Below, in pieces: positions 1-64,000 of a stretch of DNA of 64,000 nt. A program made the position numbers and the translations under genes. A model generated the notes under the pieces. It was given only the letters and a program-made list of their open reading frames with translations. It did no database searches and was not told the DNA's origin. This DNA comes from Paenibacillus sp. MMS20-IR301 (GTDB taxonomy: Bacteria; Bacillota; Bacilli; Paenibacillales; Paenibacillaceae): contig NZ_CP135275.1 in NCBI RefSeq assembly GCF_032302195.1, positions 1,798,001 through 1,862,000 of the forward strand. The letters run 5' to 3'. Each line of letters begins with the position of its first letter. Position 1 is the stretch's first letter.

Positions 1-814
1 GAATGAACAGGACTGGTAATTTGGCGGGAAAGCTCAGCTGTTCTGCTGCGTTATAGTTGGAGTACATGCTCACTGCCTCATTTAATTGAGTTGAATTATA
101 CATATTTTTACGCATCAGAATGCGGATCTGTTCTTTGGTCTGCTCATCATAGGCCAGGCCTTCATAAGAGTCGGCACTCAGCTTCAGCTGGATGCGGGCG
201 AAGCCAAGATTGCGGAACCATTTTACCGGACCTATGTCAGATGAAGTAATCCTCTGTTCTCTTAATGTAGGAACACTGCTGTCCAGCCCGATATAAGCAC
301 TCACTTCATCTGGGTACTGGTTCACATAATTCAGACTATAAAGTCCTGAGATGGAGTGAGCCATCAGAATGTAACGATCGATCTGCAGACTTTGCAGCGC
401 TTCATGAATTTCACTTACAATGTTTGCGGTAGTGCGTTCCTTCCCGGTCAGGTCACTTAATCCATAACCAAAAGGCTCAACCACTACTACTTTATAATGC
501 GGGCTTAGCTCTGATATGAGCGGCTTGAAATCGAGTGCAGGTGCTGCTGTACCATAACCAGGCAGAAGCACGATGGTTTCTTCACCCTGGCCTGCAATGA
601 ACACATTCATCTGCTTACCGTCTACAGGTACAAGCTGGCCATAAGGCTCCGTTCTTTTTTGTTCCGAATAGGTGCTGATCTTGTTAACCGCAAATACGCT
701 GGCGATCCCAAGCAGGACGAGTATCAATAATGCGGCGATTATTTTCAGTACAATATGAAGCACTCTTTTGATAGTGAAACGGTTCTTTGCGTTCTCTCCC
801 TTTGGGTTAGTCAT
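1..814 (-). CDS. alpha/beta hydrolase, partial (3' end outside window)
   Basis: This frame opens at 814 (ATG preceded by an AGGTGA ribosome site) and runs off the window edge at base 2, so the C-terminus is missing. The product starts with a short basic stretch and one membrane segment (about residues 18-42), so it is probably membrane-anchored with an external hydrolase domain. The visible fold matches the next gene closely: EPYGQ, DGKQMNVFI, an oxyanion-region LLPGYG, and a nucleophile elbow ILMAHSISGLY in which the usual G-x-S-x-G first glycine is alanine (A-H-S-I-S). The acid and histidine of the triad would lie beyond the edge. It starts 27 bases after its paralogue at 842-1822 and is probably co-transcribed with it. 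The substrate is unknown. Confidence 0.85.
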   Translation of the reverse strand, partial: MTNPKGENAKNRFTIKRVLHIVLKIIAALLILVLLGIASVFAVNKISTYSEQKRTEPYGQLVPVDGKQMNVFIAGQGEETIVLLPGYGTAAPALDFKPLISELSPHYKVVVVEPFGYGLSDLTGKERTTANIVSEIHEALQSLQIDRYILMAHSISGLYSLNYVNQYPDEVSAYIGLDSSVPTLREQRITSSDIGPVKWFRNLGFARIQLKLSADSYEGLAYDEQTKEQIRILMRKNMYNSTQLNEAVSMYSNYNAAEQLSFPAKLPVLFI

Positions 815-841
815 ACGTCTCTTCACCTCTTGGTGTCTGTA

Positions 842-1822
842 TTATTGGATTTGCTGCATATACTCTTTGAATGCCTTGGCGATTTCCTTGTATTTCGTAT
901 GATGCAGATAATGTGAGCCTTCCATCGGGATCATCAGGCCTTGCGACGATAGTTTGACCTGTGCCTCATGCAGCGGAACCCACTGCTCATTGTGTTCGTT
1001 GTTCGATTGGACAAAGAGAAGCACCGGCAGATCATTTGGATATGTCAGCTGCTCCCCATTCTTGAAATTGGATCCGAGATGTTTGAGCTCGTCCATCATT
1101 GTTGCATTCCCTGCGACTTGATTTGAAATGAGCGTCATCTGTTCTTTGGTATGCTCATCGTAGTCAAGTGACGCATAGGGATCACCGCTAACTTTTTGGA
1201 GCAGTCTCATCAGACCTGATTGCTGCAGAAACTGCATCGATTTCAGCGGTAACTTAACATCCATCCCCGGCTGATTCGGAACACTGCTGTCGATGCCGAC
1301 AAAAGCAAGAACCTCGTCAGGATAGCTGTTCACATAAGACACACCGTAAAGTCCGGTGATCGAATGTCCCATAAGAATGTAACGGCCGATCCCCAGCTGC
1401 TGCACAGCTTCGTGAATTTCGCTGACGATATTCTCCGTAGTTCTTGCCTTCTCCGTTGGGTCACTGAGTCCGTATCCGAAGGGTTCAATGGCGACCACCC
1501 GGTAATCGGGAGACAATTCATCTATCAGCAATTTAAAATCAAGCACAGGTGACGGGGTCCCCTGCCCTGGAAGAAGGACAATCGTCTGCCCGCCGCTGCC
1601 TTGAATGAACACATTCATCTGCTTGCCGTCCACAGCGACGTATTGGCCGTACGGTTCAATTTTCTTTTTCTCGACCCCTTTACTGATCACATTAACGATA
1701 AATAGAACACCCATGAACAACACAAGCACCCCAAGGATTCCTCCAATTATCTTTAACCCCAGTCTCCGTTTCTTGCGGATTCCGGTCCCGTTCTTGATTT
1801 CCATCGTCTCTGTCACGTTCAT
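842..1822 (-). CDS. membrane-anchored alpha/beta hydrolase
   Basis: A 326-residue alpha/beta-hydrolase-fold protein. The frame is open up to 1996, but the start at 1822 (MNVTETMEI) is chosen because a GGAGA ribosome site lies just upstream and the extra 58 residues look like non-coding DNA. After a basic N-terminus (KKRRLGLK) comes one membrane helix (about residues 20-42), then DGKQMNVFIQG, an oxyanion-region LLPGQG, the nucleophile motif GHSITG (Ser within G-H-S-I-T-G), and near the end EGSHYLHH, which carries the likely catalytic His. The family covers esterases, peptidases and lactonases, and nothing here fixes the substrate. The gene at 814-1 is a close paralogue, so this is a tandem duplication and probable two-gene operon. 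Confidence 0.85.
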   Translation of the reverse strand: MNVTETMEIKNGTGIRKKRRLGLKIIGGILGVLVLFMGVLFIVNVISKGVEKKKIEPYGQYVAVDGKQMNVFIQGSGGQTIVLLPGQGTPSPVLDFKLLIDELSPDYRVVAIEPFGYGLSDPTEKARTTENIVSEIHEAVQQLGIGRYILMGHSITGLYGVSYVNSYPDEVLAFVGIDSSVPNQPGMDVKLPLKSMQFLQQSGLMRLLQKVSGDPYASLDYDEHTKEQMTLISNQVAGNATMMDELKHLGSNFKNGEQLTYPNDLPVLLFVQSNNEHNEQWVPLHEAQVKLSSQGLMIPMEGSHYLHHTKYKEIAKAFKEYMQQIQ

Positions 1823-1931
1823 CTTCTCCTGTCTCTTTATCTGTAGCACCGCTTTAGCGGCATATTTAAAGTGTAAACAGGCAATATGTCCCCTTCGTGA
1901 CGTCAGTATGAACGGAGTATGAACAGGTACA

Positions 1932-1972
1932 CAAAAAAGAGGCGTTACATCTAAATGATGTATGCACCTCCT
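1932..1972 (-). terminator. intrinsic terminator of the ABC exporter genes
   Basis: On the minus strand an interrupted stem (GAGG/CCTC, GC/GC, TACATC/GATGTA) is followed by TTTTTT. It lies 45 bases past the stop of the exporter gene at 2017 and before the hydrolase gene, so it should separate the two units. Confidence 0.75.
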
Positions 1973-2016
1973 TATCAAAGCGTTGATTTCGATCAAGCCT
2001 TTCAGCTATTCAGCCA

Positions 2017-3801
2017 TCAATTCGTATACCATTGCTCCTGAGACTGGTAGAGGCGGGCATATTCACCACGCTGTGAAATCAACTCGTCATGTGTCCCCTG
2101 CTCGACCAGCCGGCCGGCCTTCATCACAATGATGCGGTCAGCAAGCTTTACCGAGCCGAGTCTGTGAGTGACGATGATGGCGGTCTTATCTCTCGATATT
2201 TCTGCAAAACGCTTATACACCTTTGTCTCTTCAACCGGGTCGATGGCCGCTGTTGGCTCGTCGAGAACAATGAGCTTGTGATGGCGGAAAAAAGCCCGGG
2301 CGATGGCGATTCTCTGCCACTGGCCGCCGGACAAGTCCACGCCGTCAAATTCCCGCGACAGCATCGTGTCATATCCGTTCGAGAAGCTCCGGCCGTCCTT
2401 GTCTAGTCCTGACTTGACGCTTATCGCATCCAATTCGGCTTCACCTGCCACGGCGTTGGTGTCACTAATCCCGATATTTTCACGCAGGGTCATCTGATAC
2501 CGCTGGAATTTCTGGAATACGGCAGAGGTGTTCTTGAACAGCGAGGCCATGGAAACCTCTCCGGTCCTGGCCTCGCCATACAGGACTTCGCCTTTGTCCG
2601 GCAGGTAGAGGCCGGTGATTAAGCGAACGAGGGAGGTCTTGCCCGAGCCGTTTTCCCCGACCAAGGCAACCGTCTCGCCGTCCTTGATGGTCAAGGACAG
2701 ATCTTCAACCGCATTCCGGGTCACGTTGGGGTAGGAGTAATACACGTCCCGCAAGGCTATGTCAACATCCGCAGGCATTTCAATATCCATGCCTCCCCGC
2801 TCCGGCATCTGCAAAAACCTGAGGTAGCATTGAACCCTGCCGAAATCTCGGGCGATAGCCCCCCATTTGTCGGAGATTAATTGATCCATAAGCTTAAACA
2901 TCGTATCTACAGAAGCAAAGATCGCTGCAAAGGCACCAACACTGATCTCCTCCTTCATCAGCCCGTCAAGCAGCAAGAGGAGGATTCCGGCAGTGCCGCC
3001 AAGTGACAGCAGCTGCACTCCGAACTGCGTCAAATCAGACTTAGCGGCTGCACGAAACCTCAGCTTGTTCAACAAAGCCAGCGAATCGGCATAGAGCTCC
3101 CTGAAATAGGGAAAGGCGCCTAGAATCCGGGTCTCCTTGAAGTATTCCCTCCCGCTCATGCAGCTCTCATAATAATCGGCCTTCCTGCGTACCGGTGCCG
3201 ATTTGTCCTCGGCCTTGGCGAAAATTTGCATCCGGAAAATCTGTGTCAACAAAACCGGCACGAAGACAAGCACCAAGCTCACAACCAAAATCGGCTTGAC
3301 CCGGAACAAGTAGACCGACATGATGACAAAGTAAGGAAGGTAGAAGGTGAAAGTGTTCAACATATTCCCGGTAAACAAGACGGCCTCCTTCTTCCCTTGG
3401 AGCGCCTTGTTCATATCGTCAAGGATCCGGGCGTCTTCAAAGCATACCGGTGCAATCTTGCTGACTTTATCATGCACCTCTATGGAAAGGAGTCCATCCG
3501 CCTTCTGGTAATATATTGTCATACAGAAATGGACAAAGCCGTTGATCGCGCTTCTGCCAATCTGAAACACCCCCAGCAGGACCAAGCCTATAGCGGCAAA
3601 GGTCAGCCCCGCTTTGCCGGCAGCATAATCAGTTGCTCTGTCAAAAAACAATTGCATGACAGGGGCAAGCAGACCGATGAGAATACCCTGCACCACAGCG
3701 GAAAGCATCCACATTGAAAACAGCCCCGGGGAAACTCGTACCATTTTCGGGAGCATCGTCATAAAAGCCCGGAACAGTCGGAAATTCTTCAAATATACCA
3801 C
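2017..3801 (-). CDS. ABC exporter, fused permease and ATPase
   Basis: A 594-residue half-transporter: an N-terminal six-helix exporter membrane domain (about 1-330) followed by one nucleotide-binding domain. Visible motifs are Walker A VGENGSGKTS, the signature LSGGQWQRIAIARA, Walker B LIVLDEPTAAID and the switch histidine in IVTHRLG. The LSGGQWQ signature is typical of exporters linked to peptides (bacteriocins, lanthipeptides) or drugs, but no peptide precursor is visible nearby. The frame opens at a GTG at 3801, inside the end of the upstream exporter gene. A TTG at 3792 has better spacing to a GGGGG ribosome site and may be the true start. It probably formed a heterodimer with the product of the damaged gene at 3789-5560. 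The DNA looks richer in G+C than its neighbours. Confidence 0.85.
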   Translation of the reverse strand: MVYLKNFRLFRAFMTMLPKMVRVSPGLFSMWMLSAVVQGILIGLLAPVMQLFFDRATDYAAGKAGLTFAAIGLVLLGVFQIGRSAINGFVHFCMTIYYQKADGLLSIEVHDKVSKIAPVCFEDARILDDMNKALQGKKEAVLFTGNMLNTFTFYLPYFVIMSVYLFRVKPILVVSLVLVFVPVLLTQIFRMQIFAKAEDKSAPVRRKADYYESCMSGREYFKETRILGAFPYFRELYADSLALLNKLRFRAAAKSDLTQFGVQLLSLGGTAGILLLLLDGLMKEEISVGAFAAIFASVDTMFKLMDQLISDKWGAIARDFGRVQCYLRFLQMPERGGMDIEMPADVDIALRDVYYSYPNVTRNAVEDLSLTIKDGETVALVGENGSGKTSLVRLITGLYLPDKGEVLYGEARTGEVSMASLFKNTSAVFQKFQRYQMTLRENIGISDTNAVAGEAELDAISVKSGLDKDGRSFSNGYDTMLSREFDGVDLSGGQWQRIAIARAFFRHHKLIVLDEPTAAIDPVEETKVYKRFAEISRDKTAIIVTHRLGSVKLADRIIVMKAGRLVEQGTHDELISQRGEYARLYQSQEQWYTN

Positions 3802-5560
3802 CCCCGTTGCGCCTCGAACATTTCGGCATAAATGCCTCCCTTGTCCATGAGTTCCTTATGTGTGCCCTGCTCGGCCATGCGGCCGTCAGCGATGACAAAG
3901 ACTTCATCCGCAATCCGGGCCGCGCCAAGCCGATGCGTAATCAAGATCGTTGACTTGTCTTGACTTGCCTTTCTGAACAATTCGTACAATTCACTCTCGG
4001 CTGCCGGGTCAAGGGCGGCGGTAGGCTCATCCAGGATATGTATCGGGGCGCGGCTCACGAGAGAGCGTGCAATGGCCACCTTCTGCCACTGGCCCCCGGA
4101 TAAATCTATACCAGCTTCATGTATTCTGCCGAGCGGCGTCTTGATTCCTGAGTGCATCCTGGACACCGCCTGCTCAAGCCCCAGCACATTGAGCGGGCGG
4201 TCCAAGTTCTCCATAGGCATGTCTCGCACATCCCCCAAGCCGATGCTGTCAACCACGGGAACCTGGTACCTGGCATAGTCCTGGTACACAATTGAGAACA
4301 ATGACTTTAATTCCGCTTGTGCAAAGTTACGGATGTTTCTCCCGTCGATGAGGATTTCCCCGGCATAATTATCGTATAGGCCCGTCAAAAGCTTGGTTAT
4401 CGTGGTCTTTCCGGCCCCATTGACTCCAACGAAGGCATAAAGCCTCTTGGAGAATAATTTCAGGCTGAGGCCTTTAAGGATCATCACGTCCGTTCCGGGG
4501 TAGGCAAAGGAAACGTCACGTAGCTCGATGCACTGCGGCACGGCCATTTGCTTGGCTGGCAGGTCTGTCGCGCCCGGCGTTTCGGAGAGCCCGCTGAACG
4601 CCGTCAGGTCACGCATGTATTCCCGGCCATTTGCCATGTCGTTTGTGGCGTTCGTCAAATCAAAAACGATGATGGGCACCAGCCCAAGGGTGGTGGTCAC
4701 AAGCCCCATGAACATGCCGGTGCTGATCTGGCCGGAGCCAAGCGGCGCAAGCAGCACTCCTGCGACCAGAATTGCGACCAAGACAGTAATCATGCCGGAG
4801 CCGCTCATCTTCATATAGCGGCTGCGCTGCATTTTCATGTTTATGCCATACGCAGTCAGAAACTTGTCCTTGTAACGCTCGTTCAGTTCGCCCGAATAGC
4901 CAAAAAGCGCCCGCTCCTCCACATAGTCCCGCCCAGTCAGCACGTCCTGGTAGTACGTGGCCCGGCGCATGTGTTTTGCTGCCTCTTTGGCGGCTTCGTA
5001 ACTTAACTTTCCCGCCTGAGCAAGGGAATGGAGAACGCCACAATCACAAACGGCGCCCACCAGACGCGGAGAAGCAGGATCATCAAAATGGAGCCGATAC
5101 GAATGAAGAGACCGGCCATAATCACCAGGTTCCGAAAGCCTTTGCCTATTTGCCCGGCAGGGTCCTTTCCGACGCGTTCAACCAGGTCCCACGTCTCGTT
5201 GTTCTCCACATGGCGGTATTCCAGTCGGGCGCGTTTCTCTGTCACCGCGGCCCGAAAGGCTTTAGTCAGATTCAGGTTCAGCTTTTCACGTACTAATCCC
5301 ATAAGGACCATCCAATAGTTATATGAAACGAAAAGCAAGACCCAAAAGAGAGGCAGGACGATCCGGCTTCTGTCCGCCTGCCCTTGGAATATCCGGATGG
5401 CCGTGTCTATGAAGCTTGCCGTTGCAAGCACTTGGAAGGTCGGCACCAGGGAGCTGATGATTCCATCGAATAAGACTTGCAGTAGCACCATTCCCGGTGA
5501 GATGGAGAGCGGGATCTTCACGAAATCCAGCATTTTGTATGTACGGTTCTCTATCTTCAT
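3789..5560 (-). pseudogene. ABC exporter (permease-ATPase) with a frameshift
   Basis: Two overlapping frames make up one exporter of about 590 residues. The first part opens at ATG 5560 (GGAGAA ribosome site), carries four membrane helices and stops at 5003. The second continues the same protein in another frame from about 5040 to the stop at 3789. The break is near 5025-5045, where homologous protein passes from ...FSIPL into AQAGKLSYEA; one missing base would explain it. The ATPase half is intact: Walker A VGVNGAGKTT, signature LSGGQWQKVAIARS, Walker B IHILDEPTAALD, switch histidine LITHRLG. The last 13 bases overlap the start of the downstream exporter gene, as in translationally coupled partners. 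Either the gene is dead, which would leave the partner without a heterodimer, or the reading has a one-base error. Confidence 0.8.
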
Positions 5561-5587
5561 CGTATTCTCCTACATCCTTCTCTCCAA

Positions 5588-5792
5588 TTACAACTTTTGC
5601 ACAACGTAGATATATCTTCCTGAACCTGCACCAATCTCTAAAACTTTATCAGTCAAATTAATATAGCGCTTCAAAATATCAAGATGTACCTGATATAAAA
5701 AGTTCGCCATGCCCGTCTTTTTCAAGACGTGTCCATTCACGGTCACTATAGTTATCATATCGTCTTCTTGGAATTTCGGGGTTGTAGCTCAT
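5588..5792 (-). pseudogene. remnant of a SAM-dependent methyltransferase gene
   Basis: A good start (ATG 5792 with AAGGAG eight bases upstream) leads into MSYNPEIPRRRYDNYSDREW, typical of the N-terminus of a class I methyltransferase family. The frame breaks near 5695 after the residues GHGEL. In the next frame the protein resumes with QVHLDILKRYI and reaches the SAM-binding motif I (KVLEIGAGSGRY), then stops at 5588 after about ten more residues. Roughly the last two thirds of a usual methyltransferase is absent, and the exporter gene starts 28 bases further on. The fragment has thus lost both frame and 3' end, probably when the exporter pair arrived. It is too short to have been called as an open frame. 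Confidence 0.75.
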
Positions 5793-5893
5793 ACAATCAT
5801 CTCCTTAGAATCCGTTTGCAACCATTATACTAAGATTAGCAAAAAATCCCATTCTCATTTTTCACAATTCAGCCTTCTCTTTACGAAAAAAAC

Positions 5894-5922
5894 AAAAAAA
5901 GCAGCCAGCTTCCGCTGCCTGC
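5894..5922 (-). terminator. intrinsic terminator of the nitroreductase gene
   Basis: On the minus strand GCAG-G-CAGC, loop GGAA, GCTG-G-CTGC is followed by seven T. It lies 37 bases past the nitroreductase stop. Confidence 0.85.
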
Positions 5923-5959
5923 TTCTTGAACATATAAATTCACGGGATTCCCTGCAGAA

Positions 5960-6607
5960 TTACTCTGCAAATCCGTTCCAATGCGTTACCTCCGCGAGGG
6001 GCAATCTTGCTGTGGAGTGGGCTTCTACGGCTGCCTTGCCTACGGAGATGAGCATTACCGGCTCGTAACGGCCAGGAAGATTGAACAGCTCACGCAGCCC
6101 GTCTGGATTGAAGCCGCCCATAGGTACGGTATCGTAGCCTCTTGCTTTGGCTGCCAGCATCAGCTGCATGGAGACCAGGCCGCCGTCGACAAGAGCGATT
6201 TCTTTCAGCTTCGCTGCCGGCAGTTTGGAATAACCGTCACTGCTGCGTTTAGCCATCGCTGCCCCTACTTCTGCGGTTATGTACCCGGCAGCTACCGCAT
6301 CTTCACTAATCCGTTCTGCATTACGGTAGGCTTCAGTGTCACCGACCACGACGATCGTAGCCGATGCCTCGACAACCTGCTGCTGATTATAAGCGATAGA
6401 CAATAACTGCTCCTTCAGCGCCTGATCTGTAACCACAATGAAACGCCAAGGTTGTAAATTTGATGAGGATGGAGCCAAAATAGCGTCCCCCAGAATCTCT
6501 TTAATGTCTTCCTCGGAAATCTTCCAGGCTGAGTCATACTTCCGCACCGAATGCCGCTCCCGGATCACCTTGTTGAATTCCACTTCTGCCTTCAGTTCTG
6601 TAGCCAT
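5960..6607 (-). CDS. nitroreductase family protein (FMN, NAD(P)H)
   Basis: A 215-residue flavin oxidoreductase of the nitroreductase fold, expected to be a cytoplasmic homodimer that uses NAD(P)H and FMN to reduce nitro or quinone compounds. Visible family features are the FMN-phosphate-binding RERHSVRKYD near residue 17, PSSSNLQPWRF near residue 48, and the C-terminal MGGFNPDGLRE with a late VMLISVGKA strand. Length and motifs fit the YdgI/YodC type. The start ATG has an AGAGGAGGC ribosome site. It lies downstream of the Rrf2 regulator gene in the same direction, with a 155-base spacer full of dyad repeats (6663-6739), so control by that regulator is plausible. It has its own terminator. Confidence 0.9.
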   Translation of the reverse strand: MATELKAEVEFNKVIRERHSVRKYDSAWKISEEDIKEILGDAILAPSSSNLQPWRFIVVTDQALKEQLLSIAYNQQQVVEASATIVVVGDTEAYRNAERISEDAVAAGYITAEVGAAMAKRSSDGYSKLPAAKLKEIALVDGGLVSMQLMLAAKARGYDTVPMGGFNPDGLRELFNLPGRYEPVMLISVGKAAVEAHSTARLPLAEVTHWNGFAE

Positions 6608-6662
6608 TGTCTAACGCCTCCTCTTCCTGATCCAGTATAATTGTATTCTGTGTGTATAAACG

Positions 6663-6739
6663 CACAGTTAACTCCAAAAAAATATACATTCCTGTAATAG
6701 AGCCATAGCGGCAGTTAACTGTGATTTATTATGCACAGT
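6663..6739. promoter_or_regulatory. cluster of dyad repeats, candidate Rrf2 operators
   Basis: The spacer between the Rrf2 and nitroreductase genes holds CACAGTTAACT (6663-6673), the perfect palindrome CAGTTAACTG (6712-6721), and an overlapping inverted repeat ACTGTG-N10-CACAGT (6718-6739). The shared AGTTAACT/CACAGT words suggest paired operator sites for a dimeric repressor. Assignment to the adjacent Rrf2 protein is inference. Confidence 0.5.
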
Positions 6740-6762
6740 ATAACCCGCATAAAAGCACTCCG

Positions 6763-7200
6763 TCAACAACCTAACTTGCGTAATAGGTCAGCCAGTGTAT
6801 ATTTTTCCAGTACGGCCATCATACTCCGGTCCATTTCCTCAGCGATATCGCTATAAGCCTCCAGCATCTGCTCACCCAGTACATTGCCGTGCATCGTCTC
6901 ATTCACCGTCTTAGTACATGATTCGCCTGTCTCAAGCGCCTGATAAATTTCGGCAAGCGTCAGCTCTTCAGCGTTGCGGTTAAGGCCGTAGCCGCCGTCG
7001 CGCCCTTCTTTGGTTACCAGGATCTGGGCACGCGTCAGCTTTGCCATCGTCCTTCTCAGCAGTGTCGCCTCGGAGGAGAGCAGCTCGGCCATTTCACAGC
7101 TTGAGCAGGTATCACCTTTACGGGCCAGCACCACAAGCGCCTGCAGCACCAGTCCGAAGGATTTATGCTGGAAAACACCGCCGGTTCGTGTTTTGATCAT
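6763..7200 (-). CDS. Rrf2 family transcriptional regulator
   Basis: A 145-residue winged-helix regulator of the Rrf2 family. The N-terminal half shows the family helix-turn-helix region (SCEMAELLSSEATLLRRTMAK) and the wing TKEGRDGGYGLNR, in which G-R-D-G-G-Y-G is the family hallmark. Cysteines are present at about residues 32 and 35 (C-S-S-C), near 93 and at the last residue. They are not the tight three-cysteine cluster of the Fe-S sensors IscR/NsrR, so a YwnA-like thiol or ligand sensor is more likely. It is followed by the nitroreductase and preceded by a YwnB-like gene, the same partnership as ywnA-ywnB in Bacillus subtilis. Start chosen by an AAGGGGGC ribosome site. Autoregulation through the downstream dyads is possible. 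Confidence 0.88.
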   Translation of the reverse strand: MIKTRTGGVFQHKSFGLVLQALVVLARKGDTCSSCEMAELLSSEATLLRRTMAKLTRAQILVTKEGRDGGYGLNRNAEELTLAEIYQALETGESCTKTVNETMHGNVLGEQMLEAYSDIAEEMDRSMMAVLEKYTLADLLRKLGC

Positions 7201-7315
7201 GCTGTTGCCCCCTTCTGCCTCTTTGTTGTACGTTAAGTATAGAACGCCGGAGCCTATTTTGGCAAAAAGAAAGCTCTGCCTTAACGAACCATAAGTCCGG
7301 ACAGGGATAGTTAGC

Positions 7316-7936
7316 TCAGTAAGAAATCCCTACACGACACTTGATATATTGGCTGTCTTGCATCTGATGGTACGCAAATTCTGCTGTATCCATTACAGAG
7401 ATCTGTGTACCGCCTTCAGGTAAATAATCTCGCTCCACACGGTAATTCCCCGTATATTCTCCATAAGGTAAATAGGTTGGGCATACTATGGTCCATTCCA
7501 GGGCTGATGGTTTGAGTAACGAATATACCCTGTGATGTTCTTCTGCTGCACGGGTGGATTTGCGTCTGGATTCACTGGATTGATACCGCAGCATATTGGG
7601 GCTGACCCTGCTCTGCAGGATACCGGCAGTACCTATAGTGATGATCCGCCGTATATTTTCATGATACATCGCTTCAATGATTAACGGGATGCTGCCTGAC
7701 AACGTTGTTGTTTCATCAGTATTCAGGGCACTAATGACAATATCAGTTCCAGGAATGGCGCAATCGATATCCGCCTGAACCAGCACATTGCCTTGGATAA
7801 TCTTTAAGTTCTCATCATGCACCTGAATTCGCTCCGGTGTTCTGACCAATGCCGTCACATGATGCCCGCCTTTAAGCGCGAGTGCAGTGATATGGCTCCC
7901 TACCCGTCCGGTTGCCCCTAGTATTAATAGATGCAT
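7316..7936 (-). CDS. NAD(P)-dependent oxidoreductase, YwnB-like
   Basis: A 206-residue atypical short-chain dehydrogenase/NAD(P)-binding protein. The N-terminal strand and dinucleotide loop read LLILGATGRVGSH (G-A-T-G-x-x-G), followed by the VTALVRTPER segment that usually contacts the cofactor phosphate. Later features are ALNTDETTT and a central IITIGTAGI strand. The length fits the flavin-reductase-like/YwnB group (about 205-215 residues), which has no classical Tyr-x-x-x-Lys pair. The start ATG 7936 has a TAGGAGAG ribosome site. It lies upstream of the Rrf2 gene with a 115-base spacer and in the same direction. The reaction is unknown; a role in redox or electrophile stress is suggested only by the neighbours. 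Confidence 0.82.
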   Translation of the reverse strand: MHLLILGATGRVGSHITALALKGGHHVTALVRTPERIQVHDENLKIIQGNVLVQADIDCAIPGTDIVISALNTDETTTLSGSIPLIIEAMYHENIRRIITIGTAGILQSRVSPNMLRYQSSESRRKSTRAAEEHHRVYSLLKPSALEWTIVCPTYLPYGEYTGNYRVERDYLPEGGTQISVMDTAEFAYHQMQDSQYIKCRVGISY

Positions 7937-8039
7937 AGTACTCTCCTATCTGCATAAGCTGATTAATTATATCTCCAGATAGATACGCACTCCTTGTCTG
8001 ATAGTAGCGCTACAGGATGAACTTCCCCTTAATTTGCCC

Positions 8040-9212
8040 TCACATCATTTCCTGTGATCTTGTATGTGAACGTTCCCGGACGATCGATACAGCTGCAATA
8101 GCGGCTGCAATCATTACCGATCCGGCGCTGATCCAGGGAATATCCAGGATAGACAAGCTCCTGATGGAGATCCCCCCTGCTCCCGCGCCTGCTGCAAATC
8201 CGAGCTGCACAAATGAACTGTTCAGGCTTAGGGCGATACTGGAGGCTTCCGGTGCAAGCGAGACCAGATTGAAGTTCTGGGTTGGGCCAAATATCCAGAC
8301 CGCAATCTCCCAGACCACAAGAAGCAGAATCATCCCGATGATCCAACCGGATACGGAATTCAGCAGTACCAGAGCAAGCGCTTGGACAGCCATCGCACAG
8401 AGCAGTGTTCTAAGTATGCCGATCCGGTCCGCCAGAAAGCCGCCCAATCTCGATCCCAGCAGACTTCCTAACCCTAAGATCAGCAGAATGGCGCTTATTC
8501 TGTTCTCCATCGCGGGCATTGCTGCCGCCAGAAAAGGTGTAATATACGTATCGACTACCGAGAATCCGATGAATACAAAAAAGGTTACGCCCATAGTAAA
8601 TGCGATCTGCGGCTGCTTCAGGAAGTCCAGGCGGCGGGATAACGGGATAGCAGCTTCCCCGTCCATCACTGGTATATATTTGACTACTACAATGACTGCC
8701 GCCAGGCATAATACGCCTATGCCCCAGAACAGGGTCTTCCAGTCATAAGACACTGCAATGATCCGGCCGAGCGGAACGCCGAGCACCAGCGAGGAGCTGA
8801 AGCCCATAGCCACATTGGACATCGCAGAGCCTTGCTTTCCGGGTACAGCCAGCTTTGAGGCCAGCGAGTAGGCTGTAACTATGAAAATACCGGTTCCGAG
8901 ACCCAGAATCACCCGGGATACCATCAATAACGCAAAGCCCGGAAGCGAAAGGGTTGCAGTGATGCCTATCAGGATAATGATAAGCGCCATCAACAATTGC
9001 TTGCGCTGATTCATCTGCGCAGTAGCAATCATTACAATGGGTGTACCTATCGCGTTACCGAGTGCGAAGACTGTAATCAGCTGACCGGCAGTAGATACGG
9101 ATACACCGGCTGAGCTGGCTATTTTGTCAAGCATCCCTACAATACTGAACTGCGTTGTTCCTACCAGGAAACTAATTAAAGCGAGCATATATATCTTCCA
9201 GCTGTTTCTCAT
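8040..9212 (-). CDS. MFS exporter, DHA1-type
   Basis: A major facilitator protein of about 390 residues with twelve predicted membrane helices. It has the DHA1-type antiporter region (VSRVILGLGTGIFIV, and VLGVPLGRIIA in helix 5) and a central-loop motif GSRLGGFLADRIG. Such proteins export drugs, sugars or amino-acid derivatives using the proton gradient. The frame is open to ATG 9239, but ATG 9212 (MRNSWKIYML) is preferred: an AGGAGG lies 13 bases upstream and the first helix begins at once, as in family members. The gene stands alone downstream of a terminator and repeat spacer and ends about 100 bases before the YwnB-like gene. The substrate cannot be read from the sequence. Confidence 0.87.
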   Translation of the reverse strand: MRNSWKIYMLALISFLVGTTQFSIVGMLDKIASSAGVSVSTAGQLITVFALGNAIGTPIVMIATAQMNQRKQLLMALIIILIGITATLSLPGFALLMVSRVILGLGTGIFIVTAYSLASKLAVPGKQGSAMSNVAMGFSSSLVLGVPLGRIIAVSYDWKTLFWGIGVLCLAAVIVVVKYIPVMDGEAAIPLSRRLDFLKQPQIAFTMGVTFFVFIGFSVVDTYITPFLAAAMPAMENRISAILLILGLGSLLGSRLGGFLADRIGILRTLLCAMAVQALALVLLNSVSGWIIGMILLLVVWEIAVWIFGPTQNFNLVSLAPEASSIALSLNSSFVQLGFAAGAGAGGISIRSLSILDIPWISAGSVMIAAAIAAVSIVRERSHTRSQEMM

Positions 9213-9353
9213 TACGGTGACTGTTCCTCCTGTTTCCATTGTGGGCCTAAAGCTAATTATGCAGGAAAAAACATATCACCGTTATCCCGATCGTATTGAA
9301 TGATTGCCTATTCCTGTCACAGAGAATTCCAAGCCCGGCAATAGCAGCAGCCC

Positions 9354-9378
9354 AAAAAGCCGCATATGGATGCGGCTT
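9354..9378 (-). terminator. intrinsic terminator of the MacB-like operon
   Basis: The hairpin AGCCGCAT-loop-ATGCGGCT is followed on the minus strand by TTTTT. It lies about 290 bases beyond the stop of the permease gene at 9670, with the repeat element in between. Confidence 0.7.
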
Positions 9379-9433
9379 CTGTAATGGGAAATACAATGTT
9401 GTGGAGTGCTTACACTTCTATAATAATCTGACC

Positions 9434-9600
9434 CTTACGGACATCACAGCCTTTATTCGCTCAAAAAAAGCCTCTTGGGCTGGTTTACGGACATCACAGC
9501 CCTTATCCGCCGCTTTTCCACATCTTAAAATCTCTCCAGTCCGTAACGCTAAGCTAGTCACTTGAACAACCGTTGTGTGACTGGTTACTTTCTTAATAGA
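9434..9600. repeat. intergenic repeat element, copy A
   Basis: This spacer holds two tandem copies of a unit beginning TTACGGACATCACAGCC, then CCGTAACGCTAAGCTAG and a hairpin AGTCAC...GTGACT. A second, longer version lies at 24671-24912 with the same order of parts. It contains no credible gene, and the rest of the 9240-9669 gap shows only a terminator. Confidence 0.8.
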
Positions 9601-9669
9601 GCGCAGAAGCGCTCATCGTAATTCTGAGTTCCTGTGCACTCTTATATTTCTTGCAAACGCCCTCCCCTA

Positions 9670-10923
9670 TTATTCATACCGCAAGGCATCTATCGGATTA
9701 AGCTTAGCCGCCTGGTTGGCCGGATAATATCCAAAGAACACGCCGATGCTCATGGAGAATAAGACGGTACCGCCAATGACTGCAGGTGAGAAAACAGCAT
9801 GGGTATTCATCAGCAGGGCCCCTCCGGCCCCGGCTAATAAACCTATCATAATCCCGATGATGCCGCCAACCAGCGACAGCATCATCGCCTCAGCAACAAA
9901 TTGCTGGCGGATTTGATGATCCCGTGCCCCCAATGCTTTCCGTACACCAATTTCATGGGTACGCTCCGTAACGGACACCAGCATAATATTCATTACACCA
10001 ATCCCCCCGACCAGCAGGGAAATTCCGGCTATGACCGCGACGGCAACGGATAAGGTTCTCATCATCGTGGTCATTGATTCAACTTCACTTTGCATATTAA
10101 AAGCATAACCTTCCCAGTCTGAATTACTCTGAGTCAGATGCTTAACATACGTATCCAGCTTGCCGGTAATCAGATTAATATCTGTATTCTTATGGGGCAT
10201 AATCGTAATCATGGCAAAATTCTTGAAGGCTGCTTCCTTCTTGGCGCTGGTTACGGGGATGAACCCGTTCGTTTCAATATCTCTGCTGGAGGATGTCATG
10301 AACTGTGACTGCTCATAACGATAGATGCCTATAATTGTAAACTGTTTGATCGCCCGCTCCATATATACGCTAACGTTACCACCGATTGCCGAACCGGAGG
10401 AGCCGTAAAGGGCTTGCGCCGTTTGATCCGAAATCACAATGACACTGCGGTTCCCCTGTACATCTGCATCACTGATAGTTCTGCCCTGCAGCAGCTTTAT
10501 ATTGTTGACCCGGCTGTACCCGGGATTCACTCCTATTAAAGACATATTGCTGTACTTACGCCCGATGCGGGCCTTCCCTCTTCCCAGCTCCTCCGTTAGG
10601 GAGATCGCTTCAATATCCGGATAGTTGGCCAGCATGGATTCAATTTGCTGCATGGAGAAGCGGTCTTTATCCTTCGGCTGCACAGCACTTAGGGTCTCGT
10701 CGTAGGGAGAAGGAGCCTCTTCAGAGCGCAAATGTACGCCGACGGTAACATTATTGACTCCAAGCCCCTGCATCTGGTTTGTAACTGAAGCAGTAACTAC
10801 ATTCCCCAGGGAAATGATTGAAATTACTGAGGATATCCCGATAATAATACCCAGCATCGTGAGGAACGAGCGCAGCTTATTCGCTCTCAGACTTTCAAGG
10901 GCAAGCAGAAGATTATCAATCAT
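9670..10923 (-). CDS. MacB/YknZ-like ABC transporter permease
   Basis: A 417-residue permease of the MacB/FtsX type. One membrane helix at the N-terminus (RSFLTMLGIIIGISSVISI) is followed by a large extracellular domain (about residues 45-280) and three C-terminal helices, the first preceded by ERTHEIGVRKALGA, the family's coupling-helix region. Such mechanotransmission permeases do not carry substrate through the membrane themselves; they drive an adaptor outside. The start overlaps the stop of the ATPase gene by four bases, so the two are translationally coupled. With the ATPase and the long adaptor at 11628-13898 it forms a YknXYZ-like pump, which in Bacillus subtilis protects against the toxin SdpC. 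Confidence 0.9.
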   Translation of the reverse strand: MIDNLLLALESLRANKLRSFLTMLGIIIGISSVISIISLGNVVTASVTNQMQGLGVNNVTVGVHLRSEEAPSPYDETLSAVQPKDKDRFSMQQIESMLANYPDIEAISLTEELGRGKARIGRKYSNMSLIGVNPGYSRVNNIKLLQGRTISDADVQGNRSVIVISDQTAQALYGSSGSAIGGNVSVYMERAIKQFTIIGIYRYEQSQFMTSSSRDIETNGFIPVTSAKKEAAFKNFAMITIMPHKNTDINLITGKLDTYVKHLTQSNSDWEGYAFNMQSEVESMTTMMRTLSVAVAVIAGISLLVGGIGVMNIMLVSVTERTHEIGVRKALGARDHQIRQQFVAEAMMLSLVGGIIGIMIGLLAGAGGALLMNTHAVFSPAVIGGTVLFSMSIGVFFGYYPANQAAKLNPIDALRYE

Positions 10924-11624
10924 TGATGAATCCCTCCGGAATTGCCGCCCGGTTCATCAGAAACGATAACACCGTCTCTAAGCGTAACGATCCGCGGGCA
11001 TAGCTGTGCAAGCTCAACCGAGTGAGTAATGAACAGAATTGTTTTCCGGTCCTCGCGGTTAATCCGCAGGAACAGGTCCATCACCAGATTTCCGGTCACT
11101 GAATCGAGTGCGCCGGTAGGCTCATCAGCCAGTATAATGGATGGGTTGTTCGCCAGCGCCCGGGCAATCGCCACACGCTGCATCTGTCCGCCGGAGAGCT
11201 CATTCGGCTGATGATGAAGCCGCTCCCCCATCCCGACCATTTCTAATAGTTCTTTCCCGCGTTTTGATCGTTCAGCTGCCTTCATGCCGGCATACATCAT
11301 AGGCAGCTCTACGTTCTTCAGTGCACTGTTGCGGGGGATGAGGTTGAAGGATTGAAACACAAAGCCGATCTTCTGATTACGGATGTGAGCCAGCTCCTCC
11401 CGGCTTAGCCGCTCAAGCGGCATTCCATCCAGGACATATCCGCCGCTCGTTGGCTGATCTAGGGCACCGATAATGTTCATTAAAGTTGATTTCCCTGAAC
11501 CCGATTGCCCGACTATGGCTACGAATTCCCCTTCAGCTATACTAAGATTCACGTGATTGAGCACGGTGATTTCATTTGCTGTGCCTGTGTAATACTTCTT
11601 AACCAGATCACTGATCTCAATCAT
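10920..11624 (-). CDS. MacB/LolD-type ABC transporter ATP-binding protein
   Basis: A 234-residue ATPase of the LolD/MacB/YknY class. Motifs: Walker A VGQSGSGKST, Q-loop VFQSFNLIP, signature LSGGQMQRVAIARA, Walker B IILADEPTGALD and the switch histidine in LFITHS. The TGALD after Walker B is characteristic of the class that pairs with FtsX-like permeases. It ends in a short hydrophilic tail that overlaps the permease start by four bases and begins three bases after the adaptor stop. The three genes therefore form one tight operon in the order adaptor, ATPase, permease. Confidence 0.93.
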   Translation of the reverse strand: MIEISDLVKKYYTGTANEITVLNHVNLSIAEGEFVAIVGQSGSGKSTLMNIIGALDQPTSGGYVLDGMPLERLSREELAHIRNQKIGFVFQSFNLIPRNSALKNVELPMMYAGMKAAERSKRGKELLEMVGMGERLHHQPNELSGGQMQRVAIARALANNPSIILADEPTGALDSVTGNLVMDLFLRINREDRKTILFITHSVELAQLCPRIVTLRDGVIVSDEPGGNSGGIHQ

Positions 11625-11627
11625 GCC

Positions 11628-13898
11628 TCATTCCTCCCAGCGTAAGCTTGGTGAAGTTGCCAGCAGCTCTGCAGCAGCTTGACCGTTCGCTTCAATAATC
11701 ATACCAGGCTCGAGGGCAGCCGCCGTTATTTCCACCAGGATGTCATTTTGAATTCCTGATGCTACCGGAAGCTTCTGGAGCTTATCTGCCCGGCGCACAT
11801 AGATGGCCTCACCTTGCGCATCATTAACTACAGCTTCAATGGGGACGGCAAAGACATTATCTTTTTCCTGCAGTACAATGTTCATCCGGGCATTCATACC
11901 TATGCGGATGCGCGGGTCAGCTTGAATCAGGTCAACTTTAGCTGCGAACTGCACATTAGTGCTTCCGGAGGTCTCGCCTGTTGCCGTCTTATCGGCCGCG
12001 CTGGCAAGAAAACCTACTTGTGCCTTGAATTCCTCTTCAGCGGTACCATCGGTTTTGATCACTGCTTGTTGTCCAAGCTGCATCACCCCGATATCGGATT
12101 CGCCTACTGTAGTGGTTACGGTCAGGTGGTCGGCATCCTCGACTACAAACATTAATCCTGTGGCAAACTGGCCAGCTGTAGAGTTGCTGAAAGTTACAGT
12201 TCCCGAAATAGGAGCCAGGAGGACTGCATCTGTCAGCTGTTTATTCAGCTTATCCAGTGTAACCTGCTGCAGATCAATGCTTAGCTGCGCTGCCTCAACC
12301 GTTTTCTGCTCAGACGCCTGCAGACTTAATTTTGCGGAGGAATAGCTGTTCTCAGCACGCTGAAGCGCCGTATTTGCGGTGGTATAGGCATCGCTTTGAT
12401 TTTTCAAAGCACTCTCATAGTTAATATTTGCCCGTTCCAGTGAATCCTTAGCGGTAGTCAGTGTATCCTGTGTGCCGCTTACAGCACTTGAATACGCATT
12501 TTGTGCTCTTTGCAGCGTATCCTTGGCCGTGCCCAGAGCATCCCTGGAGGCTTTGAGCGCATGATCATAGGCCTGCTGTGCTTTGTCTAAGCTGTCACGT
12601 GAGTTGATCAATCCCTCGCCGGCTGCGGCCACCGCGGAGTCATAACTAATTTGCGCCCGTTCTATGGCAAGTCTGGCCTGTTCCAGATTATCATCAGAAC
12701 TTTCAACGGATTGTTTATACTCAAGTTCTGCAGATTTCATGGATTCTTCTGCCGATTTGATGCTCTGCTTCATTTCTTCAGTAGCCGCAGTAACAGCAGC
12801 CTGCTTCTCACTTACAATAGCCAGGTTCTGCTTGACAACCTCTTGCAGGGCGGGGTCTCCGTCCGGGTTCTCTACAGATCTGCCGGCTTCGTATTTGGTT
12901 ACCGCTTCATTATAATTCCGCTGGGCATTCTGCAAATCATTGGCCGCCTGGTTTAATTTGGGGTTGGACTGGGCCTGGCGGTGAGCTTCTATTGCGGTGT
13001 TGTAACGGTTCTGGGTAGCACGTACGCTAAGTGAAACATTATTCTGCTTCAATTGAGTGTACTTGTTAACCGCAGCATTCAGCTCTGAACGTGCGCTCTT
13101 AACTGCTGCTGTATTATCAGATTGGGCCTGCAGGGAATTATAGACACGCTGAGCCGTTTCCAGCTCCTTTTGCGCTGTAGCTACATTCTCCGTCCGTTCA
13201 CCTTGAGAGTACAGCTGTTCATATGTCCGCTCGGCAACCGCAAGCTCAGTCTTGACTGACAATCCGGCAGCACCCGTATTCCCTTCAGCGTGGGATTTAG
13301 CTGTACTGTATTGCCGGCTAGCGATTTCCAGCTCGGCTTTAGCAGTCTGAACCGCGGCATTGGGGTTTGATTCTGCTTCTCTTCTTGCTTCCTTGTACTG
13401 GCGCTGTGCTGAATCCAGTTCAAGCTTTGCAGCTTTCAGGCTGGCAGCATTGGTGGAAATGGTATTCTTAATTTCAATCCCGGCGGTTTCCTTCGAATTC
13501 ATGGCAGTCAATAAATTCAACCGGGCTGTCCGGATATCCATCTCCAGATCGGCCGTATCCAGCTTAGCCAATACTTGTCCGCTGCTCACGTGCTCACCCT
13601 TCTTAACCAGCACCTCTAGTACTTTTAACGAAGAAGGTGCATATACCTGCCGTGAGTTTTGGCTGTTTACGGTACCTGACAGCAGCAGTGTGCGGGATAT
13701 CCGCTGCTTCTCCAGCTGCAGGGTAGTCAGGTTATTGAGTGCCTGCCCTTGCCGCTGGCTGCCCGTTACCAAGAATGAGATAAGCTGCCACACCACCAGG
13801 ATCAGCACAACACTTAGCACCAGAACTCTTTTTTTCTTGAAAAACCTTCTGCCGGTGCCGTCAGATTTCCGGATATTATCCAAATTCGCAGTATTCAT
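11628..13898 (-). CDS. HlyD/YknX-like adaptor with greatly expanded coiled coil
   Basis: A 756-residue membrane-fusion/adaptor protein, about twice the usual 370-400 residues. Order: cytoplasmic basic start, one membrane helix (about 24-45), the first lipoyl half (VLVKKGEHVSSGQVLAKLD), an alanine/tyrosine-rich helical region of some 450 residues, the second lipoyl half (LLAPISGTVTFSNS), a beta-barrel domain (VGESDIGVMQLGQQAVI) and a membrane-proximal domain. The descending helix shows at least four 25-residue repeats with the pattern LxxAQxxYxxA (for example DSLDKAQQAYDHALKAS, then DTLQRAQNAYSSAVSGT). The ascending part has looser 27-30-residue repeats. It is the first gene of the operon with the ATPase and permease, and its promoter region holds the CTTAAG boxes. 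The long helices could cross a thick peptidoglycan wall; that role is inference. Confidence 0.88.
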   Translation of the reverse strand: MNTANLDNIRKSDGTGRRFFKKKRVLVLSVVLILVVWQLISFLVTGSQRQGQALNNLTTLQLEKQRISRTLLLSGTVNSQNSRQVYAPSSLKVLEVLVKKGEHVSSGQVLAKLDTADLEMDIRTARLNLLTAMNSKETAGIEIKNTISTNAASLKAAKLELDSAQRQYKEARREAESNPNAAVQTAKAELEIASRQYSTAKSHAEGNTGAAGLSVKTELAVAERTYEQLYSQGERTENVATAQKELETAQRVYNSLQAQSDNTAAVKSARSELNAAVNKYTQLKQNNVSLSVRATQNRYNTAIEAHRQAQSNPKLNQAANDLQNAQRNYNEAVTKYEAGRSVENPDGDPALQEVVKQNLAIVSEKQAAVTAATEEMKQSIKSAEESMKSAELEYKQSVESSDDNLEQARLAIERAQISYDSAVAAAGEGLINSRDSLDKAQQAYDHALKASRDALGTAKDTLQRAQNAYSSAVSGTQDTLTTAKDSLERANINYESALKNQSDAYTTANTALQRAENSYSSAKLSLQASEQKTVEAAQLSIDLQQVTLDKLNKQLTDAVLLAPISGTVTFSNSTAGQFATGLMFVVEDADHLTVTTTVGESDIGVMQLGQQAVIKTDGTAEEEFKAQVGFLASAADKTATGETSGSTNVQFAAKVDLIQADPRIRIGMNARMNIVLQEKDNVFAVPIEAVVNDAQGEAIYVRRADKLQKLPVASGIQNDILVEITAAALEPGMIIEANGQAAAELLATSPSLRWEE

Positions 13899-13960
13899 CC
13901 TCTATTGCCGCTCCCCCATAATTCATTAATTTAAATAGTACCTTCACTGTAGCGGAGGAA

Positions 13961-14002
13961 TCTTAAGAACGGCCCATACCAGATCTTAAGAATTCTTAAG
14001 TT
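13961..14002. promoter_or_regulatory. three CTTAAG boxes between adaptor operon and two-component genes
   Basis: CTTAAG occurs at 13962, 13985 and 13995 (spacings 23 and 10 bases); the last two form TCTTAAGAATTCTTAAG. Tandem half-sites one helical turn apart are typical of OmpR/PhoB-type regulators. Exactly the same spacing recurs at 16867-16910. On the adaptor side the first box overlaps the -35 position of a candidate promoter (-10 TACTAT). On the regulator side the boxes lie upstream of a promoter with a good -10 (TATACT at 14038) but a poor -35. Confidence 0.65.
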
Positions 14003-14067
14003 GCCGAAATAGTGTAGTTTCTTGTCAGACTGCATACTATACTGAGGTTACGACTGGAGGGAAACGG

Positions 14068-14766
14068 ATGGACACAACGCACAATATCTTAATTGCCGAT
14101 GATAACGACGAAATCAGGGAAATTGTCCGGGTCTTACTGGAGAGTGAGAACTATAATGTCACTGAGGCTGTAAACGGTGATGATGCAGTCAACAAGGTGG
14201 ATGAACACACGGATTTAATCATTCTTGATATTATGATGCCGATAAAATCCGGGTTTAAGGCTTGTGTAGAAATCCGCGAAAAAACAAGTGCACCTATCTT
14301 ATTTTTAACCGCTAAAACTCAGGATTCAGATAAATATATGGCCTTTTCTGCCGGGAGCGATGATTACTTATCCAAGCCATTTTCGTATACAGAGCTGGTA
14401 TCCCGCGTAAAGGCCTTGTTAAGAAGATATTACGTCTACAAAGGCAAGGATAAGCCGCAGTCTGCTGATCATCTTTCGCTCCATGAAATCAGTATTAATA
14501 CAGCAATTAACGAGGTGTTCGCCGGGGATAAAGAAGTCCAGTTAACAGAGATTGAGTACCGGATCCTCTTACTGCTTGGACAGCACCAGAAGAAAATTTT
14601 CTCAGCCCAGAATTTGTACGAGAGCGTATGGGGAGAACCCTACTACTACAGCTGTAACAACACCGTAATGGTGCACATCCGGAATCTCCGCAGCAAGCTG
14701 GAGCAGGATCCGCAAAACCCTAAGTTAATCAAAACCGTTTGGGGAAAGGGGTATCGGATTGAGTAA
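14068..14766 (+). CDS. OmpR-family response regulator
   Basis: A 232-residue response regulator: receiver domain (1-120) with the acidic pair in IADDNDE, the phosphoacceptor aspartate in LIILDIMMP (about residue 54), the conserved threonine in LFLTAKT and lysine in YLSKPF, then a winged-helix DNA-binding domain (about 130-232) with EIEYRILLLL and HIRNLRSKLE. The layout resembles VanR-type regulators. The start has a GGAGGG ribosome site. The last eight bases overlap the kinase gene. It probably acts on the three-box CTTAAG sites at 13961-14002 and 16867-16910, which would place the adaptor-ABC pump, its own operon and the 16.9 kb divergent genes under its control. Confidence 0.92.
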   Translation: MDTTHNILIADDNDEIREIVRVLLESENYNVTEAVNGDDAVNKVDEHTDLIILDIMMPIKSGFKACVEIREKTSAPILFLTAKTQDSDKYMAFSAGSDDYLSKPFSYTELVSRVKALLRRYYVYKGKDKPQSADHLSLHEISINTAINEVFAGDKEVQLTEIEYRILLLLGQHQKKIFSAQNLYESVWGEPYYYSCNNTVMVHIRNLRSKLEQDPQNPKLIKTVWGKGYRIE

Positions 14767-16084
14767 GGACTTCTTCAGGGGAAAATTAAAAATCGAGCTG
14801 ATCCTGTGTCTAATCCTTTCATTTGCTGCAGCAGTCGGTTTGTTTTTTGTATTACAGGCAACAGGAGAAGGCTTGCTGGATAACTATTTTAGTAAATCTA
14901 CCTATATTGAAGATCAGAGAAAACAGGTGGTTAATGATTTCAAACAGTATGTATCAGATAAGCATCTAACCGTCTATGATGAGGAGGAAATTGCACGCTG
15001 GGTTAAAAATGAACGTTATATCAGTCTGTATATGTTTGTAGAAGACAAGCTTATCTTCAGTTCCACAGAAAATGAATCGGAGCCGGGCGGAAGTGACATC
15101 CTTATGTCTCCCCTGTTGATGAACAAGCCTCTCTACGACGTTCCATTTAACGGTACCGTTGCCCAGACCTATATTGACAGCTACTTTGAGTATAAGTACT
15201 ACTTTGTTGTTTCATTTATCGGCATTTCAATCGCTTTTCTGTTTTTTATCTTTGTCATGCTCTTCTTTATCAACCGGAAGACCTCTTATATTGCTGTGCT
15301 TGACAAGGAAATTAAGATCCTGGAAGGCGGAGAATTGGATTATCCGATTACCAGCAGAGGCAAGGACGAGCTTGCTTCATTAGCGCAAAGTATTAACGAG
15401 ATGCGGAAATCCTTTATTGAACGGCTGGACAGCGAGGATAAAGCCCGGAATGCCAACAGTGAGCTGGTCACGGCGATGTCACATGATTTACGTACCCCGC
15501 TCACCGCGCTCATTGGTTATTTAGATATCATCGAGTACCGGAAGTATAAAACGGATGAGCATTTAATGCAGTACATCCATAACAGCAGAGAAAAAGCCTA
15601 TCAGATTAAACAGCTCTCCGATAAGCTTTTTGAGTATTTTACGGTTTCTAATCTTACAGAGGATCATTTGGAACTTGAATCCTATGACGGAATCCAGCTG
15701 CTCGACCAGCTTTTGGATGATCAACTTTTAATCCTGCAAAATAGCGGTTTTCAGTTTCAATACATCCCGTCCGATCGCCCTTTCCAACTTGAGCTGAACG
15801 TGATTTCTATGCGCAGGGTATTTGATAATATTTTCTCAAACATTACAAAGTATGCCGATAAAGCTTCATCTGTCATCATTAAGTACCAGTTACGGAATCA
15901 GATGCTGCTGATAAGCATTTCTAACGAGATTAGCCGGACCTCAAGAGACATAACAGGCACAGGAATCGGGGTAAAGACATGTACCCGGATTATCGAGCAG
16001 CATAACGGGAAATTAGCTATAACCAAGGGAGAGCATACGTATTCCATTCATATCAGTTTGCCTGCTGCCCTCACTCCGGTTTAA
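14759..16084 (+). CDS. sensor histidine kinase
   Basis: A 441-residue membrane kinase. It starts at TTG 14759, six to seven bases after AAAGGGG and inside the end of the regulator gene. One membrane helix lies near residues 11-33, an extracellular sensor loop of about 120 residues follows, a second helix sits near 155-180, and then come HAMP (about 180-235), an H-box AMSHDLRTPLTALIGYLDI (about residue 240), an N-box DNIFSNITKYA and a G-box GTGIGVKTCTRI. It should phosphorylate the response regulator encoded just upstream. The short extracellular loop does not reveal its signal; antimicrobial peptide or envelope stress fits the adjacent pumps. The stop overlaps the stop of the convergent TVP38-like gene (shared TTAA). 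Confidence 0.92.
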   Translation: MSKDFFRGKLKIELILCLILSFAAAVGLFFVLQATGEGLLDNYFSKSTYIEDQRKQVVNDFKQYVSDKHLTVYDEEEIARWVKNERYISLYMFVEDKLIFSSTENESEPGGSDILMSPLLMNKPLYDVPFNGTVAQTYIDSYFEYKYYFVVSFIGISIAFLFFIFVMLFFINRKTSYIAVLDKEIKILEGGELDYPITSRGKDELASLAQSINEMRKSFIERLDSEDKARNANSELVTAMSHDLRTPLTALIGYLDIIEYRKYKTDEHLMQYIHNSREKAYQIKQLSDKLFEYFTVSNLTEDHLELESYDGIQLLDQLLDDQLLILQNSGFQFQYIPSDRPFQLELNVISMRRVFDNIFSNITKYADKASSVIIKYQLRNQMLLISISNEISRTSRDITGTGIGVKTCTRIIEQHNGKLAITKGEHTYSIHISLPAALTPV

Positions 16085-16812
16085 CGAAGGAATTCATTTC
16101 CATTCTCATACCTCTCTTCTTTTTTTATTTTGTTCCGTTTGGTAAGTTGATGAATGAGCTTGTCTTTATATAGCCACCCGAGCAGAAAAGCGAGAACGGA
16201 CAGGACCGATATAACCACTGTTGTTACATAATTCTGCTGATAAATAGTAGAGCCTACGCTTGCCGATAGAATAATCCAGGGCATTCTTCCCAGCAGTAAA
16301 ATTATAAAAAACTTTAGCGGCTTGATTGGGGTCAGTGCAGCGAGATAGATGAACAAATCCTTAGGCAGCCCTGGTATAACAAAAAAGATAAAAAGAATAA
16401 CCGGGAAATGCTCATGGTGCATGATGTTAGTCATCCAGCGGGACTTGCTCTTGCTCAGCAGCTGTTCTACGAAAGAACGGGCCATATACCGGGTGAAAAA
16501 GAATGCGATTACCGCGCCAATGAGCATTCCTGCGGTTGTGTACAGGCTTCCTATTGACGTACCGTAGATATATCCGCCGGCGATTTGAACAACTTCCCCC
16601 GGAATGGGGGCAACGACGGTCTGAAGAATCTGAAATCCTATGAAAACAGCGGGTCCCCAGTGTCCGGAAGACAGAATGAATTCTCTGAACTTTGGTATGG
16701 ACACTGTAATTTCGAGGATGCGAGGCAAATGAATAAGAATCACTGTCAGAATAGTAACGCCCACTATAGTCAGCAGTATTTTGCTTGCTATTGCTTTTTT
16801 GGTTTTAGCCAC
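16081..16812 (-). CDS. TVP38/TMEM64 (DedA-related) membrane protein
   Basis: A 243-residue integral membrane protein of the VTT/TVP38 superfamily. It begins at GTG 16812 after GGGAGG. The re-entrant-loop region is recognisable: SGHWGPAVFIGFQILQ, then APIPGEVVQIAGGYIYG, and later VIPGLPKDLFIYLAAL. Related DedA and VTT proteins act in lipid scrambling or flipping and in membrane homeostasis; which lipid this one handles is unknown. The C-terminus is charged (about 25 residues, KRNKIKKEERY). Its stop overlaps that of the histidine kinase, and its upstream region carries the same three-box CTTAAG pattern as the pump operon, so joint regulation is likely. Confidence 0.88.
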   Translation of the reverse strand: MAKTKKAIASKILLTIVGVTILTVILIHLPRILEITVSIPKFREFILSSGHWGPAVFIGFQILQTVVAPIPGEVVQIAGGYIYGTSIGSLYTTAGMLIGAVIAFFFTRYMARSFVEQLLSKSKSRWMTNIMHHEHFPVILFIFFVIPGLPKDLFIYLAALTPIKPLKFFIILLLGRMPWIILSASVGSTIYQQNYVTTVVISVLSVLAFLLGWLYKDKLIHQLTKRNKIKKEERYENGNEFLR

Positions 16813-16866
16813 AGTAAGTAGGCCTCCCTCTTATCTCTTTGTATATAAATAAAGTTTAGACAACAC

Positions 16867-16910
16867 TTCTTAAGTTCAGCATATCGAGGATCTTAAGAAT
16901 TCTTAAGTAA
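16867..16910. promoter_or_regulatory. second three-box CTTAAG cluster
   Basis: CTTAAG at 16869, 16892 and 16902: spacings of 23 and 10 bases, identical to 13961-14002, and the joined pair again reads TCTTAAGAATTCTTAAG. It lies between the divergent TVP38-like gene (minus) and the MarR-ABC operon (plus), and is probably bound by the response regulator encoded at 14068. Confidence 0.65.
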
Positions 16911-16948
16911 GGCTTGCCGTGTGTGACAATAGCTTAAATCTATGTTAT

Positions 16949-16972
16949 TATTAGTCCGAAATCAGACTATTA
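16949..16972 (+). promoter_or_regulatory. candidate MarR operator
   Basis: An inverted repeat ATTAGTC-N8-GACTATT (one mismatch) lies 22 bases before the MarR start and overlaps the -10-like TATTAT at 16968. Size and position fit autorepression by a MarR dimer. Confidence 0.5.
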
Positions 16973-16993
16973 TAAATGAAAAGGAGTCTATAA

Positions 16994-17461
16994 ATGTCAA
17001 ATGATATAAAAGAAATGATTCGCGGTTACTATGATGTGTACTTTAATATTGGTGCCATATATGAAGAATTCGCTAAAATGCATGGACTTACCTCAAGCTC
17101 TCTCTTTGTACTCTACATCGTTCATCAGCAGCCTGAGCAATGCACCCAAGCAACCATTGTAGAACAGCTATTCTATCCCAAGCAGACCGTTAGCAGCATC
17201 CTTAATTCATTCGACAAACTGGGTTACATCACGAAGAATATTTCTGTCCAGGACAGACGGATCAGGCACATCTCCCTTACAGAAGCGGGGCAGCAATTCG
17301 CCGGTCAGGTGATTGCGGATATGTTAGAGCTTGAGGAAACGGCCTTTATTCGTATGAAAGATGCGGAGCGGAAAGGAATGCTTCAAGGGGAACAGGCTTT
17401 TCTTAAGCAGCTTACCTGGTCTATGGAAACTTTACAGGCCGCAAAACATGCCTCGGACTAA
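16994..17461 (+). CDS. MarR family transcriptional regulator
   Basis: A 155-residue winged-helix regulator. It shows the MarR helix-turn-helix (TQATIVEQLFYPKQTVSSILNS), then FDKLGYITK and the wing VQDRRIRHISLTEAG, with D-R-R as the family signature. The start has AAGGAG seven bases upstream. It is the first gene of an operon with two ABC exporter half-transporters beginning 27 bases later, the common arrangement in which the regulator senses a drug or lipid and derepresses the pump. A dyad at 16949-16972 is a candidate operator. Confidence 0.92.
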   Translation: MSNDIKEMIRGYYDVYFNIGAIYEEFAKMHGLTSSSLFVLYIVHQQPEQCTQATIVEQLFYPKQTVSSILNSFDKLGYITKNISVQDRRIRHISLTEAGQQFAGQVIADMLELEETAFIRMKDAERKGMLQGEQAFLKQLTWSMETLQAAKHASD

Positions 17462-17488
17462 AAAATCACAGGAGGATTTGGGTGTACT

Positions 17489-19228
17489 ATGAAATATTTA
17501 ATTCAATTCTTAAAAAGCCGCAAGAAATTACTCTTTCTGATTGTGTTTACTGCTTTAATTCAAGCGTTCGGGACGTTAATGGTACCGTACTATGTTTCTG
17601 AAATGATAGACGTTGGGATTGCGAAAGAAAACATTTCGGCCATTGTAAGGATCGGGGTGCAGATGCTGGCGGCCATCGGGATCACGGCACTGGTTTCATT
17701 ATGGGGGAGTTATCTTTGTGCTGATCTGGCTGCCTTGGCGGGAAAACATTTCCGGGACCGGATTTTTGATAAAACACAGTTGCTCTCTATAAAAGAGTTC
17801 AATTCATTCGGCACTTCCTCGCTGATCACCCGGACTACCGGAGATATTACGATCATACAGCAAACTCTGATTATGATTACTCAGATGGTGTTGCCTACAC
17901 CGCTTATCGTGCTTGCCGGTATTATTCTGACCGCTGCTATTAGCCCAGCCTTAATTTATATCCCCTTAACAGCTATGCTTATTTTTTTTGTCTTTGTCTA
18001 TCTCTTGTTCAAGAAGGCTGCACCTGTGTCGAGAACTATACAAAACCGTGTAGACTCGGTTAACCGTGTTGTCCGTGAATCTATTTTAGGTCTCCGGGTC
18101 ATTCGTGCATTTGATAATACAGAGTTCGAGCGGGAACGTTCAAATGATGTTTTTACCAAATATGCCAATAACGTAATCAAGTTAAACCGGACCTTCGCCC
18201 TCTTCAATCCGACAGTATGGATGGTTATGGGGCTTGTGATGGCTGCAGTAGTCTGGTTTGGCGGGTACCAGGTACTTAAGGAAACGATCGGTGTGGGAAG
18301 TATCTCCGCTGTGACTGAGTACACGCTTATGATGCTGATGTTTTTGATGATGTCAGCGATGGCTCTAGTCATGCTGCCAAGAATGCTGACCTGTCTTTCA
18401 CGGATTGAAGAAGTTCTGGATATAGTTCCGGAAATCAGAGATGATGCCGAAACCGCTGGCACGCCTGATGCTGCAGATTCCCGGAAGATTGTATTCAATG
18501 ATGTGGACTTCTCCTACAACGGGACAGACAAGTCCGTATTAGAAGGAATCAGCTTTACTTGCCTGAAAGGCGAGACAACCGCAATTGTTGGCGGAACAGG
18601 CGCAGGGAAAAGTACTCTGGCTGCTCTGATGCTGCGTCTGTATGATGTTCAAGCCGGCGGAATTCTGTTTGAAGGACAAGATATCCGGCGGATCTCTCAG
18701 CACGAGTTACGGGAACGGATCGGCTATGTGCCCCAGAGGGCATTCTTATTCAGTGGAACGATTGCGGATAATCTCCGCTCGGGCAACACCGATGCGTCCC
18801 ATGAGGAGCTCCGGCATGCTGCGGCAATTGCTCAAGCAGACTCTTTCATTTCATCGCTTGAGCTAGGTTATGACAGCCCTGTTGCACAGGCAGGTACGAA
18901 CTTTTCCGGTGGGCAAAAGCAAAGGCTCTGCATCGCCCGTGCCTTAGCCAAGAAAGCCCCTGTGTACATCTTTGATGACAGCTTCTCCGCCCTGGATTAT
19001 AAGACGGACGCCTCTCTGCGGGAAGCTTTGAAGCTCGAGATGTCGGAAGCGGCCGTTGTGATCATCGCTCAGCGAATCAGCACTATTATGGACGCAGATC
19101 AGATTATTGTCTTAGATAACGGTAAAATCGCAGGCATCGGCAAGCATGAAGTGTTAATGGAAACCTGCAGCGTGTACAAAGAAATAGCAGACTCTCAGTT
19201 TATAGATAGGGAGACACAAGTGGTATGA
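17489..19228 (+). CDS. ABC exporter subunit with degenerate catalytic site
   Basis: A 579-residue exporter half: six-helix membrane domain (about 1-310) and nucleotide-binding domain. Walker A VGGTGAGKST, Q-loop VPQRAFLFSG and signature FSGGQKQRLCIARA are normal. Walker B reads VYIFDDSFSALD, with aspartate where the catalytic glutamate normally sits, and the switch segment is IIAQRIST, with Gln replacing the usual His. Such substitutions mark the non-hydrolysing site of heterodimeric exporters such as BmrCD and TM287/288. Its partner is the next gene, whose start overlaps this stop by four bases. Together with the MarR gene they form a multidrug- or lipid-export operon. The substrate is unknown. 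Confidence 0.92.
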   Translation: MKYLIQFLKSRKKLLFLIVFTALIQAFGTLMVPYYVSEMIDVGIAKENISAIVRIGVQMLAAIGITALVSLWGSYLCADLAALAGKHFRDRIFDKTQLLSIKEFNSFGTSSLITRTTGDITIIQQTLIMITQMVLPTPLIVLAGIILTAAISPALIYIPLTAMLIFFVFVYLLFKKAAPVSRTIQNRVDSVNRVVRESILGLRVIRAFDNTEFERERSNDVFTKYANNVIKLNRTFALFNPTVWMVMGLVMAAVVWFGGYQVLKETIGVGSISAVTEYTLMMLMFLMMSAMALVMLPRMLTCLSRIEEVLDIVPEIRDDAETAGTPDAADSRKIVFNDVDFSYNGTDKSVLEGISFTCLKGETTAIVGGTGAGKSTLAALMLRLYDVQAGGILFEGQDIRRISQHELRERIGYVPQRAFLFSGTIADNLRSGNTDASHEELRHAAAIAQADSFISSLELGYDSPVAQAGTNFSGGQKQRLCIARALAKKAPVYIFDDSFSALDYKTDASLREALKLEMSEAAVVIIAQRISTIMDADQIIVLDNGKIAGIGKHEVLMETCSVYKEIADSQFIDRETQVV

Positions 19229-21069
19229 AAAAAATCAGGAAACAACGCAAAGACAGAGTAATCCACTCTGCAGAAATGACGGATGTCCCCAAAAACTCAA
19301 AAGCTACGATCAAGCGGCTGCTGGAACTGCTGATGCTTCAAAAAGGCCCGCTGAGCCTGATTGTTTTTGCAACTTTTGTAAGCATAGGATTGTATACAGT
19401 TACCCCATTAATCTTGGGAAGAGCGATCGATCAGCTGATTGAAGGCATTCAAGAACAAGGACTTAGCGGCGGGTTTGGTATGCTCTATAATACAATCGGC
19501 GCATCACTGCTATTGTTAGTTGGCTTTTATATGCTAAGTGCTGGCTTCTCATTCATACAAGAATATACGATGGCCAGTGTTGGAGAACGCCTGGTTTTGT
19601 CCTTACGTAAAAAGATGAGCGAGAAAATTACTAAATTACCTTTGAGTTACTACGATTCCCGCCAGACTGGTGATCTGCTTAGCCGGGTGACTAACGACCT
19701 GGATAAAGTGGCAGAGGTGTTAAAGACCGGTTCGCTGCAATTTATGAATGCTATCTTTAATATTACACTTAGTGTTATTCTGATGCTGACTCAAAGCTCT
19801 CTGCTCACGGTGTTAATTCTGGTATCCTTGTCTATAAGTGTATTTGCAACCAAATGGATTTCCGGTAAAAATTATAAGGTTGCCTCCGAGAACCAGACGG
19901 TGCTGGGTGAGCTGAACGGTAAAATTGAAGAATACTATACAGGTAATTTGATTATCAAAAGCTTTAATCAGCAGGAACAAATCACAGAGACTATGAGAGA
20001 AATCAGTCAAAGACAATACAGTGCCAATAAAAAGTCCCAGTTTGTGCTCTATGCCATTTATCCCGCTATCCGTTTTCTAACCCAGCTTGCTTTTGTTGTT
20101 ACAGCTGTTGTCGGCGGAATCTTCGCAGTAAACGGACGGATAACTATAGGTACCATTCAAGCCTTCCTGCAGTATGTGAACCAAATTTCCGACCCGATCA
20201 CCCAATCGTCTTACTTCTTAAATTCACTGCAGTCCGCCCTGGCCTCTGCTGAACGGGTTTTTGAATTTCTGGATGAACCAGAAGAAGTTCAGGATACGGA
20301 TTCACCCAAACTAATCTCCTCTCCTCAAGGTGCGGTAAGCTTTGAGCATGTTCAGTTTGGTTATCATCCGGATAAGCTTTTAATGCAGGATATCAGCTTT
20401 AAGGTCGAACCTAATCAAATGGTAGCGATCGTCGGCCCGACGGGTGCGGGCAAAACCACGCTTATTAACCTGCTGATGCGGTTTTATGAATTGAATGGCG
20501 GACGAATTCTGATTGACGGTACGGACATTAAGGAATTGCCCAAGAGCGGACTGCGTACAATGATTGGCATGGTCCTGCAGGATACCTGGCTGTTCAAAGG
20601 CACAATCGCCCAAAATATCGCTTACGGCAAAATGAATGCTTCCCGTGATGAAATCATTCAGGCCGCCAAAGCCGCTAGATGTGACGCATTTATTAGAACT
20701 TTAGAACATGGCTATGACACAATCATATCCAGTGAAACCGGAAGCATCTCACAAGGCCAAATGCAATTATTGACCATAGCCCGGGCGATGTTAGCTGATC
20801 CTGCACTGATGATTCTTGATGAAGCGACTTCCAGCGTGGATACCCGAACAGAAGTGGAAATTCAAAAAGCTATGGCGGAGATGATGAAGGGCAAAACCAG
20901 CTTTGTGATTGCGCACCGGCTCTCTACGATCCGGTCTGCTGATATCATTCTGGTGATGAAGAATGGAACAATCATCGAAACGGGGACGCATGAGGAGCTT
21001 CTTGCAGGCGAGACCTTCTATGCGGATTTGTATAACAGCCAGTTCGCTAATGGCGGAATGCCGGCATAA
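19225..21069 (+). CDS. ABC exporter subunit with canonical catalytic site
   Basis: A 614-residue exporter half with a 40-residue charged N-terminal extension. The membrane domain covers about 45-345 and the ATPase the rest: Walker A VGPTGAGKTT, Q-loop VLQDTWLFKG, signature ISQGQMQLLTIARA (S-Q-G-Q rather than S-G-G-Q), Walker B LMILDEATSSVD and switch histidine VIAHRLST. It thus supplies catalytic Glu and His, while its signature is the divergent one. Its overlapping upstream partner has the opposite pattern. This complementarity is the classic layout of a heterodimeric exporter with one active ATP site. Confidence 0.93.
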   Translation: MKKIRKQRKDRVIHSAEMTDVPKNSKATIKRLLELLMLQKGPLSLIVFATFVSIGLYTVTPLILGRAIDQLIEGIQEQGLSGGFGMLYNTIGASLLLLVGFYMLSAGFSFIQEYTMASVGERLVLSLRKKMSEKITKLPLSYYDSRQTGDLLSRVTNDLDKVAEVLKTGSLQFMNAIFNITLSVILMLTQSSLLTVLILVSLSISVFATKWISGKNYKVASENQTVLGELNGKIEEYYTGNLIIKSFNQQEQITETMREISQRQYSANKKSQFVLYAIYPAIRFLTQLAFVVTAVVGGIFAVNGRITIGTIQAFLQYVNQISDPITQSSYFLNSLQSALASAERVFEFLDEPEEVQDTDSPKLISSPQGAVSFEHVQFGYHPDKLLMQDISFKVEPNQMVAIVGPTGAGKTTLINLLMRFYELNGGRILIDGTDIKELPKSGLRTMIGMVLQDTWLFKGTIAQNIAYGKMNASRDEIIQAAKAARCDAFIRTLEHGYDTIISSETGSISQGQMQLLTIARAMLADPALMILDEATSSVDTRTEVEIQKAMAEMMKGKTSFVIAHRLSTIRSADIILVMKNGTIIETGTHEELLAGETFYADLYNSQFANGGMPA

Positions 21070-21104
21070 CCAGATACCATTATTAGAACCAGGGTGATCA
21101 TTTT

Positions 21105-21941
21105 ATGAAGTATTATTATACCTGCTCATCAGAGCCGCTAATGTACTCGACATGCGGAAATCTGATGAGTAAGGACGGGTTTCTTCACCACAGACGGAGA
21201 TTTGACTATCATGTGCTGATTTTCGTTCTTGAAGGAACCTTGAACATTACCCAGTCGGAAGTTAGCCATGCAGTGGCCCCGGGGCAATATATTGTCCTCA
21301 AAAGCGGAGAAGAGCATTACGGGCATCAGCCCTCCACCGGCCGGCTTGCTTATTTGTGGGTGCACTTTGCTTCCGGGACCCCGTGGGAAACCGGCCGGTA
21401 TGGTAGCAGCCTTAAGCTTCCAGAGGCCTACTCCTACTTAATTCCTGAGCATGGAATCTCCGGAAGCCTCCAGCGTATAAGCATGTTATTCCATCAGCTT
21501 ATTGATTTCTCACGCCAGGAGACCCGTTATACTGAAGCCATCCTAAACTATGCTATGAGTCTGCTTGCTATGGAGATCACGCAGCAGTTTCTTGACGGTC
21601 TGTATAACCGCAACCACAATATTTCACCTACGATTTACACGGTCATGGAATGGATTAAGTCCAACTGTCACAAGCCGCTTACCTTGCCTGAAATTGCCGG
21701 GGAATTTCATTATAATCCGGAATACCTGTCCTCGCTGTTCAAGAAGGAAACCGGTATGAAGCTTATCTTCTTCCTGAATAAGTCCCGAATTGAGATCTCC
21801 AAGAACCTTCTGTCCAGCAACAATATTACAATCAAAGAAGCCGCATATTCATGCGGCTTCCAGGACGAAAAATACTATATGAAACTGTTTAAAACCTACG
21901 AAGGGATGACTCCCCTGCAAGTCCGCAGTCGCTGTCCGTAA
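21105..21941 (+). CDS. AraC family transcriptional regulator
   Basis: A 278-residue regulator. The N-terminal cupin-like sensor domain (about 1-150; ILEGTLNITQ, APGQYIVLKSGEEHYG) is the kind that binds sugars. The C-terminal AraC DNA-binding domain has both helix-turn-helix motifs (LPEIAGEFHYNPEYLSSLFK and IKEAAYSCGFQDEKYYMKLF). The start ATG 21105 lies downstream of AGGGTGAT and 35 bases after the ABC exporter stop, so read-through from that operon is possible. It converges on the GH127-like gene, and the last 53 bases overlap it on the opposite strand. The C-terminus (YEGMTPLQVRSRCP) is normal for the family. Control of the glycosidase is the natural guess. Confidence 0.9.
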   Translation: MKYYYTCSSEPLMYSTCGNLMSKDGFLHHRRRFDYHVLIFVLEGTLNITQSEVSHAVAPGQYIVLKSGEEHYGHQPSTGRLAYLWVHFASGTPWETGRYGSSLKLPEAYSYLIPEHGISGSLQRISMLFHQLIDFSRQETRYTEAILNYAMSLLAMEITQQFLDGLYNRNHNISPTIYTVMEWIKSNCHKPLTLPEIAGEFHYNPEYLSSLFKKETGMKLIFFLNKSRIEISKNLLSSNNITIKEAAYSCGFQDEKYYMKLFKTYEGMTPLQVRSRCP

Positions 21942-23559
21942 GGCCGGCAAGGACAATCGGCCCGTCAACTACGGCTGCCAGCTCAGGCATGTCAGGGAGC
22001 GGTTCCATAACGAGTGCACTCGGGAAGAAAATATTAATGGTGTCGTCCTTCCATTCTCCCGTAACAATCAAGTATCCGCCGTTAATCTCCGGTGAGGAGA
22101 TCACTTGCCCGTTAACATGGACTACAGGACTACCTTTAACCCAAGCAGGCACACGGAAGAGTACAGTGAATGATTCTGCTACAGAAGCTGTGATCTTGAA
22201 TTTCAATGACCACCGCGACATTTGACTGTCATCCTGCTCATCGAAGAAGGCTTGAGCATTATAGTATTTCATATCCGTAGTCTGCTCAATACATACATCC
22301 GCTCCGCCGCGCCGATACTCCATCCGCGATGGAATGTACTGGCTGATAATCAGCTTGCCTGCCCCGGCATCCTCTAAGTATATTAAGTCATTATACATCG
22401 ATTGTGCCTGAACCATGGTCCCGTGGCAGCACCAGAAATCTCTTGTTTTGCTGCCCCACTTTTTACGGCTCCCTGCAGCCAGGGGAAGAAAATAAGCGGG
22501 CATTCCTGTCTGTGCATTGTGCTGGGCCAGGAAGCCGTTGTACAGATTTTTTTCAATATAATCCGCATATTCTGTATTGCCTGTCCATTTGTACAGATAC
22601 GAAGCTGTCCGGACCATGTTGTACACTGTGCAGAACTCCTGATTCCGCTCACCGAGGAACTGCCCTGACATGAACGGGGGCTGCCAGAATTCGCCGGCGT
22701 TTTGTCCGCATGTACAATAAGTCCCCCGGTCGGTTACGGCATTCTTCCAGAACAGCTCTGTAATCTGCCGCCATTTCTCATCTCCGGTTATTTCATACAG
22801 CACTGCCGCTCCATGCGAGAACGGGATACTTGCATTGGCATGACAGTTGGTTAGCGCATCTTTACCCTCCAGAAGCTTGCGGAACAGGCTTGGATTCCAG
22901 TAACGCTCCGCCAGGTGCATATACTTCGCATTCTTGGTAACATCGTACAGGACCGCCCATATTTCAAGCATTCCTGCCTCTTCACCGCTGTACACGGCAT
23001 GAGGATTCTTCAGCAGCATCGCATCGATCCAGCGGACATACCAGTCGCTCAGCCGGTCCAATATTTGAAGTGCCTGTTCATTGCCGGCATCTATATATGC
23101 GTGAGTAAGCCCCATAATGGTTTTGTGCATTACGTATTGCGGAGACCATATATGCTGATTGTTCTCCAGCTTCTCGAAATACTTCTCAGGTATGGACCCG
23201 ATCCATTCCCCGCCGTTCAGCTCCTGGCATCTCGCGAGCTCCGCGATGATTGTATCCAGCTTGGCCTTCAGCTCCATATCACGCTCAGAAGCAACGTAGG
23301 CAGCCGCAGCAGAGAGCCAGTGGCCGAGGAAATGCCCTCTTAGCTGGCAAGTGGGAGCTTCCCAGCCCCAGTGGAGCTTCGCGGTTTCCGGATTATCGAC
23401 TACCTGCAGCCCGGGAATAATAATCCCCGCCTCCAGATAGAAGTTTTGCAGCAGGCACTGGGTATCGAGCTCCATCAGGTATTCTCTGTTCACGCTCATC
23501 CGCTCCCGGAATATCCCCGGCAGCAGCTTAACATTCCGTTTATCGATTGTTGATAGCAA
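21889..23559 (-). CDS. GH127-like glycosidase (DUF1680), probably 3'-truncated
   Basis: A 556-residue protein of the beta-L-arabinofuranosidase (GH127) fold. It starts at TTG 23559 with GGAGG eight bases upstream. An alpha-barrel catalytic domain (about 1-400) contains GEFWQPPFM, NQEFCTVYNM (Glu-x-Cys) and FWCCHGTMVQ (Cys-Cys). These match the Zn-binding cysteine cluster and glutamates described for the Bifidobacterium enzyme HypBA1. A beta-sandwich follows (about 400-540). After PIVLAGLTDSDCGLAGE the frame runs into the antisense of the AraC gene and ends. Family members usually continue for some tens of residues, so the end was probably lost where the two genes now meet. No signal peptide is visible; it would act on imported oligosaccharides. 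The substrate is inferred. Confidence 0.85.
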   Translation of the reverse strand: MLSTIDKRNVKLLPGIFRERMSVNREYLMELDTQCLLQNFYLEAGIIIPGLQVVDNPETAKLHWGWEAPTCQLRGHFLGHWLSAAAAYVASERDMELKAKLDTIIAELARCQELNGGEWIGSIPEKYFEKLENNQHIWSPQYVMHKTIMGLTHAYIDAGNEQALQILDRLSDWYVRWIDAMLLKNPHAVYSGEEAGMLEIWAVLYDVTKNAKYMHLAERYWNPSLFRKLLEGKDALTNCHANASIPFSHGAAVLYEITGDEKWRQITELFWKNAVTDRGTYCTCGQNAGEFWQPPFMSGQFLGERNQEFCTVYNMVRTASYLYKWTGNTEYADYIEKNLYNGFLAQHNAQTGMPAYFLPLAAGSRKKWGSKTRDFWCCHGTMVQAQSMYNDLIYLEDAGAGKLIISQYIPSRMEYRRGGADVCIEQTTDMKYYNAQAFFDEQDDSQMSRWSLKFKITASVAESFTVLFRVPAWVKGSPVVHVNGQVISSPEINGGYLIVTGEWKDDTINIFFPSALVMEPLPDMPELAAVVDGPIVLAGLTDSDCGLAGESSLRRF

Positions 23560-23671
23560 TGTCTCATCCTCCGCATATCTGAAATAGATTAAGTAAGATC
23601 ATCTTAATTTAATATCACGGATATGTCGGTAGACAAAAACCCAGAAAGGGTCGAGAGAAATTGGCACTTTC

Positions 23672-24616
23672 TTATGTCTTGTTCCTTCTGAACAAATAGA
23701 CTGCATTCTCGGCAGAAGGCGGAAGAATTAACGAGGATAAGTGCTCACTGAGCTCCATACTAAATAATCCATTATTTAGATACGTATCGAAATCACCAGT
23801 GGAGTCCGGATTTCTTGTGCCGATGACAATATACAGCTCTACCGAAGATTTTTTAAACACATGTCTTTCATAATTGTTGCGGGGGACCGGCCATGAACAT
23901 AAGACTACCTCGGGAGAATATTTGAGCAACGCGGCCTTCGCGTCTAGCCGTTCTACAAATTCGGGATAGTCAATATAATGCTCCCAGCTGTAATCATCCG
24001 TTGCAGTACATTGTACATGCTTATCCCTCAGGATTCTTGTCAGCGTTCCGTCTCCTGCGCCGATCTCAATACAGCGCTTATTCCCGATCAGTTTGGCAAG
24101 CTCATTAATCAGAGGCTTGGAATAAAAGCAGTAAATCCCCTTCTTGTTAACCAGCGGCATCAGTACCTTCTTATCCTTAATGAGCTTCCAGAAGAATTTG
24201 AAGCTCGTTAAGGAGACTGCTTTCCTTTCCAGGCCCTTCTTGAATAACAGCCTTTGCAGAATTGTTCCGTCCCACAGATTGAAGCGGATGTTATCCTTTG
24301 CCGTACTGGAGGACAGCTTAACCGTTATTTGCTCCAGCAAATAAATAGCCATCCGTGCCTTTATGACCTTCGGCAAGAAAGTATTAATGGCAGTTTCATT
24401 GAAGCCGCTCTTGTGAATCTTACTTCCGGCCATCCGGGCGCTGGCAGTATATTTATCCATCATGGCTTGAACCAGCTTATCCGCATGCCTGCTTTTGAGT
24501 ACCCCGATTTCTTTGAGGACTTCCTCCTGGTATTCAGGATAATTGTCTAATAACGTGTTTACTTTAATCTGGTTTGTTAAAATGTTCTCAGCTGTTTCTT
24601 TGGAAAAATTCTTCAT
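23672..24616 (-). CDS. SAM-dependent methyltransferase-like protein
   Basis: A 314-residue protein. The second half has a Rossmann methyltransferase signature: motif I RCIEIGAGDGTLTRIL (about residue 185), an acidic residue after strand 2 (CTATDDYSW) and a motif-IV-like strand EVVLCSWPVPRNNYE. Strands 5-7 follow (VELYIVIGTRNP, SAENAVYLFRRN). The first 170 residues are helical, basic and of no family that I recognise. It may modify a small molecule or protein; nothing in the sequence fixes the substrate. It stands alone: GH127-like gene 113 bases downstream, repeat element upstream. No clear terminator is seen. Confidence 0.72.
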   Translation of the reverse strand: MKNFSKETAENILTNQIKVNTLLDNYPEYQEEVLKEIGVLKSRHADKLVQAMMDKYTASARMAGSKIHKSGFNETAINTFLPKVIKARMAIYLLEQITVKLSSSTAKDNIRFNLWDGTILQRLLFKKGLERKAVSLTSFKFFWKLIKDKKVLMPLVNKKGIYCFYSKPLINELAKLIGNKRCIEIGAGDGTLTRILRDKHVQCTATDDYSWEHYIDYPEFVERLDAKAALLKYSPEVVLCSWPVPRNNYERHVFKKSSVELYIVIGTRNPDSTGDFDTYLNNGLFSMELSEHLSSLILPPSAENAVYLFRRNKT

Positions 24617-24670
24617 TCGTACACTCCGCTTAGTTATTGGTTACCGGTTCAATTACAACCCAATTCTGGG

Positions 24671-24912
24671 CTCTTATGGACACCACAGCCCTTATTCGCT
24701 CAAAATAGGCCTTTTGGGCGGTTTTACGGACACCACGGCCCTTATCCGCCGCTTTTCATGGGATAACTCCACTTTTCAGGTGAAATAACGGCGCTGGTGT
24801 CCGCAAGTCTGGCACTCTGCTGCCTTTCCATTGGCTTAACGCCTCTCCTGTCCGTAACGCTTAGCTAGTCGCTTGAACAACCGTTAAGTGACTGGCTGCT
24901 TTCTTAACAGGG
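24671..24912. repeat. intergenic repeat element, copy B
   Basis: The same order of parts as copy A (9434-9600): a GGACACCACAGCCCTTATTC unit, a second GGACACCACGGCCCTTATCC unit, then CCGTAACGCTTAGCTAG and a hairpin AGTCGCTT...AAGTGACT. About 65 extra bases lie in the middle. The hairpin arms differ from copy A yet still pair. The rest of the 24617-25294 gap holds only the gene remnant at 24992-25243. Confidence 0.8.
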
Positions 24913-24991
24913 GGACCATTCAGTCCATAGATTTATATTTATATCTATATAGGTTAAATAGTAACGCTGTCTGAACCTCACGGTCAATCTT

Positions 24992-25243
24992 TCAAATAAA
25001 CACAGCCTTATGTTTCTTACGGTTGTAGCTGATCATTACAGATTCACCGGTCCGAACCGGATTCAGCAACTTGTCGGCATAGCCTGCCGCAAGATCATCA
25101 CCGCTATAGTATAGAATATCACTGCCCAGCAGCTTATGGAATTCAGTCCCGCTACCGGTAAAATTCTCAAAAGGGATCTGTTCCAGTAGAGCAGTGGCGT
25201 CTTGAAATTGTTGAATATCCCAAGGTGCATTTTCATCCGCAGG
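24992..25243 (-). pseudogene. 3' fragment of an unidentified protein gene
   Basis: An open stretch of 83 codons ends at TGA 24992. It reads like real protein (PWDIQQFQDATALLEQIPFE, then FTGSGTEFHKLLGSDILYY, and KKHKAVFI at the end) but is bounded upstream by a stop codon at 25244-25246. No ATG, GTG or TTG with a ribosome site is in a sensible place. It is most simply the tail of a gene whose 5' part was lost, next to repeat copy B. I do not recognise the family. A different frame over the same bases (25063-25452) looks like chance. Confidence 0.5.
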
Positions 25244-25294
25244 TTACGGTTAAGATTGTGGGGAACGGGGTGCTGAACTGACCTGTTCAACCGC

Positions 25295-27778
25295 TTATCT
25301 GCTCTCCCGCAGACGCTGGGGCACAAAAAATAACTGCTCCACTTCATCAGCCGGTAACGGCTTGCTGTAATAATAGCCCTGCACATCCTTGCAATCCTGT
25401 TCAATGATAATGTCGAGCTGGGCTTTGGTCTCAATACCTTCAGCAATAACACCCATATTCAATTGTCTGGCCATGGCTATCATCGTTGAGACAATGGCTC
25501 TGTCATTGGGGTTAACCGCTATATGCTCAACAAAAGAGCGGTCTATTTTCACCTTGTGAATGGGGAACATCTTCAGGTAGTTAAAGGAGCTGTACCCTGT
25601 TCCGAAATCATCCAGACTGATGCGGATTCCCAGCTCTGTCAGCTGATTGAGGATATCAATGGATGCCATGGCATCCATCATCATGCTTTCAGTGATTTCC
25701 AGCTCCAGGTATTCCGGGCTTAAGCCTGTGTCCTGTAAGATTTCCTGGATCTGTTCCACCAGATTGGGCTGATGGAATTGCCGTGAAGACAGATTGACCC
25801 CGATGGAAATAAGCGGTCCTCCGGCCTCATGCCACTGCTTCATCTGCTTACAGGCTTCATGCAGCACCCAATACCCGAGCTCGGCAATCATGCCGGTCTC
25901 TTCGGCCACGGAAATGAATGTCCCCGGAGCCAGCAAGCCCCTAGTGGGATGATTCCAGCGGACCAGGGCCTCCACACCGACCATGCTTCCCTGATCAGCG
26001 CGTATCTGCGGCTGGAAGTAGAGCTCGAACTCTTCACGCTCCAGGGCTTTTCTCAGATCATTCTCCAGATTCATGCTTTCCTGCAGCTGTGCCTTCAGCG
26101 CATCTGAGAATACAAGATATCCGTTCTTACCATTCTTCTTCACCTCATACATGGCGATGTCCGCATTCTTCAGCAGATGCAAAGCATCTTCGCCATGCTC
26201 AGGATAAACCGCAATTCCGATGCTGCCGGTTACGTGGAACTCACTATCCATTACAACATAAGGCACTTCAATTACCCGGGTCATTCGCTCAGCCAGCTCT
26301 TTCATATGCGCTTCTGATATGTATTCCGGAAGGAGTACAGCAAATTCGTCTCCGCCCATTCGGGCCAGGATAGTTTCTTCATTTTTCAGTTCATTCTTGA
26401 GCCTTCTGCCCATTTCCTGCAAGGTCAGATCACCATAGATATGTCCTACGGAATCATTGATAATTTTGAAACGGTCAAGGTCGATAATCATCACAATGAA
26501 CTTCTTCTGCTCATGAAGATGGGTATCTATCGTCTTAGATAACATATGGTTCAGCATTCTGCGGTTAGGCAGTCCGGTTAGTTCATCATGAAAGGCCATG
26601 TGCTGGTTCTTCAGCTTCATCCGCTTGTCCTCGGTTATATCCCTCATGATGATGTAGTTTCCTGTGACCTGTTCATCTACAATGACAGGTGCAATCAATA
26701 CTGCGATTTCAATCCGTTCCTGTTCACCAATGTACAGGGTGGTCTCACTCTTCATCTCTTCCCCTCTGGCGAAGGCAGCTGCGAACATCAGTCTGATCCG
26801 CTTCCGTTCCTCCTCTGCAATGAGGGGCAGCAATGCTCCAATCTTTTGAAACAGGAAATCCTGCTCGTCTATGCCGCCAATCCGGATAGCTGCAGGGTTA
26901 ATTCCGATAATCCGCCCCTCCAGATCTACAGAGATAATGCCGTCCTGATTATGCTCATAAAGTGACTTGTACCATTTCTCATTTACCAGCCGTTCAGATT
27001 CTTTATGGGCAAACAGCCTTGAGATATACACGCCCACCAGGGACAGGATAAGCGTCAGCAAGCTACCGGCGGAGATGATATAGGCGAGCCGCTTCTGGTC
27101 AAAGATGATGTTTAATGACGGAAACAGCCGGACCGGAACGACCCCTGTTCTGATCTCTACGCCTAACATTCCTACATAATGCATGCCTGCAATGGCTGCT
27201 CCCATAATGAGGGCACTGCCAGCCTTCTTCAGGACAATGCCTGAAGCTCCGGACTGAAGGAAATAAGCGGATAAGCATAATGCTGAGATGGAAGCTGCAA
27301 AGGCAATTAGTATGGAGAGAACAACGTACAATGGATCGTAATGAATCTGCACCTGCATTGAATACATGCCGCTGTAATGCATGAGTACTATACCGAGTGC
27401 GAACAGGCATGCTCCTCCGAGCAGCTGCAGCAAGGGTACTTTGGGCCTGGACACCACCAGCAGAGCCAGCAGCGATGCTAACATGGCAATCCCTACAGAG
27501 ATTAAGACAATTCCAAGATCATACGATACAGGGGTCTGGAAGGACATGGCCATCATACCGACAAAATGCATCGACCAAATCCCCATTCCCATGGCAAATG
27601 CTCCAAATAACAGCCAGATCCAGCGGCTTCTGCCGTGAGTCCTGCTGATTCTGCCGGTAAGATCAAGCACAGTGTAGGAGGCTACAACTGCGATCAGGTA
27701 AGATATCAGGACGAGTACATTATCATGTTCATGTGACCCCACAGTATGCCAAACTCCATGATGAAGCGGATGTTCCAT
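25295..27778 (-). CDS. MHYT-PAS-GGDEF-EAL cyclic-di-GMP enzyme
   Basis: An 827-residue membrane protein. The N-terminal MHYT sensor (about 20-255) has seven predicted helices and three signature triplets, MHFVGM, MHYSGM and MHYVGM, proposed to bind copper and sense O2, CO or NO. A PAS domain follows (about 265-385, ending MRDITEDKRMK), then GGDEF (about 390-550) with an intact RMGGDEF active loop, then EAL (about 560-820) with EALVRW, the Glu in ITESMM and DDFGTGYSS. Both catalytic sites look intact, so it may both make and degrade c-di-GMP, with PAS and MHYT setting the balance. The gene is monocistronic and has no effector neighbours. Confidence 0.93.
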   Translation of the reverse strand: MEHPLHHGVWHTVGSHEHDNVLVLISYLIAVVASYTVLDLTGRISRTHGRSRWIWLLFGAFAMGMGIWSMHFVGMMAMSFQTPVSYDLGIVLISVGIAMLASLLALLVVSRPKVPLLQLLGGACLFALGIVLMHYSGMYSMQVQIHYDPLYVVLSILIAFAASISALCLSAYFLQSGASGIVLKKAGSALIMGAAIAGMHYVGMLGVEIRTGVVPVRLFPSLNIIFDQKRLAYIISAGSLLTLILSLVGVYISRLFAHKESERLVNEKWYKSLYEHNQDGIISVDLEGRIIGINPAAIRIGGIDEQDFLFQKIGALLPLIAEEERKRIRLMFAAAFARGEEMKSETTLYIGEQERIEIAVLIAPVIVDEQVTGNYIIMRDITEDKRMKLKNQHMAFHDELTGLPNRRMLNHMLSKTIDTHLHEQKKFIVMIIDLDRFKIINDSVGHIYGDLTLQEMGRRLKNELKNEETILARMGGDEFAVLLPEYISEAHMKELAERMTRVIEVPYVVMDSEFHVTGSIGIAVYPEHGEDALHLLKNADIAMYEVKKNGKNGYLVFSDALKAQLQESMNLENDLRKALEREEFELYFQPQIRADQGSMVGVEALVRWNHPTRGLLAPGTFISVAEETGMIAELGYWVLHEACKQMKQWHEAGGPLISIGVNLSSRQFHQPNLVEQIQEILQDTGLSPEYLELEITESMMMDAMASIDILNQLTELGIRISLDDFGTGYSSFNYLKMFPIHKVKIDRSFVEHIAVNPNDRAIVSTMIAMARQLNMGVIAEGIETKAQLDIIIEQDCKDVQGYYYSKPLPADEVEQLFFVPQRLRESR

Positions 27779-27921
27779 TATTGCTACCTCTCATTCTCTC
27801 TCTGTATGTAACTTACTCTATTAAAAAGTTTACATCTAATAATAAGCTTTTCCTGTGTAGAAGGAAATCATTTAAATATTTAATTTCAATGATTTGAGTA
27901 TTTACAATACATAATTAAAAC

Positions 27922-27943
27922 AAAAAAATCCGCTTACGCGGAT
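27922..27943 (-). terminator. intrinsic terminator of the binding-lipoprotein gene
   Basis: The hairpin ATCCGC-TTAC-GCGGAT is followed on the minus strand by a run of seven T. It lies about 30 bases past the stop at 27975. Confidence 0.88.
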
Positions 27944-27974
27944 TAAATTGTATATTCAGATGGACAATGTTTTA

Positions 27975-28988
27975 TTACTTGCTGCCGCCCAGTAACAGAT
28001 TCACTATCGTATCCAGCTGCAGCTCCAAAGAATAGGGATCTTCCATTACGAACTCATCATGATAATTATCACCGTACAAATATACTTTGCCGTTCTTCAC
28101 AGCGGGTACAGTCTGCCATATTTCACTGCTCATCGCGCTGCTTGTAACTCCGGCATCGCCATTATATACAAAGATATAATCGCCTAAATATTCAGGAAGC
28201 ACTTCAAGTGAGATCGCTTCGAAGCCCTCGGACATCTTCTTGGCACTTTCTGTAGCCGGCAGCTCCAGCATTTCGTATACGGTAGAAGAACCATAATTGC
28301 CGCCAGTTGCCGCTAAGACATATACGGCCTTTTCCGTAAATTGAATGATAGACACGGTTTCCCCTTCTTTAATGACTCCGGAAATTTTGGTCTTAGCATC
28401 GGCAACCTTCTGTTCGTATTCTGCAATCCATGCTTCTGCTTCTTGGTCTTTCCCGAAGATATGGGCTACATTTCGGAACTTATCCAGCGGGCCTGCCGTT
28501 GACAGCTCTTCCCAATAGGGAAGAAATACAGTGGTGCCAATCTTCTCATATTGATCGATATAATCTTCAATCGAACCGATAATAAGGTCCGGTTCAAGCA
28601 TGGTCAACTTCTCCAGGTTCATAGGGAAGTCTCCCAGATCTTCGATCTTGTCGAGTGTTTCCTGGGGGATATCCGCCTTCTCCATCCAGCCCTCGTCCAG
28701 CATGAACGATCTTACCCCGACAGGTACAATACCTAATTTCAATAAATGCCCCATATATTGGTCTGCTGCCACTTTTACCGGCTCTGCGGGCACTTCCACC
28801 TCTCCTCTGGGCGTCGATATCATCCGGGTCTGCGGACTCTCTTCAGCTACGGCTTGACTCCCATTCCCATTCACATTCCCGTTGCTTTGCTCCTGCGCGG
28901 TACCCGTCCCGTTTGAGCAAGCACCCAGTAACAGAGAGCCGCATAGCAGCATCGCTGCCATAGATTGTGATTTTGCGTGTTTAAACAT
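27975..28988 (-). other. internal start: siderophore-type substrate-binding lipoprotein
   Basis: ATG 28988 lies in frame inside the larger reading frame, preceded by AAAAAGGGGAA nine bases upstream and by a Fur box 29 bases upstream. It would give a 337-residue lipoprotein: KHAKSQ then a hydrophobic helix, lipobox LLGAC, a Ser/Asn/Gly-rich linker and a class III (FecB-type) iron-complex-binding fold. This is probably the main way the binding protein is made, exported and lipid-anchored. As the first domain to meet the substrate it would serve an iron-siderophore importer encoded elsewhere. Confidence 0.75.
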
Positions 28989-29903
28989 ATGTAATTCCCC
29001 TTTTTCAGCATTATTGTGATAATGATTATCATTTACAATATACTGATCTTCGCTATTTTCAGAAATAGAGGATATGGGGATGTTTAATGGACTTTCAGCA
29101 ACTTTGTGCCGCTCTGTCTCTCTTAACCGGTAATGGGCAGGTGATACGCCTCTTCTTTTTTTGAAAATCCGGCTGAAATAATATACGTCCTTATATCCAA
29201 CGCTTGCTGCAATTTCACCGACTGAAGCCTCAGTTGTTCTTAGCAGCTCTGATGCTACTTCGAGCCGGAAGCGGATCAAATAGTCGATCGGGCTAACACC
29301 GGTATGCTCCTTGAATAAGGAGGACAAATGATAGGCGCTGAAATTGAAAACTTCTGCAAGTGAATCTAATGTGACCGGCTCTGCATAATACTCCTGAATA
29401 TAAGTAATTACCTGCACGGCAATACTGCTCTGCCGCATCTTTGGCTCTCCTCTGTGCAGCTCCTGCAATACCTGATGGATAAATTTATAAAAGTGTGATT
29501 TCACGTTAAGCCGTTCTTCCGGCTCGTTCCATTTACAGTGCATCACCTGCATATGGTTATACAGCGCAATAGGATTATCTGGTGTAATACAAAATGGATT
29601 CTGGAAAGGCTCCTTTTGCTGGATCCATGCACGGTAATAAAGGATATAGTACACAAACCTCTTGCTTGTTGGAACAATATCCAGGATGGCCCCTTTTCCG
29701 CCATGGAGAAGTTGAAAGCCTGTGCATGCAAATTCAGCCTGATCCAGCCCCACTTGCGCGCTTCCCTGTACGGAGAGTAAAAAAACACTGGCGGGTACCT
29801 TGTATCTATGAAGAAACTCACCTTCCGCCATTTCGATCTGCCGCATATCGATCAGCTTGACTGCAGCCTGCTCCCAAAGTGCGATGTGATTACTTAACTG
29901 CAT
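27975..29903 (-). CDS. AraC regulator joined in frame to siderophore-binding lipoprotein
   Basis: One open frame of 642 codons. Residues 1-270 are an AraC-type regulator: cupin-like sensor, then two helix-turn-helix motifs (LDSLAEVFNFSAYHLSSLFK, and VGEIAASVGYKDVYYFSRIF). Residues 270-305 are low-complexity and encoded by what looks like intergenic DNA, including a perfect Fur box. From residue 306 a complete lipoprotein begins: signal helix, lipobox LLLGAC, and an FecB/FepB-type binding domain (EPVKVAADQYMGHLLKLGI, EPDLIIGSI, PAVKNGKVYLYG). Bacillus Btr (YbbB) is a natural AraC plus binding-domain fusion sensing bacillibactin in the cytoplasm, but it lacks a lipobox. Here two genes with a lost stop codon are at least as likely. 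No FecCD-type permease is adjacent. A Fur box at 29945-29959 precedes the start. Confidence 0.85.
   Translation of the reverse strand: MQLSNHIALWEQAAVKLIDMRQIEMAEGEFLHRYKVPASVFLLSVQGSAQVGLDQAEFACTGFQLLHGGKGAILDIVPTSKRFVYYILYYRAWIQQKEPFQNPFCITPDNPIALYNHMQVMHCKWNEPEERLNVKSHFYKFIHQVLQELHRGEPKMRQSSIAVQVITYIQEYYAEPVTLDSLAEVFNFSAYHLSSLFKEHTGVSPIDYLIRFRLEVASELLRTTEASVGEIAASVGYKDVYYFSRIFKKRRGVSPAHYRLRETERHKVAESPLNIPISSISENSEDQYIVNDNHYHNNAEKGELHMFKHAKSQSMAAMLLCGSLLLGACSNGTGTAQEQSNGNVNGNGSQAVAEESPQTRMISTPRGEVEVPAEPVKVAADQYMGHLLKLGIVPVGVRSFMLDEGWMEKADIPQETLDKIEDLGDFPMNLEKLTMLEPDLIIGSIEDYIDQYEKIGTTVFLPYWEELSTAGPLDKFRNVAHIFGKDQEAEAWIAEYEQKVADAKTKISGVIKEGETVSIIQFTEKAVYVLAATGGNYGSSTVYEMLELPATESAKKMSEGFEAISLEVLPEYLGDYIFVYNGDAGVTSSAMSSEIWQTVPAVKNGKVYLYGDNYHDEFVMEDPYSLELQLDTIVNLLLGGSK
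29017..29031. promoter_or_regulatory. Fur box inside the fused reading frame
   Basis: A perfect 7-1-7 Fur palindrome, TGATAAT-G-ATTATCA. It sits 29 bases before the internal ATG at 28988 and is read through as codons (VNDNHYHN) by the long frame. This implies an iron-repressed internal promoter for the lipoprotein part. Confidence 0.85.
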
Positions 29904-29944
29904 AATTACTGCCCCTCCGTTTTCTGTCTACTTACCATCATAAA

Positions 29945-29959
29945 TGATAACCATTATCA
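29945..29959. promoter_or_regulatory. Fur box upstream of the AraC regulator
   Basis: TGATAAC-C-ATTATCA, one mismatch from the 7-1-7 Fur consensus, 41 bases before ATG 29903. The regulator gene is therefore probably also iron-repressed. Confidence 0.8.
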
Positions 29960-29977
29960 TTAACAGTCAAGGCAACT

Positions 29978-30013
29978 AAAAAAACCGGGCAGCCCCTTAA
30001 CAGGAGCCATCCG
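29978..30013 (-). terminator. intrinsic terminator of the sugar importer operon
   Basis: On the minus strand CCGG...CCGG with a G-U-containing inner stem (GGCTCC/GGGGCT) is followed by seven T, just after the binding-protein stop at 30037. Confidence 0.75.
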
Positions 30014-30036
30014 GTAAAATATTTCATTACACAATT

Positions 30037-31758
30037 CTATTCATTCCACAGTTTCACGAGTGCCTGGACGTACTGCGTCTGGCTTGCTTCCATCTTTTCT
30101 ACGCCGGCATCAATCAGCTCCTGCTGGTATTCATCCCAGAGCTTATCGAATTCCTCCGGCTTCGCCATAATGACCTTGGGAATCCGTTTCCAGGTAATGT
30201 CCTTCATCTTGGTGCCATAGATATTAGCATCACTGTCACTCGGAACAGGAATATTCCATACCGCTCCCCAAGGCTTCACAGGGAACTCCTCTGCTTTCGG
30301 GAACAGGTCAAGCCATGTAGTAGCACCATACGCGGCAAGGGTTTCTTTATCGGCTGCTGAATATCCCTGGACGATTTGTTCCGGGAAGCTCTTGGTGAAA
30401 TAATTGCCGGTAGAGTCCTTAACCCCGTCTCCATAATGGGCGCCAATATTTACATAAAGACCCAGACCGGATTCCTTGGTATAAGCCGCACCGCCGTTAT
30501 CAATCAGGTTCTGGATATCCTCAGGTACGACCCGGGTCCCGTTCTCTACAACATACTGCTTGCCTTCGACACCCCAGTTAATCAGAACCTGGCCCTGCTC
30601 AGAGGCGAGGAAGTCGAGGAATTTGATCGCCCGTACCGGGTCCTCGCATGACTTGGTAATCCCTATCCCCCAGCCTGCCATGAAGCCTGTCGACTGCATG
30701 CGGTTATCCTTGAATTGATCGGACACGGTTACAGAATAATGGCCGTAGGTCTGGTCGAACTTTCCTTCTGATTTCAATACCTTCTCACCGTCGTTATAAT
30801 CCCAGTCTGCATCGATCAAGCCAATGACGCGGCCGGAGGCGACCTTGGCCAGATATTCATCATACTTTTGTACGAAGCTGTCTTTGTCCAGCAGGCCGGT
30901 ATTAAACATATGATTCAGCCATTTGAAGTACTCTTTCTCCCCTTCGGTCCGGAAATGATAAGTGGCCTCATACGTTTCGGGATCAATATAATACTCTCCG
31001 TCACCGGATTTGCCCGTTGTTTCTGCAGCCGGATTCGTTACTGAAATGTACATCCGCCAGTCATCAGCATTTAAGCTGAGTCCGATATTCTTATTGCCGT
31101 TCTCATCGGTCGGATACTTATCCAGATAAGCCTTGATGACGTTCTCATAATCCTGAAGCGTCTTCACCTCCGGGTAACCTGCCTCCTTCACTGCACGGTG
31201 CTGAAGCTCGAAGCCGCCGCCTGCGACGAAACTAGCAGCGTCGACACCGGAGTAGGTAGGGATTACATAGATAGCCTGGTCCTCGCTGCTGTACCGCAGA
31301 CGCTTGATCTGATCGCCAAAGAGCTTCTTGATATTCGGGGCATGCTTGTCGATCAAATCGGTGAGATCCAGCATCGCTCCTGCATTCACCAGCTTATTCA
31401 ATTCGCCTGTCGGGCTAATGAGATCCGGGTAATCGCCGCTTGAGGCAATCAGGGCGATTTTCTGCGCCTTATCCCCTACTTCTGCTTCCCCATCCAGCGT
31501 AACACCGGTAAATTTGGTAATTTCTTTGCCGATATCATCCTGCATTTTGTTCCAATTGGAGCCTACACTGTAAAAGGAAAATGTGATTGGCGATGTATCG
31601 TCCGTCTGATTGTTGCCTGCTGCTGCATTTGTACTTGCCGGATCGGCTGTACTGCTGCCTTGGTTTGCATTATTGCTGTTCCCTCCGCAGCCTGCAAGCA
31701 GGCCAAGTGCAAGTGTCAGTGCCAAGCTGATCTTCATGAAGCCTTTTTGTCTATTCAC
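30037..31758 (-). CDS. extracellular solute-binding lipoprotein (LplA-like)
   Basis: A 573-residue lipoprotein: basic start (MNRQKGFMK), hydrophobic helix and lipobox LLAGCGG, with Cys about residue 24 as the anchor. A Ser/Asn/Ala-rich linker (about 25-55) is followed by a large family-1-type binding domain of the LplA/YtcQ group, with PISFS-like opening PITFSFYSVGSNWNKMQDDI, an early AEVGDKAQKIALIASSGDYPD, and FMAGWGIGITKSCEDPVRAI. This group captures oligosaccharides for ABC import in Paenibacillus and Bacillus. It is the last gene of an operon with two permeases (32736-33692 and 31815-32723). The ATPase is usually shared (MsmX) and is not encoded here. The substrate is plausibly the arabinoxylan or pectin fragments handled by the adjacent GH43. 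Confidence 0.9.
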   Translation of the reverse strand: MNRQKGFMKISLALTLALGLLAGCGGNSNNANQGSSTADPASTNAAAGNNQTDDTSPITFSFYSVGSNWNKMQDDIGKEITKFTGVTLDGEAEVGDKAQKIALIASSGDYPDLISPTGELNKLVNAGAMLDLTDLIDKHAPNIKKLFGDQIKRLRYSSEDQAIYVIPTYSGVDAASFVAGGGFELQHRAVKEAGYPEVKTLQDYENVIKAYLDKYPTDENGNKNIGLSLNADDWRMYISVTNPAAETTGKSGDGEYYIDPETYEATYHFRTEGEKEYFKWLNHMFNTGLLDKDSFVQKYDEYLAKVASGRVIGLIDADWDYNDGEKVLKSEGKFDQTYGHYSVTVSDQFKDNRMQSTGFMAGWGIGITKSCEDPVRAIKFLDFLASEQGQVLINWGVEGKQYVVENGTRVVPEDIQNLIDNGGAAYTKESGLGLYVNIGAHYGDGVKDSTGNYFTKSFPEQIVQGYSAADKETLAAYGATTWLDLFPKAEEFPVKPWGAVWNIPVPSDSDANIYGTKMKDITWKRIPKVIMAKPEEFDKLWDEYQQELIDAGVEKMEASQTQYVQALVKLWNE

Positions 31759-31814
31759 CTGAAATCCCCCATAATCGTTATATTGTATAAACAGGTTAGC
31801 CTGCTGATACCAAA

Positions 31815-32723
31815 TTAGCTTTTCACTGCGCCAAGCGTCATGCCTTTAACAAAGTAACGTTGCAGAAAAGGGTACACCAGCAGAATGGGAACGGTGACGA
31901 TAATCGTAATGGCCATCTTGACTGATTCAGGTGAAATCCGGCTCATTACCTGGTTCATGCTTTGACCGTTGACACCGCCGCTGGTGGAGCCGGCCTGCGT
32001 ACTCTGCAATACCTTCATCAGTTCGAACTGCAATGTGGTTAAATGCTCTTTCGAGCCGTTATACATGTAGGTATCAAACCATGAGTTCCACTGCCCGACT
32101 GCCAGGAATAAAGCGATGGTTGCCAGTGCGGGTAAGGTTAACGGAAGAACAACCCTCCAGTAGATCGTGAAATCATTGGCCCCGTCGATCGTAGCGGACT
32201 CCTGCAGAGCATAGGGCAGCCCGTCAATAAATGAACGGATAACAAAGATATTGAAGGCGCTTACCAGTCCGGGTAAAACATAGACCGAAAACGTTCCAAG
32301 CATATGAATATCCCGCAGCAGAAGATAAAACGGAATCAGGCCTCCGGACACGTACATCGTAAGAGCAAGAAAGGTCGAGATAAATCTCCGTCCGTCAAAA
32401 TCGGCACGGCTCAGTACGTAAGCGACCATAGATGAAGCAGCCAGCCCCAGCAGAGTGCCGATAACCGTCCGCAGCACGGATATTTTCAGCCCGGTCAACA
32501 GACCGTCAAAGGAAAAAATGAGCGAGTAATTCTCCAGCGTGAACTGGCGCGGAATCACTGTAATCCCGCCTTTGATTGTGTCAGATGAGTTGTTAAGCGA
32601 AATCGCCAGGACATTTAGAAACGGATACAGCGTAACTATAATGACAAACCCGACTACAATATAAACTATGAGATCAAAGACCCGGTCCGATAGCGGAGTT
32701 CCGGATCGTTTTATATTCGTCAA
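31815..32723 (-). CDS. carbohydrate ABC permease, LplC/YtcP-like
   Basis: A 302-residue MalG-type permease with six membrane helices. The cytoplasmic coupling loop reads LQESATIDGANDFTIYWRVV, a variant of the EAA motif (E-S-A-x-I-D-G-A). The C-terminus (QRYFVKGMTLGAVKS) is characteristic of the LplC/YtcP group. It lies 12 bases after the LplB-like permease and 56 bases before the binding protein, all in one direction, so it is the second subunit of the importer. Confidence 0.93.
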   Translation of the reverse strand: MTNIKRSGTPLSDRVFDLIVYIVVGFVIIVTLYPFLNVLAISLNNSSDTIKGGITVIPRQFTLENYSLIFSFDGLLTGLKISVLRTVIGTLLGLAASSMVAYVLSRADFDGRRFISTFLALTMYVSGGLIPFYLLLRDIHMLGTFSVYVLPGLVSAFNIFVIRSFIDGLPYALQESATIDGANDFTIYWRVVLPLTLPALATIALFLAVGQWNSWFDTYMYNGSKEHLTTLQFELMKVLQSTQAGSTSGGVNGQSMNQVMSRISPESVKMAITIIVTVPILLVYPFLQRYFVKGMTLGAVKS

Positions 32724-32735
32724 CCCAAGTCCCCC

Positions 32736-33692
32736 CTACATGATGCTCTCTTTAGTAACCTTTTTGAAAATGCCGTTGGCCAGGAATAACAGCATTAAAC
32801 TGACTACTGAATTGAAGATGTTAATGGCTGTACCAAATGAATACCGCCCCATTCCGAGCCCGTAATTCAGAGCATAGAGATCGAGTACCTCTGACTTCTC
32901 CTGCACCAGATGATTGCCAAGGAGGAACTGCTTCTCAAAGCCGATACTGACGAGGTGGCCGATAGACATAATAAGCAGAATAATTACCGTTGAGCGGATA
33001 CCCGGCAGTGTAATATGCCAGATTTGTCTCAGCCGGCTGGCACCGTCTACACGGCAAGCTTCATACAATTCAGGTCCGATTCCGGCAATCGCTGCCAGAT
33101 AGATAATCGCATTCCAGCCGGTCTCCTTCCAGATATCAGCGCTGGTGACGATATACCAGAACAGATTTTCTTTGGCCATAAATTGAATCGGCTCCTGGAT
33201 GATGTGCAGCTGCAGCAGAAGCTGGTTGACCGCACCATTATCTGTTGCGAGCATTTTGGTCACGATGCCGGCTACGACCACCCAGGAGACAAAGTGCGGC
33301 AGGTATGAAACCGTTTGAGCAAATCTCTTCAGGAAAGAGGAGCGTACTTCATTAATCAGGATTGCAAAAATAATAGGTACCATAAATCCTGCAATCAGCC
33401 CCATAAAGCTCATTGCCAGCGTATTGCGGAGTGCATTGAAGAACTGGGAATCCTGAAACAGCTCCTTGAAATTATCCAGTCCAACCCATGTCTGGTCAAA
33501 AAACGGCTTGCCGATCTGGAACTTTTGAAAGGCCATCGTCCAGCCCCAAAGAGGGAGATAGCTAAACACAAAGGCCCAAATTACAAAAGGTACGGACATC
33601 AGATACAGATACTTCTGCCGGGCCACCCGGTGCCAGAAGTTCCTTCCCCGGCTTACCTTCTGCTCATTCTGTACTAACGGTATTTCAGACAA
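32736..33692 (-). CDS. carbohydrate ABC permease, LplB/YteP-like
   Basis: A 318-residue MalF-type permease. An N-terminal hydrophilic stretch with RQKYLYLMSVPFVIWAFVFS precedes six helices. The coupling loop is ELYEACRVDGASRLRQIWHI (EAA-type). The C-terminus ends LANGIFKKVTKESIM. It is the first gene of the importer operon. The 215 bases upstream contain the GH43 terminator but no obvious sugar-regulator site. Confidence 0.93.
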   Translation of the reverse strand: MSEIPLVQNEQKVSRGRNFWHRVARQKYLYLMSVPFVIWAFVFSYLPLWGWTMAFQKFQIGKPFFDQTWVGLDNFKELFQDSQFFNALRNTLAMSFMGLIAGFMVPIIFAILINEVRSSFLKRFAQTVSYLPHFVSWVVVAGIVTKMLATDNGAVNQLLLQLHIIQEPIQFMAKENLFWYIVTSADIWKETGWNAIIYLAAIAGIGPELYEACRVDGASRLRQIWHITLPGIRSTVIILLIMSIGHLVSIGFEKQFLLGNHLVQEKSEVLDLYALNYGLGMGRYSFGTAINIFNSVVSLMLLFLANGIFKKVTKESIM

Positions 33693-33840
33693 AACCCCAC
33701 CACTCCTTGTTGTTCTTATTCACGCTTCCGTCATTTACTATATAGCAGATCATTATCCGCGGCCTTAATAACATGGACACGGTTTAGCATAATACGGACA
33801 TTTTCAATTTTTTTGTACGAATTACGAATGCTGGGTTAAT

Positions 33841-33867
33841 AAAAAAAGACCCGTTAATAAACGGATC
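33841..33867 (-). terminator. intrinsic terminator of the GH43 gene
   Basis: The hairpin GATCCGTT-TATT-AACGGGTC is followed on the minus strand by seven T, 40 bases past the GH43 stop. Confidence 0.85.
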
Positions 33868-33906
33868 TCATCCTTTATTACAGGAAATGCAGGAGACTGG
33901 CATAAC

Positions 33907-35439
33907 CTAACATAACTCCTGGTAATCGAACCAGTCAAAGTGAGCCGGAGCCTGCGAACACTTCCCGTTGCCTGTAGCGTACATTGCTATAAATACCCCG
34001 GTAAAACCGCCTGCTACTTCAGTGGACAACAGCCCGCTTTCCCCCTGTCCGATGATTACCGGCTCGCTCCCGCCATCCGAGTAATTGAAGACATATTGAG
34101 ACTTGTCAGCACAGATGGTCAGTACGGCAGTATCTGATGCCCACGGGATCTCCTGCTCAATCCTCCATAGTGTCCCCAGTCGTCTGCGGAAAATCAGTAC
34201 GCGTACGCCGCCAAGCTGTGTTACTGCAAGCTCATAATGAAACCGTTCGTTCATAAAAACTGTAAGTCCGGCTTCTTCACCGTCCTGCTGCGGTGCAAAC
34301 GTCAAATGCGCTGCGAAGCGGCCTGCGAAGTGCTGCTGTCTGCGCCCGACAAATGCAGGGGTGGCTGCTTCATTCAATGTAACCGGCGAACCGTGCAGTG
34401 TCAGACTGCCGCTCTTCTCTGTAAGTGACCAGTTCTCACGGTCAGGGGTACGCAGGAAGGTCCAGCAGGGAGCCAGCTCCTTGGCTTCGAAATCATCCCG
34501 GACCGGAGCCGCTGGCAGCGGCTGCAGCCTCAGACCGTCTGCGGGCATGAGCTCGCTGACTATTCCGTTATCGCCGATGACCGGCCAGCCGTCAGCTGTC
34601 CAGCTCACCGGCGCCAGGAATGTTTCCCGGCCCAAATGATGCTGCATCGGATAGCCGACAGGCCGGATTCCCAGGAATACCGCCCACCAGCCTCCGTCCG
34701 GTGCTTGAATCAGATCCCCGTGTCCTGTAGCCTGGATCGGGCTCAGCAGGCTCCGGTGGGAGAGGATCGGATTATGCGGACAGCCTTCAAACGGGCCGTC
34801 CGGCCGCTTGCTCCGGGCAATAGTGACCATATGCCCGTATTCGGTTCCGCCTTCGGCGATCATCAGATAATACCATTCGCCAATATGGTAGAGGTGCGGT
34901 GCTTCAGGATGCTGGCCGCCGCTCCCCTTCCATACGAGCTGAATATCCGTCAGGCGTTCGCCCGTCTTCACATCAATCCGGCTCTGATAAGCCCCTTGGC
35001 CCCCGGCGTCGTGTGCACTGGTATAATAGACCGCCCCGTCCTCATCGAAGAACAGATCCGGATCGATCCCCGGCTGATCCACATAGACCGGATCGGACCA
35101 TTCTCCCCAAGGATCGTCTGTGTAGACGAAGAAGTTGCCCCCGCCTGAGACATTGGTAGTTGTCATGTAGAACCTGCCGGCGTGATGCCGGATGGTAGGT
35201 GCGTAAATACCTCCTGAGCTCCCGGTATTACGCAGATTCAATTGCGAAGTCCGTGTCAGGACATGGCCAAGCTGCTGCCAGTTCACCAGATCTGTACTAT
35301 GAAACAGCGGCACCCCCGGGAAATATTCAAACGAACTGGTTACTAAAAAATAATCTTCTCCTACCCGGCAGATGCTGGGATCGGGATGAAACCCGCTGAT
35401 TACGGGATTCCTGTAGCTTACAGGCAGCTGAACAGCCAA
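33907..35439 (-). CDS. GH43 family beta-xylosidase / alpha-L-arabinofuranosidase
   Basis: A 510-residue glycoside hydrolase. The five-bladed propeller domain (about 1-310) shows the family residues: first Asp in GFHPDPSICRVG, second Asp in PGIDPDLFFDEDG, catalytic Glu in GGQHPEAPHLYH. A C-terminal beta-sandwich (about 320-510) has LRTPDRENWSL and FVGRRQQHFAGRF, as in the XynB-type subfamily. There is no signal peptide, so it is cytoplasmic and trims imported oligosaccharides. The gene sits upstream of the LplBCA-like importer in the same direction, separated by a terminator, and is divergent from the giant repeat protein. Xylose versus arabinose specificity cannot be settled from the sequence. 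Confidence 0.92.
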   Translation of the reverse strand: MAVQLPVSYRNPVISGFHPDPSICRVGEDYFLVTSSFEYFPGVPLFHSTDLVNWQQLGHVLTRTSQLNLRNTGSSGGIYAPTIRHHAGRFYMTTTNVSGGGNFFVYTDDPWGEWSDPVYVDQPGIDPDLFFDEDGAVYYTSAHDAGGQGAYQSRIDVKTGERLTDIQLVWKGSGGQHPEAPHLYHIGEWYYLMIAEGGTEYGHMVTIARSKRPDGPFEGCPHNPILSHRSLLSPIQATGHGDLIQAPDGGWWAVFLGIRPVGYPMQHHLGRETFLAPVSWTADGWPVIGDNGIVSELMPADGLRLQPLPAAPVRDDFEAKELAPCWTFLRTPDRENWSLTEKSGSLTLHGSPVTLNEAATPAFVGRRQQHFAGRFAAHLTFAPQQDGEEAGLTVFMNERFHYELAVTQLGGVRVLIFRRRLGTLWRIEQEIPWASDTAVLTICADKSQYVFNYSDGGSEPVIIGQGESGLLSTEVAGGFTGVFIAMYATGNGKCSQAPAHFDWFDYQELC

Positions 35440-35673
35440 AATGGTACCACTCCTCTAAATAGGTAGATTTCATAACTATTATAGAGAAGCGGCTGTTTCT
35501 AATCCTTGATTATAAGGCCTAAAGTTAGCATGATCAGGCCATAAGCGAAGTGTGTGTCTTCACTAAATCAACACGCATTTTTTGGATATCTACGGAATAT
35601 TACAACCATCCGCCCAAATATACATGTGGAGATATGGAGCAAATTTCTAATCTGCGGAGGGAGAAAAGTATAT

Positions 35674-36621
35674 ATGGCGTTTCAGCTCAGGTATAACACG
35701 ACCATGAACGGAGCAATGACGTTCACGGGCAACACGCTCGGGCTTAACAAAACAACAAACCAGAATAACCAGGGGATCGTTGGCTCGATAGGCGCCTTCT
35801 CTACGACCAATAACACACTTCAAGCCGGCAACTTCCCGCTAGGGACAACGCTGAATTACACGTTGAACTCATCTTCGGCTATTCTGAGCCTGCCGGCAGG
35901 AGCCAGCGTCCTCTATGCTGAACTGGTCTGGTCGGCCAGCTACAACACCGGAGGCAACAACCTGATCGGCAGCATCGGGAATTCCATCACATTCACTACA
36001 CCGGCAGGCGTATTCTCAGTTGCTCCAGATCCGGCAACGGCAGTCAACACGGCTCCTGCAGCTCCTGACTATGTCAATTCTGCCAATGTAACGGCCCTTG
36101 TCCAGCAGGGTGGAGCAGGCACTTACACTACTGGCAATGTGGTCGGTACCGTCTCAGCTTCTGAGAACAATGCAAACTTTGCCGGGTGGACGCTCGCTGT
36201 GGTGTATTCCAGTCCGTATCTGCCCTCCCGCAATATGAGTGTCTTTGTAGGCGCGGAAGTGGTCAACCAGGCCATTGGCTCTTCGTCTGCAACGATCAGC
36301 GGATTTGCAACACCTGTCACGGGAGCAGTTAGCGGTCGTCTCATGGTGAGTGCCGGTGAAGGCGATCCGCAGATCGTAGGCGACCAGGTGTTATTCGGTC
36401 CGACTGCCGGCTCACTAACCGCCATCTCCGGACCAAACAACCCGATCAACAACTTTTTTTGCTCGCAGATCAATAACGACCAAGGACTGCTCGATACGAA
36501 CGGTACGTTCGGCAGTCTGAATTCAACTCCAGGCACCGCCAGAATCGGCGCACGCCAAGGGTGGGATATCACGAACGTCAACGTCTCCCCGCAGCTTAGC
36601 AACTCTCAGACTCTGCCGTGA
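35674..36621 (+). CDS. N-terminal part of giant DUF11/Ig-repeat protein (split)
   Basis: A 315-residue product starting at ATG 35674 (MAFQLRYNTTMNGAMTFTGN) after GCGGAGGGAG. The open frame reaches back to 35554, but those 40 codons look non-coding. The sequence is a glycine/serine/asparagine-rich beta-structure that precedes DUF11 repeats in large Paenibacillus and Bacillus proteins (for example SILSLPAGA-like ILSLPAGASVLYAELVWSAS and ARQGWDITNVNVS). It stops at 36621 within GTGA, where homologous sequence is expected to continue NSQT-SAV-IQVTSQGDAY in the frame of the next feature. One missing base near 36610 explains the break. No signal peptide is visible at the N-terminus. Confidence 0.8.
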   Translation: MAFQLRYNTTMNGAMTFTGNTLGLNKTTNQNNQGIVGSIGAFSTTNNTLQAGNFPLGTTLNYTLNSSSAILSLPAGASVLYAELVWSASYNTGGNNLIGSIGNSITFTTPAGVFSVAPDPATAVNTAPAAPDYVNSANVTALVQQGGAGTYTTGNVVGTVSASENNANFAGWTLAVVYSSPYLPSRNMSVFVGAEVVNQAIGSSSATISGFATPVTGAVSGRLMVSAGEGDPQIVGDQVLFGPTAGSLTAISGPNNPINNFFCSQINNDQGLLDTNGTFGSLNSTPGTARIGARQGWDITNVNVSPQLSNSQTLP

Positions 36622-39600
36622 TTCAGGTAACCTCACAAGGCGATGCGTATGTGGTCAGCAGTCTTGGGCTCCAGGTGGATGTCAATGCTCCGTTATTTGT
36701 GTTTAACAAAAGCTCTAATGTATCCTCCGCCCTTGTCGGTGACAATATCCAGTACACCATTACAGCGAGCAATAACGGCACTGCTTCCGCTACGCTTGTT
36801 CTGCTGCAGGACAGCTTCCCGGCCTCCGGTGTATTTGTTCCCGGCTCCCTCTCGGTCAACGGAATTAACCAGCCGGCTGCCAATCCGGTCACAGGCCTGA
36901 ATCTGGGAGTCATAGCTCCAGGGCAGACCGTTACGATAGTGTATTCAGTACAGATTGTATCCCGCCCGGCCGGTTCTACCCAATCCAATGTCGCTAACCT
37001 GACCTACAACTTCCAGAGCCTTCCTAACGGTCCTGTCTTCAGCGGTATGGCACGCTCAAACGGCAACAATGTGGCTATAGGCAATAGGCCGCCTACAGTT
37101 CCTAACTATGCGCTTACTACAACTGAAGGTGTGGCTGTCTCGGGTCAGGTAGTGGGTGCAGATATCGACGGTGATCCGCTGACCTATTCTCAGAACTCTG
37201 TTCCCACGAATGGAACGGCCAGCGTTAATCCGGACGGCACATTCACGTATACCCCCAATCCCGGTTTCGTCGGTATGGATTCCTTCACTGTGCTGGTCAG
37301 TGACCAGCAGGGCGGAACAGCTATTTCGACGATTACAATTACTATAGTGAATCAGCCGCCGGTTGCCCAGAGCCTTAATCTGACCACTAATAAAAACGTG
37401 CCGGTTCCAGGCCAGGTCATTGCAACCGATCCGGATGGCGACCCGCTTGTGTATGCGCTGAACACTCCGCCGGGGAACGGCAGCGTAGTTGTTAATGTGG
37501 ATGGCTCTTTCACCTACACGCCTAACCCCGGCTTCGCCGGTACCGATATGTTTACGGTGCTTGTCAGCGATCCGAATGGCGGTACAGCGCTGTCTACGGT
37601 AACCATTCAAGTTATTAATTTGCCTCCGGTTACCAGTAATTTGAATCTGACAACACCTGAAAATATTGCCCTTCCCGGCCAGGTGACCGGGACTGATCCG
37701 GATGGCGATCCCCTAACCTTCACGCTCGCTTCCCCGCCGGTAAACGGGACGGTAGTAGTTAATCCAAACGGAACGTTCACGTATACACCGGACTTGAACT
37801 TCATAGGAACTGACACCTTCACCGTACAGGTAAGTGATCCCAGCGGCGGAGTCGCCATCGCCACAGTCACAGTTCAGGTCATTAACCTTCCACCGGTTAC
37901 CAGTAATGTTACCGTATCTACCCTGCAGAATACACCTGTTCCCGGGCAGGTCACAGCAACCGATCCTAACGCAGATCCATTAACCTTCTCGCAGAACTCG
38001 CTCCCGGCAAACGGAACTGCTGTTGTGAATCCCGACGGCACATTCCTTTATACGCCGAACCTTGGTTTTGTCGGAGTTGATTCCTTCACTGTACTGGTCA
38101 GTGACGGCAGAGGCGGAACGGCACTTGCCACCGTAACGGTCAATGTAGCCAATCAGGCACCGGTTGCCCAGAATTTGACGATTACCACGAATGGTAACAC
38201 CCCTGCTGCCGGCCAGGTCATAGCTACCGATCCGGATGGCAATCCGCTCACCTTCACACTGAACACCAGCCCGGTAAATGGAACGGTCCTGGTGAATCCG
38301 GATGGTACATTCGTCTACACGCCTAGCACCGGCTTCACCGGTACAGATTCCTTTACGGTTACGGTCTCTGATGGGCTCGGCGGTACAACAGTGGCCTCTG
38401 TAACGGTTAATGTGCTTGATCTGCCGCCGGTGACCAGCGATGTAGCACTCTCCACCCTTCAGAATATCCCGGCTTCCGGGCAGGTTACCGCTACCGATCC
38501 TAACGCAGATCCGCTCGTCTTCTCTTTGCTGACTCCGCCAGTGAACGGAAGTGCAGCAGTGGGCCCGGATGGTTCATTTGTCTACACGCCAAATACGGGC
38601 TTTGTGGGTCCGGATTCGTTCTCGGTGCTGGTCAGTGACGGACGGGGCGGAACAGCGGTCTCCACCGTTACGATTAACGTGCTCAATCAGAACCCGGTGG
38701 TACAGAATCAATCTCTGGCTACACCGCAGAATACGCCTCTGGCCGGCCAGGTAGTCGCTACGGATCCGGACGGTGATGCGCTGGCCTATGTCCTGCATTC
38801 TTCACCAGGGAACGGTACTGCCGTAGTGAACCCGGATGGGTCCTTCACTTATACCCCGAATATCGGATTTGTCGGAACCGATTCCTTCACCGTGCTGGTC
38901 ACGGACGGGAAAGGCGGCTTAGCCGTTGGTACCGTCGTCGTTAATGTATTTAACCGTCCGCCGGTCGCACAGGATCTTTCGCTGGTCACACCGGTCAATG
39001 CACCTGTAGCCGGGCAGATTCCGGCCACAGATCCGGATGGCGATATTCTTACCTACACAGTGTCTGCACCGCCGGCAAACGGTACGGTTGTGCTTAACCC
39101 GGACGGCTCCTTTACGTATACGCCGAATTTCAATTTCATCGGAGTAGACACCTTCTCTGTGCTGGTCAGTGACGGCAAGGGCGGTACGGCAACTTCCAAT
39201 GTTACGGTTGCCATTCCGGTGGCTGCACCGGTCACTTCTGATCTCACTGTCACTACCACTACTAATATTCCTGTAGGCGGCCAGGTCATTGCAACTGATC
39301 CGCAGGGGCAAACGCTGACGTATACCCTCTCTGTTCCACCGGCTAATGGTTCAGTTGTTCTTAACCCGGCAACCGGTACCTTCGTCTACACGCCTAATCT
39401 CGGTTTTGCCGGCACGGATACCTTCTCCGTACTCGTTACGAATACGAGCGGCGTATTTGTTACTTCAGTAGTTACAGCGAACGTATCAAATACACCGCCT
39501 GTTGCCCAGAATCTGACGCTGAACACACTGCAGAATACACCGACAGGCGGACAGATTCCTGCGGTTGACCCGGATGGCAATCCGCTGACGTATACATTAT

Positions 39601-42600
39601 CTGTTCCTCCTGCACTTGGAACTGTGCTGCTGAATCCGGATGGTTCGTTCACCTATACACCTAATGCCGGAGTAGTTGGAACCGATACGTTCAGTGTGCT
39701 GGTCAGTGACGGCAGAGGCGGTACCGCTACCTCCGTGGTAACGGTTAATATTATCGATCAGCCGCCAATTACGCAAAATGTACAGCTCAGCACACCGGCC
39801 AATACACCGGTGGCCGGCGCAGTAACCGCCATCGACCCTGATGGGGATGCGCTCACCTTTACATTGAATGCTGCCCCTGTCTTCGGTACTGCGGTGGTGA
39901 ATCCGGACGGTACTTTTACCTTTACCCCGGATGTTAATTATATCGGACCTGATTCGTTCACCGTACTCGTCAGTGACGGCAAAGGCGGAAATGCTGTTTC
40001 TACGGTGTTCATTAATGTGTTCAATAACCCGCCCGTAGCTGTCGGAACCAGTGTAACTACACCGGAGAATGTCCCTGTGGCTGGTGCAGTAACGGCAACC
40101 GACCCGGAAGGCAATCCGATTACGTTCACGCTGCTGAACCCGCCGGTTAGCGGAACGGTTGTCGTTAATCCGGATGGTACGTTCCTGTATACACCTGACT
40201 CAACGTTTGTCGGCCAGGATAACTTCACTGTACTTGCAAGCGACGGGCTGGGCGGTACAGCAATCGCTCCGGTCATCGTAACCGTAACCGACATTCCGCC
40301 AATTGCTGCAGACACTTCAATCAGCACGAACATTAACACTCCGGCCTCGGGGCAGATTATTGCGGTTGATCCGGGCGGTGACCCGCTCACATTCAGCCTG
40401 CAGTCACCGCCGGTTAATGGTACAGCTGTAGTTAACCCGGACGGCACTTTCACCTATACACCGAATACAGGCTATTCTGGTACCGATGCCTTCACAGTCC
40501 TTGTCAATGACAATCAGGGCGGTACCGTTGTTGCAACAGTGCGGGTTAATGTCGTGAATCAGCTGCCGGTAGTTCAGAATGCTACATTGAATACTACTCA
40601 GCCTCTGCCGGTCAGCGGAGCTATCATCGCATTTGACCCTGACGGCGATCCGTTGACGTATGCTATCGGTACCCCTCCAGCATCGGGTACAGTAGTGCTG
40701 AACCCGGATGGCATCTTCACCTATACGCCTGACCCGGCTTTTGTAGGCACAGATTTCTTCACAGTAGCAGTCAGCGATGGACGCGGCGGCACTACCCTCG
40801 CCACCGTTACTGTGAATGTAGCCCCTAATCCTCCGGTCGCCACGGATGTAACATTGACGACAGGCAGCAACACCCCTGTAGCAGGCCAGATTACAGCAGT
40901 AGATCCGGACGGGAATCCATTCAGCTTCACCCTGCTGTCACCGCCGGTAAACGGCACTGTAATTGTTAATCCGGACGGTACCTTTACGTATACACCTAAT
41001 CCGAATTTCATTGGCACGGACAGCTTCACTGTTCTGGTTACTGACAGCACAGGAGCAACCAGCACTGGAACGGTTACCATTAATGTGGTCAATCTGCCGC
41101 CAGTCGCCATTGGTACCTCGCTGACTACGAACGAGAATATTCCAGTCAGCGGTGCTGTTACAGCTACCGATCCGGACGGTAATCTGCTGACCTTCACCCT
41201 AGGTATGCCACCGGCAAACGGCACTGCGGTGGTTAATCCGGATGGAACATTCACCTACACACCAAATCCGGGCTTCGCGGGTACAGATGTATTCGCTGTT
41301 CTCGTCAGTGACGGATTAGGCGGAACCGCAATGGCCAGTGCAATTATAACAGTGTTGAATCTGCCGCCGACCGCACAGGACCTGTCTATTGGCGGTATCC
41401 CCAATACTCCGGTTAACGGGCAGGTTATCGCATCTGATCCAAGTGGAGATCCCTTAACGTATACAATCAATTCATTCCCTGTCAACGGAACCGCCGTGCT
41501 GAATCCGGATGGTTCATTCACTTATACACCTGCGTTCGGGTTCACGGGAATTGATTCCTTCACAGTTCTGGTGACTGACAGCAACGGGGCAAGCGCCTTA
41601 TCTACAGTAATGATAACCATCCCGCTGCTCCCGCCAGTGATTACAGATGAGGTGTATGATACCTTCGCTGATGTGCCGGTAGCCGGACAGATTACCGCTG
41701 TTGATCCTGAAGGCTCCGCATTAACCTTTACGCTGGCAGGACTGCCGTCAAATGGCGTTGCCGTTGTCAATCCTGACGGGACCTTCACGTATGTTCCGAA
41801 TATGGGCTTCGTTGGTGTAGACAGCTTCACGGTTACCGCAACAGATATCTATGGTGCATCAGCTACCGGAACAGTCACTATTCAGGTTATTGCTGTACCT
41901 CCGGTTGCGCCGGATATTGCACTTACCACGCCTGTCGGCACATCAGTCAGCGGCCAGGCTGCAGCGACCGACCCGGATACGACTGTCTTGCTATATACGC
42001 TCTATGTCCCGGGACCGGCCAACGGGGTTGCAGTTGTGAATCAGGATGGAACATTCACGTATACGCCGAACCCTGGCTTTCTCGGCGTAGATACGTTCCC
42101 GATCATCGTAACCGATACCTTCGGGCTTAATGACATTGCTGTTGTCACTGTAACTGTCGTTGCTGACGTACCTGTAGCTTCACCAGTTGCTGTCAGTACC
42201 TCTGCTGGTCAACCGATTACCGGTGCTGTAATCGCAACTGATCCGGCCGGGCTGGCCTTGACCTATAGTTTGGGGACACCTCCGGCGAACGGAACAGTTG
42301 TGGTCAACCCGGACGGCACCTTCACGTATACGCCAAATCCGGGCTTCGCGGGTACAGACAGCTTCACAGTCATTGTAACGAACAGTGCCGGTGTCAGTAT
42401 TACCGTCACAGTAACGGTTACTGTGACGCCGCTGGGCGGGCCGGTTACGACCAATATCGGAATTGGAACCATACAGAACCAGCCGGTATCCGGGCGGCTG
42501 CCTGCAACCAGCCCGGCGGGCCTGCCGTTGATATATTCGGCAGGTTCCCAGCCGGCTAACGGTACGGTTGTTGTGAATCCGGACGGCACCTTCACATATG

Positions 42601-43241
42601 TGCCTAATCCCGGATTCTTCGGCACCGACAGCTTCATTATTACCGTTACTGACAGCTTGGGACGAAGCGCTCAGGCTACCATCACTGTTATCGTCTATGA
42701 CCCGCCGAGTCCCGCTCCGATTGTCCTGAATGCCGGACTTAGTACGCCTGAAGGAACGCCAGTTAGCGGTGTTGCGCCAGGCGGAGCCGGTGCCGCATAT
42801 GCTCTCTTGACGCCTCCAGTTCATGGCGTGCTTGGTTTTGGCGCAAACGGCTCGTTCGTATATACACCGAATGCCGGATTTACAGGTACCGACACCTTCA
42901 TTCTGCGGATTACCGATGCGCTGGGCAATGTATATCTCTACACTGTCGCCGTTACAGTCATCCCTGTTGCAGGTGCTTTGACCGTCAACTACTCTACAGA
43001 GGCGAATGCAGCCTTGACTGGTAACCTGAACAACATCGGTCTGGGCGGCATTACCGGAGCAGAGCTGGTAGCTGCACCGGGCAACGCCAGTCTGTCCCTT
43101 AATGCGGACGGCACCTTCACCCTGATTCCGAACACCGATTATGTCGGTCAGAACCAGTTCACGCTGGGGGTCACCGACAAGGACGGCAAGAAATATAAAG
43201 TTGTCGGTAAAGTCGATACACTTCCGGAAGGTGAAGAGTAA
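36618..43241 (+). CDS. giant Ig-like (Big_9/cadherin-type) tandem repeat protein
   Basis: A 2207-residue frame. The called start is GTG 36618 inside the previous stop, but without a ribosome site, so it is more likely the frameshifted continuation of 35674-36621. Residues about 10-150 are a DUF11-type domain (NKSSNVSSALVGDNIQYTIT). Then come 22 clear repeats of about 88 residues plus a divergent last one. The consensus core is VNPDGTFTYTPNPGFVGTDS followed by FTVLVSDGRGGT, with ATDPDGDPLTF ahead of it. These are Big_9-like Ig/cadherin folds often found in adhesins; the Asp-rich loops could bind calcium. It has no LPXTG sorting signal, membrane tail or SLH domain and ends in an acidic PEGEE. 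Location (spore surface, secreted or intracellular) is open. Confidence 0.85.
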   Translation: MIQVTSQGDAYVVSSLGLQVDVNAPLFVFNKSSNVSSALVGDNIQYTITASNNGTASATLVLLQDSFPASGVFVPGSLSVNGINQPAANPVTGLNLGVIAPGQTVTIVYSVQIVSRPAGSTQSNVANLTYNFQSLPNGPVFSGMARSNGNNVAIGNRPPTVPNYALTTTEGVAVSGQVVGADIDGDPLTYSQNSVPTNGTASVNPDGTFTYTPNPGFVGMDSFTVLVSDQQGGTAISTITITIVNQPPVAQSLNLTTNKNVPVPGQVIATDPDGDPLVYALNTPPGNGSVVVNVDGSFTYTPNPGFAGTDMFTVLVSDPNGGTALSTVTIQVINLPPVTSNLNLTTPENIALPGQVTGTDPDGDPLTFTLASPPVNGTVVVNPNGTFTYTPDLNFIGTDTFTVQVSDPSGGVAIATVTVQVINLPPVTSNVTVSTLQNTPVPGQVTATDPNADPLTFSQNSLPANGTAVVNPDGTFLYTPNLGFVGVDSFTVLVSDGRGGTALATVTVNVANQAPVAQNLTITTNGNTPAAGQVIATDPDGNPLTFTLNTSPVNGTVLVNPDGTFVYTPSTGFTGTDSFTVTVSDGLGGTTVASVTVNVLDLPPVTSDVALSTLQNIPASGQVTATDPNADPLVFSLLTPPVNGSAAVGPDGSFVYTPNTGFVGPDSFSVLVSDGRGGTAVSTVTINVLNQNPVVQNQSLATPQNTPLAGQVVATDPDGDALAYVLHSSPGNGTAVVNPDGSFTYTPNIGFVGTDSFTVLVTDGKGGLAVGTVVVNVFNRPPVAQDLSLVTPVNAPVAGQIPATDPDGDILTYTVSAPPANGTVVLNPDGSFTYTPNFNFIGVDTFSVLVSDGKGGTATSNVTVAIPVAAPVTSDLTVTTTTNIPVGGQVIATDPQGQTLTYTLSVPPANGSVVLNPATGTFVYTPNLGFAGTDTFSVLVTNTSGVFVTSVVTANVSNTPPVAQNLTLNTLQNTPTGGQIPAVDPDGNPLTYTLSVPPALGTVLLNPDGSFTYTPNAGVVGTDTFSVLVSDGRGGTATSVVTVNIIDQPPITQNVQLSTPANTPVAGAVTAIDPDGDALTFTLNAAPVFGTAVVNPDGTFTFTPDVNYIGPDSFTVLVSDGKGGNAVSTVFINVFNNPPVAVGTSVTTPENVPVAGAVTATDPEGNPITFTLLNPPVSGTVVVNPDGTFLYTPDSTFVGQDNFTVLASDGLGGTAIAPVIVTVTDIPPIAADTSISTNINTPASGQIIAVDPGGDPLTFSLQSPPVNGTAVVNPDGTFTYTPNTGYSGTDAFTVLVNDNQGGTVVATVRVNVVNQLPVVQNATLNTTQPLPVSGAIIAFDPDGDPLTYAIGTPPASGTVVLNPDGIFTYTPDPAFVGTDFFTVAVSDGRGGTTLATVTVNVAPNPPVATDVTLTTGSNTPVAGQITAVDPDGNPFSFTLLSPPVNGTVIVNPDGTFTYTPNPNFIGTDSFTVLVTDSTGATSTGTVTINVVNLPPVAIGTSLTTNENIPVSGAVTATDPDGNLLTFTLGMPPANGTAVVNPDGTFTYTPNPGFAGTDVFAVLVSDGLGGTAMASAIITVLNLPPTAQDLSIGGIPNTPVNGQVIASDPSGDPLTYTINSFPVNGTAVLNPDGSFTYTPAFGFTGIDSFTVLVTDSNGASALSTVMITIPLLPPVITDEVYDTFADVPVAGQITAVDPEGSALTFTLAGLPSNGVAVVNPDGTFTYVPNMGFVGVDSFTVTATDIYGASATGTVTIQVIAVPPVAPDIALTTPVGTSVSGQAAATDPDTTVLLYTLYVPGPANGVAVVNQDGTFTYTPNPGFLGVDTFPIIVTDTFGLNDIAVVTVTVVADVPVASPVAVSTSAGQPITGAVIATDPAGLALTYSLGTPPANGTVVVNPDGTFTYTPNPGFAGTDSFTVIVTNSAGVSITVTVTVTVTPLGGPVTTNIGIGTIQNQPVSGRLPATSPAGLPLIYSAGSQPANGTVVVNPDGTFTYVPNPGFFGTDSFIITVTDSLGRSAQATITVIVYDPPSPAPIVLNAGLSTPEGTPVSGVAPGGAGAAYALLTPPVHGVLGFGANGSFVYTPNAGFTGTDTFILRITDALGNVYLYTVAVTVIPVAGALTVNYSTEANAALTGNLNNIGLGGITGAELVAAPGNASLSLNADGTFTLIPNTDYVGQNQFTLGVTDKDGKKYKVVGKVDTLPEGEE
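37083..43205 (+). repeat. tandem array of about 23 Ig-like repeat units (about 265 bp)
   Basis: The coding repeat has a period of about 264-270 bases. Units share both protein and DNA words (AATCCGGACGG and its variants recur in almost every copy). Units 1-18 are near uniform, 19-21 drift, and 22-23 are the most divergent. This is the substrate for unequal crossing-over and for assembly collapse. Confidence 0.9.
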
Positions 43242-43298
43242 TCTGCTGTAATGATTAGCTGCAAGGCAGGAATGGCAACGCCAGAAGCAACAAAAGCA

Positions 43299-43338
43299 GG
43301 GGCGGTCCCGGAACCGGAAACGGTTCTGGGATCGCCCC
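43299..43338. terminator. strong hairpin between convergent genes, probable bidirectional terminator
   Basis: A 17-bp stem with two G-U pairs (GGGGCG-G-TCCC-G-GAACC, loop GGAAAC) lies between the repeat protein and the methyltransferase. T-rich sequence follows on the minus side (CTTTTGTT), less so on the plus side. Confidence 0.7.
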
Positions 43339-43366
43339 TTGCTGCATTCCTCTTGGTCCACCAGCT

Positions 43367-44239
43367 TTACCTGCCCGCTGCCTGGGTCCGCCGTTTGCCG
43401 GAAGACGGCCTGGTTTTGCTCCGCTGAGCCGGTTTACGCCGGGAGGTGCTGAGTCTTTTATTGCGCGTTCTGCTGTTGCCCCTGCTTCTGGCCGGCCGGC
43501 TTACCGGCAGTTTGACCGGCTCCAATCTGCCGGCCTGCTCCGCTGTTTCCGCTGCAAGATGATCCAGATAAAAAGGCGGATCCCCTCCTTCATCCATTCC
43601 ACTCTGCATGCGCTGGGCCTGGATATATGCAGGCTCTTCAAATTTCAGCTTGGCCCGGAAGCCGGACAGCTCACCAGGTGATACCGGCTCTTTGACTACA
43701 AGCAAATGATACATAATCTGATAAGCGACATTCAGCTGGGATTGCCGCAGCAGCGCCAGCTCCGCCTGGCTGTAGAAGCCATGATATGCAGGATAATAGA
43801 AAAATTCCATCCGCAAGAGGCGGAAATCAACCAGTGGATCGTTAAGCTCCCCCTCATAAGAACGCGCCTGCGGACCGGTCAGCGGGAATTCGTCGGCATA
43901 CAGTGTATCATCCGGATGGGCAGTCCAATATTTAGGCAGATGCTCGTCGAACTGCTGTTTATATTCGGGATTGACTCTGCTCGCTGTGGCATGGGCATAA
44001 GGAGCAACAATGACGACAACCGCGCTGTGACGGCAAACCCGGTAAATTTCCGCCATTACCTGTTGCAGATTATCCACATAGCACAGGCTGTTCGAGGCCA
44101 TAACAAAGTCCACACTGCTGTCGGCCAGCGGTATCGGCAGATTGAAGTCATGAATCAGGTCGGTTCCCTTGTAGCCCACGCGGTCAATCCCGATGCAGTT
44201 GGCATGCTTGCTCCTTCCGCTGCCCAGATCGATTCTCAT
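43367..44239 (-). CDS. class I SAM methyltransferase with basic C-terminal tail
   Basis: A 290-residue protein. The N-terminus opens directly with motif I (RIDLGSGRSKHANCIGIDRV), followed by the strand-4 region SVDFVMASNSLCYVD and a helix AEIYRVC, as in methyltransferase_11-type enzymes. The first few structural elements are missing, so the fold is compact. Residues about 245-290 form a very basic tail rich in Arg, Lys, Ser and Thr (RSRGNSRTRNKRLSTSRRK and more), which suggests binding to nucleic acid, the cell wall polymer or a spore component. It converges on the giant repeat protein. No partner reveals the substrate. Confidence 0.8.
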   Translation of the reverse strand: MRIDLGSGRSKHANCIGIDRVGYKGTDLIHDFNLPIPLADSSVDFVMASNSLCYVDNLQQVMAEIYRVCRHSAVVVIVAPYAHATASRVNPEYKQQFDEHLPKYWTAHPDDTLYADEFPLTGPQARSYEGELNDPLVDFRLLRMEFFYYPAYHGFYSQAELALLRQSQLNVAYQIMYHLLVVKEPVSPGELSGFRAKLKFEEPAYIQAQRMQSGMDEGGDPPFYLDHLAAETAEQAGRLEPVKLPVSRPARSRGNSRTRNKRLSTSRRKPAQRSKTRPSSGKRRTQAAGR

Positions 44240-44375
44240 GCAGCTCCCTACCTTCTTTTTGCTGATTTCCCATTAGTGTATTCCGGGCAGGGTATTTGTG
44301 TATGAGCATTCACCCCGGCCCAGCCGGACGGATTCATGAAATTTGCTTCGTGCGGGAATCAACTGCGAACATAAC

Positions 44376-44398
44376 AAAACCCGCGCAACGCGCGGGTT
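44376..44398 (-). terminator. intrinsic terminator of the small protein gene
   Basis: The hairpin AACCCGCGC-GTT-GCGCGGGTT is followed on the minus strand by TTGTT, 30 bases past the stop at 44428. Confidence 0.8.
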
Positions 44399-44427
44399 CC
44401 AATTACCTCAATCAGCCTGCCTGACAA

Positions 44428-44616
44428 TCAGGTGCGTTTGTTCTCCACCGATTTCATCCGGTTCTGATCGTCAGGCACCCGGTCGACACTGAACTCCTGG
44501 CCGGCCTCCACCTCACCGTCGCTGCTGACATTCCGGGCGAAATTGGTGAACTGACGTTTCTGCTCATCCTGTGCATGCTTAAGTTTAAGAAGCTCCTGCG
44601 GATCCTGATTTGTCAT
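44428..44616 (-). CDS. small hydrophilic protein, unknown function
   Basis: A 62-residue protein starting at ATG 44616 (MTNQDPQELLKLKHAQDEQK) five bases after GAGAGGTG. The open frame continues upstream to 44724, but that part has no ribosome site and looks non-coding. The product is highly charged with no cysteine or membrane segment (it also contains FTNFARNVSSDGEVEAG and ends VENKRT). The own terminator and good ribosome site support a real gene. The composition is reminiscent of small spore or stress proteins of Bacillales, but no family is recognised and no function is claimed. Confidence 0.7.
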   Translation of the reverse strand: MTNQDPQELLKLKHAQDEQKRQFTNFARNVSSDGEVEAGQEFSVDRVPDDQNRMKSVENKRT

Positions 44617-44820
44617 TATGCACCTCTCATTTATGGAATTATGCATGAATCGCACAAATAAAGTTTTCCATAATAGGGCGGTGCTTATGCAGGGGATGGT
44701 TATTTCTTTTGCAGACAAAATCAATCAAACACCTGCCGTAATCGCTCTGTCCTTCACCGTGTCCCTGCGGGTCCGGCATCCGGGGTTAATCCTCCTTTGG
44801 AGTAGAACGCCGGATATCAA

Positions 44821-45762
44821 TTACTCAGCAAAAGTATGCTCCTCCATAAAGCTCCGCACTTCCTCAACCGCCGGCGCTTTGCTGGCACCACCGATCCGCA
44901 GCGTAGCCATTGCTCCGCAGGCCGAAGCGAAATCCAGGCTCTCCGCCGGCGACAGTCCCTGAAGATGTGCATAGATCAGCCCGGCATTGAAGGAGTCTCC
45001 GGCACCCGTTGTATCGATAGGCGTGATGCGGTAGGCCGGGCGTTCCAGCAGCAGCCCGTCTTTGGTCCGGATGAGTGCACCTGCAGATCCCCGCTTGACT
45101 GCAACGGTTCCGTTCTCTGCGGGCAACTTCTGCAGAGCTTCGTGCTCATCTCCTACACCGTAGATGGCTGTCAGCTCGTCCCGGCTGGGGATAAACAGTG
45201 TGGTGAACGGCAACAGCTCACTGATACTCTCCGGCAGCCACTCTTCACGGATGTCCCAGCCTGTGTCGAAGGAGGTGCTGCAGCCCTGCTGCCGTGCCTT
45301 GCCGAACACATCCTTCCAATGCTCCCGCATGCCATCCTGTAAATAATAGGAGCCGAAGTGAATATGATCGGCCTGTTCGTACAGCTCTTCAGGGAGATGC
45401 TCCGGCTGCAGCAGCGGAATTGTTCCCAAGTAGGTCAGCAGCGCCCGGTCCTTTTCACCAGACAGTGAGAGCGTGACACCGGTCGCACGGCTAGGGTCAA
45501 ACACCACTCTGCTTGTATCCACATTCATAGCGGTAAGTGCATCCACACAGAACCGTCCGAGGGCATCATCGCCGACGATACTGACGAACCGCACATCCAG
45601 GCCTAAGCCGGCAAGCACTACTGCTGTAATGGCCGAGGAGGAGCCGAGCACAAGATTAAAGCGTTCCAGCAGCTTCTCCTTGTTCCATTCCGGCGTCACA
45701 TCCCGTCCACCGGCAATCATATCCACATTGAGTTCTCCAAGCACGTATACGGTTTTTGCCAT
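44821..45762 (-). CDS. PfkB family sugar kinase
   Basis: A 313-residue ribokinase-fold enzyme that phosphorylates a sugar or nucleoside with ATP. The N-terminal motif GELNVDMIAGG is followed by the substrate-lid strands. The ATP-site signature is DTTGAGDSFNAGL (about residue 252), which carries the catalytic Asp and the anion hole G-A-G-D. The sugar cannot be assigned: the enzyme could be a fructokinase, ribokinase or 2-keto-3-deoxygluconate kinase. The start ATG 45762 has GAGAGGC upstream. It lies downstream of the AraC gene at 45915-46781 in the same direction, about 150 bases away, and may belong to the same alpha-galactoside cluster. Confidence 0.9.
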   Translation of the reverse strand: MAKTVYVLGELNVDMIAGGRDVTPEWNKEKLLERFNLVLGSSSAITAVVLAGLGLDVRFVSIVGDDALGRFCVDALTAMNVDTSRVVFDPSRATGVTLSLSGEKDRALLTYLGTIPLLQPEHLPEELYEQADHIHFGSYYLQDGMREHWKDVFGKARQQGCSTSFDTGWDIREEWLPESISELLPFTTLFIPSRDELTAIYGVGDEHEALQKLPAENGTVAVKRGSAGALIRTKDGLLLERPAYRITPIDTTGAGDSFNAGLIYAHLQGLSPAESLDFASACGAMATLRIGGASKAPAVEEVRSFMEEHTFAE

Positions 45763-45914
45763 TTACTTAATGCCTCTCTTTCTGGCGCAGCACAGGTATG
45801 CAGACCCGCTCTGCTTCGTGATTGTATCAAAGCCCGTTCACCCATTATAGCCCGCGCCGCAGCAGCGTTCCAGCAGAACCATCCACTTGCGGACAAATAT
45901 AGAGATAGAATGAA

Positions 45915-46781
45915 TTAGTTTCTGAACCCGGAACGGTATTCACTCGGCGGCATCCCGGTAGCTTTGCGGAATTGCTTCGAGAAATAGAGGGCATCATTGA
46001 AGCCTACAGAAGAGGCAACCTGCTCAATGGTCAGCGGCCCCTCCAGCAGTTCTCTCGCTTTGTCCATCCGCATTTTGAGCAGGAATTGCTTGGGTGACAG
46101 TCCGGTTCTCTGCTTGAAAGCCTTGGATAGATGAACCCGGTGGTATCCGAGCGAGGAGGCCAGATGATCGATGCTGATCTGCTGATGAAATTGCAGCGAT
46201 ATCCAGCGGATCGCCTGATCGATCTGCCGGTCGATGATCTCCGGCATTGCCGCCAGATGTTCAGGCAGCGCATTCAGATTGCCCCGTCCGAACTGATGCA
46301 GCAGCAGCCGTACCCAGCCCGAAGCCTCCAGACTTTCCAGCCGCGGGTATGCTGACTGCTGGAAAGAAAGCCGGATCCGCGTATATAGAGTATGGAGTTC
46401 AGCGGCGTTACCCTCATGGAGAAAAGGCTGGTTACGGGTAATGCCAACCGCCGCCAGCAGCTCATGAATCCCTGTGCCCTGCAAAGCTACCCAGGCATAA
46501 TGCCAAGGGGTATCCTGATCCGCCTGATAGCTGAAGAGCGAGCCGGGGAAAATAACGAAGGTATCCCCCGCCCGGCAGCGTGCCGAGAAAGTCCCGCTCT
46601 GAAACTGCCCCCCGCCTTCCAGCACGGTATGGATCAGATAATAATCGTGAACAGACGGGCCGATCTTGTGGCCGGGATGCGGCCTCCCCTCTCCGCTGAA
46701 CAGCACCGAAAGCTCCTGCTCATCCGGAGTAAGATTAATACCGATCATGAAATCATAATGTTCGGGATTCAAATGCAACAT
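45915..46781 (-). CDS. AraC family regulator, MsmR/MelR-like
   Basis: A 288-residue AraC regulator: cupin-type arm (about 1-170, with CRAGDTFVIFPGSLFSY) and DNA-binding domain (about 185-288) with ISIDHLASSLGYHRVHLSKA and IEQVASSVGFNDALYFSKQF. It ends YFSKQFRKATGMPPSEYRSG, as usual. It is transcribed away from the alpha-galactosidase gene, the common MsmR/RafR-MelA arrangement, so it is probably that gene's activator. GGAGG directly abuts ATG 46781, which is tight; a TTG three codons in has ideal spacing and may be used. Confidence 0.9.
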   Translation of the reverse strand: MLHLNPEHYDFMIGINLTPDEQELSVLFSGEGRPHPGHKIGPSVHDYYLIHTVLEGGGQFQSGTFSARCRAGDTFVIFPGSLFSYQADQDTPWHYAWVALQGTGIHELLAAVGITRNQPFLHEGNAAELHTLYTRIRLSFQQSAYPRLESLEASGWVRLLLHQFGRGNLNALPEHLAAMPEIIDRQIDQAIRWISLQFHQQISIDHLASSLGYHRVHLSKAFKQRTGLSPKQFLLKMRMDKARELLEGPLTIEQVASSVGFNDALYFSKQFRKATGMPPSEYRSGFRN

Positions 46782-46863
46782 TCCTCCATATCTATCTTGT
46801 CTTTCTCCATAGTCATGCTTTGCCTTCTAATCTATAGTAATTATAGACGACAACAGCGAAGAA

Positions 46864-46922
46864 AGCTTCTGCCACAGCGGAATTCGCCAATATTTCATTT
46901 ATAATCAAGTCGGGCAGAAGCT
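46864..46922 (+). promoter_or_regulatory. alpha-galactosidase promoter flanked by a perfect inverted repeat
   Basis: AGCTTCTGCC (46864-46873) and GGCAGAAGCT (46913-46922) are exact inverted repeats 39 bases apart. The -10 TATAAT at 46900-46905 lies between them, and the -35 region is poor, as expected for an activator-dependent promoter. Candidate site for the divergent AraC regulator. Confidence 0.55.
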
Positions 46923-46953
46923 GGTTCCGCAACTTATAGGAGGCTAAATTCCA

Positions 46954-48252
46954 ATGTCCAAGATTACATTTATCGGTGCCGGAAGTACAGTGTTTGCCAA
47001 AAACGTCCTGGGGGATATCATGGCTACCCCTGCTCTGCAAGGATCTGAGCTGGCTCTGTTTGATATCGATCTGCAGCGCCTGAAGGATTCCGAGAATATG
47101 CTGAATAATCTGAAGAACAGCGGCGGCAGCACCTGCACCGTTACTGCTTACACCGACCGCAAGGAAGCGCTGCGCGGGGCCAAATATGTAATTAATGCGA
47201 TTCAGGTCGGCGGTTATGATCCGTGTACCATTACCGATTTTGAAATTCCGAAGAAATACGGTTTGCGCCAGACCATTGCAGACACAGCAGGTATCGGCGG
47301 CCTCTTCCGCAACTTGCGTACGATCCCGGTTATGCTAGACTTCGCCGCGGATATCCGTGAAGTGTGCCCGGATGCGCTGTTCCTCAATTACACCAACCCG
47401 ATGGCAGTACTGACGAATGTAATGAATACTTACGGCGGCGTCAATACTGTGGGATTATGCCACAGCGTGCAGGTGTGTGTTCCCGGCATGTTCGAGCATC
47501 TTGGAATGGACCAGACCGGTGTGCAGGCCAAGATTGCCGGCATCAACCACATGGCCTGGCTGCTCGAAGTGACCAAAGACGGCAAGGATCTGTATCCGGA
47601 GATCAAGCGCCGTGCTGCAGAGAAGCAGCTGGAGCCGCATGGCGACATGGTCCGCTATGAGATGATGCTGAAATTCGGCTACTATATTACGGAATCCTCC
47701 GAGCATAATGCGGAATACCATCCGTATTTTATCAAAAGAAACTATCCTGAGCTGATCGAACGGTTCCAGATTCCGCTGGACGAATATCCGCGACGCTGTG
47801 TAGAGCAGATCAGCCGCTGGGAGCAGATGCGCGGGGAGCTGGTGAATAATCAGGAGCTGAAGCATGAGCGTTCCCATGAGTATGCTTCTTACATTCTGGA
47901 AGCCATGGAGACCAATATCCCGTACAAGATTGGCGGTAATGTTATGAACACCGGACTGATTACGAATCTGCCAAGAGAAGCCTGTGTTGAGGTCCCTTGT
48001 CTTGTGGATGCAAGCGGCGTAACGCCAACCTATGTCGGTGATCTTCCGCCGCAATGTGCTGCGCTTAACCGGACGAATATCAACACCCAGCTGCTGACGA
48101 TTGAGGCGGCGGTCACCCGCAAGAAGGAGCATATCTATCACGCGGCTATGCTCGATCCGCATACCGCAGCCGAGCTGTCCATGGATGATATCGTAAGCAT
48201 GTGTGACGAGCTGATTGCAGCACACGGCAGCTGGCTGCCTGAGTATAAATAA
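46954..48252 (+). CDS. melA: alpha-galactosidase, GH4 family
   Basis: A 432-residue GH4 enzyme that hydrolyses alpha-galactosides such as melibiose through an NAD+- and Mn2+-dependent redox mechanism. The N-terminal Rossmann motif is TFIGAGSTVFAKNVLGD. Metal and substrate residues are visible: YTNPMAV, the Cys and His in GLCHSVQ, and GINHMAW. The length is typical. The start has AGGAGGC nine bases upstream. It is divergent from the AraC regulator and carries no signal peptide, so it acts on imported sugars. The downstream 48268-48316 hairpin ends the transcript. Confidence 0.95.
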   Translation: MSKITFIGAGSTVFAKNVLGDIMATPALQGSELALFDIDLQRLKDSENMLNNLKNSGGSTCTVTAYTDRKEALRGAKYVINAIQVGGYDPCTITDFEIPKKYGLRQTIADTAGIGGLFRNLRTIPVMLDFAADIREVCPDALFLNYTNPMAVLTNVMNTYGGVNTVGLCHSVQVCVPGMFEHLGMDQTGVQAKIAGINHMAWLLEVTKDGKDLYPEIKRRAAEKQLEPHGDMVRYEMMLKFGYYITESSEHNAEYHPYFIKRNYPELIERFQIPLDEYPRRCVEQISRWEQMRGELVNNQELKHERSHEYASYILEAMETNIPYKIGGNVMNTGLITNLPREACVEVPCLVDASGVTPTYVGDLPPQCAALNRTNINTQLLTIEAAVTRKKEHIYHAAMLDPHTAAELSMDDIVSMCDELIAAHGSWLPEYK

Positions 48253-48267
48253 CGGAAATCTGCTGTA

Positions 48268-48316
48268 ACCGCCGATGCGGATTGCAGTGAATACCTCTGC
48301 AACCCGCATCGGCGGT
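48268..48316 (+). terminator. long hairpin after the alpha-galactosidase gene
   Basis: A 19-bp stem with one mismatch (ACCGCCGATGCGG-a-TTGCAG with its complement) and a nine-base loop, 15 bases past the stop. No T-run follows, so it may protect the 3' end rather than terminate. Confidence 0.6.
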
Positions 48317-48326
48317 GCCTGGAATT

Positions 48327-48512
48327 AGTTGGATTTTCTCCACTTATTCTTGAACGGCAACGTCCATTTCAAACAGCAGTTGGATAAATAGCACTTAATT
48401 CAAGGCCAATCAGCCTGAATAGAGGAAATGCATCAATTTAAATGACGTTTATCCAACTCATTCCCGCAATCTCTCCAAAACCGCTTAATTAAGATACGTT
48501 TCTCCAATTATT
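48327..48512. repeat. intergenic element with four copies of a TTGGAtAAACGT word
   Basis: Four related stretches: AGTTGGATTTTCTCCACTTA (48327), AGTTGGATAAATAGCACTTA (48378), the complement of a similar word ending TTTATCCAACT (48435-48462), and again CGTTTCTCCAATTA (48484-48512). Two are in each orientation, so the element can fold back. No gene is seen in it. Confidence 0.65.
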
Positions 48513-48523
48513 TATAACGCCTT

Positions 48524-48557
48524 AGGATTGGAACCCGAAGTTGGGGTTCCGAATCCT
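48524..48557. repeat. inverted repeat in the convergent spacer
   Basis: AGGATTGGAACCC pairs with GGGTTCC-g-AATCCT, a 13-bp stem with one bulged base and a loop of about seven. No T-run is adjacent. Confidence 0.6.
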
Positions 48558-48583
48558 ATTCGGGCGGATAATGTTCATTAAAT

Positions 48584-48617
48584 AAGCAGCCCAATCCTCC
48601 AAGAGGATGGGCTGCTT
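48584..48617 (-). terminator. terminator of the giant rhamnogalacturonan enzyme gene
   Basis: The hairpin AAGCAGCCCA-TCCTC with its complement lies 43 bases past the stop at 48660 on the minus strand; T-poor ATTTAATG follows. Position and stem make it the probable end of that gene. Confidence 0.65.
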
Positions 48618-48659
48618 GTGTTGCGGATCTTTGCGGGCTTACTAGCTGCCGCTATTCCT

Positions 48660-51600
48660 CTATCGCACCGTCACAATCATCTTCACAGACTTCGTCTCTC
48701 CTGCCGCATTACGCAGCACACCTTCATATTCGTACATACCTGGAGCCTTGCCGGAGATATTCGTTACGGCCGACTGGGCGCCCGGGGTGCGCGCCTGCAG
48801 CGCTTGGGTATCTACCAGCTTGCCGTTCTCATAGAGTGCATATTCAGCAGCATTGGTTCCCCACCACAGATTCATGGTGACGTGATAGCTGCCGTCTCCA
48901 TCCCAGTTATCGTGTGACAGTACCCCTTGACCCGGAGCGGCATCCGTGACGGTTACCATAAGCGGATCACTCTTCGTCACTCCCAGTGCATTAATCAGTT
49001 CAGCTGTATAGACATACGTACCGTTACGCTTGCCTGCAATCACAGTCTGTACCGATTGGGCTGACGGAGACTGGTCTGCCAGCGGCACATCCTTGATCAG
49101 CTCCCCGTTCTCATACAGCTTGAACCGGGTACCGTTGCTGCCCCACCAGAGATTCATTGTAACTGTATAATCCCCGTCCCTAAGACCGGTGTCATACCCG
49201 TTATTATCGGACAATACCGGAGTGCCCGGAGCACTGCTTGCCAGCGGTGTTGCCTGGCTGAGCCATGCTGCCCACTTCAACAGTGCTGCAACTTGTTCCG
49301 AAGCAAATATGTTGCTTCTACTGGCTTCGTTGCTGTAGGCTGCGAGCAGCTGGCGTGCTCTCGCCCCATCATGCGACTCTGCTGCTGCTTCCGCTTCCTG
49401 AAGCTTAGCAGCAAGCTGCCCGGCAAATGCAGCTGCGCCGGGGTCAGAAGATTCTGCTGCGAAGGCACGCGTCAGCTCAGCAAGGCTTGCGAAGGTAGCC
49501 GTAACTCCGAAGCTGAACTCGGCAATGCTCTCCCGGCCGGCAAGGTCAGACACGGATGCAGTGACTTGATTAAGACCGGGCTCCAGCGTATAAGCCGGTG
49601 CATTCAGCAGTGCACCTTCTGGCTCGGCCACGCCGGAGGCTGTATCGGAGGCAGTGTAAGCAATCTCTACATGCTCTGCTATAGAGTACTCCGTTTGACC
49701 TTGAATAGAGATGACCGGAGGCGCAAGATCGATGCGGACCGCAAGTGTCTTAGCTGCTTCCTTATTGCCCTGCTTATCGACACTCCAGTAAGTAATGCTG
49801 TGCGGTCCTTCTTCACTAAGTGTCAGCTGCAGCCCGCTTGCTGCCTCACTTCCGTCAACCTGGTAGTACGTGGCATCCACTCCTGAACCTTCGTCGGCCG
49901 CAGTAAACTTCACTTCAACCGCTGAAGTATACCAGCCGTTCCGCTGCTCTCCCTCAACAGCTGCTATGGTATGCGGAGCGGTGGTATCAGATGGCTCTTC
50001 TTCAAGGGTAACGAGGGCAGACAGCGGAATATCCAGCTGCTGTACCAGCCGTGCCACCATTTCGGCCACCTTGACCGCACCGTTCATCTGGAGATGTGTA
50101 TTATCCTCAGCCGCTCCTACCCACATAAAGATCGATTTGGTTCCTTCGGTGCCAAGCTCCTGGAAATATTCCCAGCTGACCTGATTCAGATCAATCAACA
50201 GCGTACCTGTTTCCTGTGCCGTTTCTTTCATGGCCTGCACATATTCCGGGAAGCTCTTATTCAAGACCTCTCCTGTAAAATCACGTCTATTAACCGGTGT
50301 AACCAGCACCGGAGTTGCGCCTCTTTGCACCGTACCGTTAATGTAATCCTTCAGATACACCTTAAATTGCTCGGGTGTAAGATAACGCTCCGGACGGGAC
50401 GGCGTGGAATCATTATGCGACCACTGCATGAACAGATAATCTCCCTCATGAATATCCAGCAGAATATCGTTAAGATAACCGCCGACAAGGAAGGTCTTGC
50501 TGCTGAGTCCGCTGACCGCCCGGTTATCGATGCTGGTCTGGGTCAGATCGAAGTAACCGCCCAGCGTCTCACCCCAGCCGGTCTGCGGACGATAGCTCTC
50601 CGCATAATTGGCCACTGTAGAGTCGCTCGCCAGATAAATGACCGGCTGGCTGCCCGTACCGTTCTCCGGGAGCCGTTCAATCGTCAATGCATTGATCTTC
50701 GGTGCGCTGCCCTGGAAGGTAAAATCAAAGATACCGTCAATCAGAGCAATGTCATAGGACACTTCGGTAAACTGGCCTTTGGCTATTGCAGTAACCGGGA
50801 ACTTTGGCATCTGCTCGACAGTAACGCCCGCATTGGACGTTTCCTGTGCGTCACCCAGGGTCAGCGTTACCCGGTAATTGGCCGGTTGCATTTCCACCAG
50901 GAAGGAGGAGCCGTTGATCCGGACGAAATCCCCGGTCAGTGCATTTCCGGTCGCCCTGTTCTCATCCTGGACCAGTGCCGTGTCGGCAAAGCCATAACCG
51001 TTTCCTTCGATGTAAGCCTGCTTGGCATCAACTTTGGTATATCCCGGAGCAGCGTCCCCGGAGCCGAAGTCGAATTTGTAGATACGGATATCTCCCGCCG
51101 GCTGACTGCGCAGTGAATTCTTGGCTATAGTCAGCATATTGAAGATATGATTGACCTGAGCTTGAGTCGCTTCCTTGCCAATAACGGCTTCTGCTGCAGC
51201 TAAAGCTTTATTCAGTACAGCAATGGATGCTTCGGTATAAGCTGACAGATCCAGCGCTTTTACTGCGGCATGGAGTGCGATCAAGGCCTTCTGATCACCG
51301 GCTACCGGCGGCAGCATTTTGCCCTCAAGCTTTACATTATCGATTTGCGTAGTCCAGCTAAGTGTGCCGCCGCCGCCTTTTCTAGTACCGAGGAAGCGGA
51401 TTCCCCTTACATTATTGGCGTAGACACCCGGATTCATTGGAATATCCTTAATCATCTGCGTCACAGAAGGATCAGCAAGGCTCGTTAATGTAAGATCAAT
51501 GGTCTTCGCAGCAAAGTTAATATTAGCATTTACGTTGACCCACTGGTTCTTCAGAAGTTCCGTCGCAATTCCGCCATCAGGAACTGCTGTAGTGCCGGTT

Positions 51601-54600
51601 CCGTAATCTGGGGTGTACGGGCCGACAAAATAATGGATTTTGGCAGCAGGACTTGCAGTTTCGGTCTTGGTCAGCAAGGTGAGGATAATATTCTCATTCG
51701 CATCCTGCAGCGACAGATGACCTTCAGACGGGGAGGCCCCTACATTGCCGGAATGCCAGTCGAAATTGACATTGACGATATCACCGTTCACAGCATCGAA
51801 CAGTCTGAATACCTTCGCGCGGTTGCCTGAGCCGGACCCGGTCACGGACAGCGCCTTGTTTCCATTCTGCGTGGTCACGGTTCCCGTCATCTGCCCGGCA
51901 ATGCCTGTGGCATTAACCATTGAATATTGTGCCGCTGAAGCATCACCTTCAAAATCCTCTTCATAGACCTGAACCTCCGGTTCCGGCTCCGGTTCAGTAA
52001 GATCCGGGTCAATAACATACGGCGAAATGCTCAAATTCAGCTCTTTCACTGCTCCAGCAACCAATCCGGCAATGACCTGTGCGCCGTAGCTGCTGAAATG
52101 CGTATTATCGCCAACGCCGTTCGGGTATTTCGGATATTCGCCGGGGTTGGCGTACAGGAAGATTTTCTCCGTAGCGCTTAGACCCACCTTATCATAGTAA
52201 GCGATGCTTAACTGGCTCAAGTCAATCAGCGGTACATTCAATTCGGTTGCTACCTCTTTGGCAGCTTTCACATATTCCGGGAAGCTTACGTTGAACTCCT
52301 GGGTGATGGTATTGAAATCTCTGCGGCCTACCGGAGTAAGCAGCACGGGCGAAGCCCCGCGCGCTCTGGCGCCATCCACATAGCGGGTGAGGTAGGTTTT
52401 GTAATCAGCCGGTGAGGCATACCGGTCAGGAATTCCTGCGCTGGCATCATTGTGGCCGAAGGAAATGAAGAAATAATCTCCCGGCTTAATCCGCTGCAGA
52501 ATGGAATCCAGACGGCCGTCAACCATAAATGACTTGCTGCTTCTGCCGCCGATCGATTCATTCTGGATCACAACACCATTTGCAAAATACTTCCCGAACT
52601 GCTGCCCCCAGCCTTCCTGCGGAGCTTGTGCCGCACTATAGGACTGCATGGTGGAGTCACCGGCCATATAGATGGTCGTCGCATCTCCTTTTGTTTTCTC
52701 CGGGTACTTAGCAATGGTGATCCCCTGTACATCTATGGCTGAGCCGGAGAAGACAAACTCCAGCTGTCCGTCTACCAGGGCAATATCATAGGAATAGACG
52801 AGCGGCTGCCCCGCCTCTATATCCGTCACAGCCAGCTTCTGCACGAATTCCGACTTCACACCTACCTTGGAATTACGGGCTTCGGACCCGAGCCTGAGTG
52901 TAACCTTATAATTGGCATCCGGCAGGTCGACAACGAATCTGGCATTCTCCGGCAGCGTGGCGTGATTAGCATCCACCGTGATTCCGGTTGAATCCTCGAA
53001 GCCGTATCCCGCTGCCGGAGTGTATAGAGTATCCTGTACTCCGGTGGTTCCAGCAGCTGGTTCCGTACTAAATGCAAAATCATACACCTGTTCCGGCTGT
53101 GCCTGTGCTCCGGTCAGTGACAGATTCGCCTTAGGGAATCCGGTTGCTTCTGTCCCGAGATAGAATCCGGTGTGCGGCGGCTGGTTATAACCTACACACT
53201 GCCAGGCTACACCGAGACGGTACACCGGGTCCTGCATCAATGTTGGAATTCTATAAGATGTAGGGATAGTCGTTGTATAGAGCCGGTATTCCGAGCTGTC
53301 CTCGCTGCGCAGCAGAATCTCCTCGCGCCAATCACCGAGCAGATCTGCCTGCAGGACCGGATTCCCCTTGGTGTGGTTATTGGTTAAGGTTCCCGTTGCC
53401 CGGAAAAGCTCCTTCAGCTGCTTGTTCGCATAATCCCACTTGTAAACCAGCGGTATGCCTTGGGCTGTAGTGTTATTCCATTCATGGTCGAACAGCTCGC
53501 GCTGCAGGTCCCCGTCCCACCAGATTGCAAAGTTGGCGCTGCGCGGAACCTCAGTCTGTTCATAGATAACCTCGCCGTTCGCTGCATATCCGCGGGATAA
53601 CGGGTCCATCTGTCCGTCCACAATGGTGGAGGCCCAGGATTCGTAACCCGGGTAATTCGGATCAATATCCGCCGACATTCCGCGTCCGGTATCCTTGCCT
53701 GTATACTGGCCCCAGAGAATCTCCCCTGTAGCCGCATCACGCATCTCAAGCCCGTATTCGGCATTCGTGTGCTCATGGACACTTACAATCTGATAGCCGT
53801 CCCGGTCAGGATCAAGCTTACCGGCGTGCATCGCATCGCCGTGACCGAGTCCGGTGCTGTACATCAGGGTTCCGTCGTCATCAATAGCGAGTGAGCCGTA
53901 CATAATTTCATCTTTGCCGTCATTATCGGCATCCAGCACACTCAGATTATGATTGCCCTGTCCTTCATACTGTGAGCCGGCTTCCTTGGTATCAAATACC
54001 CAGCGCTGTACCAGCTTGCCACCTACATAGTCAAAAGCTGCCAGCACAGTGCGCGTGTAGTAGCCGCGTGCCATCACCACACTCGGCTTCACACCGTCCA
54101 GATAGGCAATTGTTCCGAGGAAACGGTCTACCCGGTTGCCGTAAGCATCACCCCAGGCGCTGACATCACCTCTTGGCGGAACATAGTCGACGGTGGATAC
54201 GGCTGCGCCGGTCATTCCGTCAAACAGCGTCAGATATTCCGGCCCGCTCAGGATATATCCGCCGTCATTGCGGTAATCCTTAGTGCCGTCACCGATTACC
54301 GTGCCCTGGCCGTCCTTCGTGCCGTCCGCTGTTTTGACGACAACCTCAGCTTTGCCGTTGCCGTCCAGATCATACACCATGAGCTGGGTATAGTGTGCTC
54401 CGGCACGGATGTTGACGCCCAGGTCGATCCGCCAGAGCTTCGTACCGTCCAGCTCGACAGCATCAATATAGACATTGCCGGTATAACCGGCCTGTGAGTT
54501 GTCCTTCGAATTGCTCGGACTCCACAAGAAAACGATTTCATAATCGCCGTCACCATCGAGGTCTCCTACAGAGGCATCTCCGGCATAATACGAGTATGTC

Positions 54601-55046
54601 CCTCCGTCTTTGGTCCGGCCGTCAGCCGGTTTATCCAGCGGAATAGGCAGATAATTATGATGCAGCACCGCTGCCGTCTCCGGCTGCATCTCTTCCGTGT
54701 TGCCCAGAACCGTGGATATCTGGTATTGCGAGCTGTCTGCGCCGGAGCTGTCCACATAGTTAGTAGAGTCGCTGATTGGAGCCGCATTTACTTTGAGTCC
54801 GTTTTTATATACATTGAAAGCGATTTCATCCGAATCCGTATTTAAGTACCGCCAGCTCAAATAGACGCCGTTATCCGTCAGAACTGCAACCAGGCCGCGG
54901 TTCAGATACTCCGCCTGCCTAGCAGGCAAAGTGCCTGCAGCTGATTGTGCATATCCCGGAGCCGGGGGGACTACAAGCGATATAACCATGAGTAGTGACA
55001 TGCAGAACGCAAGTACTGATTTCTTGAGGGAAGCTTTTAAACTCAT
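48660..55046 (-). CDS. secreted rhamnogalacturonan lyase with two acetylesterase domains
   Basis: A 2128-residue exoenzyme starting at ATG 55046 after AGGAGG, with a signal peptide ending near APGYAQS (about residue 34). Order: PL11 rhamnogalacturonan lyase propeller (about 40-650; YesW/YesX type, calcium-loop repeats such as [27 protein letters not shown]); a small beta-sandwich; first SGNH/CE12 acetylesterase with GDSTMQ, GHND and DNTHF (about 800-1070); an uncharacterised jelly-roll (about 1090-1290); a helical FIVAR-like stretch; a second beta-sandwich plus CE12 with SDSTVA, SHND and DNTHL (about 1370-1740); Ig/OmpL47-type modules; and two tandem modules with [18 protein letters not shown] and [18 protein letters not shown] at the end. 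It should cut and deacetylate pectin backbone in one extracellular protein. It has no sorting signal; the modules probably bind carbohydrate. Confidence 0.93.
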
Positions 55047-55311
55047 AAACTTAACTCCTCCTGTTCATCTGAAATCCATGGGTACCGGTCAGGCTTGCCA
55101 ATCACATCCTTTCGCTGCATCAGTTATATATGGTTATTACTCCCAACCAAATATGCACAATCATATCAATAAATGGGACACGATTCTTCGCAAAAAAGAG
55201 CATTTTAGACTTAAAATCGACTATTTAACTTTTGAATTATTTTCCCCTGGCCGCTGGCCGGTCATTATGCAGTTACACTACCTGCGCAGCCTCAGCCTCA
55301 TCTGACACAGC

Positions 55312-55339
55312 AAAAAGACCCTGCCAATTAAACAGGGTC
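55312..55339 (-). terminator. intrinsic terminator of the CsoR-type gene
   Basis: The hairpin GACCCTG-loop-CAGGGTC is followed on the minus strand by TTTTTG, 20 bases past the stop at 55359. The rest of the 55047-55358 gap shows nothing beyond the enzyme's leader. Confidence 0.85.
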
Positions 55340-55358
55340 CTCTCATCACATTATTTCT

Positions 55359-55643
55359 TTAGCGGATATAGTTGTTAATGGCGGCATTTAGCTCGGCAAT
55401 GACCTGCGCTTCATTACCATGATGTACGGCGTCCACCACACAGTTCTCCAAATGGTCCTTCAACAGCAGCTTGGCTGCGCCATCCAGCGCTTTCTGTACA
55501 GCAGCAATCTGCAGCAGGATATCCGGACACTGGCGCCCGTTGATGGTCATTTCTTTCACAGATCGGATATGTCCCTCGACCTTCGCCAGACGGTTAATTA
55601 TTTCTTTCCGGTATTTATGCTCGTGGCTATGCTCTTCAGACAT
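55359..55643 (-). CDS. CsoR/FrmR-type metal-responsive repressor
   Basis: A 94-residue all-helical repressor. The family triad is present: Cys39 (GRQCPDIL), His64 and Cys68 (DHLENCVV), the Cu(I) ligand set of CsoR proteins; other members sense sulfane sulfur or formaldehyde. The N-terminus is His/Glu-rich (MSEEHSHEHKYR), which could add a metal contact. No copper ATPase or chaperone gene is adjacent. The rifampin phosphotransferase-like gene ends 94 bases upstream in the same direction, so they may share a transcript. The gene has its own terminator. Confidence 0.9.
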   Translation of the reverse strand: MSEEHSHEHKYRKEIINRLAKVEGHIRSVKEMTINGRQCPDILLQIAAVQKALDGAAKLLLKDHLENCVVDAVHHGNEAQVIAELNAAINNYIR

Positions 55644-55737
55644 GTGTTCCTTACCTCCCCCGGGCGAATCCTTCTTGAATGCACACTTACTTTAATAGTA
55701 CCGCTGTCTTGGCAGGCTGTCCAATTCTCCCGGTCCA

Positions 55738-58344
55738 TTACAATATTTCGATGTAACCTTCCGTTCCGTGGACGCGGATGCGCTGCCCGTCTTGAATGAT
55801 GCTGGTAGCCTGCTCCACTCCCACTACCGCCGGTAATCCGTATTCACGCGCTATTACCGCTCCATGTGTCATCAACCCGCCGACCTCGGTGACCAGTCCT
55901 TTGATCGAGACGAACAGCGGGGTCCAGCTCGGATCGGTGAAGGCTGTAACCAGGATATCCCCGGCTTCCAGATTCGCTTCTTCAATCCTCCCGATTACCC
56001 GGGCCCGCCCCTCAACCACTCCGGCAGAGACAGGCAGACCGGCAAGCGCCCCCTCGGGCAGATCCCCCCGGTGATAGCGGCCGGTAATAATTTCACCATC
56101 TGAGGTCATCATCCGCGGCGGAGTCAGCCTGTCGTAGATTTCGTACTCTTCTTTGCGGTTGCTGATGAGCCGGTAATCCAGTGTACCGGTGCTTACGGTC
56201 TCGCGGAGCTCCTGGAACGTAAGATAGAATATATCCTCCACGGTTTGAATATGACCCTCCTGCACGAGCAGCTCCGCTTCCTTAAGCAGCGCCTGCTTAT
56301 ACACGAAGTAACGGTTGACGATGCCGTATTTCGGATATTCCCGGTAGCCGCTGAAATTGCGGATCAGGCTAATCTGCTGCCTGGCTGCTGCAGCTTTCTG
56401 CTCCCCGTCCGGTAATTGCATTAAGCGGCTTATCAGCTCCTGCTCCTTGTTCATGGCTTCCTCCAGTCCTCGGGCAAATTTCTGCCTGCTGGCTCCCGGG
56501 GCTGCGTTCTTAATGTTATTCAGAATCAGCGGGAACAGGATGGACGGCTGCTCGCTCCAGCGGGTGCGGGTAATATCGATTTCCCCGGTGCAGCGCATTC
56601 CGTATTTGTCGAGATAAGCTTGGACTGCTTTCAGTGCTTCCACTCCTCCGTCAAGCTCCGCCATCTCTTCTCTCCACTGACCGGCTTGGAATTGCTGCAA
56701 ATATCCGATCACCTCAGGGTATGGGCGGATCACATCTGCGACATCAAGCAGTGCCAATCCCATCTCTGAGGTAATGTTGTCCGGAACCGACTGGGACAGC
56801 GTATCGGCAGCATTCTTTTCCCCAAGCCACTCGTTCATTTGCTCATTAATCCAAGCGGAAGCATTCATGCCAGCCATTATAAGGCTAATGCTCTGCGGGT
56901 CGAACAGAAGCTGCTTCAGCTGCTGAACATCCTCCTGGATATAATCCATCAATACTGCTCCAGATTTCGTCCGGATAGTCTGCCGCAGCTCCTCCACTGA
57001 AGCTTCATTGCGCCGAATCAGCAGCTTAACGGCCGCTGGATCAGGTGCCGGAGCGGGCTCGCTCCAGGCAGGCGGCGCAGCTTGGCGGCCTGAACGGCTG
57101 TTGTGATCCCTGCCAGCAGTAATGGGAATGAATTCCCGCTCAATTATGGTCTGGATTGCGTCCCTGAACAGCGGGTCTGATCCGCCGAGATTGTTCAATA
57201 ACAGATCACAGCCTTCCGGTGTGGCTAACATCCGGGCAATATCGACGAACAGCCGGCCTCCGGCTTTGGTCATCGGTGCCGGTGTAATCATCAGGTAGAA
57301 GGACAAGCCAAGCGGCTTCATGGAATCCGTCATCATCTGCTGATGCCCTACAGATACATATACATGATTGTCCTGATCATTCACCTCTGGGACCGGGTAC
57401 AAGGTCGTAACCGGCCGGCTCTGGACGATATAGAACTCATCCCCGGCAAGACACCATTCGATATCCTGCGGACTGCCGAAATAAGCTTCTATCTCTCTAC
57501 CGGTCCGGGCCAGCCGGAGTACCTGCTCTGCGGTAAGGGCAGGCTCCTGCTGCTGTCCGGGAGCGACGGGCCGGATTTCGGTTCCTCCTTCCTTAAGGGC
57601 ATAGACCGCTGCTTGCTTGCCGCCTATCCTCTGTTCAAGGATATCTTCCCCTTGTACTTTATAGCTGTCAGGAGTAACCAGACCCGAAACCATTGCTTCT
57701 CCTAGTCCGAATCCGGCATCTATAGTTAACAGCTTGCGGCTGCAGGTGACAGGATCCGCAGTGAACATAATTCCGGAAGCCTGCGGAATGATCATTTTTT
57801 GAATAATAACGGCTAAATGCACCTGGCTGTGGTCAAATCCGTTCTGAATCCGGTAGACAACTGCACGGTCTGTATACAGGGAGGCCCAGCACTTGCGGAT
57901 ATGCTGCAGGACTGCATCCAGGCTGGTGATATTCAAATACGAATCCTGCTGCCCGGCAAAAGAAGCCTGCGGCAGGTCCTCGGCAGTCGCGCTGGAACGT
58001 ATGGCATAAGCCTGCTGCTCCCCGAAACGGCTGAGGTAGTGTGCAACAGCGTGTACCACTGTGGATGAAATTTCTGCTTCCAGTATGGCCTGGCGGATCC
58101 TTCCGCTAATATCAGCGATCTGTGTGCGGTCTTCGGCGTGTATCAGATTCAGTTTTTGGAGTAAGGCGGGGTACTCCCTGCTGGACAGGAGCGCCTGCTT
58201 AAATCCCTCGGTCGTAACACAGAAGCCTTCGGGCACATTGATTCCCGGAATTGCTGCGAGCTTCCCCAGATTCAGACCTTTGCCGCCAACAAGGTGGAGC
58301 TGTGTGTCATCCATTTCCTGAAAGCTGAGCACCAAAGTATTCAT
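55738..58344 (-). CDS. rph: rifampin phosphotransferase / PEP synthase-like enzyme
   Basis: An 868-residue three-part enzyme: an ATP-grasp domain (about 1-320; LVGGKGLNLGKLA and later QDIEWCLAGDEFYIVQSRP), a middle domain (about 330-760) and a C-terminal swivelling phosphohistidine domain with GGLMTHGAVIAREYGLPAVV, His827 being the carrier. Length and domain order match the rifampin phosphotransferases (Listeria Rph; the Bacillus subtilis protein once called Pps), which transfer the ATP beta-phosphate to rifampin. True PEP synthases are related and shorter. Specificity rests on the middle domain and is inferred. No rifamycin-associated element is seen upstream. Confidence 0.9.
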   Translation of the reverse strand: MNTLVLSFQEMDDTQLHLVGGKGLNLGKLAAIPGINVPEGFCVTTEGFKQALLSSREYPALLQKLNLIHAEDRTQIADISGRIRQAILEAEISSTVVHAVAHYLSRFGEQQAYAIRSSATAEDLPQASFAGQQDSYLNITSLDAVLQHIRKCWASLYTDRAVVYRIQNGFDHSQVHLAVIIQKMIIPQASGIMFTADPVTCSRKLLTIDAGFGLGEAMVSGLVTPDSYKVQGEDILEQRIGGKQAAVYALKEGGTEIRPVAPGQQQEPALTAEQVLRLARTGREIEAYFGSPQDIEWCLAGDEFYIVQSRPVTTLYPVPEVNDQDNHVYVSVGHQQMMTDSMKPLGLSFYLMITPAPMTKAGGRLFVDIARMLATPEGCDLLLNNLGGSDPLFRDAIQTIIEREFIPITAGRDHNSRSGRQAAPPAWSEPAPAPDPAAVKLLIRRNEASVEELRQTIRTKSGAVLMDYIQEDVQQLKQLLFDPQSISLIMAGMNASAWINEQMNEWLGEKNAADTLSQSVPDNITSEMGLALLDVADVIRPYPEVIGYLQQFQAGQWREEMAELDGGVEALKAVQAYLDKYGMRCTGEIDITRTRWSEQPSILFPLILNNIKNAAPGASRQKFARGLEEAMNKEQELISRLMQLPDGEQKAAAARQQISLIRNFSGYREYPKYGIVNRYFVYKQALLKEAELLVQEGHIQTVEDIFYLTFQELRETVSTGTLDYRLISNRKEEYEIYDRLTPPRMMTSDGEIITGRYHRGDLPEGALAGLPVSAGVVEGRARVIGRIEEANLEAGDILVTAFTDPSWTPLFVSIKGLVTEVGGLMTHGAVIAREYGLPAVVGVEQATSIIQDGQRIRVHGTEGYIEIL

Positions 58345-58493
58345 ACCCGATCTCTCCCCCGCACTAAAAATTATTTGACAAGATAATCACTGCATGTTAT
58401 ATTAGATATATAAGATGTATTATTTGTGTTAACATTTATATTGAAAAGTTGCAGACTGATTATATCACCGCATTTGTATATATGCAATATGAA

Positions 58494-58525
58494 AGAACCT
58501 GATCTTCCGATCAGGTTCTTTTTTT
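58494..58525. terminator. bidirectional hairpin between the rph and 58592 genes
   Basis: AGAACCTGATC-loop-GATCAGGTTCT with seven T on the plus strand and CTTTC on the minus strand. It follows the gene at 58592-59056 and precedes rph on the minus strand. Confidence 0.8.
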
Positions 58526-58591
58526 GAGCATAACAACCGTTCCCCCGGCAAAGCACTGGTTCTTCAGTTCCCGGGAGAATCCGTACTTCCT

Positions 58592-59056
58592 CTAATACTC
58601 GCCTTTAATAACGAAAAATGAACCGCGGATCGTTCCGGCCAGCTTAGACTTCTGTCTGGCAAATTTAAATTTGCTCGCCAGCTCCTGCGGAATCTCCATC
58701 CCTTCAGACAGCTTGAAGCCTACGGCACGTTTCTTCGGGTCATCCACCGTATACATAACGTTCAGCGCCAGTCCATCCTCATAGAATACATAAGTAAACT
58801 TAATATTCTCCACTTGAAAACCCGATGTTTCGAGCGGCTTGGCAGCAAACGTAATCTCCCGCTCTTTGGTCAGAATGCTGTTCACGTAATCCAGGGCATC
58901 CTGGCTCTCGGCAGCAGGTACAACTGTGAATTCATGCTTGTATTTGTTCATGAAATACCGGGCTTCATTCGCACGCAGACCGGCCAGCGCATCTGCTACC
59001 GGCGACGATTCTAGCCCCGCAGTAGACACATTTTTAAAATCCACAATATAGGACAT
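58592..59056 (-). CDS. conserved-looking protein of unknown function
   Basis: A 154-residue soluble protein with no membrane segment or cysteine. Predicted alternating helix and strand includes VENIKFTYVFYEDGLALNVMY, then RAVGFKLSEGMEIPQEL near residue 115 and a C-terminal LAGTIRGSFFVIKG. I do not recognise a family. It starts 22 bases after the GyrI-like gene in the same direction and is likely co-transcribed. The pair is divergent from the WYL/YafY regulator. Its terminator is the bidirectional hairpin at 58494-58525. Confidence 0.8.
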   Translation of the reverse strand: MSYIVDFKNVSTAGLESSPVADALAGLRANEARYFMNKYKHEFTVVPAAESQDALDYVNSILTKEREITFAAKPLETSGFQVENIKFTYVFYEDGLALNVMYTVDDPKKRAVGFKLSEGMEIPQELASKFKFARQKSKLAGTIRGSFFVIKGEY

Positions 59057-59078
59057 TCTGTTCCCTCCGCTGGTCAGA

Positions 59079-59558
59079 TTACTTTCTTATTACAGGAATC
59101 CACATTTCGCCAATGATCTGTCCGCCGCGCCGTTCCAGCTCCACTGTAGTATTGGGACCGCCCACATAGGCAAGATGACCGGCTTCCGGCAGAGCCTGTC
59201 CGAACGCAACACCGGCAAGGTTGTTAGCCAGCTCTTCAGATGTCGCAGCTGTTCCTTCCACAACGAGATATTCTCCTTTCGGAAACTGAATCAATCTGGC
59301 TTCTTCCGGTGCTGCTGCCGATGTCATTACCCCGGCATAGAACATCATTTTGCCGTTCACCGCTTCATTCACTGCAAAGATATAGTTATTAGATGCGATA
59401 GACTTCAAATGCTCGAGCCGGCCATCCCGGCTGACATTCTGCCAAAAGTCTGACTTCTCCTTGCTAATTCCCGCATAATCGGTATATGCACTCTTAAGTT
59501 CGGTTCCCAGACCAGCAACGATGAAGCTGTCTTTCTCTACCACAGTGTAATTTGCCAT
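59079..59558 (-). CDS. GyrI-like effector-binding domain protein
   Basis: A 159-residue stand-alone small-molecule-binding domain of the GyrI/AraC-effector type. It shows the first strand YTVVEKDSFIVAGLGTEL, the central FAVNEAVNGKMMFYAGVM and the final strand pair with FPKGEYLVVEG, and ends ELERRGGQIIGEMWIPV. There is no DNA-binding domain. Such proteins bind hydrophobic drugs or act with a neighbouring regulator. Here the WYL/YafY regulator diverges from it across a 97-base spacer, a recurrent pairing, and it probably cooperates with it as ligand sensor. The start has an AAGGCGGGA ribosome site. Confidence 0.85.
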   Translation of the reverse strand: MANYTVVEKDSFIVAGLGTELKSAYTDYAGISKEKSDFWQNVSRDGRLEHLKSIASNNYIFAVNEAVNGKMMFYAGVMTSAAAPEEARLIQFPKGEYLVVEGTAATSEELANNLAGVAFGQALPEAGHLAYVGGPNTTVELERRGGQIIGEMWIPVIRK

Positions 59559-59583
59559 TTTCTTATCCCGCCTTCTCTTAGAG

Positions 59584-59612
59584 TTGTCTTCTTCACTTCA
59601 TGTGTTTATGAT
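59584..59612 (+). promoter_or_regulatory. promoter of the YafY/WYL regulator
   Basis: TTGTCT (59584-59589), 17-base spacer, TATGAT (59607-59612), 43 bases before the start codon, a good SigA-type match. Confidence 0.65.
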
Positions 59613-59655
59613 AGCTGTAAATCATGTCAAATATTGATACTGTTTAGGAGCCGCG

Positions 59656-60618
59656 ATGAAAAAAGTTGAACGGATTAACATCATCATGCGTTACATCAAC
59701 AACCGTGCCCGTTTTACCATCTCAGAACTCATGCAGGAATTCAATATCTCGCGTTCGACTGCTATTCGGGATATCAGGGAGATTGAAGCGCTGGGCATGC
59801 CGCTGGTCGCTGAGGTAGGCCGGGACGGCGGTTATTCGGTCATGCGTAATTCGGTGCTGCCTGTCGTCCGCTTTACGGATAATGAGGTTAAGGCGCTTTT
59901 TATAGCTTTCATGGCGACCCGGAACAATCAGCTGCCTTACCTTAAGAGCCGCCAGTCGCTGACAGAGAAGCTGCTGGGTCTGATCTCGGAGAATCAGCAG
60001 GAGGACCTCTTCCTGCTCAATCAGCTTCTGCTGTTCGAAGGCACCAATCCGGGGAATCCGGATCTGCTTGATCTGTCCGATCTCCCCCATCCCATGCTGG
60101 AGAAGCTGATTCAGACCCTGCTGCAGGACAGGTATCTGCTGCTTACCGTTGAGGTTCAGAATGAAGTTAAGTCTGATTCTGTGTACCTCCTGCAGCTGTA
60201 CCGCGAGAAGAGCCAGTGGCTGATCGAAGGCTTTGACTTATTGGCAGAACAGAAGCAGATTTATCCCGTTGACCAGCTGACGGATGTAAGCCCCCTCCCG
60301 ATGCGGAAATGGCCCAGCAGGAAGAAGATATTAGAAACGCTTAGCAAACAGGATGCGGGCGCTAACCTAGTCCTGGAGCTTGGCCCGAAGGCCATCGCCC
60401 AGTTCAAAAAGTACCACCCGTTCAAAATGCGGCTTTCCTACACCAATCCTTACCAAACTACAGCTGTTCTAAAGAGTTTTATCAATATCAGTCAGCCAGA
60501 AGAAGTGAGCGAAATCTTCAATTGGCTGCTGTTTCTGGGCGATGATATCCGGCTGATAACCGTACCGGATGAGGTCCGGGAAAGGCTGCATGCACGGCTG
60601 CATTTATTTTATCCATAA
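59656..60618 (+). CDS. YafY/DeoR-type regulator with WYL domain
   Basis: A 320-residue transcription factor. An N-terminal winged helix (about 1-70; FTISELMQEFNISRSTAIRD, then VAEVGRDGGYSV) is followed by a helical linker (about 90-150) and a WYL-like ligand domain (about 160-230; YLLQLYREKSQWLIEGFDLL). The C-terminal part is typical of YafY proteins. WYL domains bind nucleotide-type or other small ligands. It begins after TTTAGGAGCC and is divergent from the GyrI-like gene, which supplies a second sensor domain. The target is presumably its own divergent promoter region and the 58592/59079 pair. Confidence 0.9.
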   Translation: MKKVERINIIMRYINNRARFTISELMQEFNISRSTAIRDIREIEALGMPLVAEVGRDGGYSVMRNSVLPVVRFTDNEVKALFIAFMATRNNQLPYLKSRQSLTEKLLGLISENQQEDLFLLNQLLLFEGTNPGNPDLLDLSDLPHPMLEKLIQTLLQDRYLLLTVEVQNEVKSDSVYLLQLYREKSQWLIEGFDLLAEQKQIYPVDQLTDVSPLPMRKWPSRKKILETLSKQDAGANLVLELGPKAIAQFKKYHPFKMRLSYTNPYQTTAVLKSFINISQPEEVSEIFNWLLFLGDDIRLITVPDEVRERLHARLHLFYP

Positions 60619-60678
60619 AAAGGGTCAGGCTATCCGTATCACTTCCCGGAGGCTGCAGAAACTTATCTGACAAATGTA

Positions 60679-60717
60679 TTGACAGCTTATATTAATCGAA
60701 GTAGTATTTTGGAATAC
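60679..60717 (+). promoter_or_regulatory. promoter and overlapping operator of the TrmB-like gene
   Basis: TTGACA (60679-60684), 17 bases, TAGTAT (60702-60707). The -10 is overlapped by GTATT-TTGG-AATAC, a 14-base inverted repeat at 60704-60717, ideal for a repressor that blocks the promoter. Confidence 0.65.
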
Positions 60718-60763
60718 GCCTACAAGTACAAAAAAGAAATAATTATTCTAAGGAGGCCGGATA

Positions 60764-61549
60764 ATGATTGAAGCACTGCGGAAACTGGGCTTGTCCGACC
60801 TGGAAGCCCGCTGCTATCTGGCGCTGCACGGCCAGCCGCCCTCTTCGGGCTATGAGGTTGCCAAGCAGGTGTCAGTATCACGCTCCAACGTATACGCAGC
60901 CTTGCGCAGTCTGGTGGACAAAGGGGTATGCCGCGCTGTAGAAGGCGAACCGATCACCTTCACGAACATTCCGATCGGGCAGGTGATCAAGCTGCTGCAG
61001 GCGGATTTCGAGCATACAGCCCGCCTGCTGGAGAGTGAGCTGACCGCTCTTCCGGCGGCACCTCCCTTCTTCAGCAACTGGAAGGGCGGGCAGCAGGTGG
61101 AGCTGGCGGTCCGCCGCCTTACTGCGAACGCCAGGGAGGAGATTCTGGTTGACCTGTGGGCGGAAGACCTGCACCGGGTAGAGGAAGCGCTGCTTGCCGC
61201 CGAGCGCCGGGGAATCGCTGTCCACCTGATGGTCATCGGTGAAGCCCCAACTGGTCTGAAGAGAGTTATCGTACATAGTGTACCGCAGGGCGGCCCGCCG
61301 AAGTCACGGAATTTCTCACTGCTGCTGGACAAAGAGACGGCAATTCTTGGCAGCTTCAGCAGCCACGCACCGCCATCGGCGCTGGAGAGCAATCATCCGG
61401 CGGTACTGAATGTACTCGAGACCTCGTATTACCATGATGTTGTGATGATGCGGATTGAGGCAGATTTCGCAAGTGAACTGGAAGAACGGTACGGGAAGGA
61501 TTACGACCTGATCCGCCGGGAGCATCCCGAGATGCTGCCGAAGAACTGA
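60764..61549 (+). CDS. TrmB family transcriptional regulator
   Basis: A 261-residue regulator. The N-terminal winged helix shows LGLSDLEARCYLALHGQP and YEVAKQVSVSRSNVYAALR, typical of TrmB (sugar- or drug-linked) regulators. A helical linker (about 75-110) is followed by a PLD-like sensor region (about 120-255) with REEILVDLWAEDLHRVEEAL. The start has an AAGGAGGCC ribosome site. It is the first gene with the MFS exporter 34 bases downstream, so it probably controls that transporter. The promoter has an overlapping palindrome at 60704-60717. Confidence 0.88.
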   Translation: MIEALRKLGLSDLEARCYLALHGQPPSSGYEVAKQVSVSRSNVYAALRSLVDKGVCRAVEGEPITFTNIPIGQVIKLLQADFEHTARLLESELTALPAAPPFFSNWKGGQQVELAVRRLTANAREEILVDLWAEDLHRVEEALLAAERRGIAVHLMVIGEAPTGLKRVIVHSVPQGGPPKSRNFSLLLDKETAILGSFSSHAPPSALESNHPAVLNVLETSYYHDVVMMRIEADFASELEERYGKDYDLIRREHPEMLPKN

Positions 61550-61582
61550 TTCAATGCCTCACATTTGAAAGGATGACTTAAA

Positions 61583-62809
61583 TTGAATGAAACCGGTCCC
61601 TCCGTCCTCCATAACCGCTCGTTCCTGCGGTTATGGATTGCACGGATCTTCTCAACCAGCGCGTTCCAAATGCTGTCAGTCGCTATCGGCTGGCAGATGT
61701 ACGCCTTAACAGACAGCGCATTTCAGCTCGGCCTGGTCGGGCTGGCCCAATTCCTGCCCATGCTACTGCTGACGCTGCCGGCCGGACAAACTGCAGACCG
61801 CTATGACCGCCGCACCATCGTGTATCTCTGCCAGCTGGTGGAGTGCGTTGTGGTGCTGGTGCTTGTCCTTGGCAGCATTCAGGGCTGGCTCGGTGCGGTT
61901 CATCTGCTGGTTGCCGCCGCTCTCCTGGGTGCGTCCCGCACCTTTGAGGGCCCGGCTTCAGCGGCACTTGTCCCGGACATTGTGGACCGTGAGCAGCTGC
62001 CGAAGGCAGCCGCCTGGTCCGCCTCAGCCATGCAGACGGCGATGATCGTCGGACCGTCGCTTGGCGGTGTGCTTGTCGTCTGGGGTACGGCAGCGGCGTA
62101 TATCGCTTCCCTGGCAGCCCTTCTGGTATCGACCGTACTGATCTTCTTCGTCAAGACGGTTCACTTCGTGAAGAAGCTGGACGCGGTCAATATGGATACC
62201 TTCCTCAGCGGGCTGAAATTCGTGTTTGCCCGCAAAATCATCCTGGGCACCATCTCGCTGGACCTGTTCGCCGTGCTGCTGGGCGGCGCGACAGCCCTGT
62301 TGCCGATCTTCGCCGAGGATATCCTGAAGACCGGGTCGCTTGGTCTGGGTCTGCTGCGCTCGGCTCCGGCGGTTGGCGCCATCGTCGTTTCGCTTATTCT
62401 GACCCGTTATTCTGTGGAACGGGCCATCGGCAAGACCCTGCTTGCCTCGCTGGTTGTGTTCGCTTTGGCCACGGTGCTGTTCGGTGTCTCCCACAGCTTC
62501 TGGCTGTCCCTATTCGCCTTGTTCCTGATCGGCGCATCCGATGTGGTAAGTGTTGTTATCCGTTCGACTCTCGTTCAGGTGAACACGCCGCAGGATATGC
62601 AGGGCCGTGTCAACGCGGTCAACTCACTGTTCATCGGCACCTCGAACCAGCTGGGCGAATTCGAGTCGGGCACGATGGCCGGACTTGTCGGAGCGGTACC
62701 CGCTACGGTGATCGGCGGTCTCGGCACACTCGCGATCTCTGTCATCTGGTTCTACTGGCTCTTCCCGGTTCTGCGGAATCTGAAGACGTACAGGGCTGAA
62801 GAGGTTTAG
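61583..62809 (+). CDS. MFS exporter of the MFS_3 (EntS-like) group
   Basis: A 408-residue transporter with twelve predicted helices. It starts at TTG 61583 after AAAGGATG; an ATG five bases later is out of frame. The N-terminus (NRSFLRLWIARIFSTSAFQM) and the helix 2-3 loop AGQTADRYDRRTIVYL match the EntS/MFS_3 group, which exports siderophores, drugs or metabolites. A second antiporter-type loop is at about 220-240. Operon partner of the TrmB regulator at 60764-61549. The substrate cannot be told; the group includes many drug exporters. Confidence 0.9.
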   Translation: MNETGPSVLHNRSFLRLWIARIFSTSAFQMLSVAIGWQMYALTDSAFQLGLVGLAQFLPMLLLTLPAGQTADRYDRRTIVYLCQLVECVVVLVLVLGSIQGWLGAVHLLVAAALLGASRTFEGPASAALVPDIVDREQLPKAAAWSASAMQTAMIVGPSLGGVLVVWGTAAAYIASLAALLVSTVLIFFVKTVHFVKKLDAVNMDTFLSGLKFVFARKIILGTISLDLFAVLLGGATALLPIFAEDILKTGSLGLGLLRSAPAVGAIVVSLILTRYSVERAIGKTLLASLVVFALATVLFGVSHSFWLSLFALFLIGASDVVSVVIRSTLVQVNTPQDMQGRVNAVNSLFIGTSNQLGEFESGTMAGLVGAVPATVIGGLGTLAISVIWFYWLFPVLRNLKTYRAEEV

Positions 62810-62839
62810 GATGTAGCAGCTCATCAAGGCTTCAGGATC

Positions 62840-63370
62840 TTAAACGGGTGCAATAAGCTTTTTTATCTCTTTTATAGCGTTTTCCGAGAGCCGGACTGCA
62901 TCCGTATCGCTGATTTTATAAGCCGAGGTATCCTGGCGGGTTGGTGGCGAGTCCAGCGTAATATAATCCTTTATGTGCTGGTCCAGCACAATCGCCGGAC
63001 TGGCTCCAGTCCGTTTCAGCAGCTCTGCCATCAGCTTAGGATTCTCGCCGTCAGCCCCGCCGCTGATTGATAATAAACCATACGCCTGCCGTTTTGATTG
63101 CAGAGCATGTAAATAAGCGCGAACCGGTGAAGCTACATTCCCCATCCATACAGGGGCAACAAACAGGATCAGATCATATTGCTGAAGACTATCCGGATGC
63201 GGATGCACCTTAGGTGTTCTGGAAAAAATCATATCCAGTACAATACTTTTCATTGCAAAAGGCTTTTGAGTGGTGATTCTAATATGAGTGGCTGGTAACT
63301 CACTGGCTAGAGATGCCGCGAACTTATCATTATTACCAGTAAAAGAGTAAGAGACGATTGCGATTTTCAT
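62840..63370 (-). CDS. flavodoxin-like domain protein
   Basis: A 176-residue flavodoxin-fold protein. The N-terminal FMN-phosphate loop is IVSYSFTGNNDKFA (S-x-T-G-N), and an isoalloxazine-side loop is VAPVWMGNVASPVRAY (about residue 73). It resembles the flavodoxin_5/NADPH-dependent FMN reductase class and should carry electrons or reduce flavin. It follows the FMN-binding domain gene at 63386-63877 by 15 bases and is co-transcribed with it, which suggests a small electron-transfer unit. Its stop is 30 bases from the convergent MFS stop. Confidence 0.88.
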   Translation of the reverse strand: MKIAIVSYSFTGNNDKFAASLASELPATHIRITTQKPFAMKSIVLDMIFSRTPKVHPHPDSLQQYDLILFVAPVWMGNVASPVRAYLHALQSKRQAYGLLSISGGADGENPKLMAELLKRTGASPAIVLDQHIKDYITLDSPPTRQDTSAYKISDTDAVRLSENAIKEIKKLIAPV

Positions 63371-63385
63371 TAATATCCTCCTCCG

Positions 63386-63877
63386 TCATTTGGGTTGTGC
63401 CTGTTTCAACGCATTCTCCAAAGCCTTCAGGTGGGCTTTGGAGGTAAGCGTTGCTCCGCTGATTACATCCACTTGTAATGATTGGTTGTCCAGTACCCTT
63501 TGAAATAAGCTGCCTATGGTCATTCCATTGCCCAATTCGGCAGGAACCCCCTTACTGTCCAATGCGCCTTTCAGTATGCGTATCTTGATAATTCTGCCCT
63601 CAGATACGGAGGCTTCAACAATTGCATTCCTGGTACTTCCCCTGGTTCCGGCATATTCTCCGACATAGGTTCCATCCTGTAGATGGGCAAAATCGATCCT
63701 TTCAATTTCCAGCGCCTGAATTTCCCGGCGTTCTTGCGCATCTGCAAGAAAAGCAACTGCCGTTGCCAGCCCGGCTGCTAGCAGAATAATGCCGATAATA
63801 AGCCCTATTCTAAACCTTCTCCTGTTCTTTCTAACTGCTCTCACGAAACTATCCCCCTTCTCTGCACAGCTGCTCAT
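63386..63877 (-). CDS. membrane-anchored FMN-binding domain protein
   Basis: A 163-residue protein: basic N-terminus (RKNRRRFRIGL), one membrane helix (about 26-50), then an extracytoplasmic FMN-binding domain (about 75-160). The family's covalent-attachment motif (D/S-G-A-T-x-S/T) is present as VISGATLTSKA near residue 147, in which the Thr would take FMN by a phosphoester link through ApbE. Similar domains occur in RnfG/NqrC and in extracellular electron transfer proteins (PplA). First gene of a two-gene unit with the flavodoxin-like protein. No apbE gene is in the window. Confidence 0.87.
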   Translation of the reverse strand: MSSCAEKGDSFVRAVRKNRRRFRIGLIIGIILLAAGLATAVAFLADAQERREIQALEIERIDFAHLQDGTYVGEYAGTRGSTRNAIVEASVSEGRIIKIRILKGALDSKGVPAELGNGMTIGSLFQRVLDNQSLQVDVISGATLTSKAHLKALENALKQAQPK

Positions 63878-63941
63878 TTAAAGATATGTTTTACCTTCCA
63901 TTGTGATGAATGAATAATATTATATTCGTTCATTTTCTTTC

Positions 63942-63976
63942 AAAAAAATGCTGCTCCATTTGATCCCTAGGAGCAG
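63942..63976 (-). terminator. intrinsic terminator of a gene beyond the window
   Basis: CTGCTCC-loop-GGAGCAG followed on the minus strand by seven T, 65 bases upstream of the FMN-binding gene. It must end a minus-strand gene beyond position 64000. Confidence 0.8.
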
Positions 63977-64000
63977 TCCATCAAGCTTGCCATAATAAGC

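Follow-up and report, generated by a model that had tools for sequence, protein, structure and literature searches.

Two divergent intergenic regions of Paenibacillus sp. MMS20-IR301 carry the same arrangement of three CTTAAG boxes, which raises the question of which regulator reads it and which genes respond. Both lie in the window, that is, the whole stretch of 64,000 nucleotides that was analysed (NZ_CP135275.1, positions 1,798,001 to 1,862,000; coordinates below count from its first letter). On the reverse strand, the first array faces a pump made of a MacB_PCD and FtsX permease (9670..10923), a separate ABC_tran ATPase (10920..11624) and a HlyD-type adaptor of 756 amino acids (11628..13898), which together mark it as MacB/YknXYZ-like. 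On the forward strand follows a VanR-like response regulator (RR; 14068..14766), the proposed reader, whose domains place it in the OmpR/PhoB class (Response_reg, PF00072, 95.6 bits; Trans_reg_C, PF00486, 89.6 bits). Its sensor histidine kinase (HK; 14759..16084, forward) has hydrophobic segments at residues 8-37 and 145-176 that flank a stretch of about 107 residues, followed by HAMP, HisKA and HATPase domains. The second array separates a membrane protein of the TVP38/DedA superfamily (16081..16812, reverse; VTT domain PF09335, 80.2 bits) from a MarR-family regulator (16994..17461, forward) and the two halves of an ABC exporter (17489..19228 and 19225..21069, forward), each with ABC_membrane and ABC_tran domains. 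These Pfam assignments match the flanking genes named in a first-pass annotation of this DNA.

The same annotation had placed boxes at 13962, 13985 and 13995 and again at 16869, 16892 and 16902, and the pattern search confirms both clusters. Array 1 (CTTAAG-N17-CTTAAG-N4-CTTAAG; 13962..14000, forward) has box 1 (13962-13967) toward the pump and boxes 2-3 (13985-13990, 13995-14000) toward the RR. Array 2 (16869..16907, forward) repeats the boxes and spacing, with box 1 (16869-16874) toward TVP38 and boxes 2-3 (16892-16897, 16902-16907) toward MarR. The operator, described earlier as identical, is so in boxes and spacing, with 18/18 box bases and the AATT that joins boxes 2 and 3 shared, but not in the N17 spacer (30/39 bases agree overall). 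With this AATT, boxes 2-3 form a perfect 16-bp palindrome in the window, CTTAAGAATTCTTAAG.

It is the box arrangement, and not the frequency of CTTAAG, that is unusual. The hexamer shows no enrichment in the window (15 observed vs a shuffle mean of 13.24), and three boxes within 45 bp occur at the two arrays only, the remaining 9 of the 15 being isolated; the claim that the window holds no third cluster was thus borne out. The genome-wide search that had been suggested returned two exact matches in 7.69 Mb, both inside the window, while chance would yield about 7e-5 per genome of this size (first-order Markov model, window composition). Allowing up to three mismatches gave nine matches genome-wide, two with none and seven with three, compared with 17 for the reversed control.

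The proposal that the two arrays are read by the RR whose gene separates them gained strong support from other genomes and survived a search upstream of the orthologous genes. The RR was found at ≥68% identity, our threshold for an RR-bearing genome, in 52 of 394 family genomes, and the array stands directly upstream of it in 51 of these 52 (48 with N17, three with N18; this genome is included in these counts). The array is retained in each of the 18 genus relatives that have the RR, and in 18/18 of them the TVP38 orthologue is directly divergent from the RR; the usual layout is TVP38 and RR-HK on either side of a single array. In another genus, g17, the RR occurs in 6 of 16 genomes (E≤1e-75), and the array in the same six. 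Furthermore, Clostridium intestinale, from a different class, has an exact array beside the RR. Exact arrays occur in 16 places in 15 of the 394 family genomes, and all 15 carry the RR.

Looser searches blur this picture. With one mismatch, the pattern also appears in two RR-less genomes among the 394 (G191 and G351), and with up to two mismatches it matches 28 of 100 genus genomes, 12 of them without the RR, a reversed control being of similar order. As the genomes concerned have no RR of at least 68% identity, we attribute these matches to chance. The reversed pattern gave 16 matches in the 394 genomes, although it reads another hexamer (GAATTC) and is a rough control only.

Toward more distant RRs the array fades. 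It is missing upstream of the three RRs with 55-62% identity (G069, G256, G365), and no three-box array was seen by eye upstream of the distant RRs at 14 loci (L121-L134). Among the 29 loci scanned (L118-L146), L118-L120 contain the array; the distant relatives have a two-box pair at most, which passes a shuffle test (≤0.007) in L126, L127, L128 and L130, and most have nothing. The array's conservation is due in part to the shared ancestry of a single short intergenic region.

The arrays sit at fixed distances from predicted promoters. On the target side, the predicted -10 elements of the pump operon (TACAGT, 13946..13951, reverse) and of the TVP38 gene (TAAACT, 16853..16858, reverse) both begin at a distance of 16 bp from where box 1 starts on that strand. 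A TANNNT element occupies this offset in 50/50 distinct arrays, the next commonest offsets being +18 (17 arrays) and +27 (10 arrays). The genes that face box 1 encode a TVP38-like protein, a phosphatidyltransferase or a MacB/YknXYZ-like pump. On the RR side, the predicted -10 of the RR-HK operon (TATACT, 14038..14043, forward) lies 43 bp from the first base of box 3, and a distance of 43 or 44 bp recurs in 40/46 distinct arrays, the six misses being the six pump-type genomes of the other genus. The array is therefore asymmetric, with box 1 toward the target gene and boxes 2-3 toward the RR. A fourth half-site hidden in the N17 was considered but gained no support from the column-permuted control: the best mean match among 12 offsets, at array position 12 (2.61/6), was reached by 0/2000 row shuffles, but 1079/2000 column-permuted controls equalled it.

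Taken together, the two arrays are very probably docking sites of the RR-HK system encoded between them. Our best explanation, to which we give a probability of about 0.82, is that the array is the operator of this VanR-like system, serving target activation and autoregulation, and that it has been doubled here. The phosphorylated RR would bind the 10-bp-spaced boxes 2-3 and, past a poorly conserved stretch, box 1, all as direct repeats. With a gap of 10 bp to the predicted -10 of the gene it faces, box 1 would then be placed for a class II activator contact with RNA polymerase, and this position suggests that the target is activated, be it the TVP38-like protein, a CDP-alcohol phosphatidyltransferase or a MacB/YknXYZ-like pump, depending on the species. 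Autoregulation would go through boxes 2-3, which precede the predicted -10 of the RR itself by about 43 bp. In most relatives a single array would serve both TVP38 and RR-HK; here, array 1 would serve the pump and RR-HK, and array 2 TVP38, while control may or may not extend to the MarR-ABC exporter. The fixed distances to the predicted -10 elements support the earlier assignment of array 1 to the pump and the two-component genes and, for array 2, that of TVP38; the other half of the latter claim, which made the MarR-ABC exporter a regulon member, is not supported in that form. The signal could be membrane stress; the term envelope-stress response, used in the first-pass annotation, is inferred from the gene families involved.

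Two alternatives concern what acts at the arrays and to what effect. Given that the array is a short element within a single ancestral intergenic region, its co-occurrence with the RR could be inherited, with another regulator or a structural element acting at the array and adjacency to the RR reflecting shared locus ancestry only. This is improbable, as the exact array was not found in any of the 342 family genomes without an RR of at least 68% identity, and as relocated copies, at PssA on another contig in G343 and at the pump in another genus, occur in RR-bearing genomes. Somewhat less improbable, though still unlikely, is that the RR reads the array and represses its targets. A protein bound at box 1, just ahead of the predicted -10, could also get in the way of polymerase; against this, promoters strongly activated by CiaR have the same 10-bp gap before the -10, and it is this geometry that points to activation rather than repression.

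MarR regulators usually bind palindromes. The neighbouring MarR might thus read CTTAAGAATTCTTAAG as an inverted repeat, and the array-bearing G077 does have a MarR homologue of 38-39% identity about 1.6 kb beyond its HK. We nevertheless consider this highly improbable and reject MarR as the array reader, since its gene is nearly absent from RR genomes and probably has a palindrome of its own. MarR occurs in one of 100 genus genomes, namely this one (E≤1e-25), and in three of 394 family genomes (E≤1e-20), and no counterpart was found at the same locus in the 18 genus relatives examined, all of which have the array; the array travels with the RR rather than with MarR. A candidate MarR operator, TAGTC-N8-GACTA, lies separately at 16952..16969, its single match in the window vs a shuffle mean of 0.02. 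Moreover, box 2 differs from CTTAAG in 34 of the 58 listed array places (in effect 57, JJ-100 (L120) and G221 being apparently one genome), which breaks the palindrome at these places but leaves the 10-bp direct repeat, the N4 having been part of the search pattern for these places.

Whether the RR also controls the MarR-ABC exporter, and with it all genes flanking both arrays, is a separate matter that would add to the operator explanation. We regard it as possible but lean against it. Boxes 2-3 of array 2 are intact, and the -10 of the predicted MarR promoter (GTGACA-N17-TATTAT, 16923..16951, forward) is 44 bp away from the first base of box 3, like those of RR promoters. However, TVP38 already accounts for array 2, and boxes 2-3 persist largely intact where no RR promoter lies on that side (exact in G154b, one change in box 2 in G122 and G343b, one change per box in G141b), so their presence beside MarR says little. 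The predicted MarR promoter also includes a reasonably good -35, GTGACA, and a 52% MarR orthologue in G239 has a similar palindrome in an upstream stretch without the array. Membership of the exporter in the regulon is therefore doubtful; the exporter seems to have been newly acquired next to the array of TVP38, under a promoter of its own.

One of the closest known parallels is CiaR of streptococci, also an OmpR-type RR with TTAAG-type direct repeats, whose operator is given in the accessible part of PMC3091779 as NTTAAG-N5-TTTAAG with the activated -10 ten bp after the last repeat. The +16 offset (6 + 10) reproduces this gap, whereas both window arrays have N4 between the boxes (a 10-bp period) instead of N5, three boxes in a divergent promoter, and other targets. 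Matched by eye to CiaR as far as that source shows it, the recognition-helix region reads TVMVHIRNLRSKL in the window RR vs VVEVYVSKVRKKL in CiaR. SaeR of Staphylococcus aureus likewise reads TTAA-centred repeats of the GTTAA type, but with other spacing and unrelated targets, and the accessible part of PMC5083920 describes no fixed three-box divergent array. VanR and VanS are the best NCBIfam models for the RR and HK, yet the RR scores 240.3 bits against a VanR-ABDEGLN cut-off of 350, and the HK 114.5 bits, far under the curated cut-off of 400; no van resistance gene was found among the 10 neighbouring genes scanned. We found no description of a VanR-like RR-HK system with this array in the open-access literature.

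The targets hint at a function in the membrane. The TVP38-like protein, which has a VTT domain, may belong to COG0398. DedA proteins of COG0398 (TVP38/TMEM64) are suggested phospholipid scramblases, according to the accessible part of PMC10127716. The pump resembles YknWXYZ/MacAB-type systems in its adaptor, ATPase and MacB_PCD/FtsX permease and differs in the 756-aa adaptor; YknWXYZ is described as a major SDP toxin efflux pump in the accessible part of PMC4887032. The array thus provides a concrete, testable candidate operator and regulon for one VanR-like two-component system. It would place a DedA-superfamily protein under the same regulator as phospholipid synthesis and export, a link that would aid the search for what such proteins respond to.

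Natural variants show how a divergent operator is duplicated and passed to new genes. Further array copies precede TVP38, PssA and pump genes. The PssA-side copy of G154 lies downstream of the HK, and that of G343 is on a different contig from the RR, whose own array is present, so the regulon, first proposed as local, need not be local. Close homologues of the pump permease (E≤1e-110) occur in seven of 364 family genomes, this one and the six g17 genomes with the RR. With nearly even odds, we tentatively suggest that the 39-bp array, as a polar operator working in both directions, spread by whole copying, through which an ancestral module of lipid protein and RR-HK recruited PssA-like synthesis, a MacB-type pump and possibly MarR-ABC into an unrecognised membrane-lipid stress regulon. 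If so, every copy would have kept its polarity, boxes 2-3 pointing outward and box 1 facing a gene for membrane lipids or export, and the regulon would be one of this family, presumably Paenibacillaceae, found also in Clostridium intestinale.

For the doubling in this genome, a single tandem duplication of TVP38-array-RR-HK followed by loss of both outer copies would fit the gene order, but was rejected, as the 70-bp flanks of the two arrays are dissimilar (22/70 and 16/70 matches). The RR tree does not firmly place the window's RR, and the HK tree gives weak support (81/51) for grouping the window with the pump-type genomes. Sequences with stops or short matches were left out of the trees (G122 for the RR; G122 and both outgroups for the HK; G122, G030, G077 and G146 for TVP38). 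In G141, RR-HK and TVP38 are convergent with one array each, so the split may be older; no divergent gene faces its RR, and the array upstream has kept boxes 2-3 while box 1 has decayed.

The triple CTTAAG boxes claimed for both divergent promoters (CTTAAG-N17-CTTAAG-N4-CTTAAG, boxes 1 to 3) are present at 13962-14000 (array 1) and 16869-16907 (array 2). A MacB/YknXYZ-like pump (adaptor, ATPase and permease genes) runs leftward from array 1, and the response regulator gene (RR, 14068-14766), followed by the sensor histidine kinase gene (HK, 14759-16084), runs rightward. Between HK and array 2 lies, leftward, a TVP38/DedA-superfamily gene with a VTT domain (TVP38, 16081-16812), while a MarR-family regulator (16994-17461) and two ABC exporter halves lie rightward of array 2. 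HK and TVP38 are convergent, with stop codons overlapping by 4 bp (16081-16084). The RR is of the OmpR class, its top NCBIfam model being VanR, at a score well below the cut-off.

CTTAAG as a hexamer is not enriched in the window (15 observed, 13.24 expected); both triples are. By a first-order estimate, 7e-5 exact arrays are expected by chance per 7.69-Mb genome. The genome-wide pattern search proposed by the first-pass annotation, run here with up to three mismatches, gave nine matches (17 for the reversed-pattern control), and only the two window arrays had fewer than three. Likewise, exact copies of the 16-bp core CTTAAGAATTCTTAAG occur in the genome only at these arrays.

The first-pass annotation had also proposed that the OmpR-type RR reads the arrays, a claim that would fall if the pattern were absent upstream of orthologous genes. 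Searching 394 genomes of the host's family (E<=1e-85), and inspecting the upstream region of every match, we found the RR in 55, namely 52 at 68% identity or more (window genome included) and three at 55-62%. An array precedes the RR in 51 of these 52, with N17 in 48 genomes (0 to 3 mismatches over the 18 box letters) and N18 in three (G146, G336, G281); none was found upstream of the three RRs with 55-62% identity. The single exception, G122, has just a degenerate box pair 5' of its RR, and the locus retains an array, with one mismatch, upstream of TVP38-PssA. The RR orthologue of G122 (L211, 2894-3568) is interrupted by two stops. Exact arrays occur at 16 places in 15 family genomes, all 15 with the RR. 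Allowing one mismatch added 12 places, ten in RR genomes and two in genomes without it (G191, G351); with two mismatches, another 12 genus genomes, all lacking the RR, were matched, as chance would lead one to expect. OmpR-class regulators are well known to read direct repeats. Because the array accompanies the RR across genomes, and the MarR regulator was found in just 3 of the 394 (E<=1e-20), the RR is very probably the reader, as judged from sequence comparison.

The association extends to a collection of named taxa. Clostridium intestinale (RR 78% identity, locus L118) carries an exact array between divergent TVP38 and RR-HK, and this complete module suggests transfer between classes. In Saccharibacillus sacchari (RR 78%), an array with one mismatch separates RR-HK from a pump with 43, 77 and 60% identity to the window's adaptor, ATPase and permease. 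Among 29 distant loci scanned for a two-box pair spaced as in the array, four have one (L126, L127, L128 and L130, RR 43-48% identity); the rest fail the test, bar three loci holding arrays.

Over 58 listed array places, 57 of them independent, box 1 faces TVP38 in 48, the pump in seven, PssA in two and nothing recognisable in one. TVP38 is directly divergent from the RR in all 18 RR-bearing genus relatives, and in five (G023, G030, G048, G053, G077) the next gene is, by sequence, a PssA-like CDP-alcohol phosphatidyltransferase. Pfam PF01066 confirmed the assignment for the gene of G030 and for a PssA-like gene of another genome, G154. A second, exact array precedes the PssA-like gene behind HK in G154 (L213, 8153-8191). 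In G343, an array lies 5' of the PssA-like gene (L214, 8104-8142), while the RR, with an array of its own, is encoded on another contig. RR-HK and PssA-TVP38 are convergent in G141, with one array each, resembling RR-HK and TVP38 of the window; upstream of its RR, box 1 has decayed and a divergent gene facing it is absent. The pump permease (E<=1e-110) was found in 7 of 364 family genomes searched, the window genome and six of another genus, which are the same six with RR and array. A GNAT acetyltransferase accompanies the module in many relatives, either downstream of HK (L102, L106, L107, L114; Pfam confirmed for L106 only) or downstream of TVP38 (L117, L120, L237-L243). Genes of similar length follow HK in L108-L111 and L113.

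On the target strand, all 50 distinct target sides have a TANNNT hexamer beginning exactly 16 bp from where box 1 begins; other offsets average 0.94 of 50, the next highest being 17 at +18 and 10 at +27. The resulting 10-bp gap after box 1 is the same as in a published search for CiaR-activated promoters (PMC3091779). On the RR side, 40 of 46 distinct arrays have TANNNT at 43 or 44 bp, counted from the start of box 3, and the six exceptions are the pump-type genomes of the other genus. All but one of the 58 places have CTTAAG as box 3, and box 2 is CTTAAG in 24, CTGAAG in 24, CTTAAT in seven and CTTAAA in three. Therefore, the palindrome is often lost while the 10-bp repeat persists, N4 being part of the search pattern.

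Gene families and HK layout suggest that the system may respond to membrane damage or to compounds that act on membranes. The genes placed under the kinase encode a TVP38-like protein, a MacB-type pump and an enzyme of phospholipid synthesis, and the kinase itself has two membrane segments separated by about 107 residues. COG0398 proteins have been suggested to be phospholipid scramblases (PMC10127716). Among the papers listed in searches of an open-access library, we found no description of this RR, three-box divergent operator or regulon.

Judging by its MarR gene, the MarR-ABC exporter seems to have arrived late next to the array of TVP38. The predicted MarR promoter is GTGACA-N17-TATTAT, and directly 3' of its -10 lies TAGTC-N8-GACTA (16952-16969), a likely MarR operator. 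A MarR orthologue in G239 (52% identity) has a similar palindrome upstream, without an array. Among 17 other MarR relatives, the three taxon-named members are all clostridial. The predicted -10 stands 44 bp from box 3, a spacing that leaves room for RR control, under which the exporter may fall. In G077, a MarR homologue with 38-39% identity (L105, reversed, 12557-13018) lies about 1.6 kb beyond HK, away from the array.
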